A stretch of DNA of 64,000 nucleotides from Yarrowia lipolytica. Its lineage: Eukaryota > Ascomycota > Dipodascomycetes > Dipodascales. Below, piece by piece: positions 1 to 64,000 of the stretch; positions within the stretch are counted from its first letter, which is position 1; every line of letters starts with the position of its first letter. The position numbers and the translations under genes are program-made. The stretch spans positions 2,850,501 to 2,914,500 of the forward strand of contig NC_090772.1 of the NCBI RefSeq assembly GCF_001761485.1, given 5' to 3'. The notes under the pieces were generated by a model. The model was not told the origin of the DNA. It did not search any database and worked only from the letters and a program-made list of their open reading frames with translations.

Positions 1-99
1 TGTGTCACGTGATGGCGGGCCTGGTCCTCTTGTTTTCTTCTATCAAATCATCAATCATACATTCATTTACATACATTGGAAATCTCTGTGACCGCAGTC

Positions 100-870
100 T
101 TAAAGAGTACCAGTCTCCTTGAGCTTGCCGACCAGCTCATCAACGTTCTCGACCTTGACACCGGCCTGTCGCTTGGCAGGCTCGGCAACCTTGAGGGTCT
201 CGAGTCGGTTGGCAACGCCGTCAAAGTCCTTGATCTTGACCACCTTGAGGGGCTTCTTCTTGGCCTTCATGATGTTGGGCAGAGTCACGTATCGAGGCTC
301 GTTGAGTCGCAGATCGGTGGTAATGATCATGGGCAGTTTGGCAGCGACGGTCTCGACACCACCATCGACCTCTCGGGTGACCTCGACCTTGTCGCCGTTG
401 ACAGACACCTTGGAGGCCTGGGTGGCCTGGGGCCACTTGAGCAGACCAGCGAGAATCTGACCGGTCTGGCCGTTGTCGCCGTCAATGGCCTGCTTTCCGA
501 GAATGACCAGGTTGGACTTCTGTTCCTCAATCAGCTTCTTGAGCACCTTGGCCACACCCAGAGGCTCAAGCTCGGTGTCCTTGGGACCCATCTCCACCAG
601 AGTGGAGTCGTCAGCACCCTTGGCCAGAGCCTGTCGCAGGATATCCTGGGCCTTGGAGGGACCGACGGAGGCCACGTGAATGTTCTCAACCAGATCCTTG
701 TTTCCCTCCTTGAGCAGAAGAGCCTCCTCGACAGCAATATCACAGAAGGGGTTGATGGAGAACTTGACTCCAGTGGTCTCGACGCCGGTGCCGGCCTTGT
801 TGACTCGGGGCTTGACAGCGAAATCAATTACTCGCTTGACGGGCACAAAGATACGCAGCTTGTTGGACAT
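100..870 (-). CDS. CIR1: Electron transfer flavoprotein beta subunit
   Basis: The 256-residue product matches the ETF beta subunit along its whole length, including the family signature around NEPRYVTLPNIMKAKKKP near the C-terminal third and the N-terminal VPVKRV...D start. In eukaryotes ETF is an alpha/beta FAD- and AMP-containing heterodimer in the mitochondrial matrix that passes electrons from acyl-CoA and other dehydrogenases to ETF-ubiquinone oxidoreductase. The length is normal for the family (about 250-260). No long presequence is visible, as is usual for ETF beta. The ATG at 870 is the only sensible start and is preceded by a GT-rich leader. Upstream lie three TCACGTGA octamers within 1.05 kb. 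The gene name follows the S. cerevisiae orthologue; identification is firm, intron-free. Confidence 0.95.
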   Translation of the reverse strand: MSNKLRIFVPVKRVIDFAVKPRVNKAGTGVETTGVKFSINPFCDIAVEEALLLKEGNKDLVENIHVASVGPSKAQDILRQALAKGADDSTLVEMGPKDTELEPLGVAKVLKKLIEEQKSNLVILGKQAIDGDNGQTGQILAGLLKWPQATQASKVSVNGDKVEVTREVDGGVETVAAKLPMIITTDLRLNEPRYVTLPNIMKAKKKPLKVVKIKDFDGVANRLETLKVAEPAKRQAGVKVENVDELVGKLKETGTL

Positions 871-1066
871 GTTGTGTGTGTGTGTGTTGTGGTTGTGACG
901 TTGAGCCTGAGTGAGGTGTGGAGGAGTATAAGCAGAGGTGCACTACGCTATTGTATATGCTGTGCTGTGGTCAGAGAGGGTTCGCATTCTAAGCTTGCAA
1001 CAAATAAGGTTGTGTGGAGTTACGGGTTGATTTCGGGGGTGGAGGAGGGGACCGGGTTAGAGATGA

Positions 1067-1074
1067 TCACGTGA
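1067..1074. promoter_or_regulatory. TCACGTGA palindrome upstream of ETFB
   Basis: Perfect 8-bp palindrome with a CACGTG E-box core about 200 bp upstream of the ETFB start codon. Identical octamers lie at 1308-1315 and 1912-1919. CACGTG is the core site of fungal bHLH factors such as Cbf1; which factor binds here is inference. Confidence 0.5.
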
Positions 1075-2984
1075 TATACTTGGAGATAAACCGCCGCCAG
1101 TTGGTTTAAGTCACATGACCAGCCTGATTGCAGTTCCCCCCGTCTCCCTGTGGTCATTAGTCGTCCCAACAAACGCTCTCCCGCTTCTTCTCCAATGGAC
1201 TCGGAGAATGCTCGGCTCCGGCAACTATTGCCACTTTTAAAAAGCTTAAATTCACCAACGGTCTCTGGGGTTGGTTGCTATTGTAGAGAAGGGGGGGATT
1301 GGGGAGGTCACGTGACGGAAATATTGTCGCGGTTGGATTGGACACATTTCGGTATGTAGGGGGTTGGATTTTTGAGCGGTCACATGACACCATCCACCGC
1401 AGAGTGGCACATCTATTACACCTGTACAATCCATAGCCGAACAAGTAGATACTGTAGTCAGGCGATGAGCTTGGTTGGAGACAAGAGTGGGTGTCAAACC
1501 TGGCCGTAATAGTCAATTGAACTAGCCATCTTCCTTTCAATTGTATAAATCTTCCACCACAGTGTTTCCATGTATAGCCGAGTCGCTCTCGGCAGCGTTG
1601 CAGGAAGACCACGTTATCAGGCGCAGATTTTGGGATTCTGAAAAGCTGTAGCAGCATCTCCAAGAGCCACAGATTATAGCAATATACTCCGATCCACTCT
1701 AACCGCTCTGGATCATACTTGTTTTGACAGTTGAAATTTTCGGCTCATGGCCATACCTTTATGTGAGTGTTGTGCGGTCGTCTGACATTATGCCATCTGT
1801 CTGCAATCTAGCCATGCTTCCATTCTTCCATTCAATTCCCAACCAGGCTTTTGAGTCTTTTTCCTGGGGTTTTACGCCGCCTTTTTTCTCCACACCTCGG
1901 CTTTCGGCAGGTCACGTGACAACCCGGTTTTTTCCTCGGTGCGAAACCGGACCTGCATCATTAGTGTGGAAAGCGCTTATATAATCGAGGTCGGTAACCT
2001 TTTTTGCTCTGAGTCATTTTAACCAGCGGATAAAATTACCCTGCAGCCGGGCGGAAGCTTGTTAGTTGGGAGTTGACCAGAGTTGGAGATTTACTTGGTT
2101 ATTTTGTCAAGAGGTTTTTGCCACGACTACAAGTACTGTACTGTACTTGTACGAGCAGATTTATAATCCTAGAGGTGGGCGGCCAGTACAGATATGAGCT
2201 GTATATGTACTTGTAGTTCATATTCTCTTCTTGGCCTGGAAAATCTGGCTCAGTTTTCCGAGAAGCATTCAGTTGTGTCTTCAATTTGGATGGAGTATAC
2301 TGGCTAGAAAGTGGAATGAAAAAATCTGTGAACGAGACACAAGTCCTGCACCAAACAGACGCGAATCGGTGTGACAAATGCGCCCATTACAAGTGCAATT
2401 ACAAGTAGTACAAGTTCAGCACAAGTACGGGTACTTGCAACCCCTGGAGGTAGTTGTACCTAACATTCAACTGACAAGCAATGTTACCAGTAATGCTACC
2501 AGTAATGCAACAGTCCTGTATATGGAATTGACTGATACGAGTACATTACTGTACCGGTACTCGTCACCACACGCTTCGAGTCTTTCTCGAAGCCATACCG
2601 AAGTCTACAAATATACAGGCCCAGCAGCATGATTATATGTTTGGGTATGTGTGGGGTAATGTTTCAGGTTAAGCTCTCGAGGACTAATGAGATGGCGATA
2701 AGAGAGAGATCTGTGGTGACGGTGAGACGACCTAAATGGCAATCTAGTGCCTTGAACCTTGCAACAAGAATCATTCTGGGGAAGTCTCAGAACACTTTGT
2801 TTCTGTCTTTGTGTTCGTGGTACTAACATCCTGGCTTCCTTGGGTCTGCCGGGTGCCGTGGAGATGATGTGGGGTAGGTGTCATATGGAAGTATGAGGGG
2901 GATGAATTAATGATGACGGATGGAGAGAGTGGAGGGAGAAAAGATGGAATAATAGGAAACTAAGCAGAAAGTGATCATGCAGTC

Positions 2985-3066
2985 AATGGAGGAGTTGGTC
3001 GTTGGGGAAGTTGGCCATTGGAAGGGGTCAGCCATTGGAGTTGGCAATGAAGGAGTTGGTCATCAA
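2985..3066. repeat. Degenerate tandem repeat, GTTGGYCATTGGA-like
   Basis: Five to six imperfect copies of a roughly 15-bp unit resembling GTTGGTCATTGG follow one another here. There is no associated gene. Likely a decayed minisatellite. Confidence 0.5.
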
Positions 3067-4552
3067 AGAGCCGGTTGCTCAAAGAAACCAAACGTGGGGG
3101 CTTCCGCAGATGTAATCCTCTTACATTTTTCCATCTACGATGTACTGGCACTACGTTAATCGGAGTCGGAGAACCTGCTGACCCCCACAGAATCTTCAAC
3201 ACCTACTGTACACCTGACATAACTGTTAGACAGAAGCAAGAGTCTGGCGATGGCTACAGAACCGGAGGACTCGCAGGACGAGTTACAAACAGTCGATGAA
3301 CGAGAAGTACAACAAGGACTCACATACCAACTGTACTCCTCACATTAACAGACGACTTCTATTGTATCGTACTGTACATACTGTGTACTGCGACATCGCA
3401 GGAGTATGTATAGTCAGTACTCCTACATGCACTTGACCGCGTATACTCTTGAACTAATAACTCGTACAAAACACTAGCTACACCACGTGTAAGATAGATG
3501 CTGATGGACATGACGAGTAGCTACTCTGTATGACCAGCTTCAAACAACAAGACAAACTTCACACAAGGACGATAGACGCAATCTCTAACAATGGAATCCC
3601 ACTTTGATGCTTGTTCCTGATCACATTTGTTTGTCTCATCGCAGGCCAATGATAGTTGGTTTATTTTGACAGCTTCTGGGCGCCAGGGGTCAAGCACACG
3701 ATAAGATGCATAGTACAGTATGTACTGTAATGAGATTTCTAAGCACATTTGACTAACATCTGTTTTTAGATGTATCCACGAGAGGTATGAAGTCTGCTTG
3801 CGATCTGGCCCATTGTCGACTCACTGCAGTTGCACCCACCCCACCATTGTACTCACAGTTACCCCTCCCCCACTAACAGTATCAAACTAGCAAGTCCAAG
3901 ATCCGCTAGTTAAAGTCCCCGCTTTCCCCACAACCAATCTACTTGTAGACGGCTGAACGTCCTTCTTCTATCATCGAGACCAGAAGCAGTCTCTTCATTG
4001 TCTCATTTCGGCCGAGAGCGGGAGCGATATATGCGTCGATATATCACTTGGATTTATGACTCTGGCCGGCAACGTTTTCAAAACATTGTGGTCATCATTT
4101 GCTCATCTCCAGCACCTCCATTTGGTGACACGGCTGTGGCAGCCGCCTGGTATTTTAGACGACTGACAGGGGCACACCCACCCCCTCCGATTTTGTTTTT
4201 TAGTCTGCATCGCTGTTTTGCTTCTGGCCTTTTCGTGTGCCTGTCGCTTGTAGAGTTTAGACCCCACCGACCGACGTTAATAACAACCGAAAGAGGTGAG
4301 AATGAGGTGGAGCTGAGAAGGGCAAACGTGGGGTTTGCGAGCGGAAAAAACACGAAAATCCACTCCTTGTGGACCCTTCACCTGATCCCCATCTCTAAAC
4401 CGGCCGCATAGCCACCCCTTCACCCATCTCTACCTTACGTCAAGCTACCCCACGTCACCCAACAACCAAGAAAAATTAACTCCTCAGCCGTATACGATAA
4501 AGTGCATTGTTCACGCAAGGTGTCGAAGCCAATGAAAAGAAGTGCGACAGGG

Positions 4553-4560
4553 TATATAAA
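4553..4560 (+). promoter_or_regulatory. TATA box of the DUF3112 gene
   Basis: TATATAAA sits 71 bp before the ATG at 4631, at the right distance for a transcription start between the two. A pyrimidine-rich block precedes it. Confidence 0.6.
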
Positions 4561-4630
4561 ATGACAGCGGAGTCGAAATTGTTCAAGGAGGAGACTCGAC
4601 GAAATCTCAACTCTCTACTACTCGCCCAAA

Positions 4631-6616
4631 ATGAATGTAATACCCGTCTCAGAGCTCTCGCCAATGGACCAGTTGCTGTCGCTTCTGCCGCGGCTGTTTG
4701 AAGGAAATGGAAACCTCGCTGGCCTGATATCTCTGGTCCCTTTTGGGATTCTATCGACAGTACTCGAATCTCCCTACGGACCAGCACTGGTGGAAGTGCT
4801 CAACTCACAAGATACCCTGCCATTAGACTACTCAGATCGACTACTATCGTTATTCCCCATCCCACCATTTGCCTATACAGGAACTGGCATTCTCAAGATT
4901 GTTGTAATGGCGCACAATGTTGTGGGAAACAACATTCCGCAGTATGTTCTCGACATGGTCATGACTACTCAGTATAACATTTTCGGCAACTTCCCCAAGA
5001 AGGACGTCGACACGATTCCTTGTGCCATTTTCCTCGTCATCAACTGTGTATTGGCGCTGGCAAACTTCTACGTCTTTATGCGCGGAATTATGCGGAATCA
5101 CAACTTCTATCTTATGTTCGGTCTTGGATGGCAGTGCCTGTTCAACTGCTTGGGTTTCGGAATGCGACTGGGATGGGCCCAGGACATTCTACAGTTAAGA
5201 CTAGGCATCGGGTCGACAGTGTTCATCATCTTATCCATTGTCACAATCAACTTCATGAACTTCCTACTAGCACATAGGATCTTGACGTTTCGACATCCAG
5301 AAACAGGTGATGCAACTTGGTTTGGAATGCTCATGATCCTCATTTACCTGGCATTCTGCGGGGTACTCCTCATGGCTATTGTCACTCAAATCGTCATCTT
5401 CTCGTACTTCCTCGACTACATGCACTGGAGACAGGCTACTTCTGGAATGCAGGCATCCAGTATCCTGATTGTACTGTTTTCGGCAGGAGGAGTGCTCATC
5501 ATAATCGCAGCTTATATCATCCCCCGAGGAGCTATTCCTCTCCATCACAAGAGCCGTCTCCGACTTTCAGCATCAAACATTGAGTCGTATGGCCTGTTCT
5601 ACTTCCCTCCGAAACATTCCCAGGTGGTTCAATATAAGTCAGACCCTGCCATGAAGCTCGATTCCGGCCAGCTGGCTGCCAGAACTATCAACGGCAGAGA
5701 CTTACACACCTCATCAATCATCGTCATCTTCAGCTCGTTGATCCTGGCGGGCTCAGCCGCAATGAGATGTGCCACCATCATGATTGGAGACAGATGGGAA
5801 ATGGATGCCAAGTTCATTTACAGTCAGACGGCATTCTACATTGGATTTGGGGTATTTGAGGTCATTGTCAATGTTATCTTTCTCGTGTTTCGAATCGATC
5901 TCCGCTTCTACATTCCCGACTGGCCTAAAAAGGGACGGGGAGGTATCGTTGTCCATAGAGACACAAAGGAGATTGTCAAAGAGATGGACGCAGAAGCAAG
6001 AGGCGACAAGCGGGACTTTGTGTTCATCAATGTCCCTACTCCTGCTCCCACTCAAGACTGGATTCCTCCAGACGACTCCAACACTTATGGAGATCTCAAG
6101 GGTGAGACGCGATCTTTTGATTTCGACGACAAGGAGAAGTTGGCCATTGTGGAAATCATGCCTGTACCTGGCGATGATACAGATGTTCCCCAAACGCCAA
6201 TGGTGCCCGACAAGACATACGTGTCCATGCGCAGCAAGAGTCCCCAGAGCCTTGTTCCTTCGTATGCTTCCCCAAGAACATACGCAAACGGTCAGCAGCT
6301 GAAGAATGGAGAAACTATTGATGGGTTTGTCATGACCAGCAAGGACCCCGAACCTGCCAACGAGACCATACCGGGAAACCCACCCACTCTAGCTGCAGCT
6401 ACAAGACCCACTGTGATCTCTCCACCACCTTCTGCCTCTACCCCGGCAACTCCAATTCTGCCTGTGTTGGTCGAGACTGCCGAGAACGGGTCCAGTCATC
6501 GCTCCTTCTCTCCACAGAGCCGAGAGGTACTTTCCATGCCCTCGCCTAGTTATTCAGACTACAACTACTATGCTAGACCATACGAAGAGCGACGCAGCGA
6601 GTTGTACGACGTATAG
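4631..6616 (+). CDS. DUF3112-type fungal multi-pass membrane protein
   Basis: A 661-residue protein with about seven hydrophobic helices: roughly residues 130-152, 158-178, 192-214, 229-262, 276-298, 357-380 and 396-425. The polar C-terminal tail of about 230 residues is rich in Pro, Ser and Thr. The VPCAIF-like segment entering the first helix (here DTIPCAIFLV) and the arrangement of helices resemble the fungal DUF3112 family, whose function is unknown. The tail is probably cytosolic and could be regulatory. The ATG at 4631 follows a TATA box and an AAA leader; a second in-frame Met at residue 12 is an alternative start. Single exon. The family assignment is by recognition of motifs, not by a search. 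Confidence 0.7.
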   Translation: MNVIPVSELSPMDQLLSLLPRLFEGNGNLAGLISLVPFGILSTVLESPYGPALVEVLNSQDTLPLDYSDRLLSLFPIPPFAYTGTGILKIVVMAHNVVGNNIPQYVLDMVMTTQYNIFGNFPKKDVDTIPCAIFLVINCVLALANFYVFMRGIMRNHNFYLMFGLGWQCLFNCLGFGMRLGWAQDILQLRLGIGSTVFIILSIVTINFMNFLLAHRILTFRHPETGDATWFGMLMILIYLAFCGVLLMAIVTQIVIFSYFLDYMHWRQATSGMQASSILIVLFSAGGVLIIIAAYIIPRGAIPLHHKSRLRLSASNIESYGLFYFPPKHSQVVQYKSDPAMKLDSGQLAARTINGRDLHTSSIIVIFSSLILAGSAAMRCATIMIGDRWEMDAKFIYSQTAFYIGFGVFEVIVNVIFLVFRIDLRFYIPDWPKKGRGGIVVHRDTKEIVKEMDAEARGDKRDFVFINVPTPAPTQDWIPPDDSNTYGDLKGETRSFDFDDKEKLAIVEIMPVPGDDTDVPQTPMVPDKTYVSMRSKSPQSLVPSYASPRTYANGQQLKNGETIDGFVMTSKDPEPANETIPGNPPTLAAATRPTVISPPPSASTPATPILPVLVETAENGSSHRSFSPQSREVLSMPSPSYSDYNYYARPYEERRSELYDV

Positions 6617-6876
6617 TTCTTTCTATTTATGTATGTATTTATTTAATGTATCTCTATTCCCATTGGCATCAAGTCTGTACATGATCAAAACCCTTTGGTG
6701 AACAGGCGGATCGACATCCAAAGAGAATAAGGAGTAAATCAAGTTTGTATGAATACACCAATACGTCCAGGTTTCATCTATATATCCTCAAACCGAAATC
6801 TGGTTTTTTTTCAGGGCGGAATAAATCAGTTTTTTTCAGGTCAAAAAGTTTCAATAAGGTTCAGAATTAACTTCCA

Positions 6877-6966
6877 CTCCCGGTGGCCAAGCTGGTTTAA
6901 GGCGCGAGACTGTAAAGGTAAAAAATTGTAATCTTGAGATCGGGCGTTCGACTCGCCCCCGGGAGA
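6877..6966 (+). tRNA. tRNA-Tyr (GUA), with intron
   Basis: Acceptor CTCCCGG pairs with CCGGGAG (6959-6965), discriminator A at 6966. D-arm, an anticodon loop with GTA at 6912-6914, and a T-arm GGGCGTTCGACTCGCCC are all present. A 15-nt intron (about 6916-6930) follows the purine after the anticodon, as expected for tRNA-Tyr, and contains a TGTA. Close match to the yeast tRNA-Tyr consensus. A T-run directly after the gene acts as the Pol III terminator. Confidence 0.95.
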
Positions 6967-7220
6967 TTTTTTTGTCCTTCGATCACAGAAATTTCACCTT
7001 ATGCGAAGAGACCGAACTACTTTTTGCTTCCGACGAAAATATCCCAGTTCTTCATGCTCATAGGACACCAAAAGAGATTCCTCTAATAGTGAAAATCATG
7101 AAGTTTGTTTTTGGCTGTAGCATCTACAACCATCCAAGCACGAGTGCTGTACCCACGGATCTATTTAGTCAGAGGGAGAATACGAAACAAAAAAACAACA
7201 GTAACATCAGTCACGTGATA

Positions 7221-7301
7221 CTCCGATACGGGGAATCGAACCCCGGTCTCCACGGTTCTCCACATGAGAGCGTGATGTGATAGCCCCTACACTATATCGG
7301 A
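7221..7301 (-). tRNA. tRNA-Glu (CUC), with 9-nt intron
   Basis: Read on the minus strand: acceptor TCCGATA pairs with TATCGGA, discriminator G (7221). The anticodon loop CTCTCA-C gives anticodon CUC. It is split after position 37 by a 9-nt intron, TGTGGAGAA (7264-7256), whose GAG can pair with the anticodon. T-arm CGGGGTTCGATTCCCCG. A T-run about 20 nt downstream could terminate Pol III. A second copy with a different intron lies at 35566-35646. Confidence 0.93.
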
Positions 7302-7605
7302 CGATGAGGATCCGTGACCGTTGGGTCTATATAAGGATGAAAAAGATTCGATAATAACGAAAGTATGGGAGATTTTGAGATTTCAAACATGGCAACCAGA
7401 TCGGTTAATGAACGTGGAGTCCAAAAAAGAAGCACTAATTCCAGTCTCTCTTTTTAATCATGTGATTACGGAGATGTCAAAGTTGTTGAAAGTTTGGATC
7501 AATGTTCAGTTTGGAGAGTGAAAAAAAGAAACCTAATCAAAAGGCGGTCAACACAGGAGAAGCAGAAATACTGTAGAGTCCTAGTCTTGAGAGGGCAAAA
7601 AAGAA
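7302..7605. other. Spacer between tRNA-Glu and tRNA-Ile genes
   Basis: About 300 bp of A-rich sequence. A T-run on the minus strand just below 7606 terminates the tRNA-Ile transcript. Nothing else is recognisable. Confidence 0.6.
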
Positions 7606-7698
7606 TGGTCCCTAGCAGGATCGAACTGCTGATCTTCGCGTTGCAAAGAGGCTAATTTCTTATTAGCACGACGCCTTAACCAACTGGGCCAAGGGACC
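7606..7698 (-). tRNA. tRNA-Ile (AAU), with 19-nt intron
   Basis: Minus strand: acceptor GGTCCCT pairs with AGGGACC, discriminator A (7606). D-arm, anticodon loop CTAATA-A (anticodon AAU, read as IAU) and T-arm CAGTTCGATCCTG are as in yeast tRNA-Ile. A 19-nt intron (7660-7642) interrupts the gene after the nucleotide 3' of the anticodon. It carries ATTAG, complementary to CTAAT of the anticodon loop, the usual pre-tRNA anticodon-intron pairing. A T-run follows for Pol III termination. Confidence 0.94.
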
Positions 7699-8000
7699 TT
7701 TTTTTAGTTGAAAGTATCAAGTGCCCTCTACTATCTGAAAAAATATCAAAATCTCCGCCAAAATCTCCGCCAAAAAACGGCGGTTATGGGGCCCCAGGTT
7801 CGCTGGAAGGCATCGCCAACTCTTCTACAGAGGTTTATCCTTAGCGAAATTCTTTCGAGCCATTTACAGCCGGTATTTACAATGTGCAGCAATATCCCCA
7901 TAACCATGTCAGCATATACAATTCCAACCGCAAAAAGTCCGCTACAGTACTCACCAAGACCCACTATGTGTTTTAAACATCTTAACTTATAAACGATAAA
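7699..8000. other. Spacer with small CCGCC/GGCGG hairpin
   Basis: 300 bp between tRNA-Ile and the hydrolase gene. It contains a doubled ATCTCCGCCAAA and a short inverted repeat CCGCC (7767-7771) / GGCGG (7779-7783). The rest would be the 3' UTR of the hydrolase gene. Confidence 0.5.
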
Positions 8001-8813
8001 CTAACAAACGTCCTCGACCTTCTCCTCGTCTCCCTTGACACCAAGATCAACAACGAGGTTTCGGTAGAACTGATCAAAGAGCATGTCCATACAGAGACCA
8101 GTGACGACAGGATCATATCGACCCTTGGAAGACTCGTCTCGAATAAAGGCATGCTGGGCGCCAGCAACCTCCAGGAACGAGAAGAAGACGCCGTTATCTC
8201 GCAGAGTCTTTCGAATCAGATCTCGCCCCTCCGGAGGAACATGGTTGTCCTTAGTGCCAAAAACAAGAGTAAACTCGGCGTTCTTGTTGAACTCGTTGCT
8301 TCGCTTGAGAGAGTCGTCGTTCTTGCCGAGACCAAGGGAGTGCGAGTGAATGTCGGTAGCAAAAAAGGTGAAGACGGAAGTGACTCGCTTGTCCAGAGCA
8401 GCTCGGAACGCCAGGTGACCGCCCAGGCACATTCCGGTGGCACCAATTCGACCTGTGCAGTTGTCCAGAGAAGTCAGGTAGTCAATTGCCAGCTTGTTGT
8501 CCTCATCGTACGACTCCAGAGGCTTCTCGATCTTGTACTTGTTGCCCGCGTCGGTTCCAGGAACATCGTAAGCCAATGGCTCGGGGCCGACAAAGTTGTG
8601 GTAAATCGAAGGAGCAACCACAATGTAGCCCCGACCAGCAATCTGCTGAGCCACTCGCGACACAGGGCCGGTCACCTGGTAGATCTCAGAGTACACCAGT
8701 ACTCCGGGGAACTTGGCATTGGGGTACCCAGGAATAGAGGGCGTGTACACAAATAGCCGGAGAGTGGTGCCGTACGAGGTTTTGACGTCGTGGTAGGATT
8801 CCTTGATAAGCAT
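8001..8813 (-). CDS. Dienelactone hydrolase family protein
   Basis: A 270-residue alpha/beta hydrolase of the dienelactone hydrolase (carboxymethylenebutenolidase) family. The expected Cys-Asp-His triad is visible: C129 in GMCLGG, D189 in GTKDNHVPP and H221 in AQHAF. E43 in YSEIY matches the glutamate that primes the nucleophile in the family. The length is slightly above bacterial DLH (about 235) and typical of fungal members. There is no signal peptide, so it is probably cytosolic. DLH enzymes open dienelactones in aromatic degradation; fungal paralogues have varied and often unknown substrates, so the substrate here is open. ATG at 8813 chosen because the similarity begins at once. Confidence 0.88.
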   Translation of the reverse strand: MLIKESYHDVKTSYGTTLRLFVYTPSIPGYPNAKFPGVLVYSEIYQVTGPVSRVAQQIAGRGYIVVAPSIYHNFVGPEPLAYDVPGTDAGNKYKIEKPLESYDEDNKLAIDYLTSLDNCTGRIGATGMCLGGHLAFRAALDKRVTSVFTFFATDIHSHSLGLGKNDDSLKRSNEFNKNAEFTLVFGTKDNHVPPEGRDLIRKTLRDNGVFFSFLEVAGAQHAFIRDESSKGRYDPVVTGLCMDMLFDQFYRNLVVDLGVKGDEEKVEDVC

Positions 8814-9018
8814 GGCGAAGGGGGTGGTGTCGATGTAGCGTTCGAATTGTTGTATGAGGGTCTAAAATGGCACCTGAGGGTTCCACATCAGCCTACAGTT
8901 CCGAAGCATGCAGGTGGAGCTTATTCACCTCTGCGGGATGTTTAATTAGGAGACCCGGCAGCAAAAAAGGCGAACACTTAACAGTGTATTATACACCACA
9001 TTCCATTCATCTACACCT

Positions 9019-10694
9019 CTATAAGGGATTAAACCGACCGCAAAACTGGCAACTAATGCCGTTCTGATTTTCATCCTGCCACTCGTTACGAAGCAACCGG
9101 GACTGCGACCACTGTTGGTGATGCGGGTGCTGGTATTGGCCAGAATGCATCTGAGTAGATGGTTGATAGTACTGGCCGCCAGGAGAATGGTGCGCCGCAT
9201 ACTCATGCCCAACCCCACTACCAACTAAAGAGTTCCGATCGCTGTTTCGAGAAGGGGGCATGCCTCCTCGCCCAACAGGACCACCAGTTTCATAACCAGA
9301 TCCACAAAGTTTGCTTTTATGGTGGTATGAGCCAGCTGTGTTACTTGGTGCAACGACCACTGCAGCCGCACTCGAACTAGCACCCCCACCACGGCTCTTG
9401 CGCACTATCAACGGCTGGACCTGCTCATTGTAGCTGCGGGCCTCAGACACCAGCCTGGAGCTAAGCGGCGAAGCTAGCTTGGAGCCCAAATCGGGCGACA
9501 TGACCTGATTGTCATCTGTGCCCATTTGAGAGAAAGTCTCGACCTCTGCGGAGTAATCAGTTCCTCGTGATTTCATCTCTTGAGGGTTGCTTCGACTCAC
9601 CCTTCGGTCCTTGAGAGCCATCTCTGTCTCTCTAGCTTGTGAGAGCGCCTGCTGAGTGTACGGCGAGAAAGATGCCGATGGAGGTTGTGGGTAGATGCTA
9701 GACGATGACGAGAATTGGCGGAAGTGCGAGGGGTTCGTAGACTCCCCGCCACTGGTGTCTCGGTGATTTCCAGTTTGTGTCTTGAATTTGTGATTGAGTC
9801 GTGAAGGTTCGATTTTAGACCGGCTGTTAGTGGTTCTAATAGTGGTTCCCTGGGTGCTCAACCTCGTGGACTGCGGGCGTTTCGAAGAGCTTTTCGTATC
9901 ACCGCGTTTAGTGGCGGTCTCCCTAGACTTGCCTTTTCTCTTTTCAGCCTGCAGGACCGCGGGAGGAACGATTTTCTCAACATCCTCATCCTCTTTCGAC
10001 TTGAACAAGGACAGAAAGCCCTTCAACTTTGTCTTTTTGCCGGGGGAAGACGATTTTGTGGATCGTGCGGACCGAGAACTGCCGGCAGACTTGAGATTTC
10101 GCAGGGTGGGCGCATCGGAATCAGCTGCACCGGAGAGAGATTTGATGCTGGCAAAAGGCCTGTAAACGTTGGCCTTGCATCCGCGTTCGAGGTCAGCCAA
10201 GAAGCGTCGACCTTCTTTTGTGAACACAAAGTACGCCTGGATCTGTAGGAAGCCCGCGTTGTAACCCTTGTGTCTGAGTGACGACGAGAATGTCGACGGA
10301 TGTTCCATATGCTGTTCATTGACATCCAGCGAGCAGTGACCAATGCTCTTGTTGTAGTTGTCGTCAATGCCGGCGAAACGGGCAAAAACAGACAATGTCA
10401 CGCGTCGGAGAGGGTAGGTGTGCGGTTCAACACGGAGCTCGAGACTCTGTCCCCACCTGATGCCAGGCAGGTTCCGTCCTCCAGACTCGACCTTGTGGCC
10501 GCAAGTGGACACCGAGGTGAGGGTGTTGGACACCCCGACAGAGATGAAGAGCTGGGTCCCTCCGCGCTCAATGTCGGCGTACTCTTCCGGTATCACCAGA
10601 TTGTCCTGTGTTAGTAAGGGTATCACACTTGGCGCGTGGTTGCGTAACATACCAGTCTTTCAACGACCACAAATAGCGATCCGATTGCGACCAT
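9019..10694 (-). CDS. C2-domain protein, possible Inn1/Fic1-like cytokinesis factor
   Basis: Two exons. Exon 1 (10694-10653) encodes MVAIGSLFVVVERL. A 47-nt intron (10652-10606) begins GTATGT and ends TACTAACACAG. Exon 2 (10605-9019) continues DNLVIPEEYADIERGG. The 542-residue product has an N-terminal C2-like beta-sandwich (about 1-140: GSLFVVVERL start, a GIRWGQSLELRV strand). The long low-complexity tail is basic and Ser/Gln/Pro-rich with many SxS and PxxP-like stretches. A single N-terminal C2 domain followed by a disordered proline-containing tail resembles Inn1/Fic1 at the division site, but this is inference from architecture. Without the intron the frame would open with residues that do not fit a C2 start. 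Confidence 0.72.
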
Positions 10695-11735
10695 GGGTGT
10701 TGCTGGCGTTGTTGAGTGGTATCAGTGGTACTTGTATCAATGTGGTGTAGTAGAAGATATGGTGGTATCAGATATGTACAGTACGCGTGTTGTGAGAAGT
10801 GTCAGACACAAACGGCGGGAAATTAAAAGGTTTGGAACATGTATAATTATATTGTACTTTTGTAGATGGTTTTCCGTTGTGTGTAAATAAGGTTCAGGAA
10901 CTATGAGCGAGCCGTGTAGGAGAAAGACAATCAGAGCAATGAGGAAACAGTGGGGAGATCCGCTGAGGCCAGAAGACTTCCTTAATACGCCCCTTTCTTA
11001 ACGGTCGATACCGTTGGTCGTCTTCTTACACAAACTGGGTGGTTAATCCCGTGTACTCGTCCGGACATGTTACCATGCTTCGATGCACTATCGAGCCGTG
11101 GGTTTGCCGACGGAACACTGGGATAAAAAAGCGAAATACGCAACAGGTTTCATGGTAAAACATGCCTAAGATGTGGGCGGAACATAACCTATCGGAAAAG
11201 AGAAGTGCAATAGCGACGATCACGTGATACACACACACACACATACACACACGCTCTCTGCTTGTCCACTAGTAGCAACTATGCTGCATCGTGACTCAGT
11301 TTTCCGATTCCTTTACATTCGAACTTCATCGCATTAGATTGATGACCCCCACATGTCGGTTCCCCCACTCGGTTAACAAGTTATGTATAGGCGGGGGCAA
11401 ATAGCGAAGATTGGACGATAAGGATGGAATTTTGACATGGACAAACTCCTGAAATTACACCATTTCATTAAATATCGTCATTTTTGCCCTAGTCTTTTCA
11501 TTAGCACCCTCCGACGTCCTCACTTGCACCGTTTCGCACTCCGATAAGTCCGCTAACGGGCAACCCACCCCACATAACTCTAACTGCTTGGCCCGACATA
11601 TCCGTCTAAATGATTAATGCATATAAAATACATAAATACATATATATATTATACACTTTCATCCCCGCCCACTACGAACACGAAGGAGCCAATTACACAA
11701 CAAGTCGCCAATCAATACGAACCAACACATCCAAC
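10695..11735. other. Divergent promoter region, C2 protein / GGT-like gene
   Basis: About 1 kb serving both flanking genes. It holds a TCACGTGA octamer at 11220, a (CA)n run at 11230-11252, and an AT-rich TATATATATTATA block at about 11640-11655, some 85 bp upstream of the ATG at 11736. No gene is visible. Confidence 0.6.
11220..11227. promoter_or_regulatory. TCACGTGA palindrome
   Basis: Perfect octamer between two divergent genes, next to a CA repeat. Same site as upstream of ETFB and CDC10. Confidence 0.45.
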
Positions 11736-13454
11736 ATGTCACCGCGATTCTCTCGACGATCGGTGGTCCATTCGACCAAGGGAATGGTTGCCTCCACACA
11801 ACCCCTGGCCTCCGCTATCGGAGCCCGAGTTCTCGACCAGGGGGGAAACGCCGCCATGGCTGGCATTGCCGTTGCCGCTGCTCTCAATCTGCTGGAGCCC
11901 CACCAAACCGGTGTGGGAGGAGATATGTTTGCTCTGTTCTACGACGCCAAGACAAAGAAGGTCGAGGGACTCAATGGATCCGGCCGATCTCCCAAGGCTC
12001 TGACTGTCGACTATCTTCGAAAGCACGGCGTTGAAGGACCCCGAATCCCTCTTACTTCTCCTCACACCATCACTGTACCCGGTGCCGTTGGTGGCTGGTG
12101 TGATATCTACGAACGGTGGGGCAACAAGAAGCTCACCATGGCAGAGATTCTGGAGCCGGTTGCCCAGCTCGCTGAAGAGGGAGCTCCCATCTCCGAGGTG
12201 TCTGCCAAGCTGTGGAAGGACCATGGCCCCAAACTGCTGAAGACAGACTCTGCAGGAGCCGATCTGCTGGTCAAGGACGACTCTGCCGAAACTGGATACA
12301 GAGCTCCCTATGCCGGAGAAGTGTTCAAGAACCCCGGTCTAGCTGCCGTGCTGCGGGAAATCGGAGCCAAGGGAAGAGACGGATTCTACAAGGGCTGGGT
12401 AGCGGACAGCATTCTGGAGATTCTGCAAAAGCGAGGCTCTCTGATGACCCGAGAAGACCTGGAGAACCACACTTCCTCCTTTGTCGAACCTATTGCCATT
12501 GAAATCAAGGACAACATCAAGCTGTGGGAGCTTCCTCCCAACGGTTCCGGCCTGGTTGCCATTATCGCTGTTGGTGTCATCAAGGCTCTGGACCGACAGG
12601 GTAAAATCTCTCTGGAAGGTCTCAAGCTCAACTCGGCCGAGTATCTGCATGTGGCCGTCGAGGCTCTCAAGTTTGCGTTCCGAGAAGCCGATGAGTACGT
12701 ATCTGATCCTGACCACCACGACGTTTCTCTGGAGGAGCTTCTGAGTGAGACCAAGTACGACGAGCTTGCCAACCGGTTCGACACCAGCAAGATCCACCCC
12801 AACTATGACGATAACGTCATCAACCCCATCCACAAGTCCGACACTGTCTACTTTGCCATTACAGACCGATGGGGTAACGCGTGCTCGTTCATTATTTCCA
12901 TTTTTGACGGATTTGGATCGTCTACTGTCCCTGCTGGCACTGGTTTCTGTCTTCAGAACCGAGGTCTCAACTTCAACCTCACTGAGGGGACCCGAAACTG
13001 CCTTGCTGGAGGCAAACGACCCTACCACACCATCATTCCCGCTATGGTCACCAAGGGTGACGACCTGTGGGCGTGCTACGGAGTCATGGGAGGCTTCATG
13101 CAGCCTCAGGGCCACGTCCAGGTGCTGCTGAACATGATCAACTTTGGCCTTGACCCCCAGCAGGCTCTGGACGCGCCTCGATTCTGTCTCTCTGCTGGCA
13201 AGGGAATTGATTTCGGAAAGGGCACCCATGGACCCTGCAGCAAGCACGAGACGGTGGTTAATCTTGAGGAGACCATCGATCCAGAGGTGGTCGAAACTCT
13301 CAAGAACCTGGGCCATACCGTCAATGTTGTTTCTGGCGAAGATGCGTGGGCTCTGTTTGGACGAGGCCAAGTGATTCGACAAGACGAGAACGGTGTCTAC
13401 CATGCCGGTAGTGATCCTCGAGGTGATGGACAGGCTGTTCCCATTTTATTGTAA
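11736..13454 (+). CDS. Gamma-glutamyltransferase family protein, cytosolic type
   Basis: A 572-residue member of the gamma-glutamyltranspeptidase Ntn-hydrolase superfamily. The N-terminal half has the AxxxGxxVLxxGGNA-type start (residues 20-40), GVGGDMF and NGSGRSP motifs. The predicted autoprocessing threonine is T370 in KSDTVYFAITD, seven residues before the conserved Asp. The GFGSS and GGKRPYHTI motifs follow. It lacks the signal peptide or membrane anchor of classical yeast GGT (ECM38), so it should be cytosolic. The DTVYF variant of the processing site resembles bacterial YwrD-type proteins more than ECM38. Substrate unknown; glutathione or other gamma-glutamyl compounds are plausible. 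The ATG at 11736 is chosen because the upstream in-frame region overlaps the TATA-like block and is not protein-like. Confidence 0.87.
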   Translation: MSPRFSRRSVVHSTKGMVASTQPLASAIGARVLDQGGNAAMAGIAVAAALNLLEPHQTGVGGDMFALFYDAKTKKVEGLNGSGRSPKALTVDYLRKHGVEGPRIPLTSPHTITVPGAVGGWCDIYERWGNKKLTMAEILEPVAQLAEEGAPISEVSAKLWKDHGPKLLKTDSAGADLLVKDDSAETGYRAPYAGEVFKNPGLAAVLREIGAKGRDGFYKGWVADSILEILQKRGSLMTREDLENHTSSFVEPIAIEIKDNIKLWELPPNGSGLVAIIAVGVIKALDRQGKISLEGLKLNSAEYLHVAVEALKFAFREADEYVSDPDHHDVSLEELLSETKYDELANRFDTSKIHPNYDDNVINPIHKSDTVYFAITDRWGNACSFIISIFDGFGSSTVPAGTGFCLQNRGLNFNLTEGTRNCLAGGKRPYHTIIPAMVTKGDDLWACYGVMGGFMQPQGHVQVLLNMINFGLDPQQALDAPRFCLSAGKGIDFGKGTHGPCSKHETVVNLEETIDPEVVETLKNLGHTVNVVSGEDAWALFGRGQVIRQDENGVYHAGSDPRGDGQAVPILL

Positions 13455-14449
13455 GTGTAAGTAAGAGTAAGTACAAGTAATGAATATGTTATGAGAGAGA
13501 ATAGAGAGATGAAAGTGACCAGAAATGAGTGTCTGGTTCAAACGACTTTCGTCACGCACAGTCTGGGCCACAGTTTCCGAGAGGGTGTACCGAATCCGAC
13601 AGACCTGTAACGACAGCTGTTTATTGTTATTGTTTCTTGACAAATGGCCTTGTCGCAGACTGTCAATTTCCCTCACAGCAATGCAAGTAGCCAACACCCT
13701 CCACAACCACGTTTCAAACAACCAACTTATTAGGCCCAACTTATTAGGCCGAGAAACTGATGTGTGTTTGAGAAAGTCTTGAGAATCTCTATTAATAGAT
13801 AATTAGCGGTAGACAGCCGCCGGGGACTGCTGTTTTTGGACAATTGGTTGCCCAGTTGGAAGACGGCAAGTAAGCGGCCCACATTTGAAGCAAGACATGT
13901 CTGACTAAATACGACTGTCAACACCATGAGGTATGACATGTTGCTGACCGCCAATCTCTATACGGGTCTCCACCGTTATTCAATACGGTTCTAAACAGAT
14001 CGTCCGATCTACCTAAACATCTCACAGATGCAGACAGTGCATAGAACCCCAGCGTAAGTATTGGTGTAAGAGGTGGCACGGGCACTTGTACGACCACTCG
14101 CTGATACTTGCAACGGTGACAAAATGTCGACATCTGTAACATCGGGGGATCCAACTTGCGGGGATATGTCCCTATTGGGTTTTCAGTTGGTCTGAGACAT
14201 GCCTTTTCTTGTAGGTACAGTAATATACATTACAAGTATGTACTGTACAATAAACAGAATGGAGTGGAATGAGGGCCTTAAGGCTGGGGAAAAGAGGACG
14301 GACGCCAGGAAACGTGTGAACCAATACACCGGTATTTTATTTGCCCACCCAAAAGCTATCTCCAATTGGCTGTATCACCGCCCCCCCATGTCATGCATCA
14401 TCTCGCCCGCATACTTCTGCTGTAAGATCTGATACACGCACTGTCTGGT

Positions 14450-14520
14450 AAAACAAGAAGAAAGATAAAAAAAAGATGGCAAAAAATGGAAAAAAGAAAA
14501 AAAAAAAGACAAAAAGCAAA
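14450..14520. repeat. A-rich low-complexity tract
   Basis: Seventy bases that are about three quarters A with scattered G. Could be nucleosome-depleting; no gene is obviously served by it. Confidence 0.6.
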
Positions 14521-15772
14521 TTCTGTCTCGAAGAGCTGTTGACCAAGGCCAGCTGCGAGACACTCGCGGTGCATTGGATGTTAGATACGGTGCGTTTGAG
14601 GTTGAATGGGGCCGAAATGGACCTCAGTTCTCCACATTGTGCATTCTCTGACGCCATTTACGACCACCCTCCGCGCTATTGCTCACATTAATTGCGCGAG
14701 CGTGTCTTCTCCTAGATCAGCAGGCTGTGTAGGTTTACGGTACCTGTACATACTGTAGGTTACGTCATATCAAAGGGAGAGAGAAGGGGATTTCCAGAAT
14801 CAAAAAGTGTGACGGAATCCCCAAGAGTAGAGCGTCTGTAACAGGATGCAGAGATGTCAACTGACGGATCCCGAACATGCATGTTTGTGAAAAGAGAAAT
14901 ACCGCTTGTTTCATCTCGTCTTGAGCCAGTCTGATTTTTCTTGAACACTCCATCCTCACCTATTAATAGAACAATACACTCTAGCACTGCATTCTCGCGC
15001 AGGAGGCAAACTCAGTTGCGTCGAGGTTTGCCCTCTTCGAGACATCAAAGACTCACTCCTGAGACAGACACGACCAAGACACGCTTAGCACGCCAAACGG
15101 TGCAGGGCAGTCTACGGATGCGGCAGGTAGCAGTGGCAGTAAACAGACCAAAGTAGGGACAGACGAACACGTATGACGGGCGTTACAGTGCAGCTCATGC
15201 CCCCACCCCCAGCGACGCAACATAGCCCATACAGGTTCGATCCTCGGCGAAGACTTCTGCATGCTGAAATTTCGGCATTTATGATGTCCGTGGAGTCCAA
15301 GACAACACACATGGTGGAAAAAAGAGACATTGGAGAGACTCAAACGACCAAATCGCACCTGACAATCCACCACTGTAAGGATCAAAGACACGGTGAGGAA
15401 TAATAATGCCGCTGATGACGCGCTCTCCTCCTCCGGTTGCAGCAACCTGCTTAAATTAGAACTGTACACCGAACCTTGCATCGAGTTTATCGTGATGTGA
15501 AAAGACGAGAGAAACAAGGAGATGGACGAGAAGCAATTGCGGGGGTGAAAAAGAACACAGGTGAACGGGGAAGGAGCTTGACTGGCGATTACAACATGCT
15601 TTTTGACCCTTCTCTTTACTCCCCCTCTTCCCCACTCTCACAGCCCACTGATCGCCGGGGGGTAACTGTCGATCTCTAGCGGATTTTCTCGTGTAACTTT
15701 GCAAACGGAATCTGTAAGCTCGGGGTGAACATCTTTCACGCTGTGTTCACACCTGCCCTGCATTTCAGTCTC

Positions 15773-15780
15773 ATATATAT
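15773..15780 (+). promoter_or_regulatory. TATA box of subtilisin-type protease gene
   Basis: CATATATAT about 155 bp upstream of the ATG. The leader after it is rich in C and A. Confidence 0.45.
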
Positions 15781-15931
15781 CGGCGAGACTTCCGGAAGAG
15801 GTGGTTTCAAAATTACTACAAAGTGCCGTCCCAGCATTCGTTCGTCATAAACAACATCACCACAAGCGAGACAAGCTATAAAGACACCCCTCTCTTGCCT
15901 CCTTCATTCTCCTCATTCGCATCGTCCAACA

Positions 15932-17470
15932 ATGAAGTTCTCATTGGTTCTGCTTGCCTCTGTGGCCCTGGGTCTGCCCACGACCTCCAACAACGACTAC
16001 CGGTCGTCCGTCAGCCAGGTCTGGGACATTGTCGACAAGTACAGCACTCTGGGTCATGCTCAGCTTGAGAGCAGAGATCTGTCTGACCTCGACTCTGACA
16101 TCAAACATAGATACCTCGTGACATTCCGTCAGAACGCTACCCAGCAGGAGATCTCTCAGCACTTCCAGGACGTGGACAAGTGGCTGAGCTCTGGCTCCAA
16201 CAAGCGAGATCTGGGCTTCACTCAGCTGATTGAGGGCGCATTTTCTTCCGTGTCCCGGAATTCACATGCTCTCAATGCCTTTGCTGCTACCGATTCGTCT
16301 CCCTTTGACGGATACTACGGCAAGTTCGATAACCAGACCGTGGCCAAGGTCGAGAGCTCCAGTATAGTCGATTCAGTCGAATCCGACACCATCCAGACGT
16401 CGCCCAGCTTCAACGGCCACACTCTGTCCAAAGAGGCTGTCGAGGAAGACAAGACTCAGGCAGACAAGGCTGCTGCCCTCAACGGCTTTGCCACGGTCAC
16501 CCTCAACAAACAGTTCACCAAGAACTGGGGTCTGGACCGAATCTCGCACATTGAGAACGACATTCCCGAGGCCGCTGGCGGCAACTATTCCCTCATTCCC
16601 GAAATGGAGTACATCTACGGCCCCTCCAAGTACGACACCGTTGCTTATGTGCTGGACACAGGAGTCAATGTGACTAACAGTGGTTTTGGTGGACGAGCGT
16701 CCGAACCCGTCAAGTTCATCGAGGGTGAGCCTCCCGGAGACTACTCTGGCCACGGCACCCATGTTGCTGGTATCCTCGGCTCCTCCACCTTTGGAGTTGC
16801 CAAGGACGCCAAAATCATCTCCGTCAAGGTCCTCAATATGGGTAACGCTGGTCCTACCTCTGCTGTGGTCAACGGAGTTAACTGGATCATCCAGAATAAC
16901 AACGCCACTCGGGCGGTCATCAACTACTCTGCCACTGGCCCCGTTTCCAAGGCCATGAACCAGGCGTTTGTCAAGGCCGTTGAAGCTGGTATCACCGTGG
17001 TTGTTTCTGCCGGAAACTTCATGAAGGACGCCTGCAACTACTCGCCCGCCAACCTCGGCTCGGTGATTGACGGAGCTATCGTTGTTGCTGCCTCTGACCA
17101 ACACGACAAGTTTGCAGTCGGCTCCTCTTGGGGTTCCAATTACGGCAGATGCGTCAACGTATTTGCTCCCGGTACCGACATCCCTTCGCTGCACTGGAAG
17201 AATGAGAACCTGGTGTTCTTCGACTCTGGTACTTCTATGAGTGCCCCCTTTGTTTCTGGTCTGGTTCTCTACCACCAGTCCCAGAGCGACAACCCTTTGT
17301 CCCCCAAGGACGTGTCTGACAAGATCATCAACTCCAACCCCGGCCAGATCCAGAGCCCCATGCAGGACACCCCCAATGGCCTCGCCTATAATGAGGCTCT
17401 GGGCCAGGCTCCTCCTCCTACCACCACCGACCTTGGCCCCAAAATCCCCACCGGCCAGCCTCTTAATTAG
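15932..17470 (+). CDS. Secreted subtilisin-type serine protease (S8, proteinase K-like)
   Basis: A 512-residue preproprotease. A short signal peptide (MKFSLVLLASVALG, about 1-15) is followed by a long pro-region containing an inhibitor-I9-like part (HRYLVTFRQNAT, residues 59-70), then the catalytic domain from about residue 197. The triad is D242 (YVLDTGVN), H274 (GHGTHVAG) and S435 (SGTSMSAP), with oxyanion N362 in SAGN. Several N-x-S/T sites suit secretion. Y. lipolytica is known for its alkaline extracellular protease (XPR2) and paralogues. This protein is of that general class, but its pro-region is long and I see no run of X-Ala/X-Pro dipeptides like that of XPR2, so it is a paralogue, vacuolar or secreted. 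Single exon; ATG fixed by the signal peptide. Confidence 0.93.
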   Translation: MKFSLVLLASVALGLPTTSNNDYRSSVSQVWDIVDKYSTLGHAQLESRDLSDLDSDIKHRYLVTFRQNATQQEISQHFQDVDKWLSSGSNKRDLGFTQLIEGAFSSVSRNSHALNAFAATDSSPFDGYYGKFDNQTVAKVESSSIVDSVESDTIQTSPSFNGHTLSKEAVEEDKTQADKAAALNGFATVTLNKQFTKNWGLDRISHIENDIPEAAGGNYSLIPEMEYIYGPSKYDTVAYVLDTGVNVTNSGFGGRASEPVKFIEGEPPGDYSGHGTHVAGILGSSTFGVAKDAKIISVKVLNMGNAGPTSAVVNGVNWIIQNNNATRAVINYSATGPVSKAMNQAFVKAVEAGITVVVSAGNFMKDACNYSPANLGSVIDGAIVVAASDQHDKFAVGSSWGSNYGRCVNVFAPGTDIPSLHWKNENLVFFDSGTSMSAPFVSGLVLYHQSQSDNPLSPKDVSDKIINSNPGQIQSPMQDTPNGLAYNEALGQAPPPTTTDLGPKIPTGQPLN

Positions 17471-18196
17471 AGAGACAGAAAACGAGAGCGAGAGCTAAGA
17501 ATGCACCACTGAAAAGCCCCCAAATGGCATTATACGCTCCCGCGACGAGCCGCACAGTTTCAAATCTGTCCAAATACGTCCCATGCTGGCCTTCGTCTTT
17601 TCCCAACTGCACAGTTGTCCATTCTGCCCACTGTCTCTGCCAAATCCCTTCTTGATTCCCTCCATTATTTAATTCATTCGCCTCAATTGTATTTGCAATC
17701 GAACCTGCAACAGTAGCCGCCGTTTCCTGCAAATAAAATCAGCTATCGTACTCGTAGCTGCTGTATCGTAATGTGCCCCATTTTTCGCAGTGTGTGTGAT
17801 ATTTCGCTGCTGCTCATTTACCCACACATGATCAAAAGCCAAATTGGACCCCGTACATAATACGAGCCAATACGAGTGGGTAAAGAGGCGTCATTGATAG
17901 CCTTTTGGAGGTGGAAAAACGGTCCCTCCGATGCACGTGATTGACCAGGTCAACCCATATACAACCCGTGGGCCTTTCCTGTCTCAATTGCCCCACGGGA
18001 AGCCCTAGTTTTCTTGTCCACACCCCATGAGGTTCATGCATGATTCTGCACCAGGCAACAAGGAAACCTGACACTCTGCCACAAGAGGAGACGTTGAACA
18101 AAAATACGTATATATAAGATCGGAGAAGCTGGCCATGGGGCTCTGGAACACCAGCTTGATGCCCCCCTTCCAAACAACCGACTTTGAGGCACTTCA
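17471..18196. other. Intergenic region with promoter of zinc-finger gene
   Basis: 726 bp. The left part is the 3' flank of the protease gene. The right part carries a CACGTG core at 17934 and a TATATATAA box at 18109-18117, about 80 bp before the next ATG. Confidence 0.55.
18109..18117 (+). promoter_or_regulatory. TATA box of zinc-finger gene
   Basis: TATATATAA, 80 bp upstream of the ATG at 18197. Confidence 0.55.
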
Positions 18197-19057
18197 ATGT
18201 CGCACCATCACCACCACCCCCACCTTCATCAGTTCTCGCTCCACTCCACCCAACCCCGTTTCTCGCCCTCCGACTGCTTTCGGGAGCCTATTGCCTTGGT
18301 CGGTGTGCCTGATAACAGCTGGTTACCTTTGGCTCCTAGAACCACCCGTCTGCCGAGTTTTTCCGAACTATTGTGGTCACTGGAAGAAACAGCAAGACCC
18401 ATGTCTCCAGTATCCTCCGAGCAATCAGGGGACTCTTGCACCACCCTCTGGTCGCTCAACTCCAACCCGGGCTCCTCGCCTGAAGCCCCAAGTGCGCCCA
18501 ACCCCAACCTTAACTATACTTACGAAAAATACCCATCTACAGTTGAGCCGATTAAACGGAAGTACGAGAACTCGGAGCAGGCTGTGATTGACAAGACTGC
18601 CCGGAAAAAGACACGGAAAACACCAGCAGCGTCAACCGTCAAAGCCATTAAGCCAAAAACGACCAAACCACGTGCAAAGAAGACCAAAGGCACAACATCT
18701 CCAGCCGACGCTTCCGAATCAGCGGCAGCCAGACCAGCCAGACCCCCTCCAGTCAAACCCCCTCCGCCTACTCCTGAACCAACCCTGGTAGAACAGCTCC
18801 TGGAACATGGGCTGTATGAAGGTGCTCAGCAAGACGCGTGCGAACGTCTGTACTGCTCCAAATGCCGCTCGTACGCCAAAAAGACTCGATTCGCAAACGT
18901 GGTTCGCCTGGCCACCCATCTTGACGTTAAACATCGGACTTTCCGACTCAAGATCTTCTGCGATCACAAACAGTGTCCTCGCTCCATTGTCGGTTTCGCC
19001 AGCAACAAGGAGAAACATGAACATCTCAAGCACATCCACGGACAAGTGCAAGAATAG
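18197..19057 (+). CDS. Putative two-finger C2H2 zinc-finger protein with His-rich N-terminus
   Basis: A 286-residue protein I do not recognise as a named orthologue. It begins with a His-rich stretch (MSHHHHHPHLHQF). A Ser/Pro-rich region follows, then a strongly basic Lys/Thr/Pro/Ala-rich segment (about 115-205) that could serve as nuclear localisation or DNA contact. The last 70 residues hold two candidate zinc sites: C220-x2-C223-x17-H241-x4-H246 and C255-x4-C260-x13-H274 (or H276)-x4-H281. The spacing of the second is irregular for classical C2H2. Promoter TATA box at 18109. Probably a lineage-specific DNA-binding protein; inference only. Confidence 0.65.
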   Translation: MSHHHHHPHLHQFSLHSTQPRFSPSDCFREPIALVGVPDNSWLPLAPRTTRLPSFSELLWSLEETARPMSPVSSEQSGDSCTTLWSLNSNPGSSPEAPSAPNPNLNYTYEKYPSTVEPIKRKYENSEQAVIDKTARKKTRKTPAASTVKAIKPKTTKPRAKKTKGTTSPADASESAAARPARPPPVKPPPPTPEPTLVEQLLEHGLYEGAQQDACERLYCSKCRSYAKKTRFANVVRLATHLDVKHRTFRLKIFCDHKQCPRSIVGFASNKEKHEHLKHIHGQVQE

Positions 19058-19339
19058 AGTGAGATAAAGTATAGACGAGAATAGTTATTTATTGAGAGTA
19101 GCCAGTGTGTATGGAACAATATGTAGTGACTGAAGAGAAGACAGACGTGAGTATAACACGATAAAATCGGATGCACCCAACTACTTCCCTGCTATGATAC
19201 CGGTATCACTCTTACAGATGGTGCCTGTTACTGCGAAGACTCATGCCGGACGGTAGCAACCCAGCTGTACTTGTCACGACTACACATACACGCCAATTAG
19301 TCATTTCATCCATTATATATCCATACCATCATTGCTGCA

Positions 19340-20236
19340 TTACTGCAGACCCTTGATGACCTCCTCCTGTCGTTGCTTCTGCTTGGCGTCCTCAACGCCG
19401 CCCAGAGATCGCACCTGGCCCACAATGTCCCGGGCCTTGCCGAAATACACCTCCTGCAGCTGGTTTCGCAGCTTGGACTCCACGTCCTCAACAATGCTTC
19501 CGAGGTTTGCGATATGCTGAGAGGGTTCATCGACAGCCATCTCTCGCTCGGTCTGTCGAGTCAGGTTACCGGAAAGGCCGAGCTTGGGGGACTTGGAGCC
19601 CAGATCGAGAATCACGGTGGATGTGACCCGGTAGATCCCCTCTCCACGGCTGGTCTCAACCTCAAAGACGTGGATGGAGTCCCAGGACGACGAGGGCGAG
19701 GTCTTCTTGAGCAGCACAACGCCGGCAAAGCTGTTAGTATTGTCTCCTTCGCCCTGGTCCCACAGGTAGACCGAAGAGACTCCTCCCTCGTAGTACAGGT
19801 CTCTGTAGATGTCAAAGGAGTCGTTGGCGAGAACCTCGAGTTTGCGCAGAGCCGCCGAGGGCGTGGGGCCGTCTGTTGCGGGCTCGTAGTCGCCGGACCA
19901 TGGGGATCGGAACGAGTCGCCGTCTCGGTTGTAGTCGCAAGTCAGGTACTCCTTTTTGGTGGATTTGCAGGTCTTGACACCGAGAGGCTGGTCGACGGAA
20001 GACAGCAGGTCCTCCGCAAGTTCCGGAGCAATCTTGCACAGGGAATTGAGGTTGACGCTGACGTTTTTGGGATCCAATCGTCGCAGAAGAGACAGAGCAG
20101 CGTCGTATTGTTCGTCAGACTGGGTTAGCGATTGCGCGACGGCCGGGGGGAGGAAGATCACGTGGAATCTATGGGGCGCAATGCCACGTGACTGCCATGT
20201 TTACTGTCAGTCCGAATTGTGTCTGTTACTCACCAT
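19340..20236 (-). CDS. CAP2: F-actin capping protein beta subunit
   Basis: Two exons. The first consists only of the ATG (20236-20234). A 114-nt intron (20233-20120) starts GTGAGT and ends CTAACCCAG. Exon 2 (20119-19340) continues SDEQYDAALSLLRRLDP. The resulting 260-residue protein begins just like capping protein beta subunits (MSDxQxDAALDLLRRL) and carries LLSSVDQPL, YLTCDYNRDGDSFRSPWSG and the SSVYLWDQGE segments. CAP2 pairs with CAP1 to cap barbed ends of actin filaments at cortical patches. Without the intron the frame would open with a stretch that fits no capping protein. Two CACGTG cores sit inside the intron. Identification is firm. Confidence 0.95.
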
Positions 20237-21178
20237 GGTGGACGGTTGGGTATGTACTGTACTGTACTGTTGTGATGATGATGTTCAGATATCCACTGCT
20301 GTTAACACCGCATGCATTAGTCGTGCGTTACTACAAGTAGTGGGATTGGGGAAAGTTTATTTTGGGAAAAACGTAGGAACATAAGAAGCAGAAGTAGGGA
20401 GCTGGAGGAGGGTGTTGTAGAGTGAGTGTCGCGGGTGTGGGGGTGTCGAGGTTGTTGGAGGAAATGGTGGCATTAATTACCCTTTAAATAGGGCTATAAG
20501 TGTTCTAATTGCTATCTGTGGCATTATTTTGTCATGGGTGAAACTAATTTAATTTACCTCAGTTAAGTTTCAAGTAACTCCCGTCTAAAATTTCAAAAGA
20601 GAAATTAAAATTTATAGCGAAAATTCAGTTTCTGAATATAACCCAATAAGTAGTTGAAGTGTAAGCTGGGACACGTTTTGACTGGTGGTTGTACTTAAAA
20701 AGACCGAATGACACATTGAAGACGGCTGAATGACACACTGATACCGAGCCTCGGGAAACACTTACCAGCATACGACGAAATCCTGACAAATACGGCCTTT
20801 CCTTATCTCGAAACACGACCCAAGCACCAAACGCCAATTTGTATTGTCTATACTCCGGAGTTAAATAATTACACCTTCCATCGCGACTTGTAGTTACATT
20901 ATCAGATTATGTAATACAGAGGTATATTTTATGTATATTTTATGTATATTTTATGTATATTTTATGGACAAGATCTCGACTGATAATGTATACCATCCTA
21001 CCAACGGAACCGAGCGTCTCAGCATTGTCTACTATATCACCACCCATTCATCTTTCCATCTTCCACCTTGTCTCGCCCTGTTTCACCATCGCCGTGTTCC
21101 CTAACCCTATGCATTATCGTGCATGTTCCAACCTACTTGGTGGAGCAACTAACCGTCTTCACGAAACGCACTAGAACG
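20237..21178. other. Intergenic promoter region CAP2 / NCR1
   Basis: About 940 bp between divergent genes. It holds a TACTGTACTGTACTGT run near 20255, an AT-rich central part (20460-20640) and an 11-bp minisatellite at 20922-20965. No gene. Confidence 0.55.
20922..20965 (+). repeat. 11-bp minisatellite, four perfect copies
   Basis: The unit GTATATTTTAT is repeated four times without a mismatch. It lies about 215 bp upstream of the NCR1 start and supplies several TATATT cores. Confidence 0.9.
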
Positions 21179-24100
21179 ATGAAGAGACTCATTCCGACGG
21201 TAATATCGGTATTGCTGGTGTTTCTTACACTCACAAGCCCTGTTCAGTCGGCAGGATGCAGCATATACGGCAACTGTGGAAAGAAATCACTATTCGGCAG
21301 CGAACTACCCTGTCCGACACCACAAGACAAGGCTGGTCCGTTTGAGCCTTCCAAGGGGGATCTGGATCTGCTAGGAGAGATCTGCGGCGAGGTTTGGACA
21401 CACGAGAAACTTTTATGTTGTGATACGGCGCAGATCAAGGATCTGAAGAACTCGCTGAAGAAGGCCGATGGTCTGATTTCATCGTGTCCGGCTTGCAAGT
21501 CCAATTTTTACGAATTCTTCTGCAAGTTCACATGTGCCCCTGACCAGCGCGACTACGTTAATGTGACACAACTGGGCAAATCGACAGACGGACGAGATAT
21601 CGTGACAGAGTTGAGTTACTATGTGAAACCAGAGTGGGCTCAGGGGTTCTACGACTCGTGTAAAGACATCAAGTTCTCGGCGACCAACGGCTACGCCATG
21701 GACCTGTTAGGAGGCGGTAGACACGGATACAAGAACTTTCTCAAGTTTCTGGGGGACGAAAAACCCATGCTCGGAGGTTCCCCCTTTCAAATCAACTTCC
21801 CCTGGCCCGAAGATGAGAAGGACAAAAACTACCCTCCCAAGGGAATTAAGCCCGTGGAGCCTGTTCTTCGAGACTGTGCAACAGGTGCTTACAAATGTGC
21901 ATGCAGTGATTGTGAGGGTGCTTGTCCTGAGTTGCCTAACATCAAGAAACATGGAGCTTGCAAGGTTGGACATCTTCCTTGTCTGAGCTTCGCGGTGATC
22001 ATCATCTACTCAGTGGTTCTTCTCGGCGCAATTGCAGGTTCCTGGTTTGTTCACAGTCATACGCTCTTCTCTGGAGCCACTCTAGAGGACCAGTACATGA
22101 CTTCCAGATGGTACCAGAACCCCCATGCGTCAGAGAAGTACACCACTTATCCTATCAACCGATTCTTGCAATACTGGGTGTCTCGAATTGCGCTTTTCTG
22201 CGCTTCATACCCTGCAGTGACCATTGGTTTTACGGTCACCCTGTCTATTCTCATGTCAGTTGGCTTGACCAGGTTTCAGGTTGAAGAGAACCCAGTAAGA
22301 TTGTGGGTATCCGAGGATTCTACTCCTTACCTCCAGAAAGAGAACTTTGACAACAATTTCGGCCCCTTCTACCGTACCGCTCAGGTTTACCTTGTCAACA
22401 CAACAGGAAGCGTGGTCAACCAAGAGAATCTGGTATGGTGGCAGGGAGTCGAACAGCAGATTATCAGCCTACAGGTGGAAGGCACCTCTTTCAATGACTT
22501 CTGTCTAAAGCCCACAAACGATGCCTGTGTCATTCAGAGTTACACTCAATATGGAATTAATCTAAACTCTCCAGACTGGGCCACTCAGTTGCAAACTTGC
22601 ACTTCTTCCGCAGTGCAGTGTCTGCCACCTTTTGGACAGCCTCTCAACATGAATCTGCTATTTGGAGGCTACAATGAGACCTCTCGTGATCCTCTCTCTG
22701 CCCAGGCTCTCGTCATTACCCTTGTTGGAGAAGGTTACCTAGAAGATGATCCTCAAGAAGCACGAGCTCAAAAGTGGGAAAAGGGTCTGATTGATGTGCT
22801 CCTGGATGTTCAACACGAGGCATGGAGACGAGGTCTACAGCTCTCCTTCTCTACTGAGGCTTCTCTTACTGAAGAGCTGAACAAGAGCACCAACACAGAT
22901 GTGAAGATTGTTGTCATCTCGTACCTCGTCATGTTCCTCTACGCCTCCATGGCTCTCGGAGGAGGCTCTGGTAAGGCCAAGTTCGGCCTCGGACTCTGTG
23001 GTATCATCATTGTGCTTCTGTCTGTAGCAGCTTCTGCTGGCATCTGTGCTGCAATTGGTATCAAGGCCACTCTCATTATTGCGGAGGTTATCCCTTTCCT
23101 GGTTCTTGCTGTCGGCGTGGACAACATTTTCCTGCTTTGCCATGAGATGGACGCTGCCAATATCGCCTACCCTAATGACAGTGTTGACACACGAGTCTCC
23201 AAGGCTGTAGGCAGAATTGGACCCAGTATTGTCATTTCTGCAATCACTGAGACATTGGCTTTTGGATTGGCTGCGACGGTGAAGATGCCTGCTGTTCGAA
23301 ACTTTGCCATATACGCTGCTGGTGCGGTGTTTATTAATGCCATTCTGCAGCTGACTATTTTTGTGTCTGTCATGGCACTCGATCAGCGACGACAGTCAGC
23401 CCCCATTCAGCTCGCTGACTCCTATGACCTAGACTTTAACATTCTTGAGCATCGAGAGAACCTATTCTCTAGACTTATCCGACGATACTACGCTCCCTTC
23501 TTACTCAAGAAGAAGACCAAGAAGATTGTGCTTGCTGTGTTTGGAACTTGGGCTGCTGTCTCTCTGATTCTCTGGCCCATGCTGCAACTTGGGCTTGATC
23601 AACGTCTTGCTGTTCCTTCGGATTCTTATCTTGTTCAGTACTTTGATGACATCTATGACTACCTCAATGTAGGCCCTCCTGTCTACTTCGTTGTGTCTGG
23701 CCTGAATGCCACTAGCAGAAACGGACAGCAGTCGTTGTGTGGAACATTCACGACTTGTGAGGATTACTCTTTGGTGAACATTGTCGAGCAGGAGAGAAAG
23801 CGACCCGAGCTGTCTTACATTAGCGAGCCCGCCTCTTCTTGGATCGACGACTATCTCAAGTGGCTGAATCCAGATCTTGATGAGTGCTGTCGAGTCAAGA
23901 AGACCGACAAAGACGTTGCCTGTCCTCCTCGAGCCTCCCCGCGAGCTTGCAACGTTTGTTTCAAGGACAGGGATCCTGCTTGGAATATCACAATGTCTGG
24001 TCTGCCCCAGGGACCTGAGTTCATGCATTACTTTGACTTCTGGATCGATGCTCCTTCTGACCCTTGTCCTCTTGGAGGTAAGGCTCCCTACAGTGACGCC

Positions 24101-24898
24101 GTTGTCTATGACAGTGATGATGTCCTCACGTCCCATTTTAGATCGTTCCACACACCTCTCAGGTCACAAAAGGATTTCATCAATGCGTTAGCAAGTGCCA
24201 AGCGTATCTCCAAGGATATTGAGAAGACTCTAGGAGGTACTGAGGGGTCTGTTTATGCTTACTCGCCCTTTTACATTTTCTTCGATCAGTACTCGTACAT
24301 CATCAAGCAGGCATTTGCCCTGATTGGAGGAGTACTGGCAGCTGTTCTGGTTTTGCTGGCTATCATTATGGGGTCTGTCAAGACATCTTTCACTGTTGTT
24401 CTGACAGTGTCACTAATGTTGATAAACATTGTTGGTTTCATGGCCATTTGGAATGTCAATCTGAACGCCATCTCGCTAGTGAACCTTGTTATTTGTGTTG
24501 GTCTAGGAGTGGAGTTCTGTGTGCACTTGGCGCGTGCATTTACGACTGTTTCGGCCAATTCTTCGCATATCCGAATGTCTCCCACCAAGAACACCCGTAC
24601 TTTCGAGGCTCTTGTGGGTGTAGGAGGCTCTGTCTTTGGTGGCATTGCCATGACCAAGTTCCTGGGAGTATTTGTGCTAGCATTCACGCGATCTAAGATC
24701 TTCGAAGTTTACTATTTCCGAGTGTGGTTAGCACTGGTCATTGTGGCTACCACCCATAGTCTGATTCTACTGCCGGTGTTGCTCACTTACATTGGAGGCA
24801 AGGGATATGTTTATGATGATGGAGAGCAGGATTTGGAGGGAGAGTTGGCTAGTCGGTTCTTGTCTTCCTACGATAATGACACTGAAGAGGAGGACTAA
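21179..24898 (+). CDS. NCR1: Niemann-Pick C1-related sterol transporter
   Basis: A 1239-residue protein. A signal peptide (about 1-24, ending near SPVQSAG) leads into the Cys-rich NPC1 N-terminal domain (about 25-265, GCSIYGNCGKKSLFG and CPTPQ motifs). The first membrane span is near residue 275, then a lumenal loop. The sterol-sensing domain covers roughly 577-737, with LAVGVDNIFLL in it. A second Cys-rich lumenal loop and a C-terminal block of five helices (from about 1035) follow. It acts in the vacuolar/lysosomal membrane, taking sterol handed over by NPC2. Length and order match fungal NCR1. The ATG at 21179 is preferred to an upstream in-frame start because the signal peptide starts there. 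Single exon. Confidence 0.96.
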   Translation: MKRLIPTVISVLLVFLTLTSPVQSAGCSIYGNCGKKSLFGSELPCPTPQDKAGPFEPSKGDLDLLGEICGEVWTHEKLLCCDTAQIKDLKNSLKKADGLISSCPACKSNFYEFFCKFTCAPDQRDYVNVTQLGKSTDGRDIVTELSYYVKPEWAQGFYDSCKDIKFSATNGYAMDLLGGGRHGYKNFLKFLGDEKPMLGGSPFQINFPWPEDEKDKNYPPKGIKPVEPVLRDCATGAYKCACSDCEGACPELPNIKKHGACKVGHLPCLSFAVIIIYSVVLLGAIAGSWFVHSHTLFSGATLEDQYMTSRWYQNPHASEKYTTYPINRFLQYWVSRIALFCASYPAVTIGFTVTLSILMSVGLTRFQVEENPVRLWVSEDSTPYLQKENFDNNFGPFYRTAQVYLVNTTGSVVNQENLVWWQGVEQQIISLQVEGTSFNDFCLKPTNDACVIQSYTQYGINLNSPDWATQLQTCTSSAVQCLPPFGQPLNMNLLFGGYNETSRDPLSAQALVITLVGEGYLEDDPQEARAQKWEKGLIDVLLDVQHEAWRRGLQLSFSTEASLTEELNKSTNTDVKIVVISYLVMFLYASMALGGGSGKAKFGLGLCGIIIVLLSVAASAGICAAIGIKATLIIAEVIPFLVLAVGVDNIFLLCHEMDAANIAYPNDSVDTRVSKAVGRIGPSIVISAITETLAFGLAATVKMPAVRNFAIYAAGAVFINAILQLTIFVSVMALDQRRQSAPIQLADSYDLDFNILEHRENLFSRLIRRYYAPFLLKKKTKKIVLAVFGTWAAVSLILWPMLQLGLDQRLAVPSDSYLVQYFDDIYDYLNVGPPVYFVVSGLNATSRNGQQSLCGTFTTCEDYSLVNIVEQERKRPELSYISEPASSWIDDYLKWLNPDLDECCRVKKTDKDVACPPRASPRACNVCFKDRDPAWNITMSGLPQGPEFMHYFDFWIDAPSDPCPLGGKAPYSDAVVYDSDDVLTSHFRSFHTPLRSQKDFINALASAKRISKDIEKTLGGTEGSVYAYSPFYIFFDQYSYIIKQAFALIGGVLAAVLVLLAIIMGSVKTSFTVVLTVSLMLINIVGFMAIWNVNLNAISLVNLVICVGLGVEFCVHLARAFTTVSANSSHIRMSPTKNTRTFEALVGVGGSVFGGIAMTKFLGVFVLAFTRSKIFEVYYFRVWLALVIVATTHSLILLPVLLTYIGGKGYVYDDGEQDLEGELASRFLSSYDNDTEEED

Positions 24899-26278
24899 CT
24901 TATAGATGATATGATTGATAAACGAATTTTTCCCGGCTGTTAGCCGCTAGCTAGTGTATTTTAGTCGCTTAGGATAGTCGGCGTGCGTAGAACAATGGCG
25001 TAAAATTGTTTCTAGAGTGATATACGAACAATCTAGTTCGGTATGAACCCCAACCCAGTATGCACTAGTAGGGAGAGTTGCCAGTTCCGTAAAAAGTAAA
25101 CGACTCGGTTGTTCAATAGGACCCTGTTCTGTCAAAACAGGGGCTGGAGGGTACGTTCTAAGCGAGTATTGTATTTTAAGAAGTCCGAACAATAGGGATG
25201 CGCATTACAAGGGACTAACGACACGCTAATGCAATGCACAGTACAGTACAGTACACTACAGTAGTGTAATTGGTTGACACAGCTTCCACTGACAACACCA
25301 ATGCACGCCTAGATCCATTCTACACACAAGATGTTCATTATTGGATTTTTCACAGTCCGACTACTATGCTGAAATCGAAAGATGCAGCATTGACGACTGC
25401 GAATAGAAGCTGTGACATTATGGTGGTGCGGCAAAATGTACAGTACACTTGCGGTATTGCCGATTGCACTGTTCATACAGTACTACTGTACACAAGCTGT
25501 ACCCGATGGTGTGTGTCCACAAAGGTCATCAACGGAGGATTGGTGAATCGACTATTTCAAAGTAGTGTCTTCATATTTGAACCCATTGTAAAACGCCGCT
25601 CAACGCTTTTCATGCAGTAAAATTAATTTATCGGTCGTAAGCGGTATACTAATGTACTCTCATAGAGTCTGGACGGCACTGGAACATCGAGCCGGGTGAG
25701 ATCGTACGATTTTTTTTATGCATGGGGTTAACATTTATTTAGGTTGCATAATACATGCAAGTTAGCGAGTCCACCTAAACCCACAACACAACGAGGAGAG
25801 CGACAGATATGTCATTACGCTGACACACACAACCGTCCTGATACCACAATTTCTGACTAAGCTCCTTTTGTCAAATTTCCCCCAATTGATTCGATAATCG
25901 CTTTGACAACGCTTGTTTCTGCAGCCTATCGACTGATACCAATGCATACGTAGCGATCCAACGCTTGCGACACATGCTCCGTAGAACTCCACTTGCACGC
26001 AGTTTAAGGGTAGACTCGAATTGGCATAAGTGGGCTTACAAGCGATAATTACGCTCTCTATCATACCCTCCACAGTAGACTACTGCACCATTACTGTACA
26101 TCGGCGGGACTAGTTGCGCCCGAGAGAACAGTAGCGAACGAAAAGCAGATCACACTACTGCAGGTAAGGAGGCAAAACTCCGACACATACGCTGCATCCA
26201 AGGGTGAGTATGGGCCATGGCAGCTCGACTTATATATATTTGAAGGGAGCGGCCAAGCTAGCCTAACCTCACACACAA
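24899..26278. other. Intergenic region NCR1 / surface protein
   Basis: About 1.4 kb. It contains a CAGTACAGTACAGTACACTACAGTAG run near 25237-25265 with further GTACAGTA motifs at 25438 and 25481, and a TATA box at the right end. No gene is supported. Confidence 0.55.
26231..26240 (+). promoter_or_regulatory. TATA box of repeat surface protein
   Basis: TATATATATT, about 40-48 bp upstream of the ATG at 26279; the leader must be short. Confidence 0.6.
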
Positions 26279-29200
26279 ATGCTTACTCACTACTTCATTG
26301 CGGCCCTTTTTCTGGCCACGTTCGTTTGGGCGGGAAGCGCCTTGAACAACCCTATCACCGGAATCAAGGCACAGCTCTCAAATAATCGGACTGGCCCTGG
26401 CTATTACTGGGACACCTGGGAAGTTGTGGTCGACTTCGCTTTCAACAAGTACTCCCTCGAAGACATCAGAGGTGGTGATTTCTTCGGCTTCACTCTTGCG
26501 GGAAAACAGCTCAATCCCCGTGGTCCCAAGGACAAGGTTCCAGTCGATTATGACTTCTACATTGTCAACTATGACGGGCGGAGACTTTTCCATGTCACTA
26601 CAACAAGCGATTCTTACAACTTCCGAGCTACCGCGACCAGCGTATTCGACAACCCCTCAATGGAGGTTCTTGAGCTCTCTGGACAGCTCACTGTCGAGTT
26701 TCTGGTCAAGCCCAACTCACCTGTTGGACTGTCAGATGTTTCTATTGGCCCTTGGTCCAGCAGCATCAATCTTGAGGATCCAGACATGGCTGACGCTGAT
26801 GCAGGAGCTTGCTGGTGGAATATTGACAGCTACCAACCGGCAAACAATGGAAACTCTCAAAAAATCTGTGCTCAACAAGGCCTTCCATATCCCCCCAGTG
26901 GTTATGGAAGGGCATATCTGAAGACTATCATACATCCTATGTACACCAAGGTTGTCACTGGACTCACTGCCGGCTCGGAGACTCTTGTGGACGACAGAAA
27001 TATTCCATATGAGCGGGTTACTACCACTCCTGCAAGCACAATTACAGTCGCTGGCTATGAAACTGGCTTGGAGTTCTTCGAGTCCGTTGGCAGCATCTTC
27101 GAGCGAACTACTGAAACTCCTGCATACACCACTACAGTGGAAGGTCTCAAGGCTGGTTCCGAATTTCTGACAAATTCTGAGCACGTCCTGTACGAGCAGG
27201 TAACGGCAATTCCGGCCTTCACTTCTACAATTGCTGGATATGAGGCAGGCTCTCAGCTCCTCGTTGATCCTCTCAATGGTGTTGTCTTCAAGCAGATCAC
27301 TATCACTCCTGTTTCTACTTCCACTGTGGTAGGACATGTGGTGGGTACCGAGTTGCTCAATGACTCCGAGGGCATTCTCTATGAGCAGATTACTGTTACG
27401 CCCGCATTCACCACCACCATCCCTGGACATCAGGCTGGATCCCAGTTCTTGTCCAATCCGGTTGATGGTGTGATTTTTGAACAGGTTACTGAGACACCAG
27501 CTTTCACTACCACAGTTCCTGGTCATAGAGCGGGGTCCCAGTTCACCGTTGATTCAAATGGTACCATTTTCGAACAAGTTACTGTCACTCCTGTGAGCAC
27601 TTCTACTGTTCCTGGACACAAGATGGGCTCTGAGTTCGTGTGGGATGTTATGGATGGTGTTTTTGCTGAGCGGGTCACTGTAACTCCTGCTTTCACCTCT
27701 ACGATTGCAGGCCATGAGGCCGGTTCTGAGTTTGTGACTAACGGTACCCATGTTTTGTATGAGCGGGTCACGGCTACTCCTGTCTTCACGTCCACTGTTT
27801 CAGGCCACAGAGCTGGCTCTGAGTTCACTGCGGATGCCCTTGGAAACATCTATGAGCGAGTTACCATTGCGCCTGCCTACACTTCTGTCGTTCCTGGACA
27901 TGAACCAGGTTCCGAGTTCCTGGATGGCTCAGATGGCAACTTCTACGAGCGAGTTACTACGACTCCTGCGAGAACAGTGACTGTTCCTGGGCATGAGGAA
28001 GGTTTCCAGTTCTTGTCAGACTTCAATGATGGCGAATTTATAGAGCAATTGACCATCACTCCGGCTTTCACCGTCACTGTCACGGCACACAAAGCAGGTG
28101 CTGAGTTTGTAACTAATGCTGATAATGTTCTTTATGAGCAAGTTACTGTCTCGCCAGCTTCAACCACTACAGTAGTAGGTCACGAGGCCGGCTCAGAGTA
28201 TTTGCAGGACCCTGAAGGAGTCATTTTTGTGCAGGTTACTGTGACCCCCGCATTCACTTCCACCGTGACTGGACACACAGCAGGCTCCGAGTTCCGTACG
28301 AGAGGAGACGGTGTTTTTTATGAGCTGTTCACCGCCACCCCTGTCCATGTCACCACAGTAACTGGCCACATGGGCGGTTCTGAGTTTTTGGAGAACTTGC
28401 AAGGTGATATTTTCGAACAGGTTACGGTTACCCCAGTCTTCACGGCGACCGTGATAGGACACAAGAATGGATCTGAGTTTCTGAAGGACTCTAATGGCAC
28501 CATCTTCGAGCGGGTTACTGTGACTCCAGCTTTCACGTCTACAGTCACTGATCGTGAAGGGGGCTCTGAGTTCTCAACTAGAGCAGACGGTGTCCTCTAC
28601 GAGGTTACCACTGCAACCCCTGTCTACGCAGCTACTGTCACTGGTCTCGCAGGTGGCTCCGAGTTCTTGGAGGATTCCCAAGGTGTCATTTTCGAGCAGA
28701 TCACCGTTACCATTGAACGAGGGACGGTGGCTCCAGCTTACACCACCACTATTTCAGGACACGATGCTGACTCACAGTTCTTCACGAACGATAGTAACGT
28801 TGAGAATGGGAAGGATACTGCTACTTCAGCGTTGACGACCGCTGTTACAGAACATGAAGCAGGTGCACAGCTGTTGGAAGAATTTTATGGCAAGTTTTAC
28901 GAAAACGTGACTGCTACTCCGGTTGTTACCACATCGGAGATAGAGTCCAGGAATGGTTCCGAATCTCTGAGGGAATCACATGGTATCATCATTGCGCAAG
29001 TCACCGTGTCCCCTGTCACTTCCTTGGTGGTTTCATCAGCTGAGGGCTCAGCCTCCGCTGAGGAGAAAGAGATTTTAACTAGTCTGTCTAACCCCAACGT
29101 TTCTATCTCCATCAGTGATGGTTTATCACCATCTACTTCCAGCAAAGCGGATGATTCACCAAGTGTCACTTCCACCTCTTCTGTCTCGTCTTTTTCAACC

Positions 29201-30142
29201 TCGGTGTCTTCACCAGGCCGTTCAGCTGTAGATACTACCCAGTCCAACAATAGTTCAATCTCCGCTGATGATATTACGACCTCTGGAATTACTTCTAGTT
29301 TCAGGACTTCCTTTTCCACTATTAATGTCTCTTCGGCATCAGGTGACATTTCCTCTTCTTCTGTGTCGTCTTACACAACTTCAGTGTCTTCCTCAAGTGA
29401 GAATGCCACCTCAGCTGCAAAAACACTAACGTCCTGCGGCAGTTCTGTTTCGCTTCCCGTGAGCTCCATTATATCAGTTATAACTTCATCGTCTCCATCC
29501 ATCCTTTCTGCTGGGAACTCCACCGATGGCATTGTTACATCACAAACGACACCACTTGACAATGTCCCATTCCAAAATGCTTCGTTTGCATCAAATGAAG
29601 GACCTGACTCTTCAACTGATGGTTCTTCTATCTCAATTGACAATGTTACAGCTACTCTCTCCACAGCTGCTGTTACTTCACGAATATCTACTGCCCTCTC
29701 CACGGTTGCAGTTACCTCACAAGCCTCCACTGCTGTCAGCAGCTCTGTTTCTTCTGCTCAAGTCTCTTCCAGTGGAGTCATTTACAACGGTGGGGGTGTT
29801 TCTGATGCGCAGTCGGACCATATTGATAGATCCAGCCGTTTTGGAGAATCGCATGGTGTTCACGGAGATAAGTTAGAAGGGTGGAAGGACTTCAGTGACG
29901 TTTCCAATCACGTCACTGGTCCCTTTGGCTATGCCGATGGCATTACCGAACTCTCTGACGGTTCAGGTACTGCCGGCTATGGGGGTACGTCTGGTTCTGC
30001 CGGTGGAAATTCTGACAGTCATTCAAATGATGGCTCTGATCAGCCCTCTTCCGGTGCTACTTACAACTTCGATCCAAACAGCGCCTCTTCCTCTTCAGTC
30101 GGCGCTCTTCTGGCTCTCACCTTTCTGGTGATGCTTGTTTAG
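26279..30142 (+). CDS. GPI-anchored, repeat-rich cell-surface protein (adhesin-like)
   Basis: A 1287-residue protein with clear surface-protein layout. The signal peptide is about 1-21. An N-terminal globular domain of about 195 residues, with paired Cys near C183 and C197, is not a family I can name. About 22 tandem repeats of 31 residues follow (roughly 218-910), consensus VTPAFTSTVPGHEAGSEF plus a variable DxxGxIFEQ part. Then comes a Ser/Thr-rich stalk (about 915-1220) and a Gly/Ser-rich segment. The C-terminus has a hydrophobic tail (SSSVGALLALTFLVMLV) with small residues before it, as for a GPI anchor. Likely a cell-wall adhesin; ligand unknown. The repeats are conserved in protein but diverged in DNA, so they look old rather than freshly expanded. 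Single exon. Confidence 0.88.
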   Translation: MLTHYFIAALFLATFVWAGSALNNPITGIKAQLSNNRTGPGYYWDTWEVVVDFAFNKYSLEDIRGGDFFGFTLAGKQLNPRGPKDKVPVDYDFYIVNYDGRRLFHVTTTSDSYNFRATATSVFDNPSMEVLELSGQLTVEFLVKPNSPVGLSDVSIGPWSSSINLEDPDMADADAGACWWNIDSYQPANNGNSQKICAQQGLPYPPSGYGRAYLKTIIHPMYTKVVTGLTAGSETLVDDRNIPYERVTTTPASTITVAGYETGLEFFESVGSIFERTTETPAYTTTVEGLKAGSEFLTNSEHVLYEQVTAIPAFTSTIAGYEAGSQLLVDPLNGVVFKQITITPVSTSTVVGHVVGTELLNDSEGILYEQITVTPAFTTTIPGHQAGSQFLSNPVDGVIFEQVTETPAFTTTVPGHRAGSQFTVDSNGTIFEQVTVTPVSTSTVPGHKMGSEFVWDVMDGVFAERVTVTPAFTSTIAGHEAGSEFVTNGTHVLYERVTATPVFTSTVSGHRAGSEFTADALGNIYERVTIAPAYTSVVPGHEPGSEFLDGSDGNFYERVTTTPARTVTVPGHEEGFQFLSDFNDGEFIEQLTITPAFTVTVTAHKAGAEFVTNADNVLYEQVTVSPASTTTVVGHEAGSEYLQDPEGVIFVQVTVTPAFTSTVTGHTAGSEFRTRGDGVFYELFTATPVHVTTVTGHMGGSEFLENLQGDIFEQVTVTPVFTATVIGHKNGSEFLKDSNGTIFERVTVTPAFTSTVTDREGGSEFSTRADGVLYEVTTATPVYAATVTGLAGGSEFLEDSQGVIFEQITVTIERGTVAPAYTTTISGHDADSQFFTNDSNVENGKDTATSALTTAVTEHEAGAQLLEEFYGKFYENVTATPVVTTSEIESRNGSESLRESHGIIIAQVTVSPVTSLVVSSAEGSASAEEKEILTSLSNPNVSISISDGLSPSTSSKADDSPSVTSTSSVSSFSTSVSSPGRSAVDTTQSNNSSISADDITTSGITSSFRTSFSTINVSSASGDISSSSVSSYTTSVSSSSENATSAAKTLTSCGSSVSLPVSSIISVITSSSPSILSAGNSTDGIVTSQTTPLDNVPFQNASFASNEGPDSSTDGSSISIDNVTATLSTAAVTSRISTALSTVAVTSQASTAVSSSVSSAQVSSSGVIYNGGGVSDAQSDHIDRSSRFGESHGVHGDKLEGWKDFSDVSNHVTGPFGYADGITELSDGSGTAGYGGTSGSAGGNSDSHSNDGSDQPSSGATYNFDPNSASSSSVGALLALTFLVMLV
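26930..29010 (+). repeat. Coding repeat array, about 22 units of 93 bp
   Basis: In-frame repeats within the surface-protein gene. Unit length is 30-32 codons. The core x-T-P-x-x-T-x-T-V-x-G-H-x-x-G-S-E/Q-F is kept; the middle drifts. The last three units are the most degenerate, and one carries an insertion (near 28710-28830). Confidence 0.85.
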
Positions 30143-30937
30143 ACCTGTTCCTACCGTCGATACTACTAACACCAATATTTAACGAAATTTAATGAATGTG
30201 ACGATGAATTGTGATTATGTCCACCAGTGGCTGTAACTGTATATACTGTACTAACACATATCACTTGTGCTTGTGCCCGTATTGTACCTACTGTATCTTC
30301 TGACTAGCCCACGTTTTCTTCTACAGATCACTGCGAGTCATTACTGTAGATACTGAGATACTATTTACAGTAGGGTCAAACGAGCCACTTCACTGCGTGG
30401 AAGGCGTTCTGACGAAAACTACTTGACTTATTTGTGAGTTACTAATGAAACAAGTCCCCAACTACTGAATAATCGACCAAACCGGGCCTCGAACTTGTGT
30501 TCAAAGCTTCAGCATGTACAGTACGTTATTTGGACATACTGCACCAACTAGATTTCCACTTTTTGCTTCTTTAACGCCAAATTCCAATTCCAGAACAAAC
30601 CGTAATGGTCGATATGGACCAGCGATTGTAGAATAAGAAAATGTAGATTCAGGAGAATCACAGATTAGGAGAGATTGCCAACCTCTTCGCATCCGTTTTG
30701 TCCCTGCGTTTGCTCTCAATTGTGCAGTAATTTGCCTGTGGAAGATTCCCGCTACCCCGCACAAATGCTGCGCTGACATGTGCATCCCCCTATTTTCGGC
30801 TTGCAGGCCTTTGCCCCATGTCTGCACTGTAGCTTATAACCCCTGATAATGAGGCCATGCCTGTATGCTTGTAGAGCTACTTGTAGGTTACGGGGGCGCG
30901 CGATTTGCAACCAAATCTTCCACTTCACCGACTCACC
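30143..30937. other. Intergenic region after surface-protein gene
   Basis: About 800 bp, rich in TACTGTA motifs at 30243-30375 and 30516. No gene is visible. Confidence 0.55.
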
Positions 30938-31165
30938 ATGTGCGAAACATGCCACCACACACAAGTGGACTCGAGGTTGTTGCCTCCACAGCGGTGTCTC
31001 CTATGCCAAAAGTTGATCGACGGCTGCCAGTACAGACGCCATCTGATTGTATGCAACCAGAAGCTGCGACAGATAGAAAACGAGGTGATCAAGAGCAGGC
31101 CACCAAGAGACGAAGGACTTCCACCTAGACAGATGATTGATGTGGAGTACGGGCAAGCCATTTAG
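30938..31165 (+). CDS. Small Cys/His-rich protein, possible zinc-binding
   Basis: A 75-residue open frame beginning ACC-ATG, with cysteines spaced like a small zinc-binding protein: C2-x2-C5-H6-H7, then C20-x2-C23, C30, H35 and C39 (QYRRHLIVC). After that comes a charged helix-like stretch (QKLRQIENEVIK). I do not recognise a family. The density of C and H in CxxC pairs is unlikely by chance in such a short frame, which is the only support. The frame could be part of a longer spliced gene. It lies between two well-supported genes with room for its own promoter. Confidence 0.42.
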   Translation: MCETCHHTQVDSRLLPPQRCLLCQKLIDGCQYRRHLIVCNQKLRQIENEVIKSRPPRDEGLPPRQMIDVEYGQAI

Positions 31166-31492
31166 AGCTGTTTGGGGGCATCCGAATCCTCAACCGGTTC
31201 GCAATGACCAACCCCGGCGCCGTGGCCGTGTGCAACGCGGAGATCCAGCCCTTGATCGCGAGGGTCTTAGACACAGCTTTTCATTTCGATGTAGAGACTG
31301 GGTCTCTAGTATTTCATAATCATATACATTTAATTAATTGGGTATTTATAAAGTCATGGGTGTATTTGAGAGATAGTCTAGTTGTATTGAATTGTACTTA
31401 CAGATACATTTTTTTTCTTCTGCATATTAGTTTAACTTGAGAAATATAACACAACAAATTTAATTAACGTGTAAGTATCTAGAACAAAATAA
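31166..31492. other. AT-rich spacer, 3' flank of the transporter gene
   Basis: About 330 bp, AT-rich from 31310 onward (TTAATTAATT, TTTAATTAA), suited to mRNA 3'-end formation for the minus-strand transporter. Nothing else is seen. Confidence 0.5.
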
Positions 31493-34141
31493 TTAAGGGT
31501 AATGGTCAGGGCCCGGTCCAAAGTAGCCCACGTCGGGAAGAGGGGGAGGCGGAACTCCATTGTAGTCCAAACCCTCGGCAATCACGTTGTTGCCCCACCA
31601 CGAAATGCTGTAGTCGTTGTACTGGACAGCAAAGAAAATGATGATACCACTGAGCGCGATACCAGTGTCCATGGCTGCCGAGAACACATAGGCATACTTT
31701 CTCCACCAAGCCAAGAACCGGTTCTTGATGTATCCGTTGAACAACAGCGCCACATACAAGCCTCCTGTGAAGTAGCTGAGGTTTGTGGGCGCCCAACCGG
31801 CAATGAAGGCATTGACAACGAGAATTGGGTTGACTGACAGCAACATTCGCTGGATCTTTTGGATCTTTCGAGTCTTGATGGGATACTTCTTCATGAGCAG
31901 GTTGGGGATGAGTATCTGTGCTGCCCAGAAGCACATGGCGAGTCCAGCTCCAAGCAGAAACATCCACTTGAGAGCAGGATATTGGTGGTCGAAGATTCGC
32001 TTGGGTCCAATGACACCCCAGATGACGGACGCGGAGAAGAAGGTGGTTTCTCCGGGACAAGTGAACTTTAGCTTGTTATGGGGGTCACAGATGTCCTTTA
32101 CATCGTGCATCTGGAACTGGAGGACTCCCAGACACACCAGACCGTTTACCAGAGTGGCCCACAGTTGGCAACTGAAAATGCTTCGGGGAGGCAAGTGGGC
32201 GTAGTGGGTCAGCTTCTGGTCACTGGCGTAGTTCTGAGCCTGGCCAGCAATCTGGACAGTCAGAGCTTTGGCGGTATTGAGGGCCTGGAACTTGCCAGGA
32301 AGAGCGTATCCTACAATGAGCTCAGCCAGCACGTTGAGGGTAAGAGACACACCGGTCAGAGATGCAAAGATGGTGAAGGGGAAGAGGAAGATGACAACAA
32401 GACCCAGACAGAGGACAATGACCCACACAGGAGTGTCTGTCGGCCAGTGCTCAACCAGAGCGATAGACAGACCGAACATGATGAGAAGAATACAATAGAA
32501 CCACCAGTCGGGAACTTCCTTGTGCTTTCGCTGGATTCGAGAGAAGGGATCCTCAAGTCCCTCAAAGTTGGATCGGTGAATATATCTCAGAGACTTCCAG
32601 GTGTCTTTCAGAGCCACACCCATCGTCTCGTAGTGGCACAGAATCGAGTAGACAAAAGACATGGGATACATGGCGAAGAAAGCGCCGTAGGTGACCAGGT
32701 TGGCGGCTGAGTAGTACGGAGGGGAGTATTTTCTGTATTTTTCGTCGTCAAACACAAAGTTGGTGAGAATCTTCTTGACGTCAAAAGGGTTACCTGTGTT
32801 GTCGTACAACTCGTTGGTGTTAATCGGGATCCATCGGGTGTAGTTGTTGTTGGTGTAGTAGATGGCCATGATGACCAGTCCAGAGACAAACACACCACCG
32901 ACAAAGTTGATGGAGGTGTAGAGGGGCATGAGAATGGGAGAGATTCCTCCGGTGATCATGTTCCAGTCGAACGTGGGGATGGGGTTGTATCCCATACCTC
33001 CAAAGGAACCAGTGACAATTGCAAGATCAGCGTTATTGGGGGCAATCCAGGTCATCCAGTTCCAAGTAGAAAAGGCCTGCCACAGGTAGTTGGGGACCCA
33101 GAAGTAAAGAAAAGAGCCTATGAACACAATGAAGAAGAAGGTGTATCGACTCAAAGTCCATCCATTGATGGACTCTCTTCGGTTCGGGGCGAGAAGAGCT
33201 TTGTTGACTGCCAGTGTAGGGAGAATAGTGGGCCACATGGACATGATGGGGTAAACGGCGACTCTTCGGAGCAGACCAGCTAATCCAAAGCCCATGAACT
33301 GAGTAACCAACATTAGCAGGAAAGAGTATCCGAAACCTCCAGCCCAGGATTGGTTGTAGAACATGGGCATGTATTGGACGAAAATGTTACTTGTGACGTA
33401 GGGGGTACCAGCAGCACAGTTGACCATGATGGTGCACAGCAGCTGTTCTTTCTGCGACCATCGTCCAGGGTTGAGGGTGTATCTGTTTCCTCGAAAAGTC
33501 AACCCCCAGTCTGGCAGACAGTATTGCAACAGTCTACCGGAGGGATAGAGCAGCAGCTGGACGACGGAGGCACTCAGAGAAATACCGGGAAGTCGAGGCT
33601 CGAAGAACTGGTTGACAAAGGCCGACACCGCGACCCAGATGGTACCTAGCAGGATAACTCGCCAGGTCATCACTGTGGTGTTATCTTCATCGATGGGGTC
33701 AGTTACGGCTCTTACCTCGGGATAAGGAGACCACCAATTGAAGAGAGTGGCCCAGTACTTGAGAAGCATGGCTCGTTCAACGGGATCATTGTATGGGGAT
33801 TCCAAGTCATCTTTCTCATCAGAATAGTTGGTGCCATTCAGAGCGTCCAATAGATCAGCCAGCTGATCCTTGTAGGCGTCCTTGAAGTTGGGGTCGACCC
33901 TATGACTGTGAAGAGCCTTTGTGCAAATCTCCACCGCTTCGCTCTCGGTCATCTCAGAAAACTTCTCAGCCATGAAGGCAACCTCAGGAGGATAGGTACC
34001 GTCGATATCGTTAGGTGGGATACCAAGTTGACGAGCAATCCAGTCCATAATGTGAGGTTGGACCTCGCAAACGTCGTGAACCTCGCCAACGGCGGTATCC
34101 TTCTCGTCAGTCACAACAGGTTTTTCTTTCTCAAAAGACAT
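31493..34141 (-). CDS. Oligopeptide transporter, OPT family
   Basis: An 882-residue polytopic protein of the fungal OPT (oligopeptide transporter, PT clade) family. It has a hydrophilic acidic N-terminus of about 150 residues (with ARQLGIPPNDIDGTYPPEVAF-like start) and then about 14-16 membrane helices. Family hallmarks include NPGRWSQKEQ, AAGTPYVTSN, MSMWPTILPTLAVNKALL and a YAHLPPRSIF motif that matches the KIPPR-like signature. Such transporters take up tetra- to hexapeptides (or glutathione in some) by proton symport at the plasma membrane; the exact substrate cannot be told. Y. lipolytica has many OPT paralogues. The ATG at 34141 is preceded by a TATATATAC box about 50 bp upstream. Confidence 0.93.
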   Translation of the reverse strand: MSFEKEKPVVTDEKDTAVGEVHDVCEVQPHIMDWIARQLGIPPNDIDGTYPPEVAFMAEKFSEMTESEAVEICTKALHSHRVDPNFKDAYKDQLADLLDALNGTNYSDEKDDLESPYNDPVERAMLLKYWATLFNWWSPYPEVRAVTDPIDEDNTTVMTWRVILLGTIWVAVSAFVNQFFEPRLPGISLSASVVQLLLYPSGRLLQYCLPDWGLTFRGNRYTLNPGRWSQKEQLLCTIMVNCAAGTPYVTSNIFVQYMPMFYNQSWAGGFGYSFLLMLVTQFMGFGLAGLLRRVAVYPIMSMWPTILPTLAVNKALLAPNRRESINGWTLSRYTFFFIVFIGSFLYFWVPNYLWQAFSTWNWMTWIAPNNADLAIVTGSFGGMGYNPIPTFDWNMITGGISPILMPLYTSINFVGGVFVSGLVIMAIYYTNNNYTRWIPINTNELYDNTGNPFDVKKILTNFVFDDEKYRKYSPPYYSAANLVTYGAFFAMYPMSFVYSILCHYETMGVALKDTWKSLRYIHRSNFEGLEDPFSRIQRKHKEVPDWWFYCILLIMFGLSIALVEHWPTDTPVWVIVLCLGLVVIFLFPFTIFASLTGVSLTLNVLAELIVGYALPGKFQALNTAKALTVQIAGQAQNYASDQKLTHYAHLPPRSIFSCQLWATLVNGLVCLGVLQFQMHDVKDICDPHNKLKFTCPGETTFFSASVIWGVIGPKRIFDHQYPALKWMFLLGAGLAMCFWAAQILIPNLLMKKYPIKTRKIQKIQRMLLSVNPILVVNAFIAGWAPTNLSYFTGGLYVALLFNGYIKNRFLAWWRKYAYVFSAAMDTGIALSGIIIFFAVQYNDYSISWWGNNVIAEGLDYNGVPPPPLPDVGYFGPGPDHYP

Positions 34142-35442
34142 GGTCGATAAAATGCTTGCACGTGTGGGACGACATTGTCAGCCCTTCAGTGTATATATAC
34201 GGACATTCCACCGTGTAACTTCACGCGCCCGTATCTCGCAAACACATCCTATAGTAATGCGCCAGCGGAAAGTCTATGATTGTTACGATTCAAGACCCCA
34301 ACTTTCCCAAAAACTTTCGGAGCCTTGTGAGATAAGCCACAGGTTATCAGGCCTTATCGTTGAGCTGGAGAGAGTCGATATTGGGGCCCCCCGGAGCCGG
34401 GGTAAGTCTGAGTCATTTTATGAGTAAATTGCCGTTTTTCAGACCATGTTTGTATCAAAAATTATCAATCTCATGCGTGCCAAGACTCCGAGGAGCGCCA
34501 AGCCATCGCCAAGCTGGTATCGAAACCTACAGTGTTGTAGAAGTTTGTTTCGGGTCAAAGACAAAGGTGTTATCAGCTGGAAAGTTCCACTAAAACTGAT
34601 GCCCCGAGCCGTTCACGATTAACATGGTCCGCGTGGAAATGTCCCGCAGAAGACGACTGTATTAATTGTCAAGTTGCGGAAGGACTCTGTCAGGTATCGA
34701 TAATCAGATGAAAAGCTGATGGCTGAATTATTAGTTGAATCGGTAGAGATCTGTAATGTAATCTCTCAATCACGGTATCGGAACTTCCCTTCCTATCAAT
34801 CAACTTACGCTTTGGTAACAATAAGAATATCTACAAGTAATGACATCACCTCTAATTGGCCCACTCGGTTATACTATACATGGCACACCAGCCCTTATAA
34901 TCATATGTGAAGACAGGCGACTTGAGGAAAAGCACCCTGAGATAACTCCAAGAACGAACTGTGTTCAACTACACAGCCCCATATTTCGTTAGTATCAGCA
35001 ACAGGACATAACTCCTTACCACAACGACAGCAGCTTGCCCAAAAACATCGATGGATTCTGCTTCTCACTTTTCATTAATCACTCCACAAAGATCAACCTT
35101 TGAGTTAGCCGTAGATTGACCACGCACGGCACGATCTTCACGGAGGACTACACGAAGCATTATAGCTTCAGAGCTTCAGAGAATCTATCTGATTGAGTCT
35201 CGATCCCGGCTGTTTCCCTCTTGCCTTCGGATCGGAGAGTCATCAATGCTGATGTAAGAGTTCCCAGTACTACGACTGGGTGTATACGGCAAGTCTGAGA
35301 GTTGATGTGTAGATTTGTCAGTGTTCTTTGTAGTCCCTTTGGAATAGGTCCACCGATGCCACTCTTGCACAGTCCTTGAAGTTCGGTTTGAGGCCTGTCT
35401 CTCAAAGCACCTGTGATCCCCTAACAAAAATATAACCAAAAA
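34142..35442. other. Intergenic region OPT / 5S-tRNA locus
   Basis: About 1.3 kb. The left end is the OPT promoter. The remainder shows no gene; the right end is the 3' flank of the minus-strand 5S rRNA gene with its terminator T-run. Confidence 0.55.
34191..34200 (-). promoter_or_regulatory. TATA box of the OPT gene
   Basis: GTATATATAC 50-59 bp upstream of the ATG on the minus strand. A CACGTG core lies between at 34159. Confidence 0.55.
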
Positions 35443-35561
35443 AATTACAGCACCCAGGATTCTCGTATGGTCTCCCACTACAATACTAACTAGACTCTCT
35501 GGTGCTTGACTATGGCTGATCGGACGGGAAGCCGTATTTTCACCAGGATATGGCCGTAACT
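35443..35561 (-). rRNA. 5S rRNA, second cistron of a tRNA-Glu/5S fusion
   Basis: About 119 nt on the minus strand, from GTTACGGCCATATCC to GGGTGCTGTAATT. The conserved core includes GGCTTCCCGTCCGATCA and GTAGTGGGAGACCATACG, close to yeast 5S rRNA. It starts only about 4 nt after the 3' end of the tRNA-Glu gene (35566) with no T-run between. A seven-T terminator follows (35444-35438). So both should be made as one Pol III transcript from the tRNA promoter and then cut by RNase Z/tRNA processing. Such tRNA-5S fusions are known from Y. lipolytica. The exact ends could be off by 1-2 nt. Confidence 0.93.
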
Positions 35562-35565
35562 AGGA

Positions 35566-35646
35566 CTCCGATACGGGGAATCGAACCCCGGTCTCCACGG
35601 TGCTCTGAATGAGAGCGTGATGTGATAGCCCCTACACTATATCGGA
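35566..35646 (-). tRNA. tRNA-Glu (CUC), intron-bearing, first cistron of 5S fusion
   Basis: Same mature sequence as the tRNA-Glu at 7221-7301: acceptor TCCGATA/TATCGGA, discriminator G, anticodon CUC. The 9-nt intron is different (TTCAGAGCA, 35609-35601) but again carries GAG, able to pair with the CUC anticodon. The 5S rRNA gene follows about 4 nt downstream. The intragenic A and B boxes of this tRNA probably drive both. Confidence 0.94.
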
Positions 35647-35993
35647 ATATAAAAAAACTGTAATTTTTTATCCTACTTAGTGACATTAGCTTATGTAACC
35701 AACCGACAGCGCCCCGCAGCGCACATCGCAAAGATCCAGAAGTGTATGATTTATTGAACGCCAATAACCCGGCTTACTAGGTATATTGCTGTAATGAATT
35801 ATTAGAAAGAAAAAAAAGTATTTCTTTAGAATATAACAAAAGAAAACTGAAAGAAGCCAAATAATAAATAAACAAGATGAAAGAAGAAAAAAAAAGCGAG
35901 AATTGTGAGCCCAAGTGAATCATCTCCACTGCTGTTTCCAAGATATATTTTTATTTGATTCAAAGTCAATCAATTAATGTACAAAATGCAATG
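35647..35993. other. Spacer between tRNA-Glu and ITT1-like gene
   Basis: About 350 bp, A-rich between 35800 and 35900. It holds the 5' flank of the tRNA-5S unit and the 3' flank of the ligase gene. Confidence 0.5.
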
Positions 35994-37316
35994 TTACTCG
36001 GGCTCGACGTATTCGTAAGCCTGCCAGTTTTCGTCATCCTCCTCAACAATGCCTACCATTGCCAGTTGAGCTCTTCTCTCCAACTCTTCCTCAGTGATAC
36101 CCTCGAAGAGTCTGCCGTAGCAGTCTCCTCCATCACCATCCTTGTCTCTCCAGTGGGCGTATGGGTCTTCCGAGCTCACTGAAGTGCCGCAAAGATAGCA
36201 GAACGCAGCCAAGCAATGTGCACACTTTATCTTGTTGCATCCATCGGCTTTTTCAATAGGCACATTGCATTGTGGACATGCAATTATGTTTGCCTCCTTC
36301 ATCGCATCCTTGAAAAGTTTCTCGTCCTCCTCCATATGTTCCAATCGTCTGACATGAGTCTCAATGTTTGCCTTTCCCCATGTGAACTCGATATCCTTCT
36401 TTTCGTCTTCGTCAGCTTCGTCGATGTAGTGCTTGATGAGCGAATCTGGGGGAACGTGAATCACACAGCCTCTGTAAGTGCCATGCCATGCCTTTCTGCA
36501 GTTGACGCAAAAGGCGTACTTGCACCGGGAGCACCGAGCCATGTACTCGCCTGGTTTTCGATACACGAGTGTATCACAGTTAGTTCGAGGACAGGTAACT
36601 GAGTTTGGGTCCTTTTCTAGTCTTCTTTTGTGCACCAGTTTCTGGTATCGTTCGTAGCTCTCCTTTCCCACAATGTCCGACAGCTGTTCCGGGCTCAGAG
36701 GATCCTTGCACTCCACCTCCACACAGTGTACCATCTCGATATATCCCTGGGTAATGCAAGTGGAATAGTAGTCGGCGAGGCACGCTGTGCATGAGACGTG
36801 GGCACACGCGAGTTGTGTGCAAACGGCTCCCTTGCGAGTCTCCTGGCAGATGCTACAGGTGAAAGTCATTGTGGCAAAATGTTCCTTGTCCGCGCAGACG
36901 TCATAGTTGAGAACGTTCGACTTCAAGTTGGCGGCAAACTTGAGCGGTTGCGCTTCTCCAAAGACGGTCTCCACCTGCTCCTTGATCAGATCAACGCAAG
37001 CAAACAGGGTGGACTCGTCCTTGACCTGTTCCCACTGGTGTATTAGGTCCGTTGTCAGCTTGGCGATCTGTCCGTCAGTCATCCACAGCGACTGGAGATC
37101 GAACTGGGGCGGTTTTGTTTCCGGGTAGCCCTCTGGTAGTGCAAAAAACAGGAGCACTGGCGGCAGGTTCCTGATCTCATGTTGCGTGTCTGCATCGCCA
37201 AAAACCACCTTCACAGGCTCTTCGAAAGACGCCGTGATCTCCAGAGACCCACTCAGAGTGTCAGTGTCATACTCCAGCTCGGGGTAGATGGCGGCGAGCG
37301 TCTCCAGCTCTTCCAT
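35994..37316 (-). CDS. ITT1: RBR-type E3 ubiquitin ligase, RNF14/Itt1-like
   Basis: A 440-residue protein. An N-terminal RWD domain (about 1-115: LETLAAIYPEL start, PEGYPETKPP) is followed by RING1 from C154 (CSICQ), an in-between-RING domain (CPRTNCDTLV...CSRCKYAFCVNC) and RING2 (CPQCNVPIEKADGCNKIKC...CYLC). The predicted catalytic Cys is C360 in DGCNK. The RWD-RBR order and the GCNKIKC form are those of human RNF14 and yeast Itt1, which act on translation termination and stalled ribosomes. The ATG at 37316 (MEELETL) is chosen because the RWD domain starts there; an in-frame 34-codon upstream extension looks like leader. Single exon. Confidence 0.93.
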   Translation of the reverse strand: MEELETLAAIYPELEYDTDTLSGSLEITASFEEPVKVVFGDADTQHEIRNLPPVLLFFALPEGYPETKPPQFDLQSLWMTDGQIAKLTTDLIHQWEQVKDESTLFACVDLIKEQVETVFGEAQPLKFAANLKSNVLNYDVCADKEHFATMTFTCSICQETRKGAVCTQLACAHVSCTACLADYYSTCITQGYIEMVHCVEVECKDPLSPEQLSDIVGKESYERYQKLVHKRRLEKDPNSVTCPRTNCDTLVYRKPGEYMARCSRCKYAFCVNCRKAWHGTYRGCVIHVPPDSLIKHYIDEADEDEKKDIEFTWGKANIETHVRRLEHMEEDEKLFKDAMKEANIIACPQCNVPIEKADGCNKIKCAHCLAAFCYLCGTSVSSEDPYAHWRDKDGDGGDCYGRLFEGITEEELERRAQLAMVGIVEEDDENWQAYEYVEPE

Positions 37317-37838
37317 GGTGGCGAATGGACGAAATGATAGAGGAGTTGGGAGTGCAGGAAAGACGTGGAATGAGAGTTTGAAATTTAGACAATCGCTCCA
37401 TATCATGCACCACTTCAATCAGCCGCATGAGAAGATGGAGAGCAAAAGTGCCACGAAACATGGATAGAATGAAGGGAAAAGGATGTACATCTTCTTGAAT
37501 TGGTCTGATTGCGTCCTTGTTTCCATCTTTTGATTCAGTAAAACAGCTGTATCTATTTCTCTTACTTCTTGAAGTCCTCATGTTTGTTGAAAGTCTAATT
37601 AGATTTGTTGGGTTTCCTCAATAAACTTGACCATGACCAACTAATTTGGTAACTGCCGTTATTGAGCACAACAATGACAATGGAAGTCGACGGGCATGCC
37701 GTTCATTACGACCAGCTACGTGTGCTGTACTTTGTTCCTGTACAGTATGTTTGTATGTAATGATTGTATTTTATAATGGTTTTGTTACAGACGGCCCAGG
37801 AGCTCTCGCAAGCTTTCGAGCACGCCAAATGCACATTT
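37317..37838. other. Spacer between ITT1-like and Lds-like genes
   Basis: About 520 bp containing the promoter of the ITT1-like gene and a GTACAGTATG motif near 37740. No gene. Confidence 0.5.
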
Positions 37839-39074
37839 CTATAGGCTGTTTTGTCGATGGTAAGCAGGGGGCCGAGGGGGGAGCTGAGGATGAGCCGGTT
37901 TTGAAGACGAAGATGGCTTGAAAGCTCCTGGCACTCCTGGCACTCCTGCGGGTTTTGATGAGGCGGCAGCGGCGGCAGCGGCATGGGCCTGCTTCGAAGG
38001 ACCGTCTCCCATCAGATCGCTATCGTTAAACGTCCATGCAACCTCCCGTTCACTCCAGGGCATGAACTGCGACGGGTGTGGTGGGGGATCGGAGATTTTT
38101 GTGATGAGGTAGGCGGCTGAAGCTTCAGCAACTCCGTAGGTGAGCAGTCCAACGTATGGAATTCGCAGCAGCAGGAAGAAGCCAGCTCCGAATCCGAAAA
38201 TGACTCCCTCACGAGCAGCAAGCCAGTGTTGTCGGTCGGTGGTGGTAAAGGGGATTCTCTTAAAGTAAGGGATAAGCAGTTCTCGCACCAACGATCGAGA
38301 GCCCCAGAAGGCCGACAGGAAGACAAGCAGCCACTTTTTGGGCACCATGAGACCCAGACCAAACACTGCTGCAGCTGCAGGAGTTCCAACCACCTGGTTG
38401 AAAGAGTAAAAGGAGGCAGAATTGATGGACAGAGAACCAAGCACAGGCACGTCCTTGATGAGGTACATGGCGAGAGTGAAGGCTGTTCTGGTAGCCATTC
38501 TGCTGAGGAAAGAAGAGAAGTCGTTTCCTGAGGACGACTTTCCGGACATGAACGACCACCATGGTCGGCCGCCCTTGCCTGTTCCATAGGCTCTAGCTTG
38601 TTCCTTGTATGTCACCAGAGGCATGTAGTACTGGGGAGGGTTCTTGAGTTCAGGGTGTTTCTTGGCGTAGGTCTGGTCTGCGTGTTGCAGAGATCGCAGG
38701 AAGATCTCGTCGATTTCGGGACGGAAGTATCGCATTCCTGCAATCACGAACGGTCCCAGGTTGAGCACGTGGTTTTGGATGAACCGCAGAGACCCCAGTG
38801 CGTCGTTGATGGTGAACCGGGCGTCTTGACCAGTAAATGCCAGTTTGGAAAGATGCAAGAACCACTTGAGCACGAGAATCGGCGACCATATCAACAGCTG
38901 GATTCCCAGCGAGTATCCCAGCATCTTCAGTGCCTTTCTGTAGTGTTCTGTTCGGAAGATATCGGGGTTCTGTAACGATCGGTACGCACCCACAAAAAAC
39001 AGCTGGAAACCTCGCACAATCGCCAATGGCGAGAAATTGGGCGGTGGACGGGACAGAAAAATTGGCGACGGCAT
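37839..39074 (-). CDS. EI24-like membrane protein, Lds1/Lds2/Rrt8 family candidate
   Basis: A 411-residue protein with several hydrophobic segments: near residues 50-75 (LGYSLGIQLLIWSPILVL), 105-115, 195-205, 222-262 and 290-318. It has a conserved-looking YFRPEIDEIFLRSLQHADQTYAKKHP region (about 115-140). Architecture and this motif recall fungal EI24-fold proteins of the Lds1/Lds2/Rrt8 group, which sit on lipid droplets and at the forming spore wall. The C-terminal 65 residues are disordered: poly-Ala, Ser/Pro repeats and a PPRPP motif. The assignment rests on recollection of family features and is not certain; an unrelated membrane protein is the alternative. ATG at 39074 begins the conserved part. 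Single exon. Confidence 0.6.
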   Translation of the reverse strand: MPSPIFLSRPPPNFSPLAIVRGFQLFFVGAYRSLQNPDIFRTEHYRKALKMLGYSLGIQLLIWSPILVLKWFLHLSKLAFTGQDARFTINDALGSLRFIQNHVLNLGPFVIAGMRYFRPEIDEIFLRSLQHADQTYAKKHPELKNPPQYYMPLVTYKEQARAYGTGKGGRPWWSFMSGKSSSGNDFSSFLSRMATRTAFTLAMYLIKDVPVLGSLSINSASFYSFNQVVGTPAAAAVFGLGLMVPKKWLLVFLSAFWGSRSLVRELLIPYFKRIPFTTTDRQHWLAAREGVIFGFGAGFFLLLRIPYVGLLTYGVAEASAAYLITKISDPPPHPSQFMPWSEREVAWTFNDSDLMGDGPSKQAHAAAAAAASSKPAGVPGVPGAFKPSSSSKPAHPQLPPRPPAYHRQNSL

Positions 39075-41769
39075 GTTTGTGTGGACCTTTGCGTAGGTGC
39101 TGAGCTGTGGTGGTGTGTTGATAATTGGCCTGTAATAATTAGGCTGGTTGTATTAGCTGATGAGCTATGCTCGGTTATCATTATGAAGTCGTGCATGTGA
39201 ACCAAAGTTTGATTGGATTACGTCAGGTGCGGGGTGTGAATGGAGAGGTGGAATAGAACGATGCAGAGAGGCTGAGATACTGGGAACTGAAGCATTGAAT
39301 TTTCATGACTGCGTGTCACCCGATTACTGGTTCCACCTTCATCGCACGACTAGTACCAAGCCGTATATGGGCCACTCTTGCAGCACCCAAAATGGCAGGT
39401 TTGATGCTCGCCAAGCTAAATAGCCCAACTGTTGTCCGAAGGATGTGACTCGTATTCCGAGAGGAAGAACACGAAGGAAGGTCGCCTAGACGCCATATAT
39501 GGACGATTGGCTGTTAATTCGTCAAATTTCCAACTTCATACCTCTCTCCATACCTTTCCTACACGCAATAAAAGCCCCACTCAACATTGCTCCTGGTTGA
39601 AGCTAAATTGGCTGGGAAGACAAGGGTGTATGATGCCAGGCGCAGGCAGTTGAACGGATATTAGTCAGATGGAAATGATATGACCTGATCGAAAAGAAAA
39701 AAAGATATTCTCGGTTTTGCTTCAGTCACGTGATACTCCACTCTCAGGGGGTGTTTCATTCTGGTCACGTGATCCGCATTTTCGGTAGGTGGCTGTTTCT
39801 CGGTTGAAGCAGAGTGGGGATCTGAAACTTCTCCTTTTATGTTTTATGACATATACGAACCAGTTGTACATGACATAATCACGTGCTGATGCAGCAATGG
39901 GATAATGATTATTTCACATATTTCGGTATGCAAACGTGATAGGTCTTAGTAAGCCGATTTGTCTCTGATATTTCAACGTGCAAAATCTCTCATACGCTCA
40001 GGATCTTCTTGTAGAGGGGAAAGAGTACATACAGTACGGTATGAGTGTTCGTGCGGGAAGGGTCGATCCACGACGGTTATTGTAGTACTTTTTTAAACGG
40101 TGATTATCCTGGCGAGTGACCAATAACCAAATGGAGGGAGCCCATGTCGTCCATTGGTATCTTCTGCTATATATCGGTCTGGTACGGATCTCAGTATCCC
40201 AGCGGTCAGAAAACTTCACTGTTCGGTAACGCAATCAGACACTTATTGAGGAATTCCCTTACACATCCCATCCCCCATCCACCAAGTGGGAACCCCAAAT
40301 GACCAGTATTTCAAACAGGCTCTTTTTTCATCAGATTTTGTACATGATCTCCGCCTGAGAGCACCTCAACGGAACTACACGGAGGTTTCAAAGCCTGTGA
40401 GACCGCAGAAATCTGACCAAAAACAGGAAAGCCCCAGTCGACATTTCCCTTTTAGATATCGTAGCCGCTCCTCGTTCATCCCATCTTCCCGAAGATGAAA
40501 ATGTTTGAGCCGCACGGGTTCGGCTTCCGGGAATACATAAGCTCGAACCCTGTGGAAAGGGTGAGCTGAAATGGGTGTTAGCTTGGATATCAGACAGATC
40601 TTGGACATCTTACTTCTGATATTAATGTGTTGCATTGTTCTCCCCTTTGTTTATTTTCATTCACTATCTCATATTATCTCTCTGACCTATCCCCCTCATC
40701 TCGTTAATGTACCTCGACTGCAGCTGTGATGCAGGGATGGCTTATCAGTGAGAGACCGACTTTCAGAAGAACTGCCTGACTTTCTTGGTCAATACAGTGA
40801 TATGATACTTGCATCGGAGAGTGGTGAAATAGGTTCACGTAAATGCGGAAAGTGTATCAAGTCATGGCCAAACTTCAGTTCCAAGTGACAAGGTAAAACA
40901 GGTTTAGTATCATCAACTATCCTAACGATTGGCCAATGAACTCGTTGAAACGGGTTTTCTCAAGAATATTGTAGAAGCGTGATCTCATTAACCTTGCTAC
41001 TAGTACTCGTGCTTACCCCCAAGACTCTGGCCTTTTCCGAGTCCAAGGATTCCGGCTTTCTAAATAGAACGCTCTGTTATTAGCCGGAATCCAACACATG
41101 TCCAGGGTTGCTCAGATGCAGGGGTACGGGCAGGAAGCGTCGGAAGAGAAATGCGGCAACGAAATCTCAACCGGAAATGTTGTCAAGGGTTTGGCCCCTT
41201 TTTTACATTTTCAGAGCCAATTCGTATCCGTCTAGTTCCGTCGAGGTTCATTCAAGGCGTGATTTACAGCCTCTTTCTTCTGAAAGAAAAACACTAGTCA
41301 AACGGGGTTCCCATGTTCTGATTCTTGAAAAGATGGCCTAACCTGAGAGAATGGCATAGGGACAGTGTTAGTCGGTGTCCCGTCTGTAAGAAGTCTCTGT
41401 TGTGCTTACGCACATCTATATACAGTATGTACAATACAATATTAACATCCACACGAAGTAGCCGTTCCTTAAACATCCATGTCAACATAATTCTGACTGG
41501 TTTTCACCACCTACGCTAGCCTCTTATGCTCAGAACCGACCCATTCTCAGCTTTCTTCTTGGTTCTGGGGAAATACATCTCAGTTACTTTTTCAAGACCT
41601 ATAAACAATGCTAAATCCACATCGGACTCGGATTCTAATTTTCAGAAAAGCATAGAGCAATTGTGCTCGCGGTTTCCGCGATTCTTCTTTTAGAACGGAT
41701 ATAAAGTGAATTTTTCACCTTCACGTGACATATTAGTTCCAGTATATACATCCAACACCCAAAGTTGAC
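39075..41769. other. Gene-poor region, left part
   Basis: About 2.7 kb with no supported gene. Visible are three CACGTG cores (39727, 39766, 39880; the first two in TCACGTGA), a fourth TCACGTGA at 41721 just upstream of the 5S gene, and a few TACAGTA-type motifs. Short frames have no domain or signal. Confidence 0.6.
41721..41728. promoter_or_regulatory. TCACGTGA 42 bp upstream of 5S rRNA
   Basis: Perfect octamer just before a TATATACA-containing stretch (about 41743) and the 5S gene. A role in 5S transcription is possible but unproven. Confidence 0.35.
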
Positions 41770-41888
41770 AGTTGCGGCCATATCCTGGTGAAAATACGGC
41801 TTCCCGTCCGATCAGCCATAGTCAAGCACCAGAGAGCCTAGTTAGTATTGTAGTGGGAGACCATACGAGAATCCTAGGTGCTGCAATT
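41770..41888 (+). rRNA. 5S rRNA, solitary dispersed copy
   Basis: About 119 nt from GTTGCGGCCATATCC to AGGTGCTGCAATT, followed by a T-rich terminator (TCTTTTTCT). It matches yeast 5S rRNA in core elements (TTCCCGTCCGATCA, GTAGTGGGAGACCATACG). There is no tRNA upstream, unlike the copy at 35443-35561, so it must use its own internal promoter plus 5' elements. The two copies differ at four positions. It lies outside any rDNA unit, as expected where 5S genes are dispersed. Ends uncertain by 1-2 nt. Confidence 0.93.
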
Positions 41889-44800
41889 CTTTTTCTCGTC
41901 ACACCAAGCGGTTGATATCCCTTTTTGCCACCTCGGACCGCCTACAGTATGTTCATGTATTTTCTCCACATTTAAGGTTCTCAATCTTTCGTCTCTCTGA
42001 GGCCGCAAACACATTTACATAACCGTCCTCTCTATCGTTTGATTGTTTATCCTAGCATCATTTTCTCAGTAAATTTGCTGGCTTTGGGGCTAGTCTTTTT
42101 CTCGGGGTAACATGCAATGCAACATTCTGTCGTTGCACGTTTTCTTTCAAATATTTTGATTTAAGGTTGTCGTATTTTTAAGCTCGACCAAAACGCAAAA
42201 TCGACTGGAAATTTTAGAGAAGGACATATTCATTGTTCCCCCGAGAAATTTTGATGTTGCATAATACAATATTCAGATTCACTGGCCATTTATATGTGAT
42301 TCTACGTATTTTTGGTCCAGTTTACAATCTTTCCATCAATCTGGACAAACATCCATCCTCCATTCCCTTCCACACATTCTTTGTCATGCAGGTTCTGGGC
42401 TGGCTCTAATTTTTCATGCATATATATTGCATATGTCATGCATCGTATATGCATATTTTCAACACCAGCCATTTCTTTTGGACTATATTGGGCGTGGTCA
42501 AGAATATAAACCCCCTCCAGTCCCTCACTTTTCCATCAGAATCAGTCCAGTTCATTCTGTGTCATTCTGAAAACGGAAGTTGCCCTTTATAGCCTGCTGA
42601 GACGCGGAGCTGTGTCTACAAGACAGCTAATAGAGATCTGTCCACAACGAGGACATTTTCATTGTTTGTCGTCCGTTTGAGTTGTGACTGGGCAATGTGG
42701 TGAGATTACAGAATCCCAAATGTCGGTTAAGAAGGCAATGACGCTTAATCGCATGAGCCTAGTGCGTGCGACAGCTTCTGGTTGGGCGTTTAAGCTGAGA
42801 AGTCAGCGAGTTCGACACAGAGGCCAGTACATACATCTGCCTAAGCCAAGTGTCTTCAAGTCCGTGACCTTCGTGTCCGGTTGACCGCCATGGGCTGAAA
42901 ACGAGTGATTGTGCCGGCTGAAAAGTGTCAGAGCAATTCGTGCCTTGTGAGAGTTCCTGAGGACCGCATGAGCTGCCGCCGGAGCATTGAGCCAGAGCCA
43001 TTAAGCCCGCGCCACCGACAGTGAGATACTCAAGGGTGAAATTCCATTTGAGAGACTCCCATCATTCTCACAGGTGAAACTCGTGTTCGAGATACTCCAT
43101 ACTCACAGGGTGAAATTCCTTTGTGAAGGTCTCATATGGTGCAATTCCTGCGTGAGAGAGCCGCCTAGAACGAATAGCCAAGCTGAAAATCCAGAGCTGC
43201 CAGCGCTGAGGAGCAAGCTGGAACGCTGAGCTGAAACACATTGCTAGAGCAAATATCTGCTTTGACAGACGCCATATATGGTCAAAAGCGCAAGAGATGT
43301 CTGGGTCAGATCCATAAGTCCCACGATAAGTCCGAAGTCCAGAGCTGAAAGCCAGAGTCGTAGCGAATGCCAGAGCCGCCGAAGTGCAAGCCACTAAGAA
43401 GCAATGAGAGCATTTACCAGATCCACAGAGCCAGGGTAAATCCGGTATAGCGGAGACAAGAACACCCAGCCGGTGAGTCAAGGCAGTAAGAGCCATATGC
43501 AGTTTTGAGCTAACACCAACCCACTAGTCCTGAACGGCAGCAAGAGCAGAGTCCAAAGAGCAATAAGAGCGCTATTCTCCTGAGAAAAAGCCTATGAGAC
43601 AACAGATAAGTGCCACATGCCGGAACAGACGAGAGCTAAGGAGCCAGGGCCAAAGAGCCGAGGCCAGCCAGGAGTCACACAAAGGAATAGGCAGTGAACC
43701 TCTCTCAGCCAGAGGATGTAGCCGACCGAACCTGATCTATTTATTTAGTTTTTCAGAGGAATAAGTGAAAATCCGAACCTCTTGGGTTCGTCATGGACCT
43801 CAGAGTCCCACCCGCATATTTGACTCGTAGTGTTGTATTTCAGTTGTAGATGCTGTAGATGATGCTGTAGTACAGCAGTGGTGATAGAGAAGGAAGAGTT
43901 AGCCGTCATTACACTCAGGATACTGACTATTACTTGTTGGTTTAAGTGAGTTTTAGTGAGTCTAGTGAGTTGCGTGGTTCCCCATTTCCCAATGATTTCG
44001 CCTGTCAGTTCCAGTGACTAATTAGAATGTGAAGTTGTCTTCAAAATGAAGTGAGGGAGACCCCAAATCGGCTTCTCAACGATTTATGGGACTTGGTCAA
44101 TGTGTTGGTGGTATACCATAGATGTTGCCATGCGTTGCCATACGTTGACGGGTTCTAAGTGATTGGAGAATATTGTCAATTGTTGGTCTTCATGATCGGT
44201 CGAACTGCTCCAAAGGGAAGCTCATCAAGTCTGGTGCAGTTACACTCTCCCCTCCTTAAGAGACGTCCACGTCCTTCATGGATCATACGAGTCACGGGTC
44301 ATAATTCAACCCATAATCCACATAACCAATCCCAGTGATACGAACTCCAACCATTCGAGTTCAACCGCTCACGGCAATATCTCAAACATCATGGAAGTCG
44401 AATCCAACATTTCATTGGTCTTACTTAGCGCTCGTCGCTTGGCCACTCATAGAATCCACATATCTTTCACTTGATTCTCATCTTTCCCAAGATCTCAATC
44501 AACGCCACAAACAGCATCATCAATACTGTGACACGTAATACTCGTTCACATTGTTCGTGTACTCTTCAGCATCATCTCTAGTCCCCAAAATCTCCAAAAA
44601 TTTCAATCTGCTTTCCACCATCTGTTTGCTTCAAGCTTTCTGCAATCTCCGCTTTCCACTGTTTGCTTCAGGTTTTCAGCAATATCTGATCAGCCAATCG
44701 TTCACACTCTGCATCTTACTCTTTGCGTCCGCTTCAGTGATCACTCCGTAACTGTCTCCGTCGAATGCACTTTCGCTTTGTCGCTATCTCTATCCAAGGC

Positions 44801-45824
44801 TGCTAGTCTCAATACTGCGCTCCTGGCTCTGCTAATCTCAAGCTTCAATAATAAGCTGTTATCGGGCTCCCTGTGGGATCACCCCTCTGTCGTAAGTATT
44901 CTGGCGCGAGATTGTCTCCTCAGCGCCCTCGTCAAATACCACTTGTCTCGGCGTTACTCAGTACTTGCTTCTTCGAATCACGTCCAGTACATCCAGGCTT
45001 TCACAGATCTCCTCCTCAGTGGATCGTGATCTCACTCACCAACTTTCGTCGCCTCATTGCTCAAGCCGAACTCTTCATGCTCAGTTCCACAGATTCATCG
45101 TCCTGGCTCCATTATCTCCTCCGAGGGTTCCCAGTTATCATTAGCATTCCAACTGATCACCAGTGTACTCGCTTCCATTCTCTTCGCAAGTCCACAGCGT
45201 CGACCCATCCGTGTACCTCCTAACGTCGGTCCACTTCAGTGTCTCCTAGCAAGCCTCTCTCCACTCTTCTCGTGAAGGCTCGCAGATGCTTCTTTCCGAG
45301 CTCACTCGTTTCCTCGTTCGCTCATCCATAATCATCACGGTCGTTGGCAAGCCTCTTCGTGGCTTCCAATGGAGGCAGTTCTAAAGAAGTATGGCTAACT
45401 TATCTGACCCCTGAATTGGGTCCGATTTGAACCGCGATTTTGCTTCTCGCATTGTTAGATGCGAATACCAGAATGAATGTGAAACATGATTGTAGAGCTC
45501 TTCAAGTGCCATCATCGTGTCTGTTGATATGCCCTCACTGTTTGGGCTGCCCAATATGAATCCACTCATGCACTGTCGGTGATGGACTCAGACATAGTTT
45601 GAAGAGTGAGAAGTGCGTCCATTCAAATCACTGAACAAGTAATTGTACAGTAGATTCGTAAAACGCAATCTCCACCTCCAAATACCGCCCACCGATACTT
45701 GTAGTTACCATGCTGTTCTTGTACAAGAATCAACACGTACCTGAAGGCCAAACTTTAAGCAGGGGTGTTAATTACGAGTACGCGTTTCGCGGCGACAGTG
45801 GCAAAATCAACACTCACCAAACAT
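41889..45824. other. Gene-poor region, right part
   Basis: About 3.9 kb without a gene I can support. The plus strand is purine-rich (AGAGCC/CCAGAG-like words) from about 42950 to 43720 and pyrimidine-rich from about 44220 to 45330, so strand composition flips near 44000. A degenerate tandem repeat lies at 43035-43160. Two related ~40-bp segments (CTGTTTGCTTCAAGCTTTCTGCAAT and similar) lie near 44620-44690. No transposase, reverse transcriptase or paired terminal repeats were seen. Confidence 0.5.
43035..43160 (+). repeat. Degenerate tandem repeat, GGTGAAATTCC units
   Basis: Four units starting at 43035, 43073, 43109 and 43138, each opening GGTGAAATTCC (or GGTGAAACTC, GGTGCAATTCC). Each continues with a GAGAGACTCxxAT-like part; spacing is 29-38 bp. 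Confidence 0.65.
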
Positions 45825-48641
45825 ATGCTGCTGGATGACCTGAGCGACAGCGAATTCGATGCGCTGCCCAAGAACAAGGCTCCAGCACTCCTGGACGACT
45901 CGGATCTCGACGATCTCGACGATCTCGACGATTTCGACTTCTCCACAGTGGTAAAAGAGTGAGTGTTCGAAACGCTTTTCAGAACGATTCAATACTAACC
46001 CAGACCAGCGAAACCAGTGACAAAGGAACAAACAGCTGTTCACAAGCCATCAACTGCTCAACAACAACCAACACCGGCTCGACAACAGCCGCTGGGACAG
46101 CAACCGCCGCGACAGCAACCTTCTGGACCACAACGAACTCAGCTACCCAGGTACAATGCTGATCCGGCAGAATCTACAAATACACCAGACATTGATCTGA
46201 ACCTGACATACCCTCGACCAATGGACACAGCCTGTCACCATGAGACGACGGGTCTCACCGGATCTTTTCTGTACCCCTCAAATCTGCCGTTCCGAACTTA
46301 CCAGCATACCATCATTCAATCTTGTCTGATTGAGAATACTCTCTGCTCTCTTCCCACCGGTCTAGGTAAGACCTTCATTGCGTCTGTGGTCATGCTCAAC
46401 TTTTACCGATGGTTTAAAGATGCAAAGATCATTTTCATGGCGCCAACAAAGCCCCTCGTTTCACAGCAAATCGATGCCTGTCTTCGAATCACTGGTATCC
46501 CGAGGCACGACTGCAGTGTGCTGATGGGAGGAGTTAAACAGGCTGATAGAGCACATGAGTGGGCTAACAAACGTGTGTTTTTCGCCACTCCTCAGGTTGT
46601 GGAGCTCGATCTCGATGGTGAGATCTTGGACCCAAAGACGGTTTCCTTGTTGGTTGTCGACGAGGCACATCACACCAGTGGCAAATACTCGTACGGAATA
46701 GTGGTCAAGAAGCTGCTGGATGCACACCAAAGCTTCCGTGTTCTTGGCCTCACAGCCACTCCAGCTTCCAAGGTTGAAGGGGTGCAGTCTGTCGTGCAAC
46801 ATCTTCTAATTAGTCACTTGGAAGTCAAGGGAGAACAGGATCCAGATGTGCAGCAGTACATGCACAATCGAGAAGAGGTCAAGATCAACGTCGATCTGGG
46901 AAGCGATATTAATGAGTTGTTGGCTCTGACTGGGCAGGTACTCAAACCTACCTTGTCTATGATGGCCTCGAAGGGGGTGCTGCATAACACAGACATTGCA
47001 AAAATCTCACTGTTTGGCGTCAAGAAGGAGATAGAACGGTACATGTTTCGAACCAAATATCTCGGACCTGCTGCCCAGTACAAGTACCGAGGTATTGGAG
47101 CTGTAGTAGCCTCCATAGCCCATGCTACCCAGCTGTTGCAACACCAGGGAATCACGCAGTTCTACGACACCCTGAAGCGACGACACGACGAGGAAATGGC
47201 TCGAAAACAGCCTACAAAGTCATACGAACAGGTAGGGGATATTGGCTCAATTTTAGATGCCACCAAGACGATCATGAAAAAAGAAGGATACCTGGCTCAT
47301 CCTAAGTTGAACTATCTCGGATCGGAGTTGAACGAGTTTTTCAGCAAGGCTCCCGAGGGAGCTAACACAGGTACATGCATCATTTTCGCGCGCTTCAGAA
47401 GTACTGTGAATGTGATCATGGAGTATCTGACCAAATTCCCACAGGTCAAGCCACATGAGTTCATTGGCCAGGCTCCTTCACGTGAAGAGGGAGGTGGACG
47501 GGGAATGACCCAAAAGAAACAACAAGAGGTTATTTCCAAGTTCCGAAAGGGCGTCTACAATACTCTGGTGGCTACTTCCATCGCTGAAGAAGGTCTCGAT
47601 ATCGGACAGGTTGATCTCATCATCTGCTACGACTCCAACGCTTCACCTATTACGTCTCTGCAGCGGATGGGACGAACAGGACGTTCCCGAGACGGTCGGG
47701 TAGTGCTTCTGATGACCGATAAGGAGATGGAGAACAATATCAAGTCGCGTGATAACTACAGCTACATTCAGCGTTTGATGGAAAAGGGGTCTCGTGTAAA
47801 GCTTTACCCTCCGAATCGTGTAATTCCCGGTGCCGCTACCGATCCTCCTCCTCCCCATTTCATGAAGCAAGTTATCTTACCAGGTGAGAACCAGGAGATT
47901 CTAGACAAAACCGACAAGGATCATCTGGAGCTCGCGGATGTGGTCGCCAAAGGTGACAAGGAGCTGCGTCTGAGGAAAGACAAGAACGGCCACTTCATTG
48001 TGCCTCAGAAGAGGAAGAAGAAGGTGTTGAAGATGCCAGAGAATGCGACTTTGGGGTTCATGACCGCTAAGGAGATGGCCATGAGAAGCAGCCAGTCCAG
48101 TAATGGTCAGAGCAGCCAAGACATACCTAACAGCCCTACCCCACCTACGAAGCGTACCAAAGTCGATGTTGATGAACTCGAAGCAGATCTCGATGAGGCC
48201 TTGGGCAACCGGTCTCATGATAGCCTGGCAGAAGACATTGAGGAGGAGCTAGAGCAGGAAGAGGTTCCTCAACATTTGCATGACTTGGTGGAATTGGACG
48301 ATGAACGGGAGCAAGATATGAGCCTGGAAGAGTTCATCGGTGATGATGATTTCGATAAGGAGCTGGAGGATGTTCTGAACAGTAGTAAGTCTGGAGGAGG
48401 CCAGTCGATTAGTGAGGGTACACAGGGGACTACCAATGAGGTACAGACGACTACAGGTTCAGTACAGACCCAGGCGGTACCTGTGGAACAGAGACAGTCT
48501 CAACCATCTTCTGGAATACCACTGGCACCTGTCAAAATGACACCTGCACCACAACTGGCGGAATCTATCGACTCGTCGTCGTTTGACGATGAATTCTTCG
48601 ATAGATTGGACGAAGCTCTGGCCAAGCCTGGAGACAAGTAA
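45825..48641 (+). CDS. MPH1: FANCM/Mph1-type 3'-5' DNA helicase
   Basis: Two exons. Exon 1 (45825-45958) encodes MLLDDLSDSEFDALPKNK and an acidic run. A 45-nt intron (45959-46003) starts GTGAGT and ends TACTAACCCAG. Exon 2 (46004-48641) restores the frame. The product is about 923 residues. Superfamily 2 helicase motifs: PTGLGKT (about residue 162), DEAH (about 261, VVDEAHHTSG), TATPAS, SIAEEGLDIG and QRMGRTGRSRDGRV (about 599). The insert between the helicase lobes is of the Mph1/FANCM type. The C-terminal 250 residues are acidic and disordered with a DELEADLDEAL-like stretch. Mph1 remodels D-loops and stalled forks and channels repair away from crossover. Exon 1 was chosen because its acidic DSEFD/DDLDD run resembles Mph1 N-termini and the splice signals match the other introns here. 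Confidence 0.93.
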
Positions 48642-49241
48642 TGATAGAGACGAAAGCACAAGTATGTATATACACGAATATTTATTGGTCATACTTGGTA
48701 TTGTATCACACGACATTTTTGTAAGGAGGCGTTCAATTCTTCTTGCATGACAATAGACTCGAAAGACGGCGATCTTCGGGTCTTCCAACTCTAAGACGAT
48801 GAGGGTATTCCAACGCAGCCATGGGGAGGTGACTCGCCATATCTGTAGAACATGTAAAACATATATTGAGGTATTATAAGAGCACACTAGATTTCCCCCT
48901 TTGGGGGGTCGTTAGCACATTTCTATGCAAGGTTACCTTCTGCTCCTCGACTGGTCTCATCGGCCATGCATATCTGCTGCCCAGAGCTTTCTGATTACGC
49001 ACGGTTTCAGAAAAATATCGCCGCAATGTCGCTCAGATGACGCATGGATTGAGAGATAAAGCTCTGTTTTGGACAGTGTCGAATTCTGTTTTCCGGAAGC
49101 CATGCACAAGTTGTCTCAGAGACTGAAATTTTTGACTCCCATTTTTTAGATTTAGACTTGATCAAACTTCAATCAACTGTTTCGGACCCCCCAAACGTCG
49201 CCTGGAAACTCAGACCACACTCGACGACAAACCCCTCCCAT
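48642..49241. other. Spacer between MPH1 and RS-rich gene
   Basis: 600 bp holding the MPH1 3' flank and the promoter of the next gene. I see no gene or strong motif apart from a T-rich stretch just upstream of 49160. Confidence 0.5.
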
Positions 49242-50315
49242 ATGGAATGGAGCGAAGCGATAAAGGACAGCGTGGACCGCATTCTGGAGACCGGTGAACA
49301 CGAGGGAAAGCACGCCCCAAAAGACAGCTCCTTGGACCGCGCGTCCAAGACGACCCTCGAGTCGGAAATCATCGGAGGCCGTGGGGGTAAATCGCAGGCC
49401 ATCCGCATGGTGGAGAAAACGGAAACGTGCAACAATGGGACGGTGAACATCGAGCTCAAGGTCCACGACACCTTTCCCGACGTGACGGGCCAGCCCAGTG
49501 AGATCACGCAGCGATATCACCAAGAAACGACCAAGGCCACTGTGGAACCCGACGGACAGGTGGCCAAGGTGACAGTACACCACAAAGAGGATACCGGGGA
49601 GCTGACCAATTCCCTGGTCGAAAAGGAATCACTATCGCGGACCCACAACCATCACAAGCTCGAAGAAAACGTAGCTGACTACAACGAGCAGCTCCATGCC
49701 ACAGAGGTGGATCTATATCAGAAGGACCAGACCCGGGGGGAGGCCCAGAAGGTCTTTTCCACAGGCTACGAGGTTATTTCCCAGGAGAGGACTGTATGGG
49801 ATCACTCTAGATCTCGGTCGAGAAGTGGTGAAAGGATCAAGCCTAAACCCATCATCTGCGCAGAGGACCCTGATGTGGCCGAAAAGCTCGCCGTCGTCCA
49901 AGACGACGAAACGGTACAGCCGGCTGTGATGATTGAGACTACCAGCTACGTCACAAATGCCGAGATGGCTCAGGTTGCACATCTCCATGGCACTCCGAGC
50001 GAAAAGATTGTCAAGCCTGACGACACAAAGAACATCTGGAGGGTGGTTTTTGCAGATGACAAGTCGGCGTCTTTGTTCCTCTATGCCATGCAGAAAGAGC
50101 TGTTTCGCCATCCAGGGTTTCTCGGCGTTTACCGTGATCATGCAGAGGCGTTGAATACCGATGGGCTGTCTAAGCGGGGTCGCAGTCGGGAGAGACGCCG
50201 TGACGACTACATTGACGGGGTTCGGTCTCGCAGCCGGTCTCGCAGTTCCGAAGATAAAAGAACCTGTGTGAAGCGGGTGAATTGGACCAACCAGTTAGAA
50301 TCGATCCATAAATAA
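49242..50315 (+). CDS. Unknown hydrophilic protein with RS-dipeptide segments
   Basis: A 357-residue, highly polar protein that I cannot assign. The first 185 residues are rich in Glu, Lys, Thr and His. Two Arg-Ser segments follow (SRSRSRSGER near 190 and RSRSRSRSSEDK near 335), with RGRSRERRRDD before the second. Between them lies the only likely folded part (about 215-315: NIWRVVFADDKSASLFLYAMQKELFRHPGFLGVY). RS segments are typical of nuclear RNA-binding or splicing-linked proteins, and the folded part has an alternating pattern that might be a small alpha/beta domain; both are inference. An in-frame extension to 49158 has no ATG; ATG at 49242 is the first. Single exon. Confidence 0.68.
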   Translation: MEWSEAIKDSVDRILETGEHEGKHAPKDSSLDRASKTTLESEIIGGRGGKSQAIRMVEKTETCNNGTVNIELKVHDTFPDVTGQPSEITQRYHQETTKATVEPDGQVAKVTVHHKEDTGELTNSLVEKESLSRTHNHHKLEENVADYNEQLHATEVDLYQKDQTRGEAQKVFSTGYEVISQERTVWDHSRSRSRSGERIKPKPIICAEDPDVAEKLAVVQDDETVQPAVMIETTSYVTNAEMAQVAHLHGTPSEKIVKPDDTKNIWRVVFADDKSASLFLYAMQKELFRHPGFLGVYRDHAEALNTDGLSKRGRSRERRRDDYIDGVRSRSRSRSSEDKRTCVKRVNWTNQLESIHK

Positions 50316-51605
50316 TTTATACACTCCCTAATGACGACTCTGGTTATAACTGAGGTATTCGTAGTCGGGACTCGTTCTTGTGGCCTGTACTACAACTGTA
50401 CTTGTAAACATGACAGGGAGATGCATAAATGGATACATGAAGCTAGAAAATTAGGTTCCTCGGGCTTTTGTTCCTTGTGCATTTAACGTTGTGGCAAAAA
50501 TTGGCGAGATTCGCTTAAGTGTAGAAGCGAAAGGAGACAGATGTGACACCCGGTTGTTTCGACTGCTTCTCGGACGAAAACGGGACACGAATGATAGGAG
50601 ATGGCGAGTCGCAAGAGATAGCAGTCGATGCTATACATGGTCTTTCATAGTTGAAGTCTTCGGTAATCCTTTCCCGGGAGTACGTTGCAAACGCACAACC
50701 GGTACACACAGTAGGGTTCAGTCGCGCGGTGTGGGTCCTCAAAAACTTCAACAGCAAAGAAAACGGGACAAGAAGGACCGAGTCCCCACCCGGATGTTCG
50801 GGGTGTGTCACGTCGGGAGATGATATGATGCTTAGGGGCTATTCTACTAGACGTGACATCGCACTAACAGTCACTAGTGTCAACTTTGTTTGGCCCAGTT
50901 GGTTCAGCCAAACACGGTATACCCCACGGCTTTTGAATGTTTCTTTTTCTCTCTGCTCAGCGCTGATGGCCAAGATCTACATAGACAACGGCGTCATATG
51001 CGAGTTTCCGCGGTGTCTTCCTTTCTCGCCTCTCTCATTTGTGCGAATGCATGGTTCAGCAAACGGGCGCTACTTGTAGTGACTTTTTTCTGCAGGGTCA
51101 AGCGAGTTAGCGAGCGAGGTGACAGGCATGAGCACAAAGAAAAGTAGCAAACAAGACAGCTGTCTATGTTAGATGCCGCTGTCACGGCTCATAAACATCT
51201 CGCTAAAAATGACGATATTACTCGTTTATCTCGCCAAGGAATGCTAACCTTCGTTCCTCGTATAGCTTTAGAGCCGCTCTATTTAACTCTGTCGGCCATT
51301 CGGGGGAGCGACGGTCACATCTTTGTCTGGCCTCGGTCAGTGCCACAGGGGTTTCAAGCCCTGGTTTATGCAGCGGCATGCATCTCAAGCTTGTATAATA
51401 GCCGACAAGACAATGGATACATACATCGAGTGTCTGTCAGGTCACTGCAAACAACCCAGTCCTTTCCAACTCCCTACCATCATCTTCACCAACCCACATT
51501 CGATAATTATTAGTCTCCTTTGGACCTTGGACCCCTGGTTCCTCTTCATCTAACCATCAACCCCCATCCAGACGGCACATATCCAGCTCCTCCAGTCCCA
51601 CGCCA
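50316..51605. other. Intergenic region before regulator-like gene
   Basis: About 1.3 kb with no supported gene and no zinc-cluster coding exon visible. A pyrimidine-rich leader runs just upstream of 51606. Confidence 0.55.
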
Positions 51606-52760
51606 ATGCTAGCACTTTTCCGCCCCAAACGAGTGCTGGAAGACGACAGTGACGACGAATTCGAGACCGTTGGAGAGGAGATTGTCGGCCCTACAGGCCA
51701 CGTCCTGCGAACGCAGAAGCCGCGTCTGCGACGAACCTCGATGGCCCGGCTCATCGGCGTAGATCTCACAGATCTCGAACTGCTCAACTTCTTTTACCAC
51801 CACTCCATAGTCGACATTCTCTCGGCAAACGACGCACGAGACAAAATTTGGATCCAAACTACCCCCTCCAGAGTCGGATGCAACCCCACCATCAAAAAGG
51901 CATGTTTGTTATTGGCAGCCATGGACCTGGCTCAAAGAAGAGCACCCGCCAAGTACCTCGTTGACGACGAGCCACACCCGACCAGCAAACCGCTGGAGTC
52001 CAAAAAGCTCATAACTGGCTACGTTCCGCCCAGTGAAGAGTTCCAGGCGCGCTCTTTGGTCATGTTCACGGCCCTGTTGAAGGGCTTTCACAAAAACCTG
52101 GAAAACATGCAACTAGGCGACATGTCCAACTATGGAGACATGATGCTAAGTGGAACCCTACTCTACATCACCGCTCTAGCAATGGGGCCTCTAGTTCCCC
52201 TCATCAACTACATTCCTGGCCAGGGGGATCTCATTGGCCTGTCTAGAAGCATCCGGGCAGTCCACGAAACTATCACCGGACTCAGCTTGACCAACGAGGG
52301 AGAAAGTCCCTATCCCATTCTGGACATCCCGGAACGGCAATATCTGCCTCGAGAACGGGACTTGTGGGAAACAATAGAAATGGCCGAAACCCGAGAAGAA
52401 CGCCTGATCATGCACAAGGCCCTACACACTCTCATTAAGTTCTACAACATGGACATTAAGGGAGGCTGCATCACACACATGACCTCGTGGCCCATATACT
52501 GGCCATACTCTTTCCGAGAGCTGCAACAGGAGAGGAACCCCTTTGCCCTCATCATGCTCTGCTACTGGTGCGCATATGTGCATTCTTTCCACGGCTTTTC
52601 GTGGTGGAGAGACCGGGCTGTCGAAGACCTGTACACAATTGTGGATGAGCTGCCACTGGAATACCACTACCTGGTGGAATGGCCTCTCCAGGTGGTTCAG
52701 TCTTTCGATATGGACGCCGAGGACTATCTAACGGGGAGAATACAAATCCTCTCCTTTTAA
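51606..52760 (+). CDS. Fungal regulator-like protein (Upc2-type C-terminal domain) without zinc cluster
   Basis: A 384-residue protein whose body resembles the C-terminal half of Upc2-like fungal transcription factors. It has DLELLNFFYHHSIVDIL near residue 57, the NPFALIMLCYWCAYVH...WWRDRA segment near 320 and the final EYHYLVEWPLQVV. In Upc2 this part is the ligand-sensing domain. The usual N-terminal Zn2Cys6 cluster is absent: the N-terminus is only a short acidic-basic stretch (FRPKRVLEDDSDDEFE). No such exon is evident in the upstream 1.3 kb. It may be a partner or decoy form, or have another role. Assignment is by pattern recognition and moderately sure. Confidence 0.66.
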   Translation: MLALFRPKRVLEDDSDDEFETVGEEIVGPTGHVLRTQKPRLRRTSMARLIGVDLTDLELLNFFYHHSIVDILSANDARDKIWIQTTPSRVGCNPTIKKACLLLAAMDLAQRRAPAKYLVDDEPHPTSKPLESKKLITGYVPPSEEFQARSLVMFTALLKGFHKNLENMQLGDMSNYGDMMLSGTLLYITALAMGPLVPLINYIPGQGDLIGLSRSIRAVHETITGLSLTNEGESPYPILDIPERQYLPRERDLWETIEMAETREERLIMHKALHTLIKFYNMDIKGGCITHMTSWPIYWPYSFRELQQERNPFALIMLCYWCAYVHSFHGFSWWRDRAVEDLYTIVDELPLEYHYLVEWPLQVVQSFDMDAEDYLTGRIQILSF

Positions 52761-53048
52761 CAACCGCATAATCAAGTATCACGGCGCGATACAACAGTAC
52801 ATACTAACAAAGACATAAGGATAATGGAATTGGCATTATAGGAGTACAGTACCAACTAATGGTGGATTATAGATACCACATCAATCTCACGGGTTTGTCC
52901 AATCTCACTTCGAGTACAAGTAGCTTCAATAATGTCAACCAGCTACAGGAAGTTCATACATTGTAGTCCCATATACGGCACACACCCCACCCACGTTCAT
53001 ACTCCATACAGTCTATTTTATTTTATATCCAATCGTCGCGTCCAATAA

Positions 53049-54713
53049 TTACATGGGGAATCCCTGGCCTCGGCCTCCGCCGCCCATGCTGGGGGGCATG
53101 GCGCCGGCCTGAGGAGGCGCGTTTTCCTCGTTCTTGACGGTCTCGTCCACAGACAGCACCAAACAGGCAGCCTCAGTGGCCGACTGCAGAGCATTGATCT
53201 TGACAAGAGCAGGCTCCCACACGTACGTCTTCATGTTGTCGGTGACGCCACCGTTGTCGTCTCTGAAATCAACGCCGGCCCAGGTGTCACCCTTGGCGTG
53301 TCGCATTCGAAGCTGGTTGAGAATATCGGTACCGTCGAAACCAGCGTTGGCACACAGCTGTCGGGGGATGACCTCGAGGGCTCGGGCAAAGGCGCCGATG
53401 ATGAGTTGCTGCTTACCAGCCACAGTCTTGGCGTGATCTCGCAGGTACTTGGACACCTCCATTTCCAAAGCTCCTCCTCCAGCAACCACACTGGTGTTGG
53501 CGACGGCTCGCTTAACGATCATGATGGCGTCGTGCAGAGATCGTTCAACCTCGGCAATGAACTGCTCGGCACCTCCTCGCAGAATCAGAGTGCATGTCTT
53601 GGCCTTGGGGCAGCCAGTGAAGATGTTGAATCGCTCGCCTCCAATCTGTCGCTCCTCGAATCGCTCACAAGTGCCGAGAGCCTCGCCGACGTTAGCGGTG
53701 GTGGCCTGCACAGAAGATCCAACGGCCTGGACTACACGGTCCATATCGGGCTGGGCCACTCGACCAGCACAGAAGATATCTCGGTCAGCAAAGTACTGGG
53801 TGGCAAGGTCGCCAATGGGCAGAGTAGACAGCACAATATCAGCGCCGGACTTGTGGATGTCCTCCAGCTTCTTGTAGATGATATCCCACTCGGCGTCCAC
53901 CACTCGCTGGTACTCGGACACGTCGTCGACTCGCACCTCTGCGTTGTCTCGCTCGGCCTTGAGCTCCAGCTCGATGTTGAGACAGGCAATCTTGGGGTTG
54001 TCGAAAGTCTTGGGCTGCTGCTCAAAGCCGGCGTAGGCGAAGGTCTTCTTGAACGCCACTCCGTCCACAAACAGCGAGTCCTCCACGCCTCCTCCAGGCA
54101 CCTTCTTGATACCGATGAGTCGCTCGTTGAGATCGTTGGGGTCCAGAGACAGCACGGCGTCAACCACCATCTTTGTGAAGAAGGTGGAGTTCTGGTGGAT
54201 CAGCTTGGAGCTCATGGCAGTGGCGGCACACTTTTCCAGCAGCTCTCTGAAGTCGGCAGAGTCCTTCTTTTCCACAGACACGGCCAGCTCCTTGATCTTG
54301 GTCACGGCCATGTCGCAGGCCGTGGACAGGCCTCGGCAGATGACGTGGGTGCTGACGCCCTCCTCCACGAAGCTCTTGGCTTCTCGCAGCAGCTCTCCGG
54401 CCAAAACAGTCACAGAAGTGGTTCCGTCTCCGACCTCAGCGTCCTGGGCTCGAGAAACGTCGACCAGCACTCGCGCGGCGGGGTGGACAACGTCGAGCAG
54501 CTTGAGAATCGTGGCACCATCGTTGGAAATGGTGGTCTTGCCGCCCTCGCCAACCATGAGAATGTCTGATCCCAAAGGCCCCAGGGTGGACTGTAGAGTC
54601 TCCTGGATAGCCAGACAGGCGTTAATGTTGGAGATGGTCTGGCCACGTCCCTGTGAGGTGTCGGTGCCCTCCTTGAGCACGACAATTGTCGGTGTTTGTC
54701 CTCCAAAGTTCAT
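53049..54713 (-). CDS. CCT7: Chaperonin TCP-1 eta subunit
   Basis: A 554-residue subunit of the cytosolic chaperonin TRiC/CCT. The start [18 protein letters not shown] is diagnostic of CCT eta. ATP-binding and hydrolysis motifs are visible: GPLGSD (45-50), GDGTTS (95-100) and [11 protein letters not shown] in the second half. The C-terminus ends in the Gly/Met-rich tail ([11 protein letters not shown]). CCT folds actin, tubulin and WD40 proteins as an eight-member double ring. Length is normal. ATG at 54713. Single exon. Confidence 0.98.
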
Positions 54714-56124
54714 CGTAGTTGAATGTGTAACCGGGGATTCTGGAGTAGAGTGTGATCGCTGATATTAGCGACTGCAGCAGATTTTAAAATAGGGTAGGGG
54801 TTTGGAAGCATGGAGAAGGGGTTGGAATGTCGCCCAAAGCGATGGATTTCGGCAGTTTTAAAAACACCATTTTGATCAGAAAGGACAGTTTAGTAATACA
54901 ATCTACTTTTTACCTCTCTGCTTCTCCAATTGCTCCAGTTATACCCTACACCCTCAAATGCCTTCCTTGGGCACCAGAACCTTATGTGATAGTGAATCGT
55001 GTATCTTCTTCAACTGGGAGGAATAATAAAAAACATAGTGTGGCAAACTGAACCAAACTCATAAGGCAGTCTTCAGGAACTGAACTCAGGCAGATCATGT
55101 CTTCGTTGGAGATAGTTAGTTATGGACATGTGATCTTTTGGACGTGGGAGTGCCGGACGGTGGAAACCGGTTTATTTTCCCCCATACTCCAACTGCAGTG
55201 AAACGACAATATCCCCCTCAAAAAACCCCTGTTCGTGTTCCTCCGCACAGGTTTTTTTTTTATTCTAATGTTCACGCGTTGTCCCTGACAGCATTGTTTT
55301 CGCTACACTCGATTCGCGACATCTCACCGCCCTAACTCAAGGTCGACTCTGAAGATTGCCGGTTCGAGTCTGCACAGTGCCCCTTCAATGACGTTAAGCT
55401 CCTACAGTCAGAAGAGTTTCATTCAAACGCTGGCGACCTGAGAACAATGGCGACAGAACCCAGTGTCACGTGACCGGCACCTGCGTGTTGATGTATCACC
55501 TTACACCACCTGTACTAATGAGAGAACTCGTATCGTACCGACACCAGTACACTGATAACCGCCACTTGTATCTCGTACCAATCTACTTCCTTTCAGTTCA
55601 ATGGTGCATTTAACGGTGACAGCCGGGTAACTGGCATTACCAATCACCTCGATTATGCACGCTGACAAATAAGTCTTGACAAGACCTTTCAACTATCTAT
55701 GTTGATGCAAAACAATCGCGGAAACCCTTGGAAGCCTTGTCGCGAATAACGAGGTTTTTGGAGCAGCCAATTAGACCGTTCCAACCAGCAGCTAGTATCC
55801 CGCGTGTCTCACTCCCCACTTCCATAGGGCCACCTGCTGAGAGAGGGAAGCTAGTGTCGCCGAGTATATACAGTCTGTAGAACGGGCCGCAAGAGAGCTA
55901 TGAAGTCAATTGGGTTCCTGGGTGTACAAATGGGCCATATCAATTGATTCGACCGATTTGAAGGCTTGTATGACCCAAACTGAACACCCTTCAAGCCCGT
56001 TGATTGCAAATAAACTCAAGTCATTTCGCAGTTGGTTAGCGAAACTCTACTTTAGCGAATATAAGTACAGGCAACATTTCACCTCTTTATCTCCAGCATC
56101 TTATACGCAACCTACAACCACACA
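54714..56124. other. Intergenic region CCT7 / GST, with a tRNA-like relic
   Basis: 1.4 kb between divergent genes. It holds a T-run (55252-55261), a tRNA-like fragment (55323-55382), a TCACGTGA octamer (55466) and a GAATATAAG TATA-like element (about 56056) before the GST gene. No protein gene. Confidence 0.55.
55323..55382 (+). pseudogene. Probable tRNA relic (tRNA-Arg-like), anticodon arm lost
   Basis: Contains an A-box-like CCTAACTCAAGG and a B-box GGTTCGAGTC, spaced too closely for a full tRNA. Between them stands GTCGACTCTGAAGATTGCC, which reads like the flanks of an anticodon arm with its loop removed (compare yeast tRNA-Arg(UCU), ...TCAGAAGATT then T-arm). The T-stem pairs only in part, and no matching acceptor strand is visible. 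So I call a decayed tRNA; the Arg label is a guess. Confidence 0.45.
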
Positions 56125-56796
56125 ATGGCCATCACTCTCTACACTTTCTCCACCCCGAACGGAGTCAAAATCTCCATTGCTCTCGAGCTGCTTAAGCTGC
56201 AGTACAAGGCCGTCAACGTCGACATCACCAAGGGCGAACAGAAGACTCCCGAGTTCCTCAAGGTGTCTCTGAACGGACGAATACCCGCCATCACCGACAC
56301 CGAAGGTCCCGGTTCTACCTCCTCGGCCCCCTTTTCTCTGTTTGAGTCTGGAGCTATTCTGCAGTATCTGGCTGACAAGTACGATCCAGAATACAAGATC
56401 TCGTACAAGCCCGGAACTCTGGAGCATTACAAAACCAACGAGTGGCTGTTTTTCCAGAATGCCGGTCTCGGACCCATGCAGGGACAGGCCAACCATTTTG
56501 TCAAGTTCGCCCCCGAGAAGGTGCCCTACGGCATCAAGAGATACACCGACGAGACCAAGCGACTGTACGGCGTGCTGGAGGAGCGGCTGAAGGAGAACGG
56601 AACCGGCTTCCTGGTTGGAGACCACATTTCCATTGCAGATATCTCCACTGTCGGCTGGGTCCAATGCTCCCACTTTATCGATATCGATCTTACCGAGTTC
56701 CCCGAGGTCAACAAGTGGCTGGACCGACTCCTCGCCATTGAGGGCGTCAAGAAGGGCTTCGATGTGCCCGTGAAGTGGCCTTTCTTCAAGGAGTAA
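56125..56796 (+). CDS. Glutathione S-transferase, Ure2/YfcG-like
   Basis: A 223-residue canonical GST. The thioredoxin-like N-terminal domain (1-90) has NGRIPAITD with the cis-Pro and SLFESGAILQYLADKYD with the glutathione-contacting ES pair. The all-alpha C-terminal domain contains FLVGDHISIADIS, the N-capping box region. The TFSTPNGVK start is the form seen in Ure2-like and bacterial YfcG/YghU-type enzymes. Cytosolic; conjugates or reduces substrates with glutathione. It lacks the prion-like Asn-rich domain of S. cerevisiae Ure2. A TATA-like element lies about 70 bp upstream. Single exon. Confidence 0.92.
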   Translation: MAITLYTFSTPNGVKISIALELLKLQYKAVNVDITKGEQKTPEFLKVSLNGRIPAITDTEGPGSTSSAPFSLFESGAILQYLADKYDPEYKISYKPGTLEHYKTNEWLFFQNAGLGPMQGQANHFVKFAPEKVPYGIKRYTDETKRLYGVLEERLKENGTGFLVGDHISIADISTVGWVQCSHFIDIDLTEFPEVNKWLDRLLAIEGVKKGFDVPVKWPFFKE

Positions 56797-57019
56797 CTCA
56801 AGAGGAGTGACCATTTACATACTGTCTATTAACGACAGTTTTATAGAAGTTATGACTGTATGATTTATGTTAGGATGGGAATACGTAGGCACCACTCACA
56901 GTAAGTCCACCTACTACCTGTAGTCCAGATGATGTACCGACTCTTGATGCCCCCTACTAAAGCACCATCACTCCATCTACTGTTCATATCGAATATATTG
57001 TAGTACATGGCATAAAAGT

Positions 57020-57583
57020 CTAACCAAGAGACTTGAGGACGTTCTCGGCCTTGGAAACATCAAGTCCGGTCTTATCGGGCTCCTCGAAAACCTCGACAAC
57101 CTTGCCGTCCATGATGACAGCGGCATATCGGGCAGATCGCTTGTTGCCAAAGAACTCGGAGGCGTCAAACAGGGTGCCGAAGGCGAGAGAGAACTCACCG
57201 GCCTGGTCAGAGATGATTCGAACATCATCGGCGGGGGCGTCCAGAGACTCGGCCCACGCGTTGGTCACAAAGGCGTCGTTGACAGCCACAACCCACACGG
57301 TCTTGACTCCTCGCTCCTTGAGCTTGGGGAACAGGTTGATGTATCCAGGCACATGGCCGGCGGAGCATGCAGGCGAGAAGGCACCAGGTACACCGACGAT
57401 GATGTGAGTTCCCTCCTTGGTGACATCCTGGAGATCAAACTGGCAAGAAGGGGTTCCCTCTCGGACAGTCACTGCAGGGACTTCCTGACCCTTCTGAACA
57501 GCAGCCATTGAGGTGGCGGAAAAGGCTCGAGTGGAGGGTCGGGCCATTCGGGCAATCTGGGGCATTCGTCGTGACAAAAACAT
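57020..57583 (-). CDS. Peroxiredoxin, Prx5/Ahp1 type, probably mitochondrial
   Basis: A 187-residue peroxiredoxin of the Prx5/Ahp1/PMP20 type. The peroxidatic Cys is C73 in VPGAFSPACSAGHVPGY. The VNDAFVTNAWAESL and RSARYAAVIMDGKV segments are typical. An Arg-rich, acid-free N-terminus (MFLSRRMPQIARMARPSTRAFSATS, first 25 residues) is a good mitochondrial presequence. The only other Cys is C47, so a standard resolving Cys is not obvious; it may use glutathione or C47. ATG at 57583 is chosen because the presequence starts there; the longer frame upstream lacks an ATG. Single exon. Confidence 0.93.
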   Translation of the reverse strand: MFLSRRMPQIARMARPSTRAFSATSMAAVQKGQEVPAVTVREGTPSCQFDLQDVTKEGTHIIVGVPGAFSPACSAGHVPGYINLFPKLKERGVKTVWVVAVNDAFVTNAWAESLDAPADDVRIISDQAGEFSLAFGTLFDASEFFGNKRSARYAAVIMDGKVVEVFEEPDKTGLDVSKAENVLKSLG

Positions 57584-58296
57584 CGTGTTGCGTGTGTTTT
57601 GTGTGTGGTGTACTGTGGTGGTGAAGAAGAGACACTTGGTTTTTGACTCACTAAAAAGAATACAGCAAGCCAATAAGATTAGGTATGGTTATGCATAGAG
57701 TTGGTGGAGCAAAAGAGGAGGACGGGCGGAGGGAGACCTGGTAACCAACTTATTGGACCCCCCAAAGGGTCAATTGCTGTCCCAAATATTCCAGAGTCGG
57801 TAAAAAGGCCAAAATTGAACGTTCTCGTTTTTTTTTCCTTCAACAATTCCGTCGTTTACACCCACTTACACCTCCCTCAACATTTTCGCTCAGGCGGATA
57901 TCCTCTGCCTTACTGCTTCCCGCCCAACTTTATCGCCTGCGGGGCTGTAACAAATGAGTCAACTATAGACGGTGGAGTTAGTGAACAACCTTAACTAATA
58001 AACACGTGCCATATCTCAAATCGAGCGCTATAGATAATGAGTTTTAAAGAGCTTCCGAAAGAAAAGAAACTGCTTGAAAAGAAACTGCTTGTACTTGTAC
58101 TGGTACGATAGTCTCTAACAATAGATAAATGCAAATCGAGAGTTCGTACTCGTAACCTGTATTCGTTATCCAATACTCAAATACGAAATTATGAGGAAGC
58201 CTCACTTACCATTACATCCACCAGCACCAATCATCCGTTACCATTATCCATTACCATTATCCATTACCATTATTAATTCAAACTCAGCCGGTTTGG
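57584..58296. other. Spacer between peroxiredoxin and glycogenin genes
   Basis: About 710 bp. It has the peroxiredoxin promoter at the left and a 13-bp repeat near the glycogenin 3' end at the right. A doubled AAAAGAAACTGCTTG lies near 58065-58095. No gene. Confidence 0.5.
58235..58273 (+). repeat. 13-bp tandem repeat, three copies
   Basis: CCATTACCATTAT occurs three times in a row (first copy CCGTTACCATTAT), just beyond the glycogenin stop codon. Confidence 0.85.
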
Positions 58297-59940
58297 TCAA
58301 ATATCATCAGGGACGTACGACGTCTGAGAGGAACTGAGACGATCAGAGGCCCGTCTGAGCTCCTCCAGCTTCAGACTAGGGTCCCACTCATCGGTGCTTC
58401 CATACTCGTCTTCGGAAGTTCGTCGCATGCGAATGTCGTTCACAACTTCGCCTCCTTCCTCCTCGTCATCTTCAAACTCGGGAGCGACGCCTGGAAGGCC
58501 GGTAGGTCGTCTACCTCGAATAGAAGCAAAGGGAGTCACAGGGTAAGCAATCTTCTTGCCTCCAGAGGGCGTATACTCGTCATCATCTTCTGAAATGTCA
58601 TTCAGCGAGAACGACATGCCTTCGACAATATCGTCGACTTCACCGTCTACCTCCACCACGTCGTCTTCCACGTACTCATATTCGTCTTCTTCCTCGTCGT
58701 CGACGATTTCTTCAGGAGCAACAAATTCCGCATATGGAGGCACCACATAGTCGTCAAACACTCGGGTGACTACTCGGTTTTTTCGTTCCCATGGAAAGAT
58801 GGGAGGGGGTGCGCTTGGTGCGTGCTTTTGAGACTTGTCCGAGTGGTGATGATGATGATGGCTACCAGAGTGATGATGAGGGGGATGATGATGGTGGTGT
58901 TCGTGAGAAGGCGCAGGGGAAGGAGCAGTGTGATTAGCATCCCAAACGTTTCGAAACTCCGTCTGCTGCAATTTGACAGCTTCTCCCACACCTCGTGCAG
59001 GAGGGGGCATAATGGAGGGATCCCATCTGTTAATATCGGCTCCAATTGTTCGTTTGTTTCGCAAAGAGTCAGCCAGCTCAGAGGGCTTCACGTACGGATA
59101 CAGCTCGTTGTACGCACGGTTCCACGCCACATGGTAGTCGTTGAAACTGCCTCTTGAAGACATCCAGGGTTTGTTTCCAGGGCCCAGAAAGTGCACAGCG
59201 GACACTTCATTCTTGAAACGGGTATAAGCGGGCTCATAGCCGGCTGCTCCAGATCCCAGTCCGGCTCCAGGGCCTGCACCAGCTCCAGAAGCAACTCCAG
59301 AACCGACCCCAGCGCCATTAGCAGGCACGTTGAAGGTGAAGGGGGCTCGAACCCACGATCCGTCGGGCTCAGACGAGGTAGAAAACGGGTTTACTTCTCG
59401 GAAATACTCGTTCAGCAGGCCCTGATCTCCTCCGTCAAAAGAAATGCCAGACTGGGCAAGTTCGACAAGCGTAGAGTACACATTTTGGTCCGGAACGGTG
59501 GCAAAAACGCCGGAATTGAACACGTCAGGCCATCCGACGTCAGGCGAAGCCACCAGAACGGGTTTTCCGCTGTTGCTCTGATTCTGGAGCACCTTGAACA
59601 GAATACTAATGTCCTTGAGCGGAAGAACATCTGAATCCAGAAAGAGAATCTGCCTGTATTGGGTGAGGTTCCACACAGCAATCTTGGCCAGCGTGGTGCC
59701 GAGCTCCGGACGCCCTAGCAGCTGTTGTGCAGCTCTGGACGAGTCATTGTAGGGTAGAATGTCGTCCACCAGAAACACAGACGAGTAGTACTGGGCGAGT
59801 TCCTGTTTGATGTGCGGCGAAACGGCCTTGGTGATGAGACACAGACGGTCGCGTGATGAGTCGAGGGTTTTGAGACGATGACCAAGAACAATGGCTCCAG
59901 GCAAGTAATTGTCGCTGGATAGCAAGGTGCAGTAGGCCAT
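58297..59940 (-). CDS. GLG1: Glycogenin (self-glucosylating glycogen primer)
   Basis: A 547-residue protein with an N-terminal GT8 glycosyltransferase domain (about 1-290). Motifs: the DxD metal site D102-S-D104 in LFLDSDVLPL, the VASPDVGWPDVFNSGVF segment, DGGDQGLLNEYF, and the HFLGPGNKPW end. Glycogenin adds the first glucose units to its own Tyr and seeds glycogen synthase. The linker after the domain has a Gly/Ala/Ser run (about 215-235) and a His-rich stretch (HEHHHHHPPHHHSGSHHHHHH, about 345-370). The C-terminal 150 residues are acidic, with a short Ser-rich end that may bind glycogen synthase. ATG at 59940. Single exon. Confidence 0.93.
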   Translation of the reverse strand: MAYCTLLSSDNYLPGAIVLGHRLKTLDSSRDRLCLITKAVSPHIKQELAQYYSSVFLVDDILPYNDSSRAAQQLLGRPELGTTLAKIAVWNLTQYRQILFLDSDVLPLKDISILFKVLQNQSNSGKPVLVASPDVGWPDVFNSGVFATVPDQNVYSTLVELAQSGISFDGGDQGLLNEYFREVNPFSTSSEPDGSWVRAPFTFNVPANGAGVGSGVASGAGAGPGAGLGSGAAGYEPAYTRFKNEVSAVHFLGPGNKPWMSSRGSFNDYHVAWNRAYNELYPYVKPSELADSLRNKRTIGADINRWDPSIMPPPARGVGEAVKLQQTEFRNVWDANHTAPSPAPSHEHHHHHPPHHHSGSHHHHHHSDKSQKHAPSAPPPIFPWERKNRVVTRVFDDYVVPPYAEFVAPEEIVDDEEEDEYEYVEDDVVEVDGEVDDIVEGMSFSLNDISEDDDEYTPSGGKKIAYPVTPFASIRGRRPTGLPGVAPEFEDDEEEGGEVVNDIRMRRTSEDEYGSTDEWDPSLKLEELRRASDRLSSSQTSYVPDDI

Positions 59941-62498
59941 TTATTGTATGCGGGGTAGAGGGGTGGTTGGGGGGAAAATAAATATGCTGGGTGTGTTCGT
60001 GAGACCTAGGTGGTAGCGCCGGTATGCTTTTTGTGTCTGTTGAAGGAGTGAAACTCCGACGTCAAGTGCGGTGTTGCGGGTTTTGAGCGTTATCTACACT
60101 GCAGTATCGCAACTAGCGTGGCTTGAGGTGTATGTTGATAGGAAGTTAGCTGATTAGGGTAAGGGCAAGTGTGTGGGGTAGGTTGTTATTGTTGGGTGGT
60201 AGGGGGTTGAACAGGCGGGCTCGCTGTCTCTATCGTGTTGACGGCTGTGTTTGGATCTTGTCTCCAACGCACTAGCTCGATATATATACATTTGCGCATT
60301 TTGTCGCTGTATGCTTGGACTGTGCGTGGTGTTTTGATTGCACTGTGCATAGTGCATCTTGTGCGGCGTTGGGGCTGATTTCGCAATCTTCGTTCGGGTC
60401 TGAGATGGCATATTTGGGACAAATATGCGTATCATTGTGACGAGAAAGATATTCCGAGTAAAATGGGTCTTTTGAAATTCTTGTAGCAGCGCTTTTTCGC
60501 ATTCGAGATCCATGCTGGCTCGTCCGTAGTGCTGTTATTAGGTTGTCTTGCTGAACTAAAACGACAACCTAAAGCAGAGGGTGCATGGATCTGTACAATC
60601 GTAGTGTCGTTTTGGGGCTGAATTTTGCCCGATTTTTTGGTACGCGAACGGCTGTGTGGGTCTATTATTGTCCAAAAGACAGTTCCGTCGCTTTATTTCG
60701 GGAGCAGCCGTCTTGCTCATCATTCACCATCGTATTCCCCGCGCGATAAATGTCAAAAATAAGACCATGTTTCCCGCAGAGCTTAATGGAAAAGTACGAC
60801 TGTAGACGAGCAGAAAGAAGTGGAGATTCCGCGACTCGAAGAACAAAAATGGGAATATTTCGTCGTGAAAACACCAATGGAGCCTGCCGCAATTGATTGC
60901 CGCCAAAATCTACGTCAAAATATCACGTCTATCACGTCTACAGTGCCTTTGACACCTGTCCAAACTCGCCTGAAACACCAATCTCAACAACCTTCGAGGT
61001 AATAACAAGGCTTTACGATAATACGGACGTTTTTGCACGTGGATGGATCTGGATATTTTCACAGATGTTACTGCAGCTTTTGGACGAGTATCGCATGCAC
61101 AGGTCTCAATGAGGATACGTACAGGGAGTATAATGCGGTTCGGAGTGCTTGCCGAATGTGAGGCATTCGGAGTGCAGTTTGAAACCAAGTGTATGAATAC
61201 GAAACAGCCTCAACACCCAACAAAATCGACAGTTCAATTACAGGTGTGGTAGAAAGGACCGTCAAAAATGCCGGTATAAGTACGGCCCACGGACCCCGTT
61301 TTCCCGAGAAACACTCGAAATCAAGACCTTGAAACGCATCCCCAAAGCTCGTGGAATCCATTGTCATCGTCGATGCACCGAAACGCCGCTTTGGGAACGG
61401 TTATACCAGACACACAGCTGGGAAGCAGGTAGACACTACAATAATAGCAAGCCCTGCCACCAAGTAGGGACGGGCATGATCCACTGTTGATGAAGCAGAC
61501 CTGAAAGGCGAAGACATACTAGCCTGCCGTCCGACGAAAGCGAAAGTTACACAAAACCACAATCGCCCGCATAGCACCTTCCCCCCTCGATCGCCGCTCT
61601 TCTCTACAGACTATGCTCTCCCGGCCTCGGCCCCTTGTAGGTTCATGCAGCATTATGCTGGACGAGCTGATCAGACGTTTGAAATACGAGAAAAAGAAAT
61701 ATGAGCATTTTGCACACCTTCTGGAAAGGTGGAATGATGTGGCCAATGTGGCATGTCCAACATGTCCCTCAAACCTGACATCTGCTGTGTGCTACATCGG
61801 ATATGCAACTACCATACAACACACCCCTTCTGATTGACTGGTGCCTAACCTCTTGACTGACGGACTGAACAAGAGCATCATAGTCACAATATTTATATGA
61901 TAGCCGAAACCAACAACGGAATCAATATACTAGGGATTCCAAGCTGGTTCAAACAAGACCGAAATATCTACCACTCACCTCAAAACATGTCTCAATATGT
62001 GCTGGTGTTATGCGCCGGTTCACCGTTTAGACGGGACTCGCACCGTACTTGCAGTAACTTCCTGGTCGAGATCCAAGACATAAAAGATCACGCAATGGAC
62101 CATGCTACCAATATGGACGTCGATTGAGCTTGAACCATCGTTGCAAGTTCGATTCATGAGTAACCTACCCATCTTACCCAATCAGTGGAAGATTTGTCTA
62201 CATACTGTACTGCACTGGGTACAGATGTTCCAATGCCCAGTGACTCATGTACCGGTACTTGTACGGATGAGAACTGTCATCACTAATACACCATATCTCC
62301 TCCAGTCACGCGTGTATCGTGTCTAGAATGTCGATCCACCTGTCAATCGATCCAGTAACCCTCGCCATCCTCGTATTCAATGTTGCATATCCACCCTCTT
62401 CCGCCACCTACTTAACGGCCTCTCCATAACACCAAATAAATTCACTATTAGCAAACAAGCTACCTAAAATATTACATTACCACACATCATGATTCGTC
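59941..62498. other. Intergenic region GLG1 / CDC10
   Basis: 2.6 kb with no gene I can support. Between 60186 and 60513 three overlapping minus-strand frames of 76-119 codons exist, one starting MRKSAATRISKDPFYSEYL. No splice signals join them and I reject a firm call. Another short frame at 61613-61837 (plus) has a charged helix-like middle. TACTGTA motifs near 62200. Confidence 0.5.
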
Positions 62499-63611
62499 CT
62501 ACCGCTTGTAGTAGCCACTGGGCACTGGGGGAGCCCCAACGGGCTGCTGGATACCATTGGTGTTAGGACCTGCGGATCCTGCACTGCCAGGCACACCGGC
62601 GGTGGAAGCAAAGGGATGCTGGGAATGGGGCTGGGGCTGGGGCTGAGGCTTGGGGACACCAGCGGGCGAAATGCCAGCACTCTGACCACTGCTGGTGTTC
62701 TCCTTCAGAGCAAGAAGCTGCTTGGATCGGAACGCCTCGTAGTGCACATGGGCGGTAGTCTCAATGAGATCCTGCAGATGGGAGCAAATGAGGAAGTTTC
62801 GCAGGTAGGGGAACTCGCAGTGAGTCTCGTCCTCCACGTTAACAACACCCCACCGGGTCTTTCGTCCTCGCACAGTCTTGCCCTTCACAACAACGTTCTT
62901 GTCGGAGCCAACCACAGCAAAGGGGATAAACTGCTTGATCTGTGCGTTTTGATACTGTTCGTCCTCGTCGTAGTCGGCCGAGTCCAGAGGGTACAGCTTG
63001 AGTCTGTGGTGGGCAAATTCCATCTGCACGGTCTCCTTGAAGGCCTGTCGTTCGGCCAGGGTTAGCGAGTCGCTCTTGGCGATGACGGGCACCACGTTGG
63101 CAATCTCAGTCAGCTTTTTGAGCACGACTATGTCGATGGGCTTGAGACCGTGGCCGGTGGGCTGGATGAAGAAGAGCACACAATGCACCCGGGTGTCGGG
63201 AAGATGCTTCTCTCGCTGCGCAGTCAGCTCCTTTCGAAGGTACTGGCTGTGCTGGTCCTTGATGTACTTGGTGATGGGGTCCCAGCACTTTTCGTTGTTG
63301 ACCTGGTCACCGTAACCAGGGGTATCGATGATGTTGAGCTTGAGACGCACGCCGTTCTCCTCAACCACATGACTGACGCACTTGATGTCGGGGGTCTTAG
63401 TGATGGGTTCGCCGGCCTCAGTTCGTCCAGAAGAAGATGCCAACTGCGACGCAAACAGAGTGTTGATGAGCGTGGTCTTTCCGAGACCAGACTGGCCCAC
63501 AACCATCAGGTTGAACTGGAACCCTCGCTTCAGAAGCCGTCGCTCAATCTGCTGGGTGATGGAGTCGAACCCGACCTTGCTGCCGGGCGTGATGGTTTCG
63601 GTGGACATCAT
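62499..63611 (-). CDS. CDC10: Septin, Cdc10 type
   Basis: A 370-residue septin. It begins VGFDSITQQIERRLLKRGFQFNLMVVGQ like Cdc10, whose N-terminus is short. GTPase motifs: P-loop GQSGLGKT (39-46), G3 DTPGYGD, G4 AKSD. The septin unique element follows around NFLICSHLQDLIETTAHVHYE. Unlike most septins there is no long coiled-coil C-terminus, matching Cdc10. The C-terminal tail here is Pro/Gln/Ser/Gly-rich, about 65 residues. Septin filaments form the bud-neck ring. Two adjacent ATGs (63611, 63608) are both possible starts. A TCACGTGA octamer lies about 200 bp upstream. Confidence 0.96.
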   Translation of the reverse strand: MMSTETITPGSKVGFDSITQQIERRLLKRGFQFNLMVVGQSGLGKTTLINTLFASQLASSSGRTEAGEPITKTPDIKCVSHVVEENGVRLKLNIIDTPGYGDQVNNEKCWDPITKYIKDQHSQYLRKELTAQREKHLPDTRVHCVLFFIQPTGHGLKPIDIVVLKKLTEIANVVPVIAKSDSLTLAERQAFKETVQMEFAHHRLKLYPLDSADYDEDEQYQNAQIKQFIPFAVVGSDKNVVVKGKTVRGRKTRWGVVNVEDETHCEFPYLRNFLICSHLQDLIETTAHVHYEAFRSKQLLALKENTSSGQSAGISPAGVPKPQPQPQPHSQHPFASTAGVPGSAGSAGPNTNGIQQPVGAPPVPSGYYKR

Positions 63612-64000
63612 TTATGAGTGGTTGTGTGGTGGTACAGATGTGTGTTGGTGATACGTACAATAGGGTGTATGTAATGCGTGTCGCGTTTCCCCTGAACTTT
63701 AATTTTCAAGTTGGAGGCCGGGTAACGGGAGGGAATGTGTGAGATTAGCCAAATGTGCCAGACATGGGTGATTTGGAGGGGGCTGAGGATAATATTTGAT
63801 CAATGACTCGATCACGTGATGTTTATGAGATTAGGAATGATTTCAATTTATATTATTAAGCAATTGGCGAGAATCAGTCTTGTTTGTTGCGACTGACGAG
63901 GTCGTAGCTAATCTCAAGACAAGACACAGTAATACAACCAGAAATAAGTGTAATGAACGACCTAAAGTCCCCAGGTGATAAAAATGGGGTTTATATAGGG
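63612..64000. other. CDC10 upstream region, to end of window
   Basis: 389 bp up to the window edge. It contains a TCACGTGA octamer at 63812-63819 and an AT-rich TATATTATT stretch after it. No gene. Confidence 0.55.
63812..63819. promoter_or_regulatory. TCACGTGA palindrome upstream of CDC10
   Basis: Perfect octamer, 201 bp upstream of the CDC10 ATG; the same spacing as upstream of ETFB. Confidence 0.45.

Follow-up and report, generated by a model that had tools for sequence, protein, structure and literature searches.

The tRNA-Glu and 5S rRNA genes that follow each other on the minus strand of the window (the whole 64,000-nucleotide stretch of Yarrowia lipolytica DNA analyzed here) constitute, with a probability that we put at about 0.93, a dicistronic tRNA-5S rRNA gene of the kind dispersed in this yeast: both parts would be co-transcribed from the tRNA promoter and the 5S rRNA would be made free of TFIIIA. 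We document the anatomy of the unit, a genome census of 5S copies, the absence of a CACGTGA element from its upstream slot, and a base pair in helix I of the 5S rRNA that is specific to gene class. On balance we favor the view that the fused genes form a 5S class of their own, with pair 5:115 setting tRNA-driven (A-U) apart from solitary (G-C) copies in nearly all cases, interior variants moving between the two classes, and with the two ribosomal 5S RNAs thereby recording their promoter.

Anatomy of the dicistronic unit

The upstream member is an intact tRNA-Glu(CUC) gene of 81 nt including its intron (35566..35646, minus strand; Rfam RF00005, 50.4 bits, and ARAGORN), and the downstream member is an intact 5S rRNA gene of 119 nt (35443..35561, minus strand) that carries A1-U119, A5-U115 and U68 and has a complete match to RF00001 (35561-35442, minus strand; 91.9 bits, model positions 1-120). 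Rfam and ARAGORN thus bear out the coordinates of the preliminary description, and the gap of about 4 nt that it reported is the spacer TCCT (35562..35565, minus strand). In the window scan, zero non-standard pairs are marked in the alignment of the 5S gene to Rfam and two in that of the tRNA, which fall in the same columns as those of the unfused tRNA-Glu gene at 7301-7221.

Run on the whole window, ARAGORN calls the tRNA as Glu(CTC); given the sequence that precedes the 5S gene (L081, the window copy) and permitted to find introns, it calls tRNA-Ala(agc) with a 9-nt intron. We prefer CUC, the anticodon that our reading of the cloverleaf would place at tRNA positions 34-36. The same reading puts a 9-nt intron, TTCAGAGCA, after position 37 (positions 38-46; 35601..35609, minus strand), in keeping with the intron-bearing tRNA first described, and its removal leaves, as read from the sequence, a 7-nt loop CUCUCAC on the stem TCACG/CGTGG. 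Among seven other fused tRNA-Glu genes submitted to ARAGORN, the intron is of 9 nt in four, of 10 nt in one and absent from two. The element GGTTCGATTCC (35577..35587, minus strand) is presumably, on the known consensus, the B box of the tRNA promoter and hence a TFIIIC site.

A seven-T terminator had been placed after the 5S gene. The run is present as a predicted Pol III terminator (T7, 35438..35444, minus strand), but it overlaps the gene, its first two T being the last two 5S bases. The reported lack of a T-run between tRNA and 5S is equally real but makes a weak argument. Among the 17 other tRNA-Glu places that were fetched, 15 are readable and unfused (L139 is fused and L153 is unreadable for its extra bases), and in these 15 the first run of four or more T (T4+) begins 3-35 nt downstream, with none in the first 4 nt in 14 of them. 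Because tRNA-Glu genes of this genome have a distant terminator in any case, a T-free spacer of 4 nt proves little on its own; what counts is that no T4+ run occurs from the start of the tRNA to the last bases of the 5S gene.

Chance is excluded as the source of this arrangement, since two full-length RNA genes stand in register and the layout is repeated in 46 of the 103 5S copies of full length. As a single strand, the unit shows no folding gain over its shuffled versions (z -0.11). A 12-nt perfect inverted repeat, AAAAAATTACAG/CTGTAATTTTTT, brackets the unit (35658-35669 and 35439-35450); we take it as a chance occurrence, its core AAATTACAG being found within 200 nt upstream of the 5S gene in the window copy only, out of 31 gap-free fused copies.

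Fused 5S rRNA genes across the genome

The genome searched comprises 20.5 Mb in six contigs (labeled by C and a number), the window being C3:2850501-2914500. Two 5S pattern searches gave 100 and 92 places; all 100 and seven further stretches, with the eight places new in the second search, were retrieved (census loci are designated by L-numbers). BLAST of the retrieved loci gave 109 matches, from which six partial ones were dropped to leave 103 full-length copies, 60 of them gap-free (31 fused and 29 solitary), where a copy counts as fused if BLAST aligns 40 nt or more just upstream of it with one of five tRNA references taken from these loci. On this count, which is a lower bound given that L139, a tRNA-Glu-5S fusion with sequence errors, was missed by both pattern searches, 46 of the 103 full-length copies are fused: 29 to tRNA-Gly, eight to tRNA-Glu, seven to tRNA-Asp, one to tRNA-Thr and one to a tRNA called Phe by ARAGORN (L117), which we take, from its stem and terminal U, to be an intron-bearing tRNA-Gln(CUG). 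The 46 include L060, with its truncated tRNA-Gly, and the degenerate pair L097, while L137 holds a tRNA-Gly plus a 5S fragment. The first 39 bases of the window tRNA-Glu occur at 25 genome places with up to three mismatches, and with L139, which emerged from this tRNA-Glu search, at least nine of the 25 are fused. In the first 100 loci ARAGORN makes a tRNA call in 44, with no further tRNA family indicated; some of its calls (Ala, Arg, Asn, Pyl) are in our view misreadings. Although the preliminary description singled out the window locus as the most unusual gene structure of the window, it is not exceptional in the genome, with 46 of 103 full-length copies fused, plus L139 and L137.

The fused units are alike in layout. 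The spacer of the 31 gap-free copies measures 4 nt in 23, 5 nt in seven and 6 nt in one, and comes in 22 distinct sequences, a uniformity of length despite varied sequence which suggests either that length matters for processing or that the units have a common origin. No internal T4+ run is found in 42 of the 46 fused units, the exceptions being the degenerate L097 and three copies with gaps relative to the consensus (L105, L128 and L136), and all 46 have a T4+ run at the 5S end or within 20 nt after it. Near the ends of contigs C2 and C3, loci L131 and L132 contain two 5S-like matches each; in L132 both matches are truncated, in L131 one.

Recent segmental duplication was considered as the source of the fused copies and rejected: among the 30 gap-free, non-degenerate fused copies whose flanks were compared, only two pairs have downstream flanks in common (L034-L037 and L073-L074). 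Common upstream flanks are more frequent, and those of the window copy fall on an interspersed repeat of about 120 bp (35697-35817), which about 50 bp separate from the fused tRNA-Glu downstream of it. This repeat has at least 44 matches in the genome (40 of 98 candidates were scored), several of them less than 1 kb from other 5S or tRNA-Glu places, and is possibly a solo LTR targeting Pol III genes.

A helix I pair that follows gene class

An unexpected result of the census is that pair 5:115 of helix I divides the gap-free copies by gene class, being A-U in 29 of 31 fused copies and G-C in 29 of 29 solitary ones (p 4e-15; like the other p-values given below, this Fisher probability assumes independent copies, whereas related copies are not independent). 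Two fused copies depart from the rule: L053, a tRNA-Thr fusion with G-C, and L097, which is degenerate. In the full set of 103 copies, A5-U115 is found in 43 of 46 fused copies (the third exception, L107, has gaps) and in two of 57 unfused ones, the other 55 having G-C (52), A-C (two) or an unscorable pair (one). The window copy shares the A5-U115 signature of the other fused copies, a feature that was found here and does not come from the literature. Both unfused A-U copies, L093 and L115, have an identical 91-nt stretch at their 5' end, and the A at position 5 belongs to this stretch, so that only U115 is telling in these two cases. A genome search locates the stretch in three places (L055, C2:1222707; L093, C4:1303458; L115, C6:803102), each time directly before a 5S gene whose first bases it replaces; in L060 just the final part of the stretch is present, attached to the truncated tRNA-Gly.

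Pair 1:119 follows class less strictly. Among gap-free copies it is A-U in 21 and G-C in eight of the 29 solitary genes, and G-C in 27 of the 31 fused ones. A1-U119 occurs in a single one of the 46 fused copies, that of the window, where it stands alongside A5-U115; three fused copies (L109, L110 and L126) have G1-U119, which could represent the intermediate step. Inside the molecule, positions 70 and 107 (opposite each other in the alignment to Rfam, whose consensus does not pair them) show C-G, U-G and U-A as common states in both classes; U68 is found in the window copy only, among gap-free copies. The edges of the 5S gene thus follow class and its interior is common to both, a pattern to be expected if conversion tracts rarely reach the last few bases of the 119-bp homology. 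A5-U115 is best read as the mark of one founder 5S gene that later came to lie behind several tRNA families, and the distribution of variants as conversion between fused and solitary genes that reaches the interior and seldom the last few bases at the edges. Recurrent mutation through G-U offers an alternative to conversion tracts that spare the edges.

A competitor of the founder mark is selection, with A5-U115 maintained because 5S rRNA is cut from a precursor, or assembled differently, when it derives from a fused gene. That the pair is compensated and has been kept, across several tRNA families, in 29 of the 31 gap-free fusions speaks for such a constraint, which we nonetheless regard as unlikely. 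When the pair was swapped in silico in the 29 gap-free A5-U115 precursors, predicted formation of helix I was not lost (mean pair probability 0.957 in real and 0.969 in swapped precursors, with mixed results between copies), and the idea that A5-U115 helps the fused precursor to fold was accordingly discarded; the tRNA-Thr fusion L053, moreover, retains G5-C115. A founder mark preserved at the edges of genes that undergo conversion in their interior is the reading that we retain.

The class-specific pair suggests that dispersed copies may be homogenised inside while their edges remain distinct. It could also serve as a barcode of the promoter class behind a 5S molecule and, if so, sequencing of mature 5S RNA would measure directly the share that comes from the TFIIIA-independent route. 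As a built-in label, the helix I pair might thus give the 5S share of each promoter type in ribosomes, and its change with growth or without TFIIIA. The titles and abstract openings of the literature searched contain no description of the A5-U115 split; the text of the 2008 paper on the dicistronic genes lies outside that scope, and we make no claim that the split is unreported.

Upstream context and proposed transcription and processing

Where present in solitary 5S genes, CACGTGA lies about 50 bp upstream, and the window contains a representative of this type: the solitary 5S gene L082 (41770..41888, plus strand; RF00001, 97.9 bits), with A1-U119 and G5-C115, has a sequence match to TCACGTGAC at -49 (41721..41729, plus strand). 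CACGTGA occurs at -75..-25 in 26 of 57 solitary and in none of 46 fused copies (Fisher p 7e-9), an absence that follows from the layout, with the tRNA occupying the slot; farther up, at -165..-115, it is found in six of the 46 fused copies. The strict motif is missing from 31 of the 57 solitary copies. That CACGTGA is a signal of 5S genes only is ruled out by the excess of TCACGTGAC at other places in the window (11 matches in all over the two strands, against 0.82 expected) and by the occurrence of CACGTGAC after unfused tRNA-Glu genes, where it begins 0-4 nt past the end of three of the 15 readable genes (L138, L151 and L143, the last at 7210-7218 of the window). L143 is the unfused tRNA-Glu(CUC) gene of the window (7221..7301, minus strand; Rfam), with no 5S gene after it and its first T4+ run 26 nt downstream.

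Co-transcription and TFIIIA independence are taken here from the literature and not from the window. Between them, passages of papers that cite the 2008 study, PMC13130702, PMC2911113 and PMC3369914 among them, describe 5S genes of Y. lipolytica as fused to and co-transcribed with tRNA genes, TFIIIA-independent, and present in a species in which TFIIIA can be deleted; the preliminary description was right to recognize the locus as a fusion of this kind, and the single Pol III transcript that it derived from the tRNA promoter, giving both tRNA and 5S rRNA, fits a sequence that has no T4+ run ahead of the end of the 5S gene and whose upstream slot is free of CACGTGA. We infer the processing steps and the use of this route at the window locus. 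TFIIIC, bound to the A and B boxes within the tRNA-Glu gene, would position TFIIIB upstream of the tRNA; transcription by Pol III would then run across the tRNA, the spacer of 4 nt and the 5S gene and end at T7. A cut by RNase Z, the tRNA 3' processing enzyme, at the tRNA end would free the tRNA, to be spliced afterwards, and leave a 5S rRNA with about four extra 5' nucleotides, to be trimmed later. With Pol III driven from the tRNA promoter through the 5S gene, the 5S rRNA of the fused unit would need no TFIIIA.

The two genes might instead be neighbouring but separate units, with TFIIIA still directing a separate start at the 5S gene and with the tRNA transcript ended or cut at the junction. 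Such an internal start is compatible with the sequence: among gap-free copies, positions 45-100 (without the polymorphic position 70, and with L097 excluded) agree with the consensus in 27 of 30 that are fused and in all 29 that are solitary, so that the interior of the fused genes is close to that of solitary ones and TFIIIA could bind it. Decay of the internal promoter in the fused copies is not shown by the same numbers (three of 30 off consensus against none of 29, p 0.24). Yet both genes are complete and lie on the same strand, 4 nt apart and with a single terminator; 5S upstream elements have no room; no T4+ run precedes the 5S end in the window unit; the spacing is 4-5 nt in 30 of 31 gap-free fused copies; and literature passages citing Acker et al. 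2008 state TFIIIA independence. We therefore judge separate units very improbable and adhere to co-transcription from the tRNA promoter.

Quality of the assembly

Small gaps relative to the consensus affect 43 of the 103 full-length 5S copies. They are short, scattered and mostly insertions, and at some loci (e.g. L039, L066 and L109) they extend to the adjoining tRNA, and a reading as 5S introns or decay was therefore rejected. We read them as errors at assembly junctions, the genome being taken by inference as the CLIB89 assembly, for which the relevant part of PMC5014426 describes a PacBio junction consensus, with an estimated error of 8%, between Illumina contigs, as well as refinement of the junctions with Illumina reads. 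On the other hand, the 91-nt stretch is identical at L055, L093 and L115 despite their gapped 5S copies. That the fused layout or the class signature should itself be an artefact of assembly, as 43 gapped copies in 103 and a junction error of about 8% (per the same part of PMC5014426) might insinuate, is scarcely credible given that the A5-U115/G5-C115 split is sharpest in the 60 gap-free copies, that the window copy is gap-free in a window with 27 open frames of at least 200 aa, that published work on Y. lipolytica describes the same layout, and that PMC5014426 reports, in that part, the Illumina refinement.

Comparison with known systems

Dicistronic tRNA-5S genes of Y. lipolytica are already known as a kind and were published in 2008. 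The study in question, that of Acker et al. (NAR 36:5832), reportedly found 48 of 108 5S copies to be fused, and our census (46 of 103) is close to this figure. The window locus is thus one more instance of a known TFIIIA-free route to 5S rRNA. It resembles the dicistronic genes described for the species in having a tRNA directly upstream of the 5S gene on one strand, at one of many scattered loci; we found no structural difference from them, the A1-U119 of the window copy being unique among the 46 fused copies. Passages of PMC13130702 report 116 dispersed 5S genes in strain E150, and place about half of the 5S copies in fusions, to be compared with 46 of 103 here. For CLIB89, PMC5014426 gives, in the portion on Pol III genes, 111 5S genes and seven pseudogenes and terms dimeric Pol III genes abundant. 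As portrayed there, these dimers resemble the window unit in having two genes a few nt apart with the tRNA first, and differ from it in a separation of 5-26 nt and in the shortened T tract that follows the first gene, as opposed to 4 nt and no T-run; the second member of the tRNA-Trp dimer in that portion is RUF70, where the window unit has a 5S gene. Trichomonascus vanleenenianus, according to the passages of PMC13130702 devoted to it, has a tRNA followed closely by 5S, as at the window locus, and carries the arrangement further, with all of its 5S genes in tandem with a tRNA and 1-3 bp away from it, in comparison with 46 of 103 copies and a spacing of mostly 4-5 nt in the genome analyzed here.
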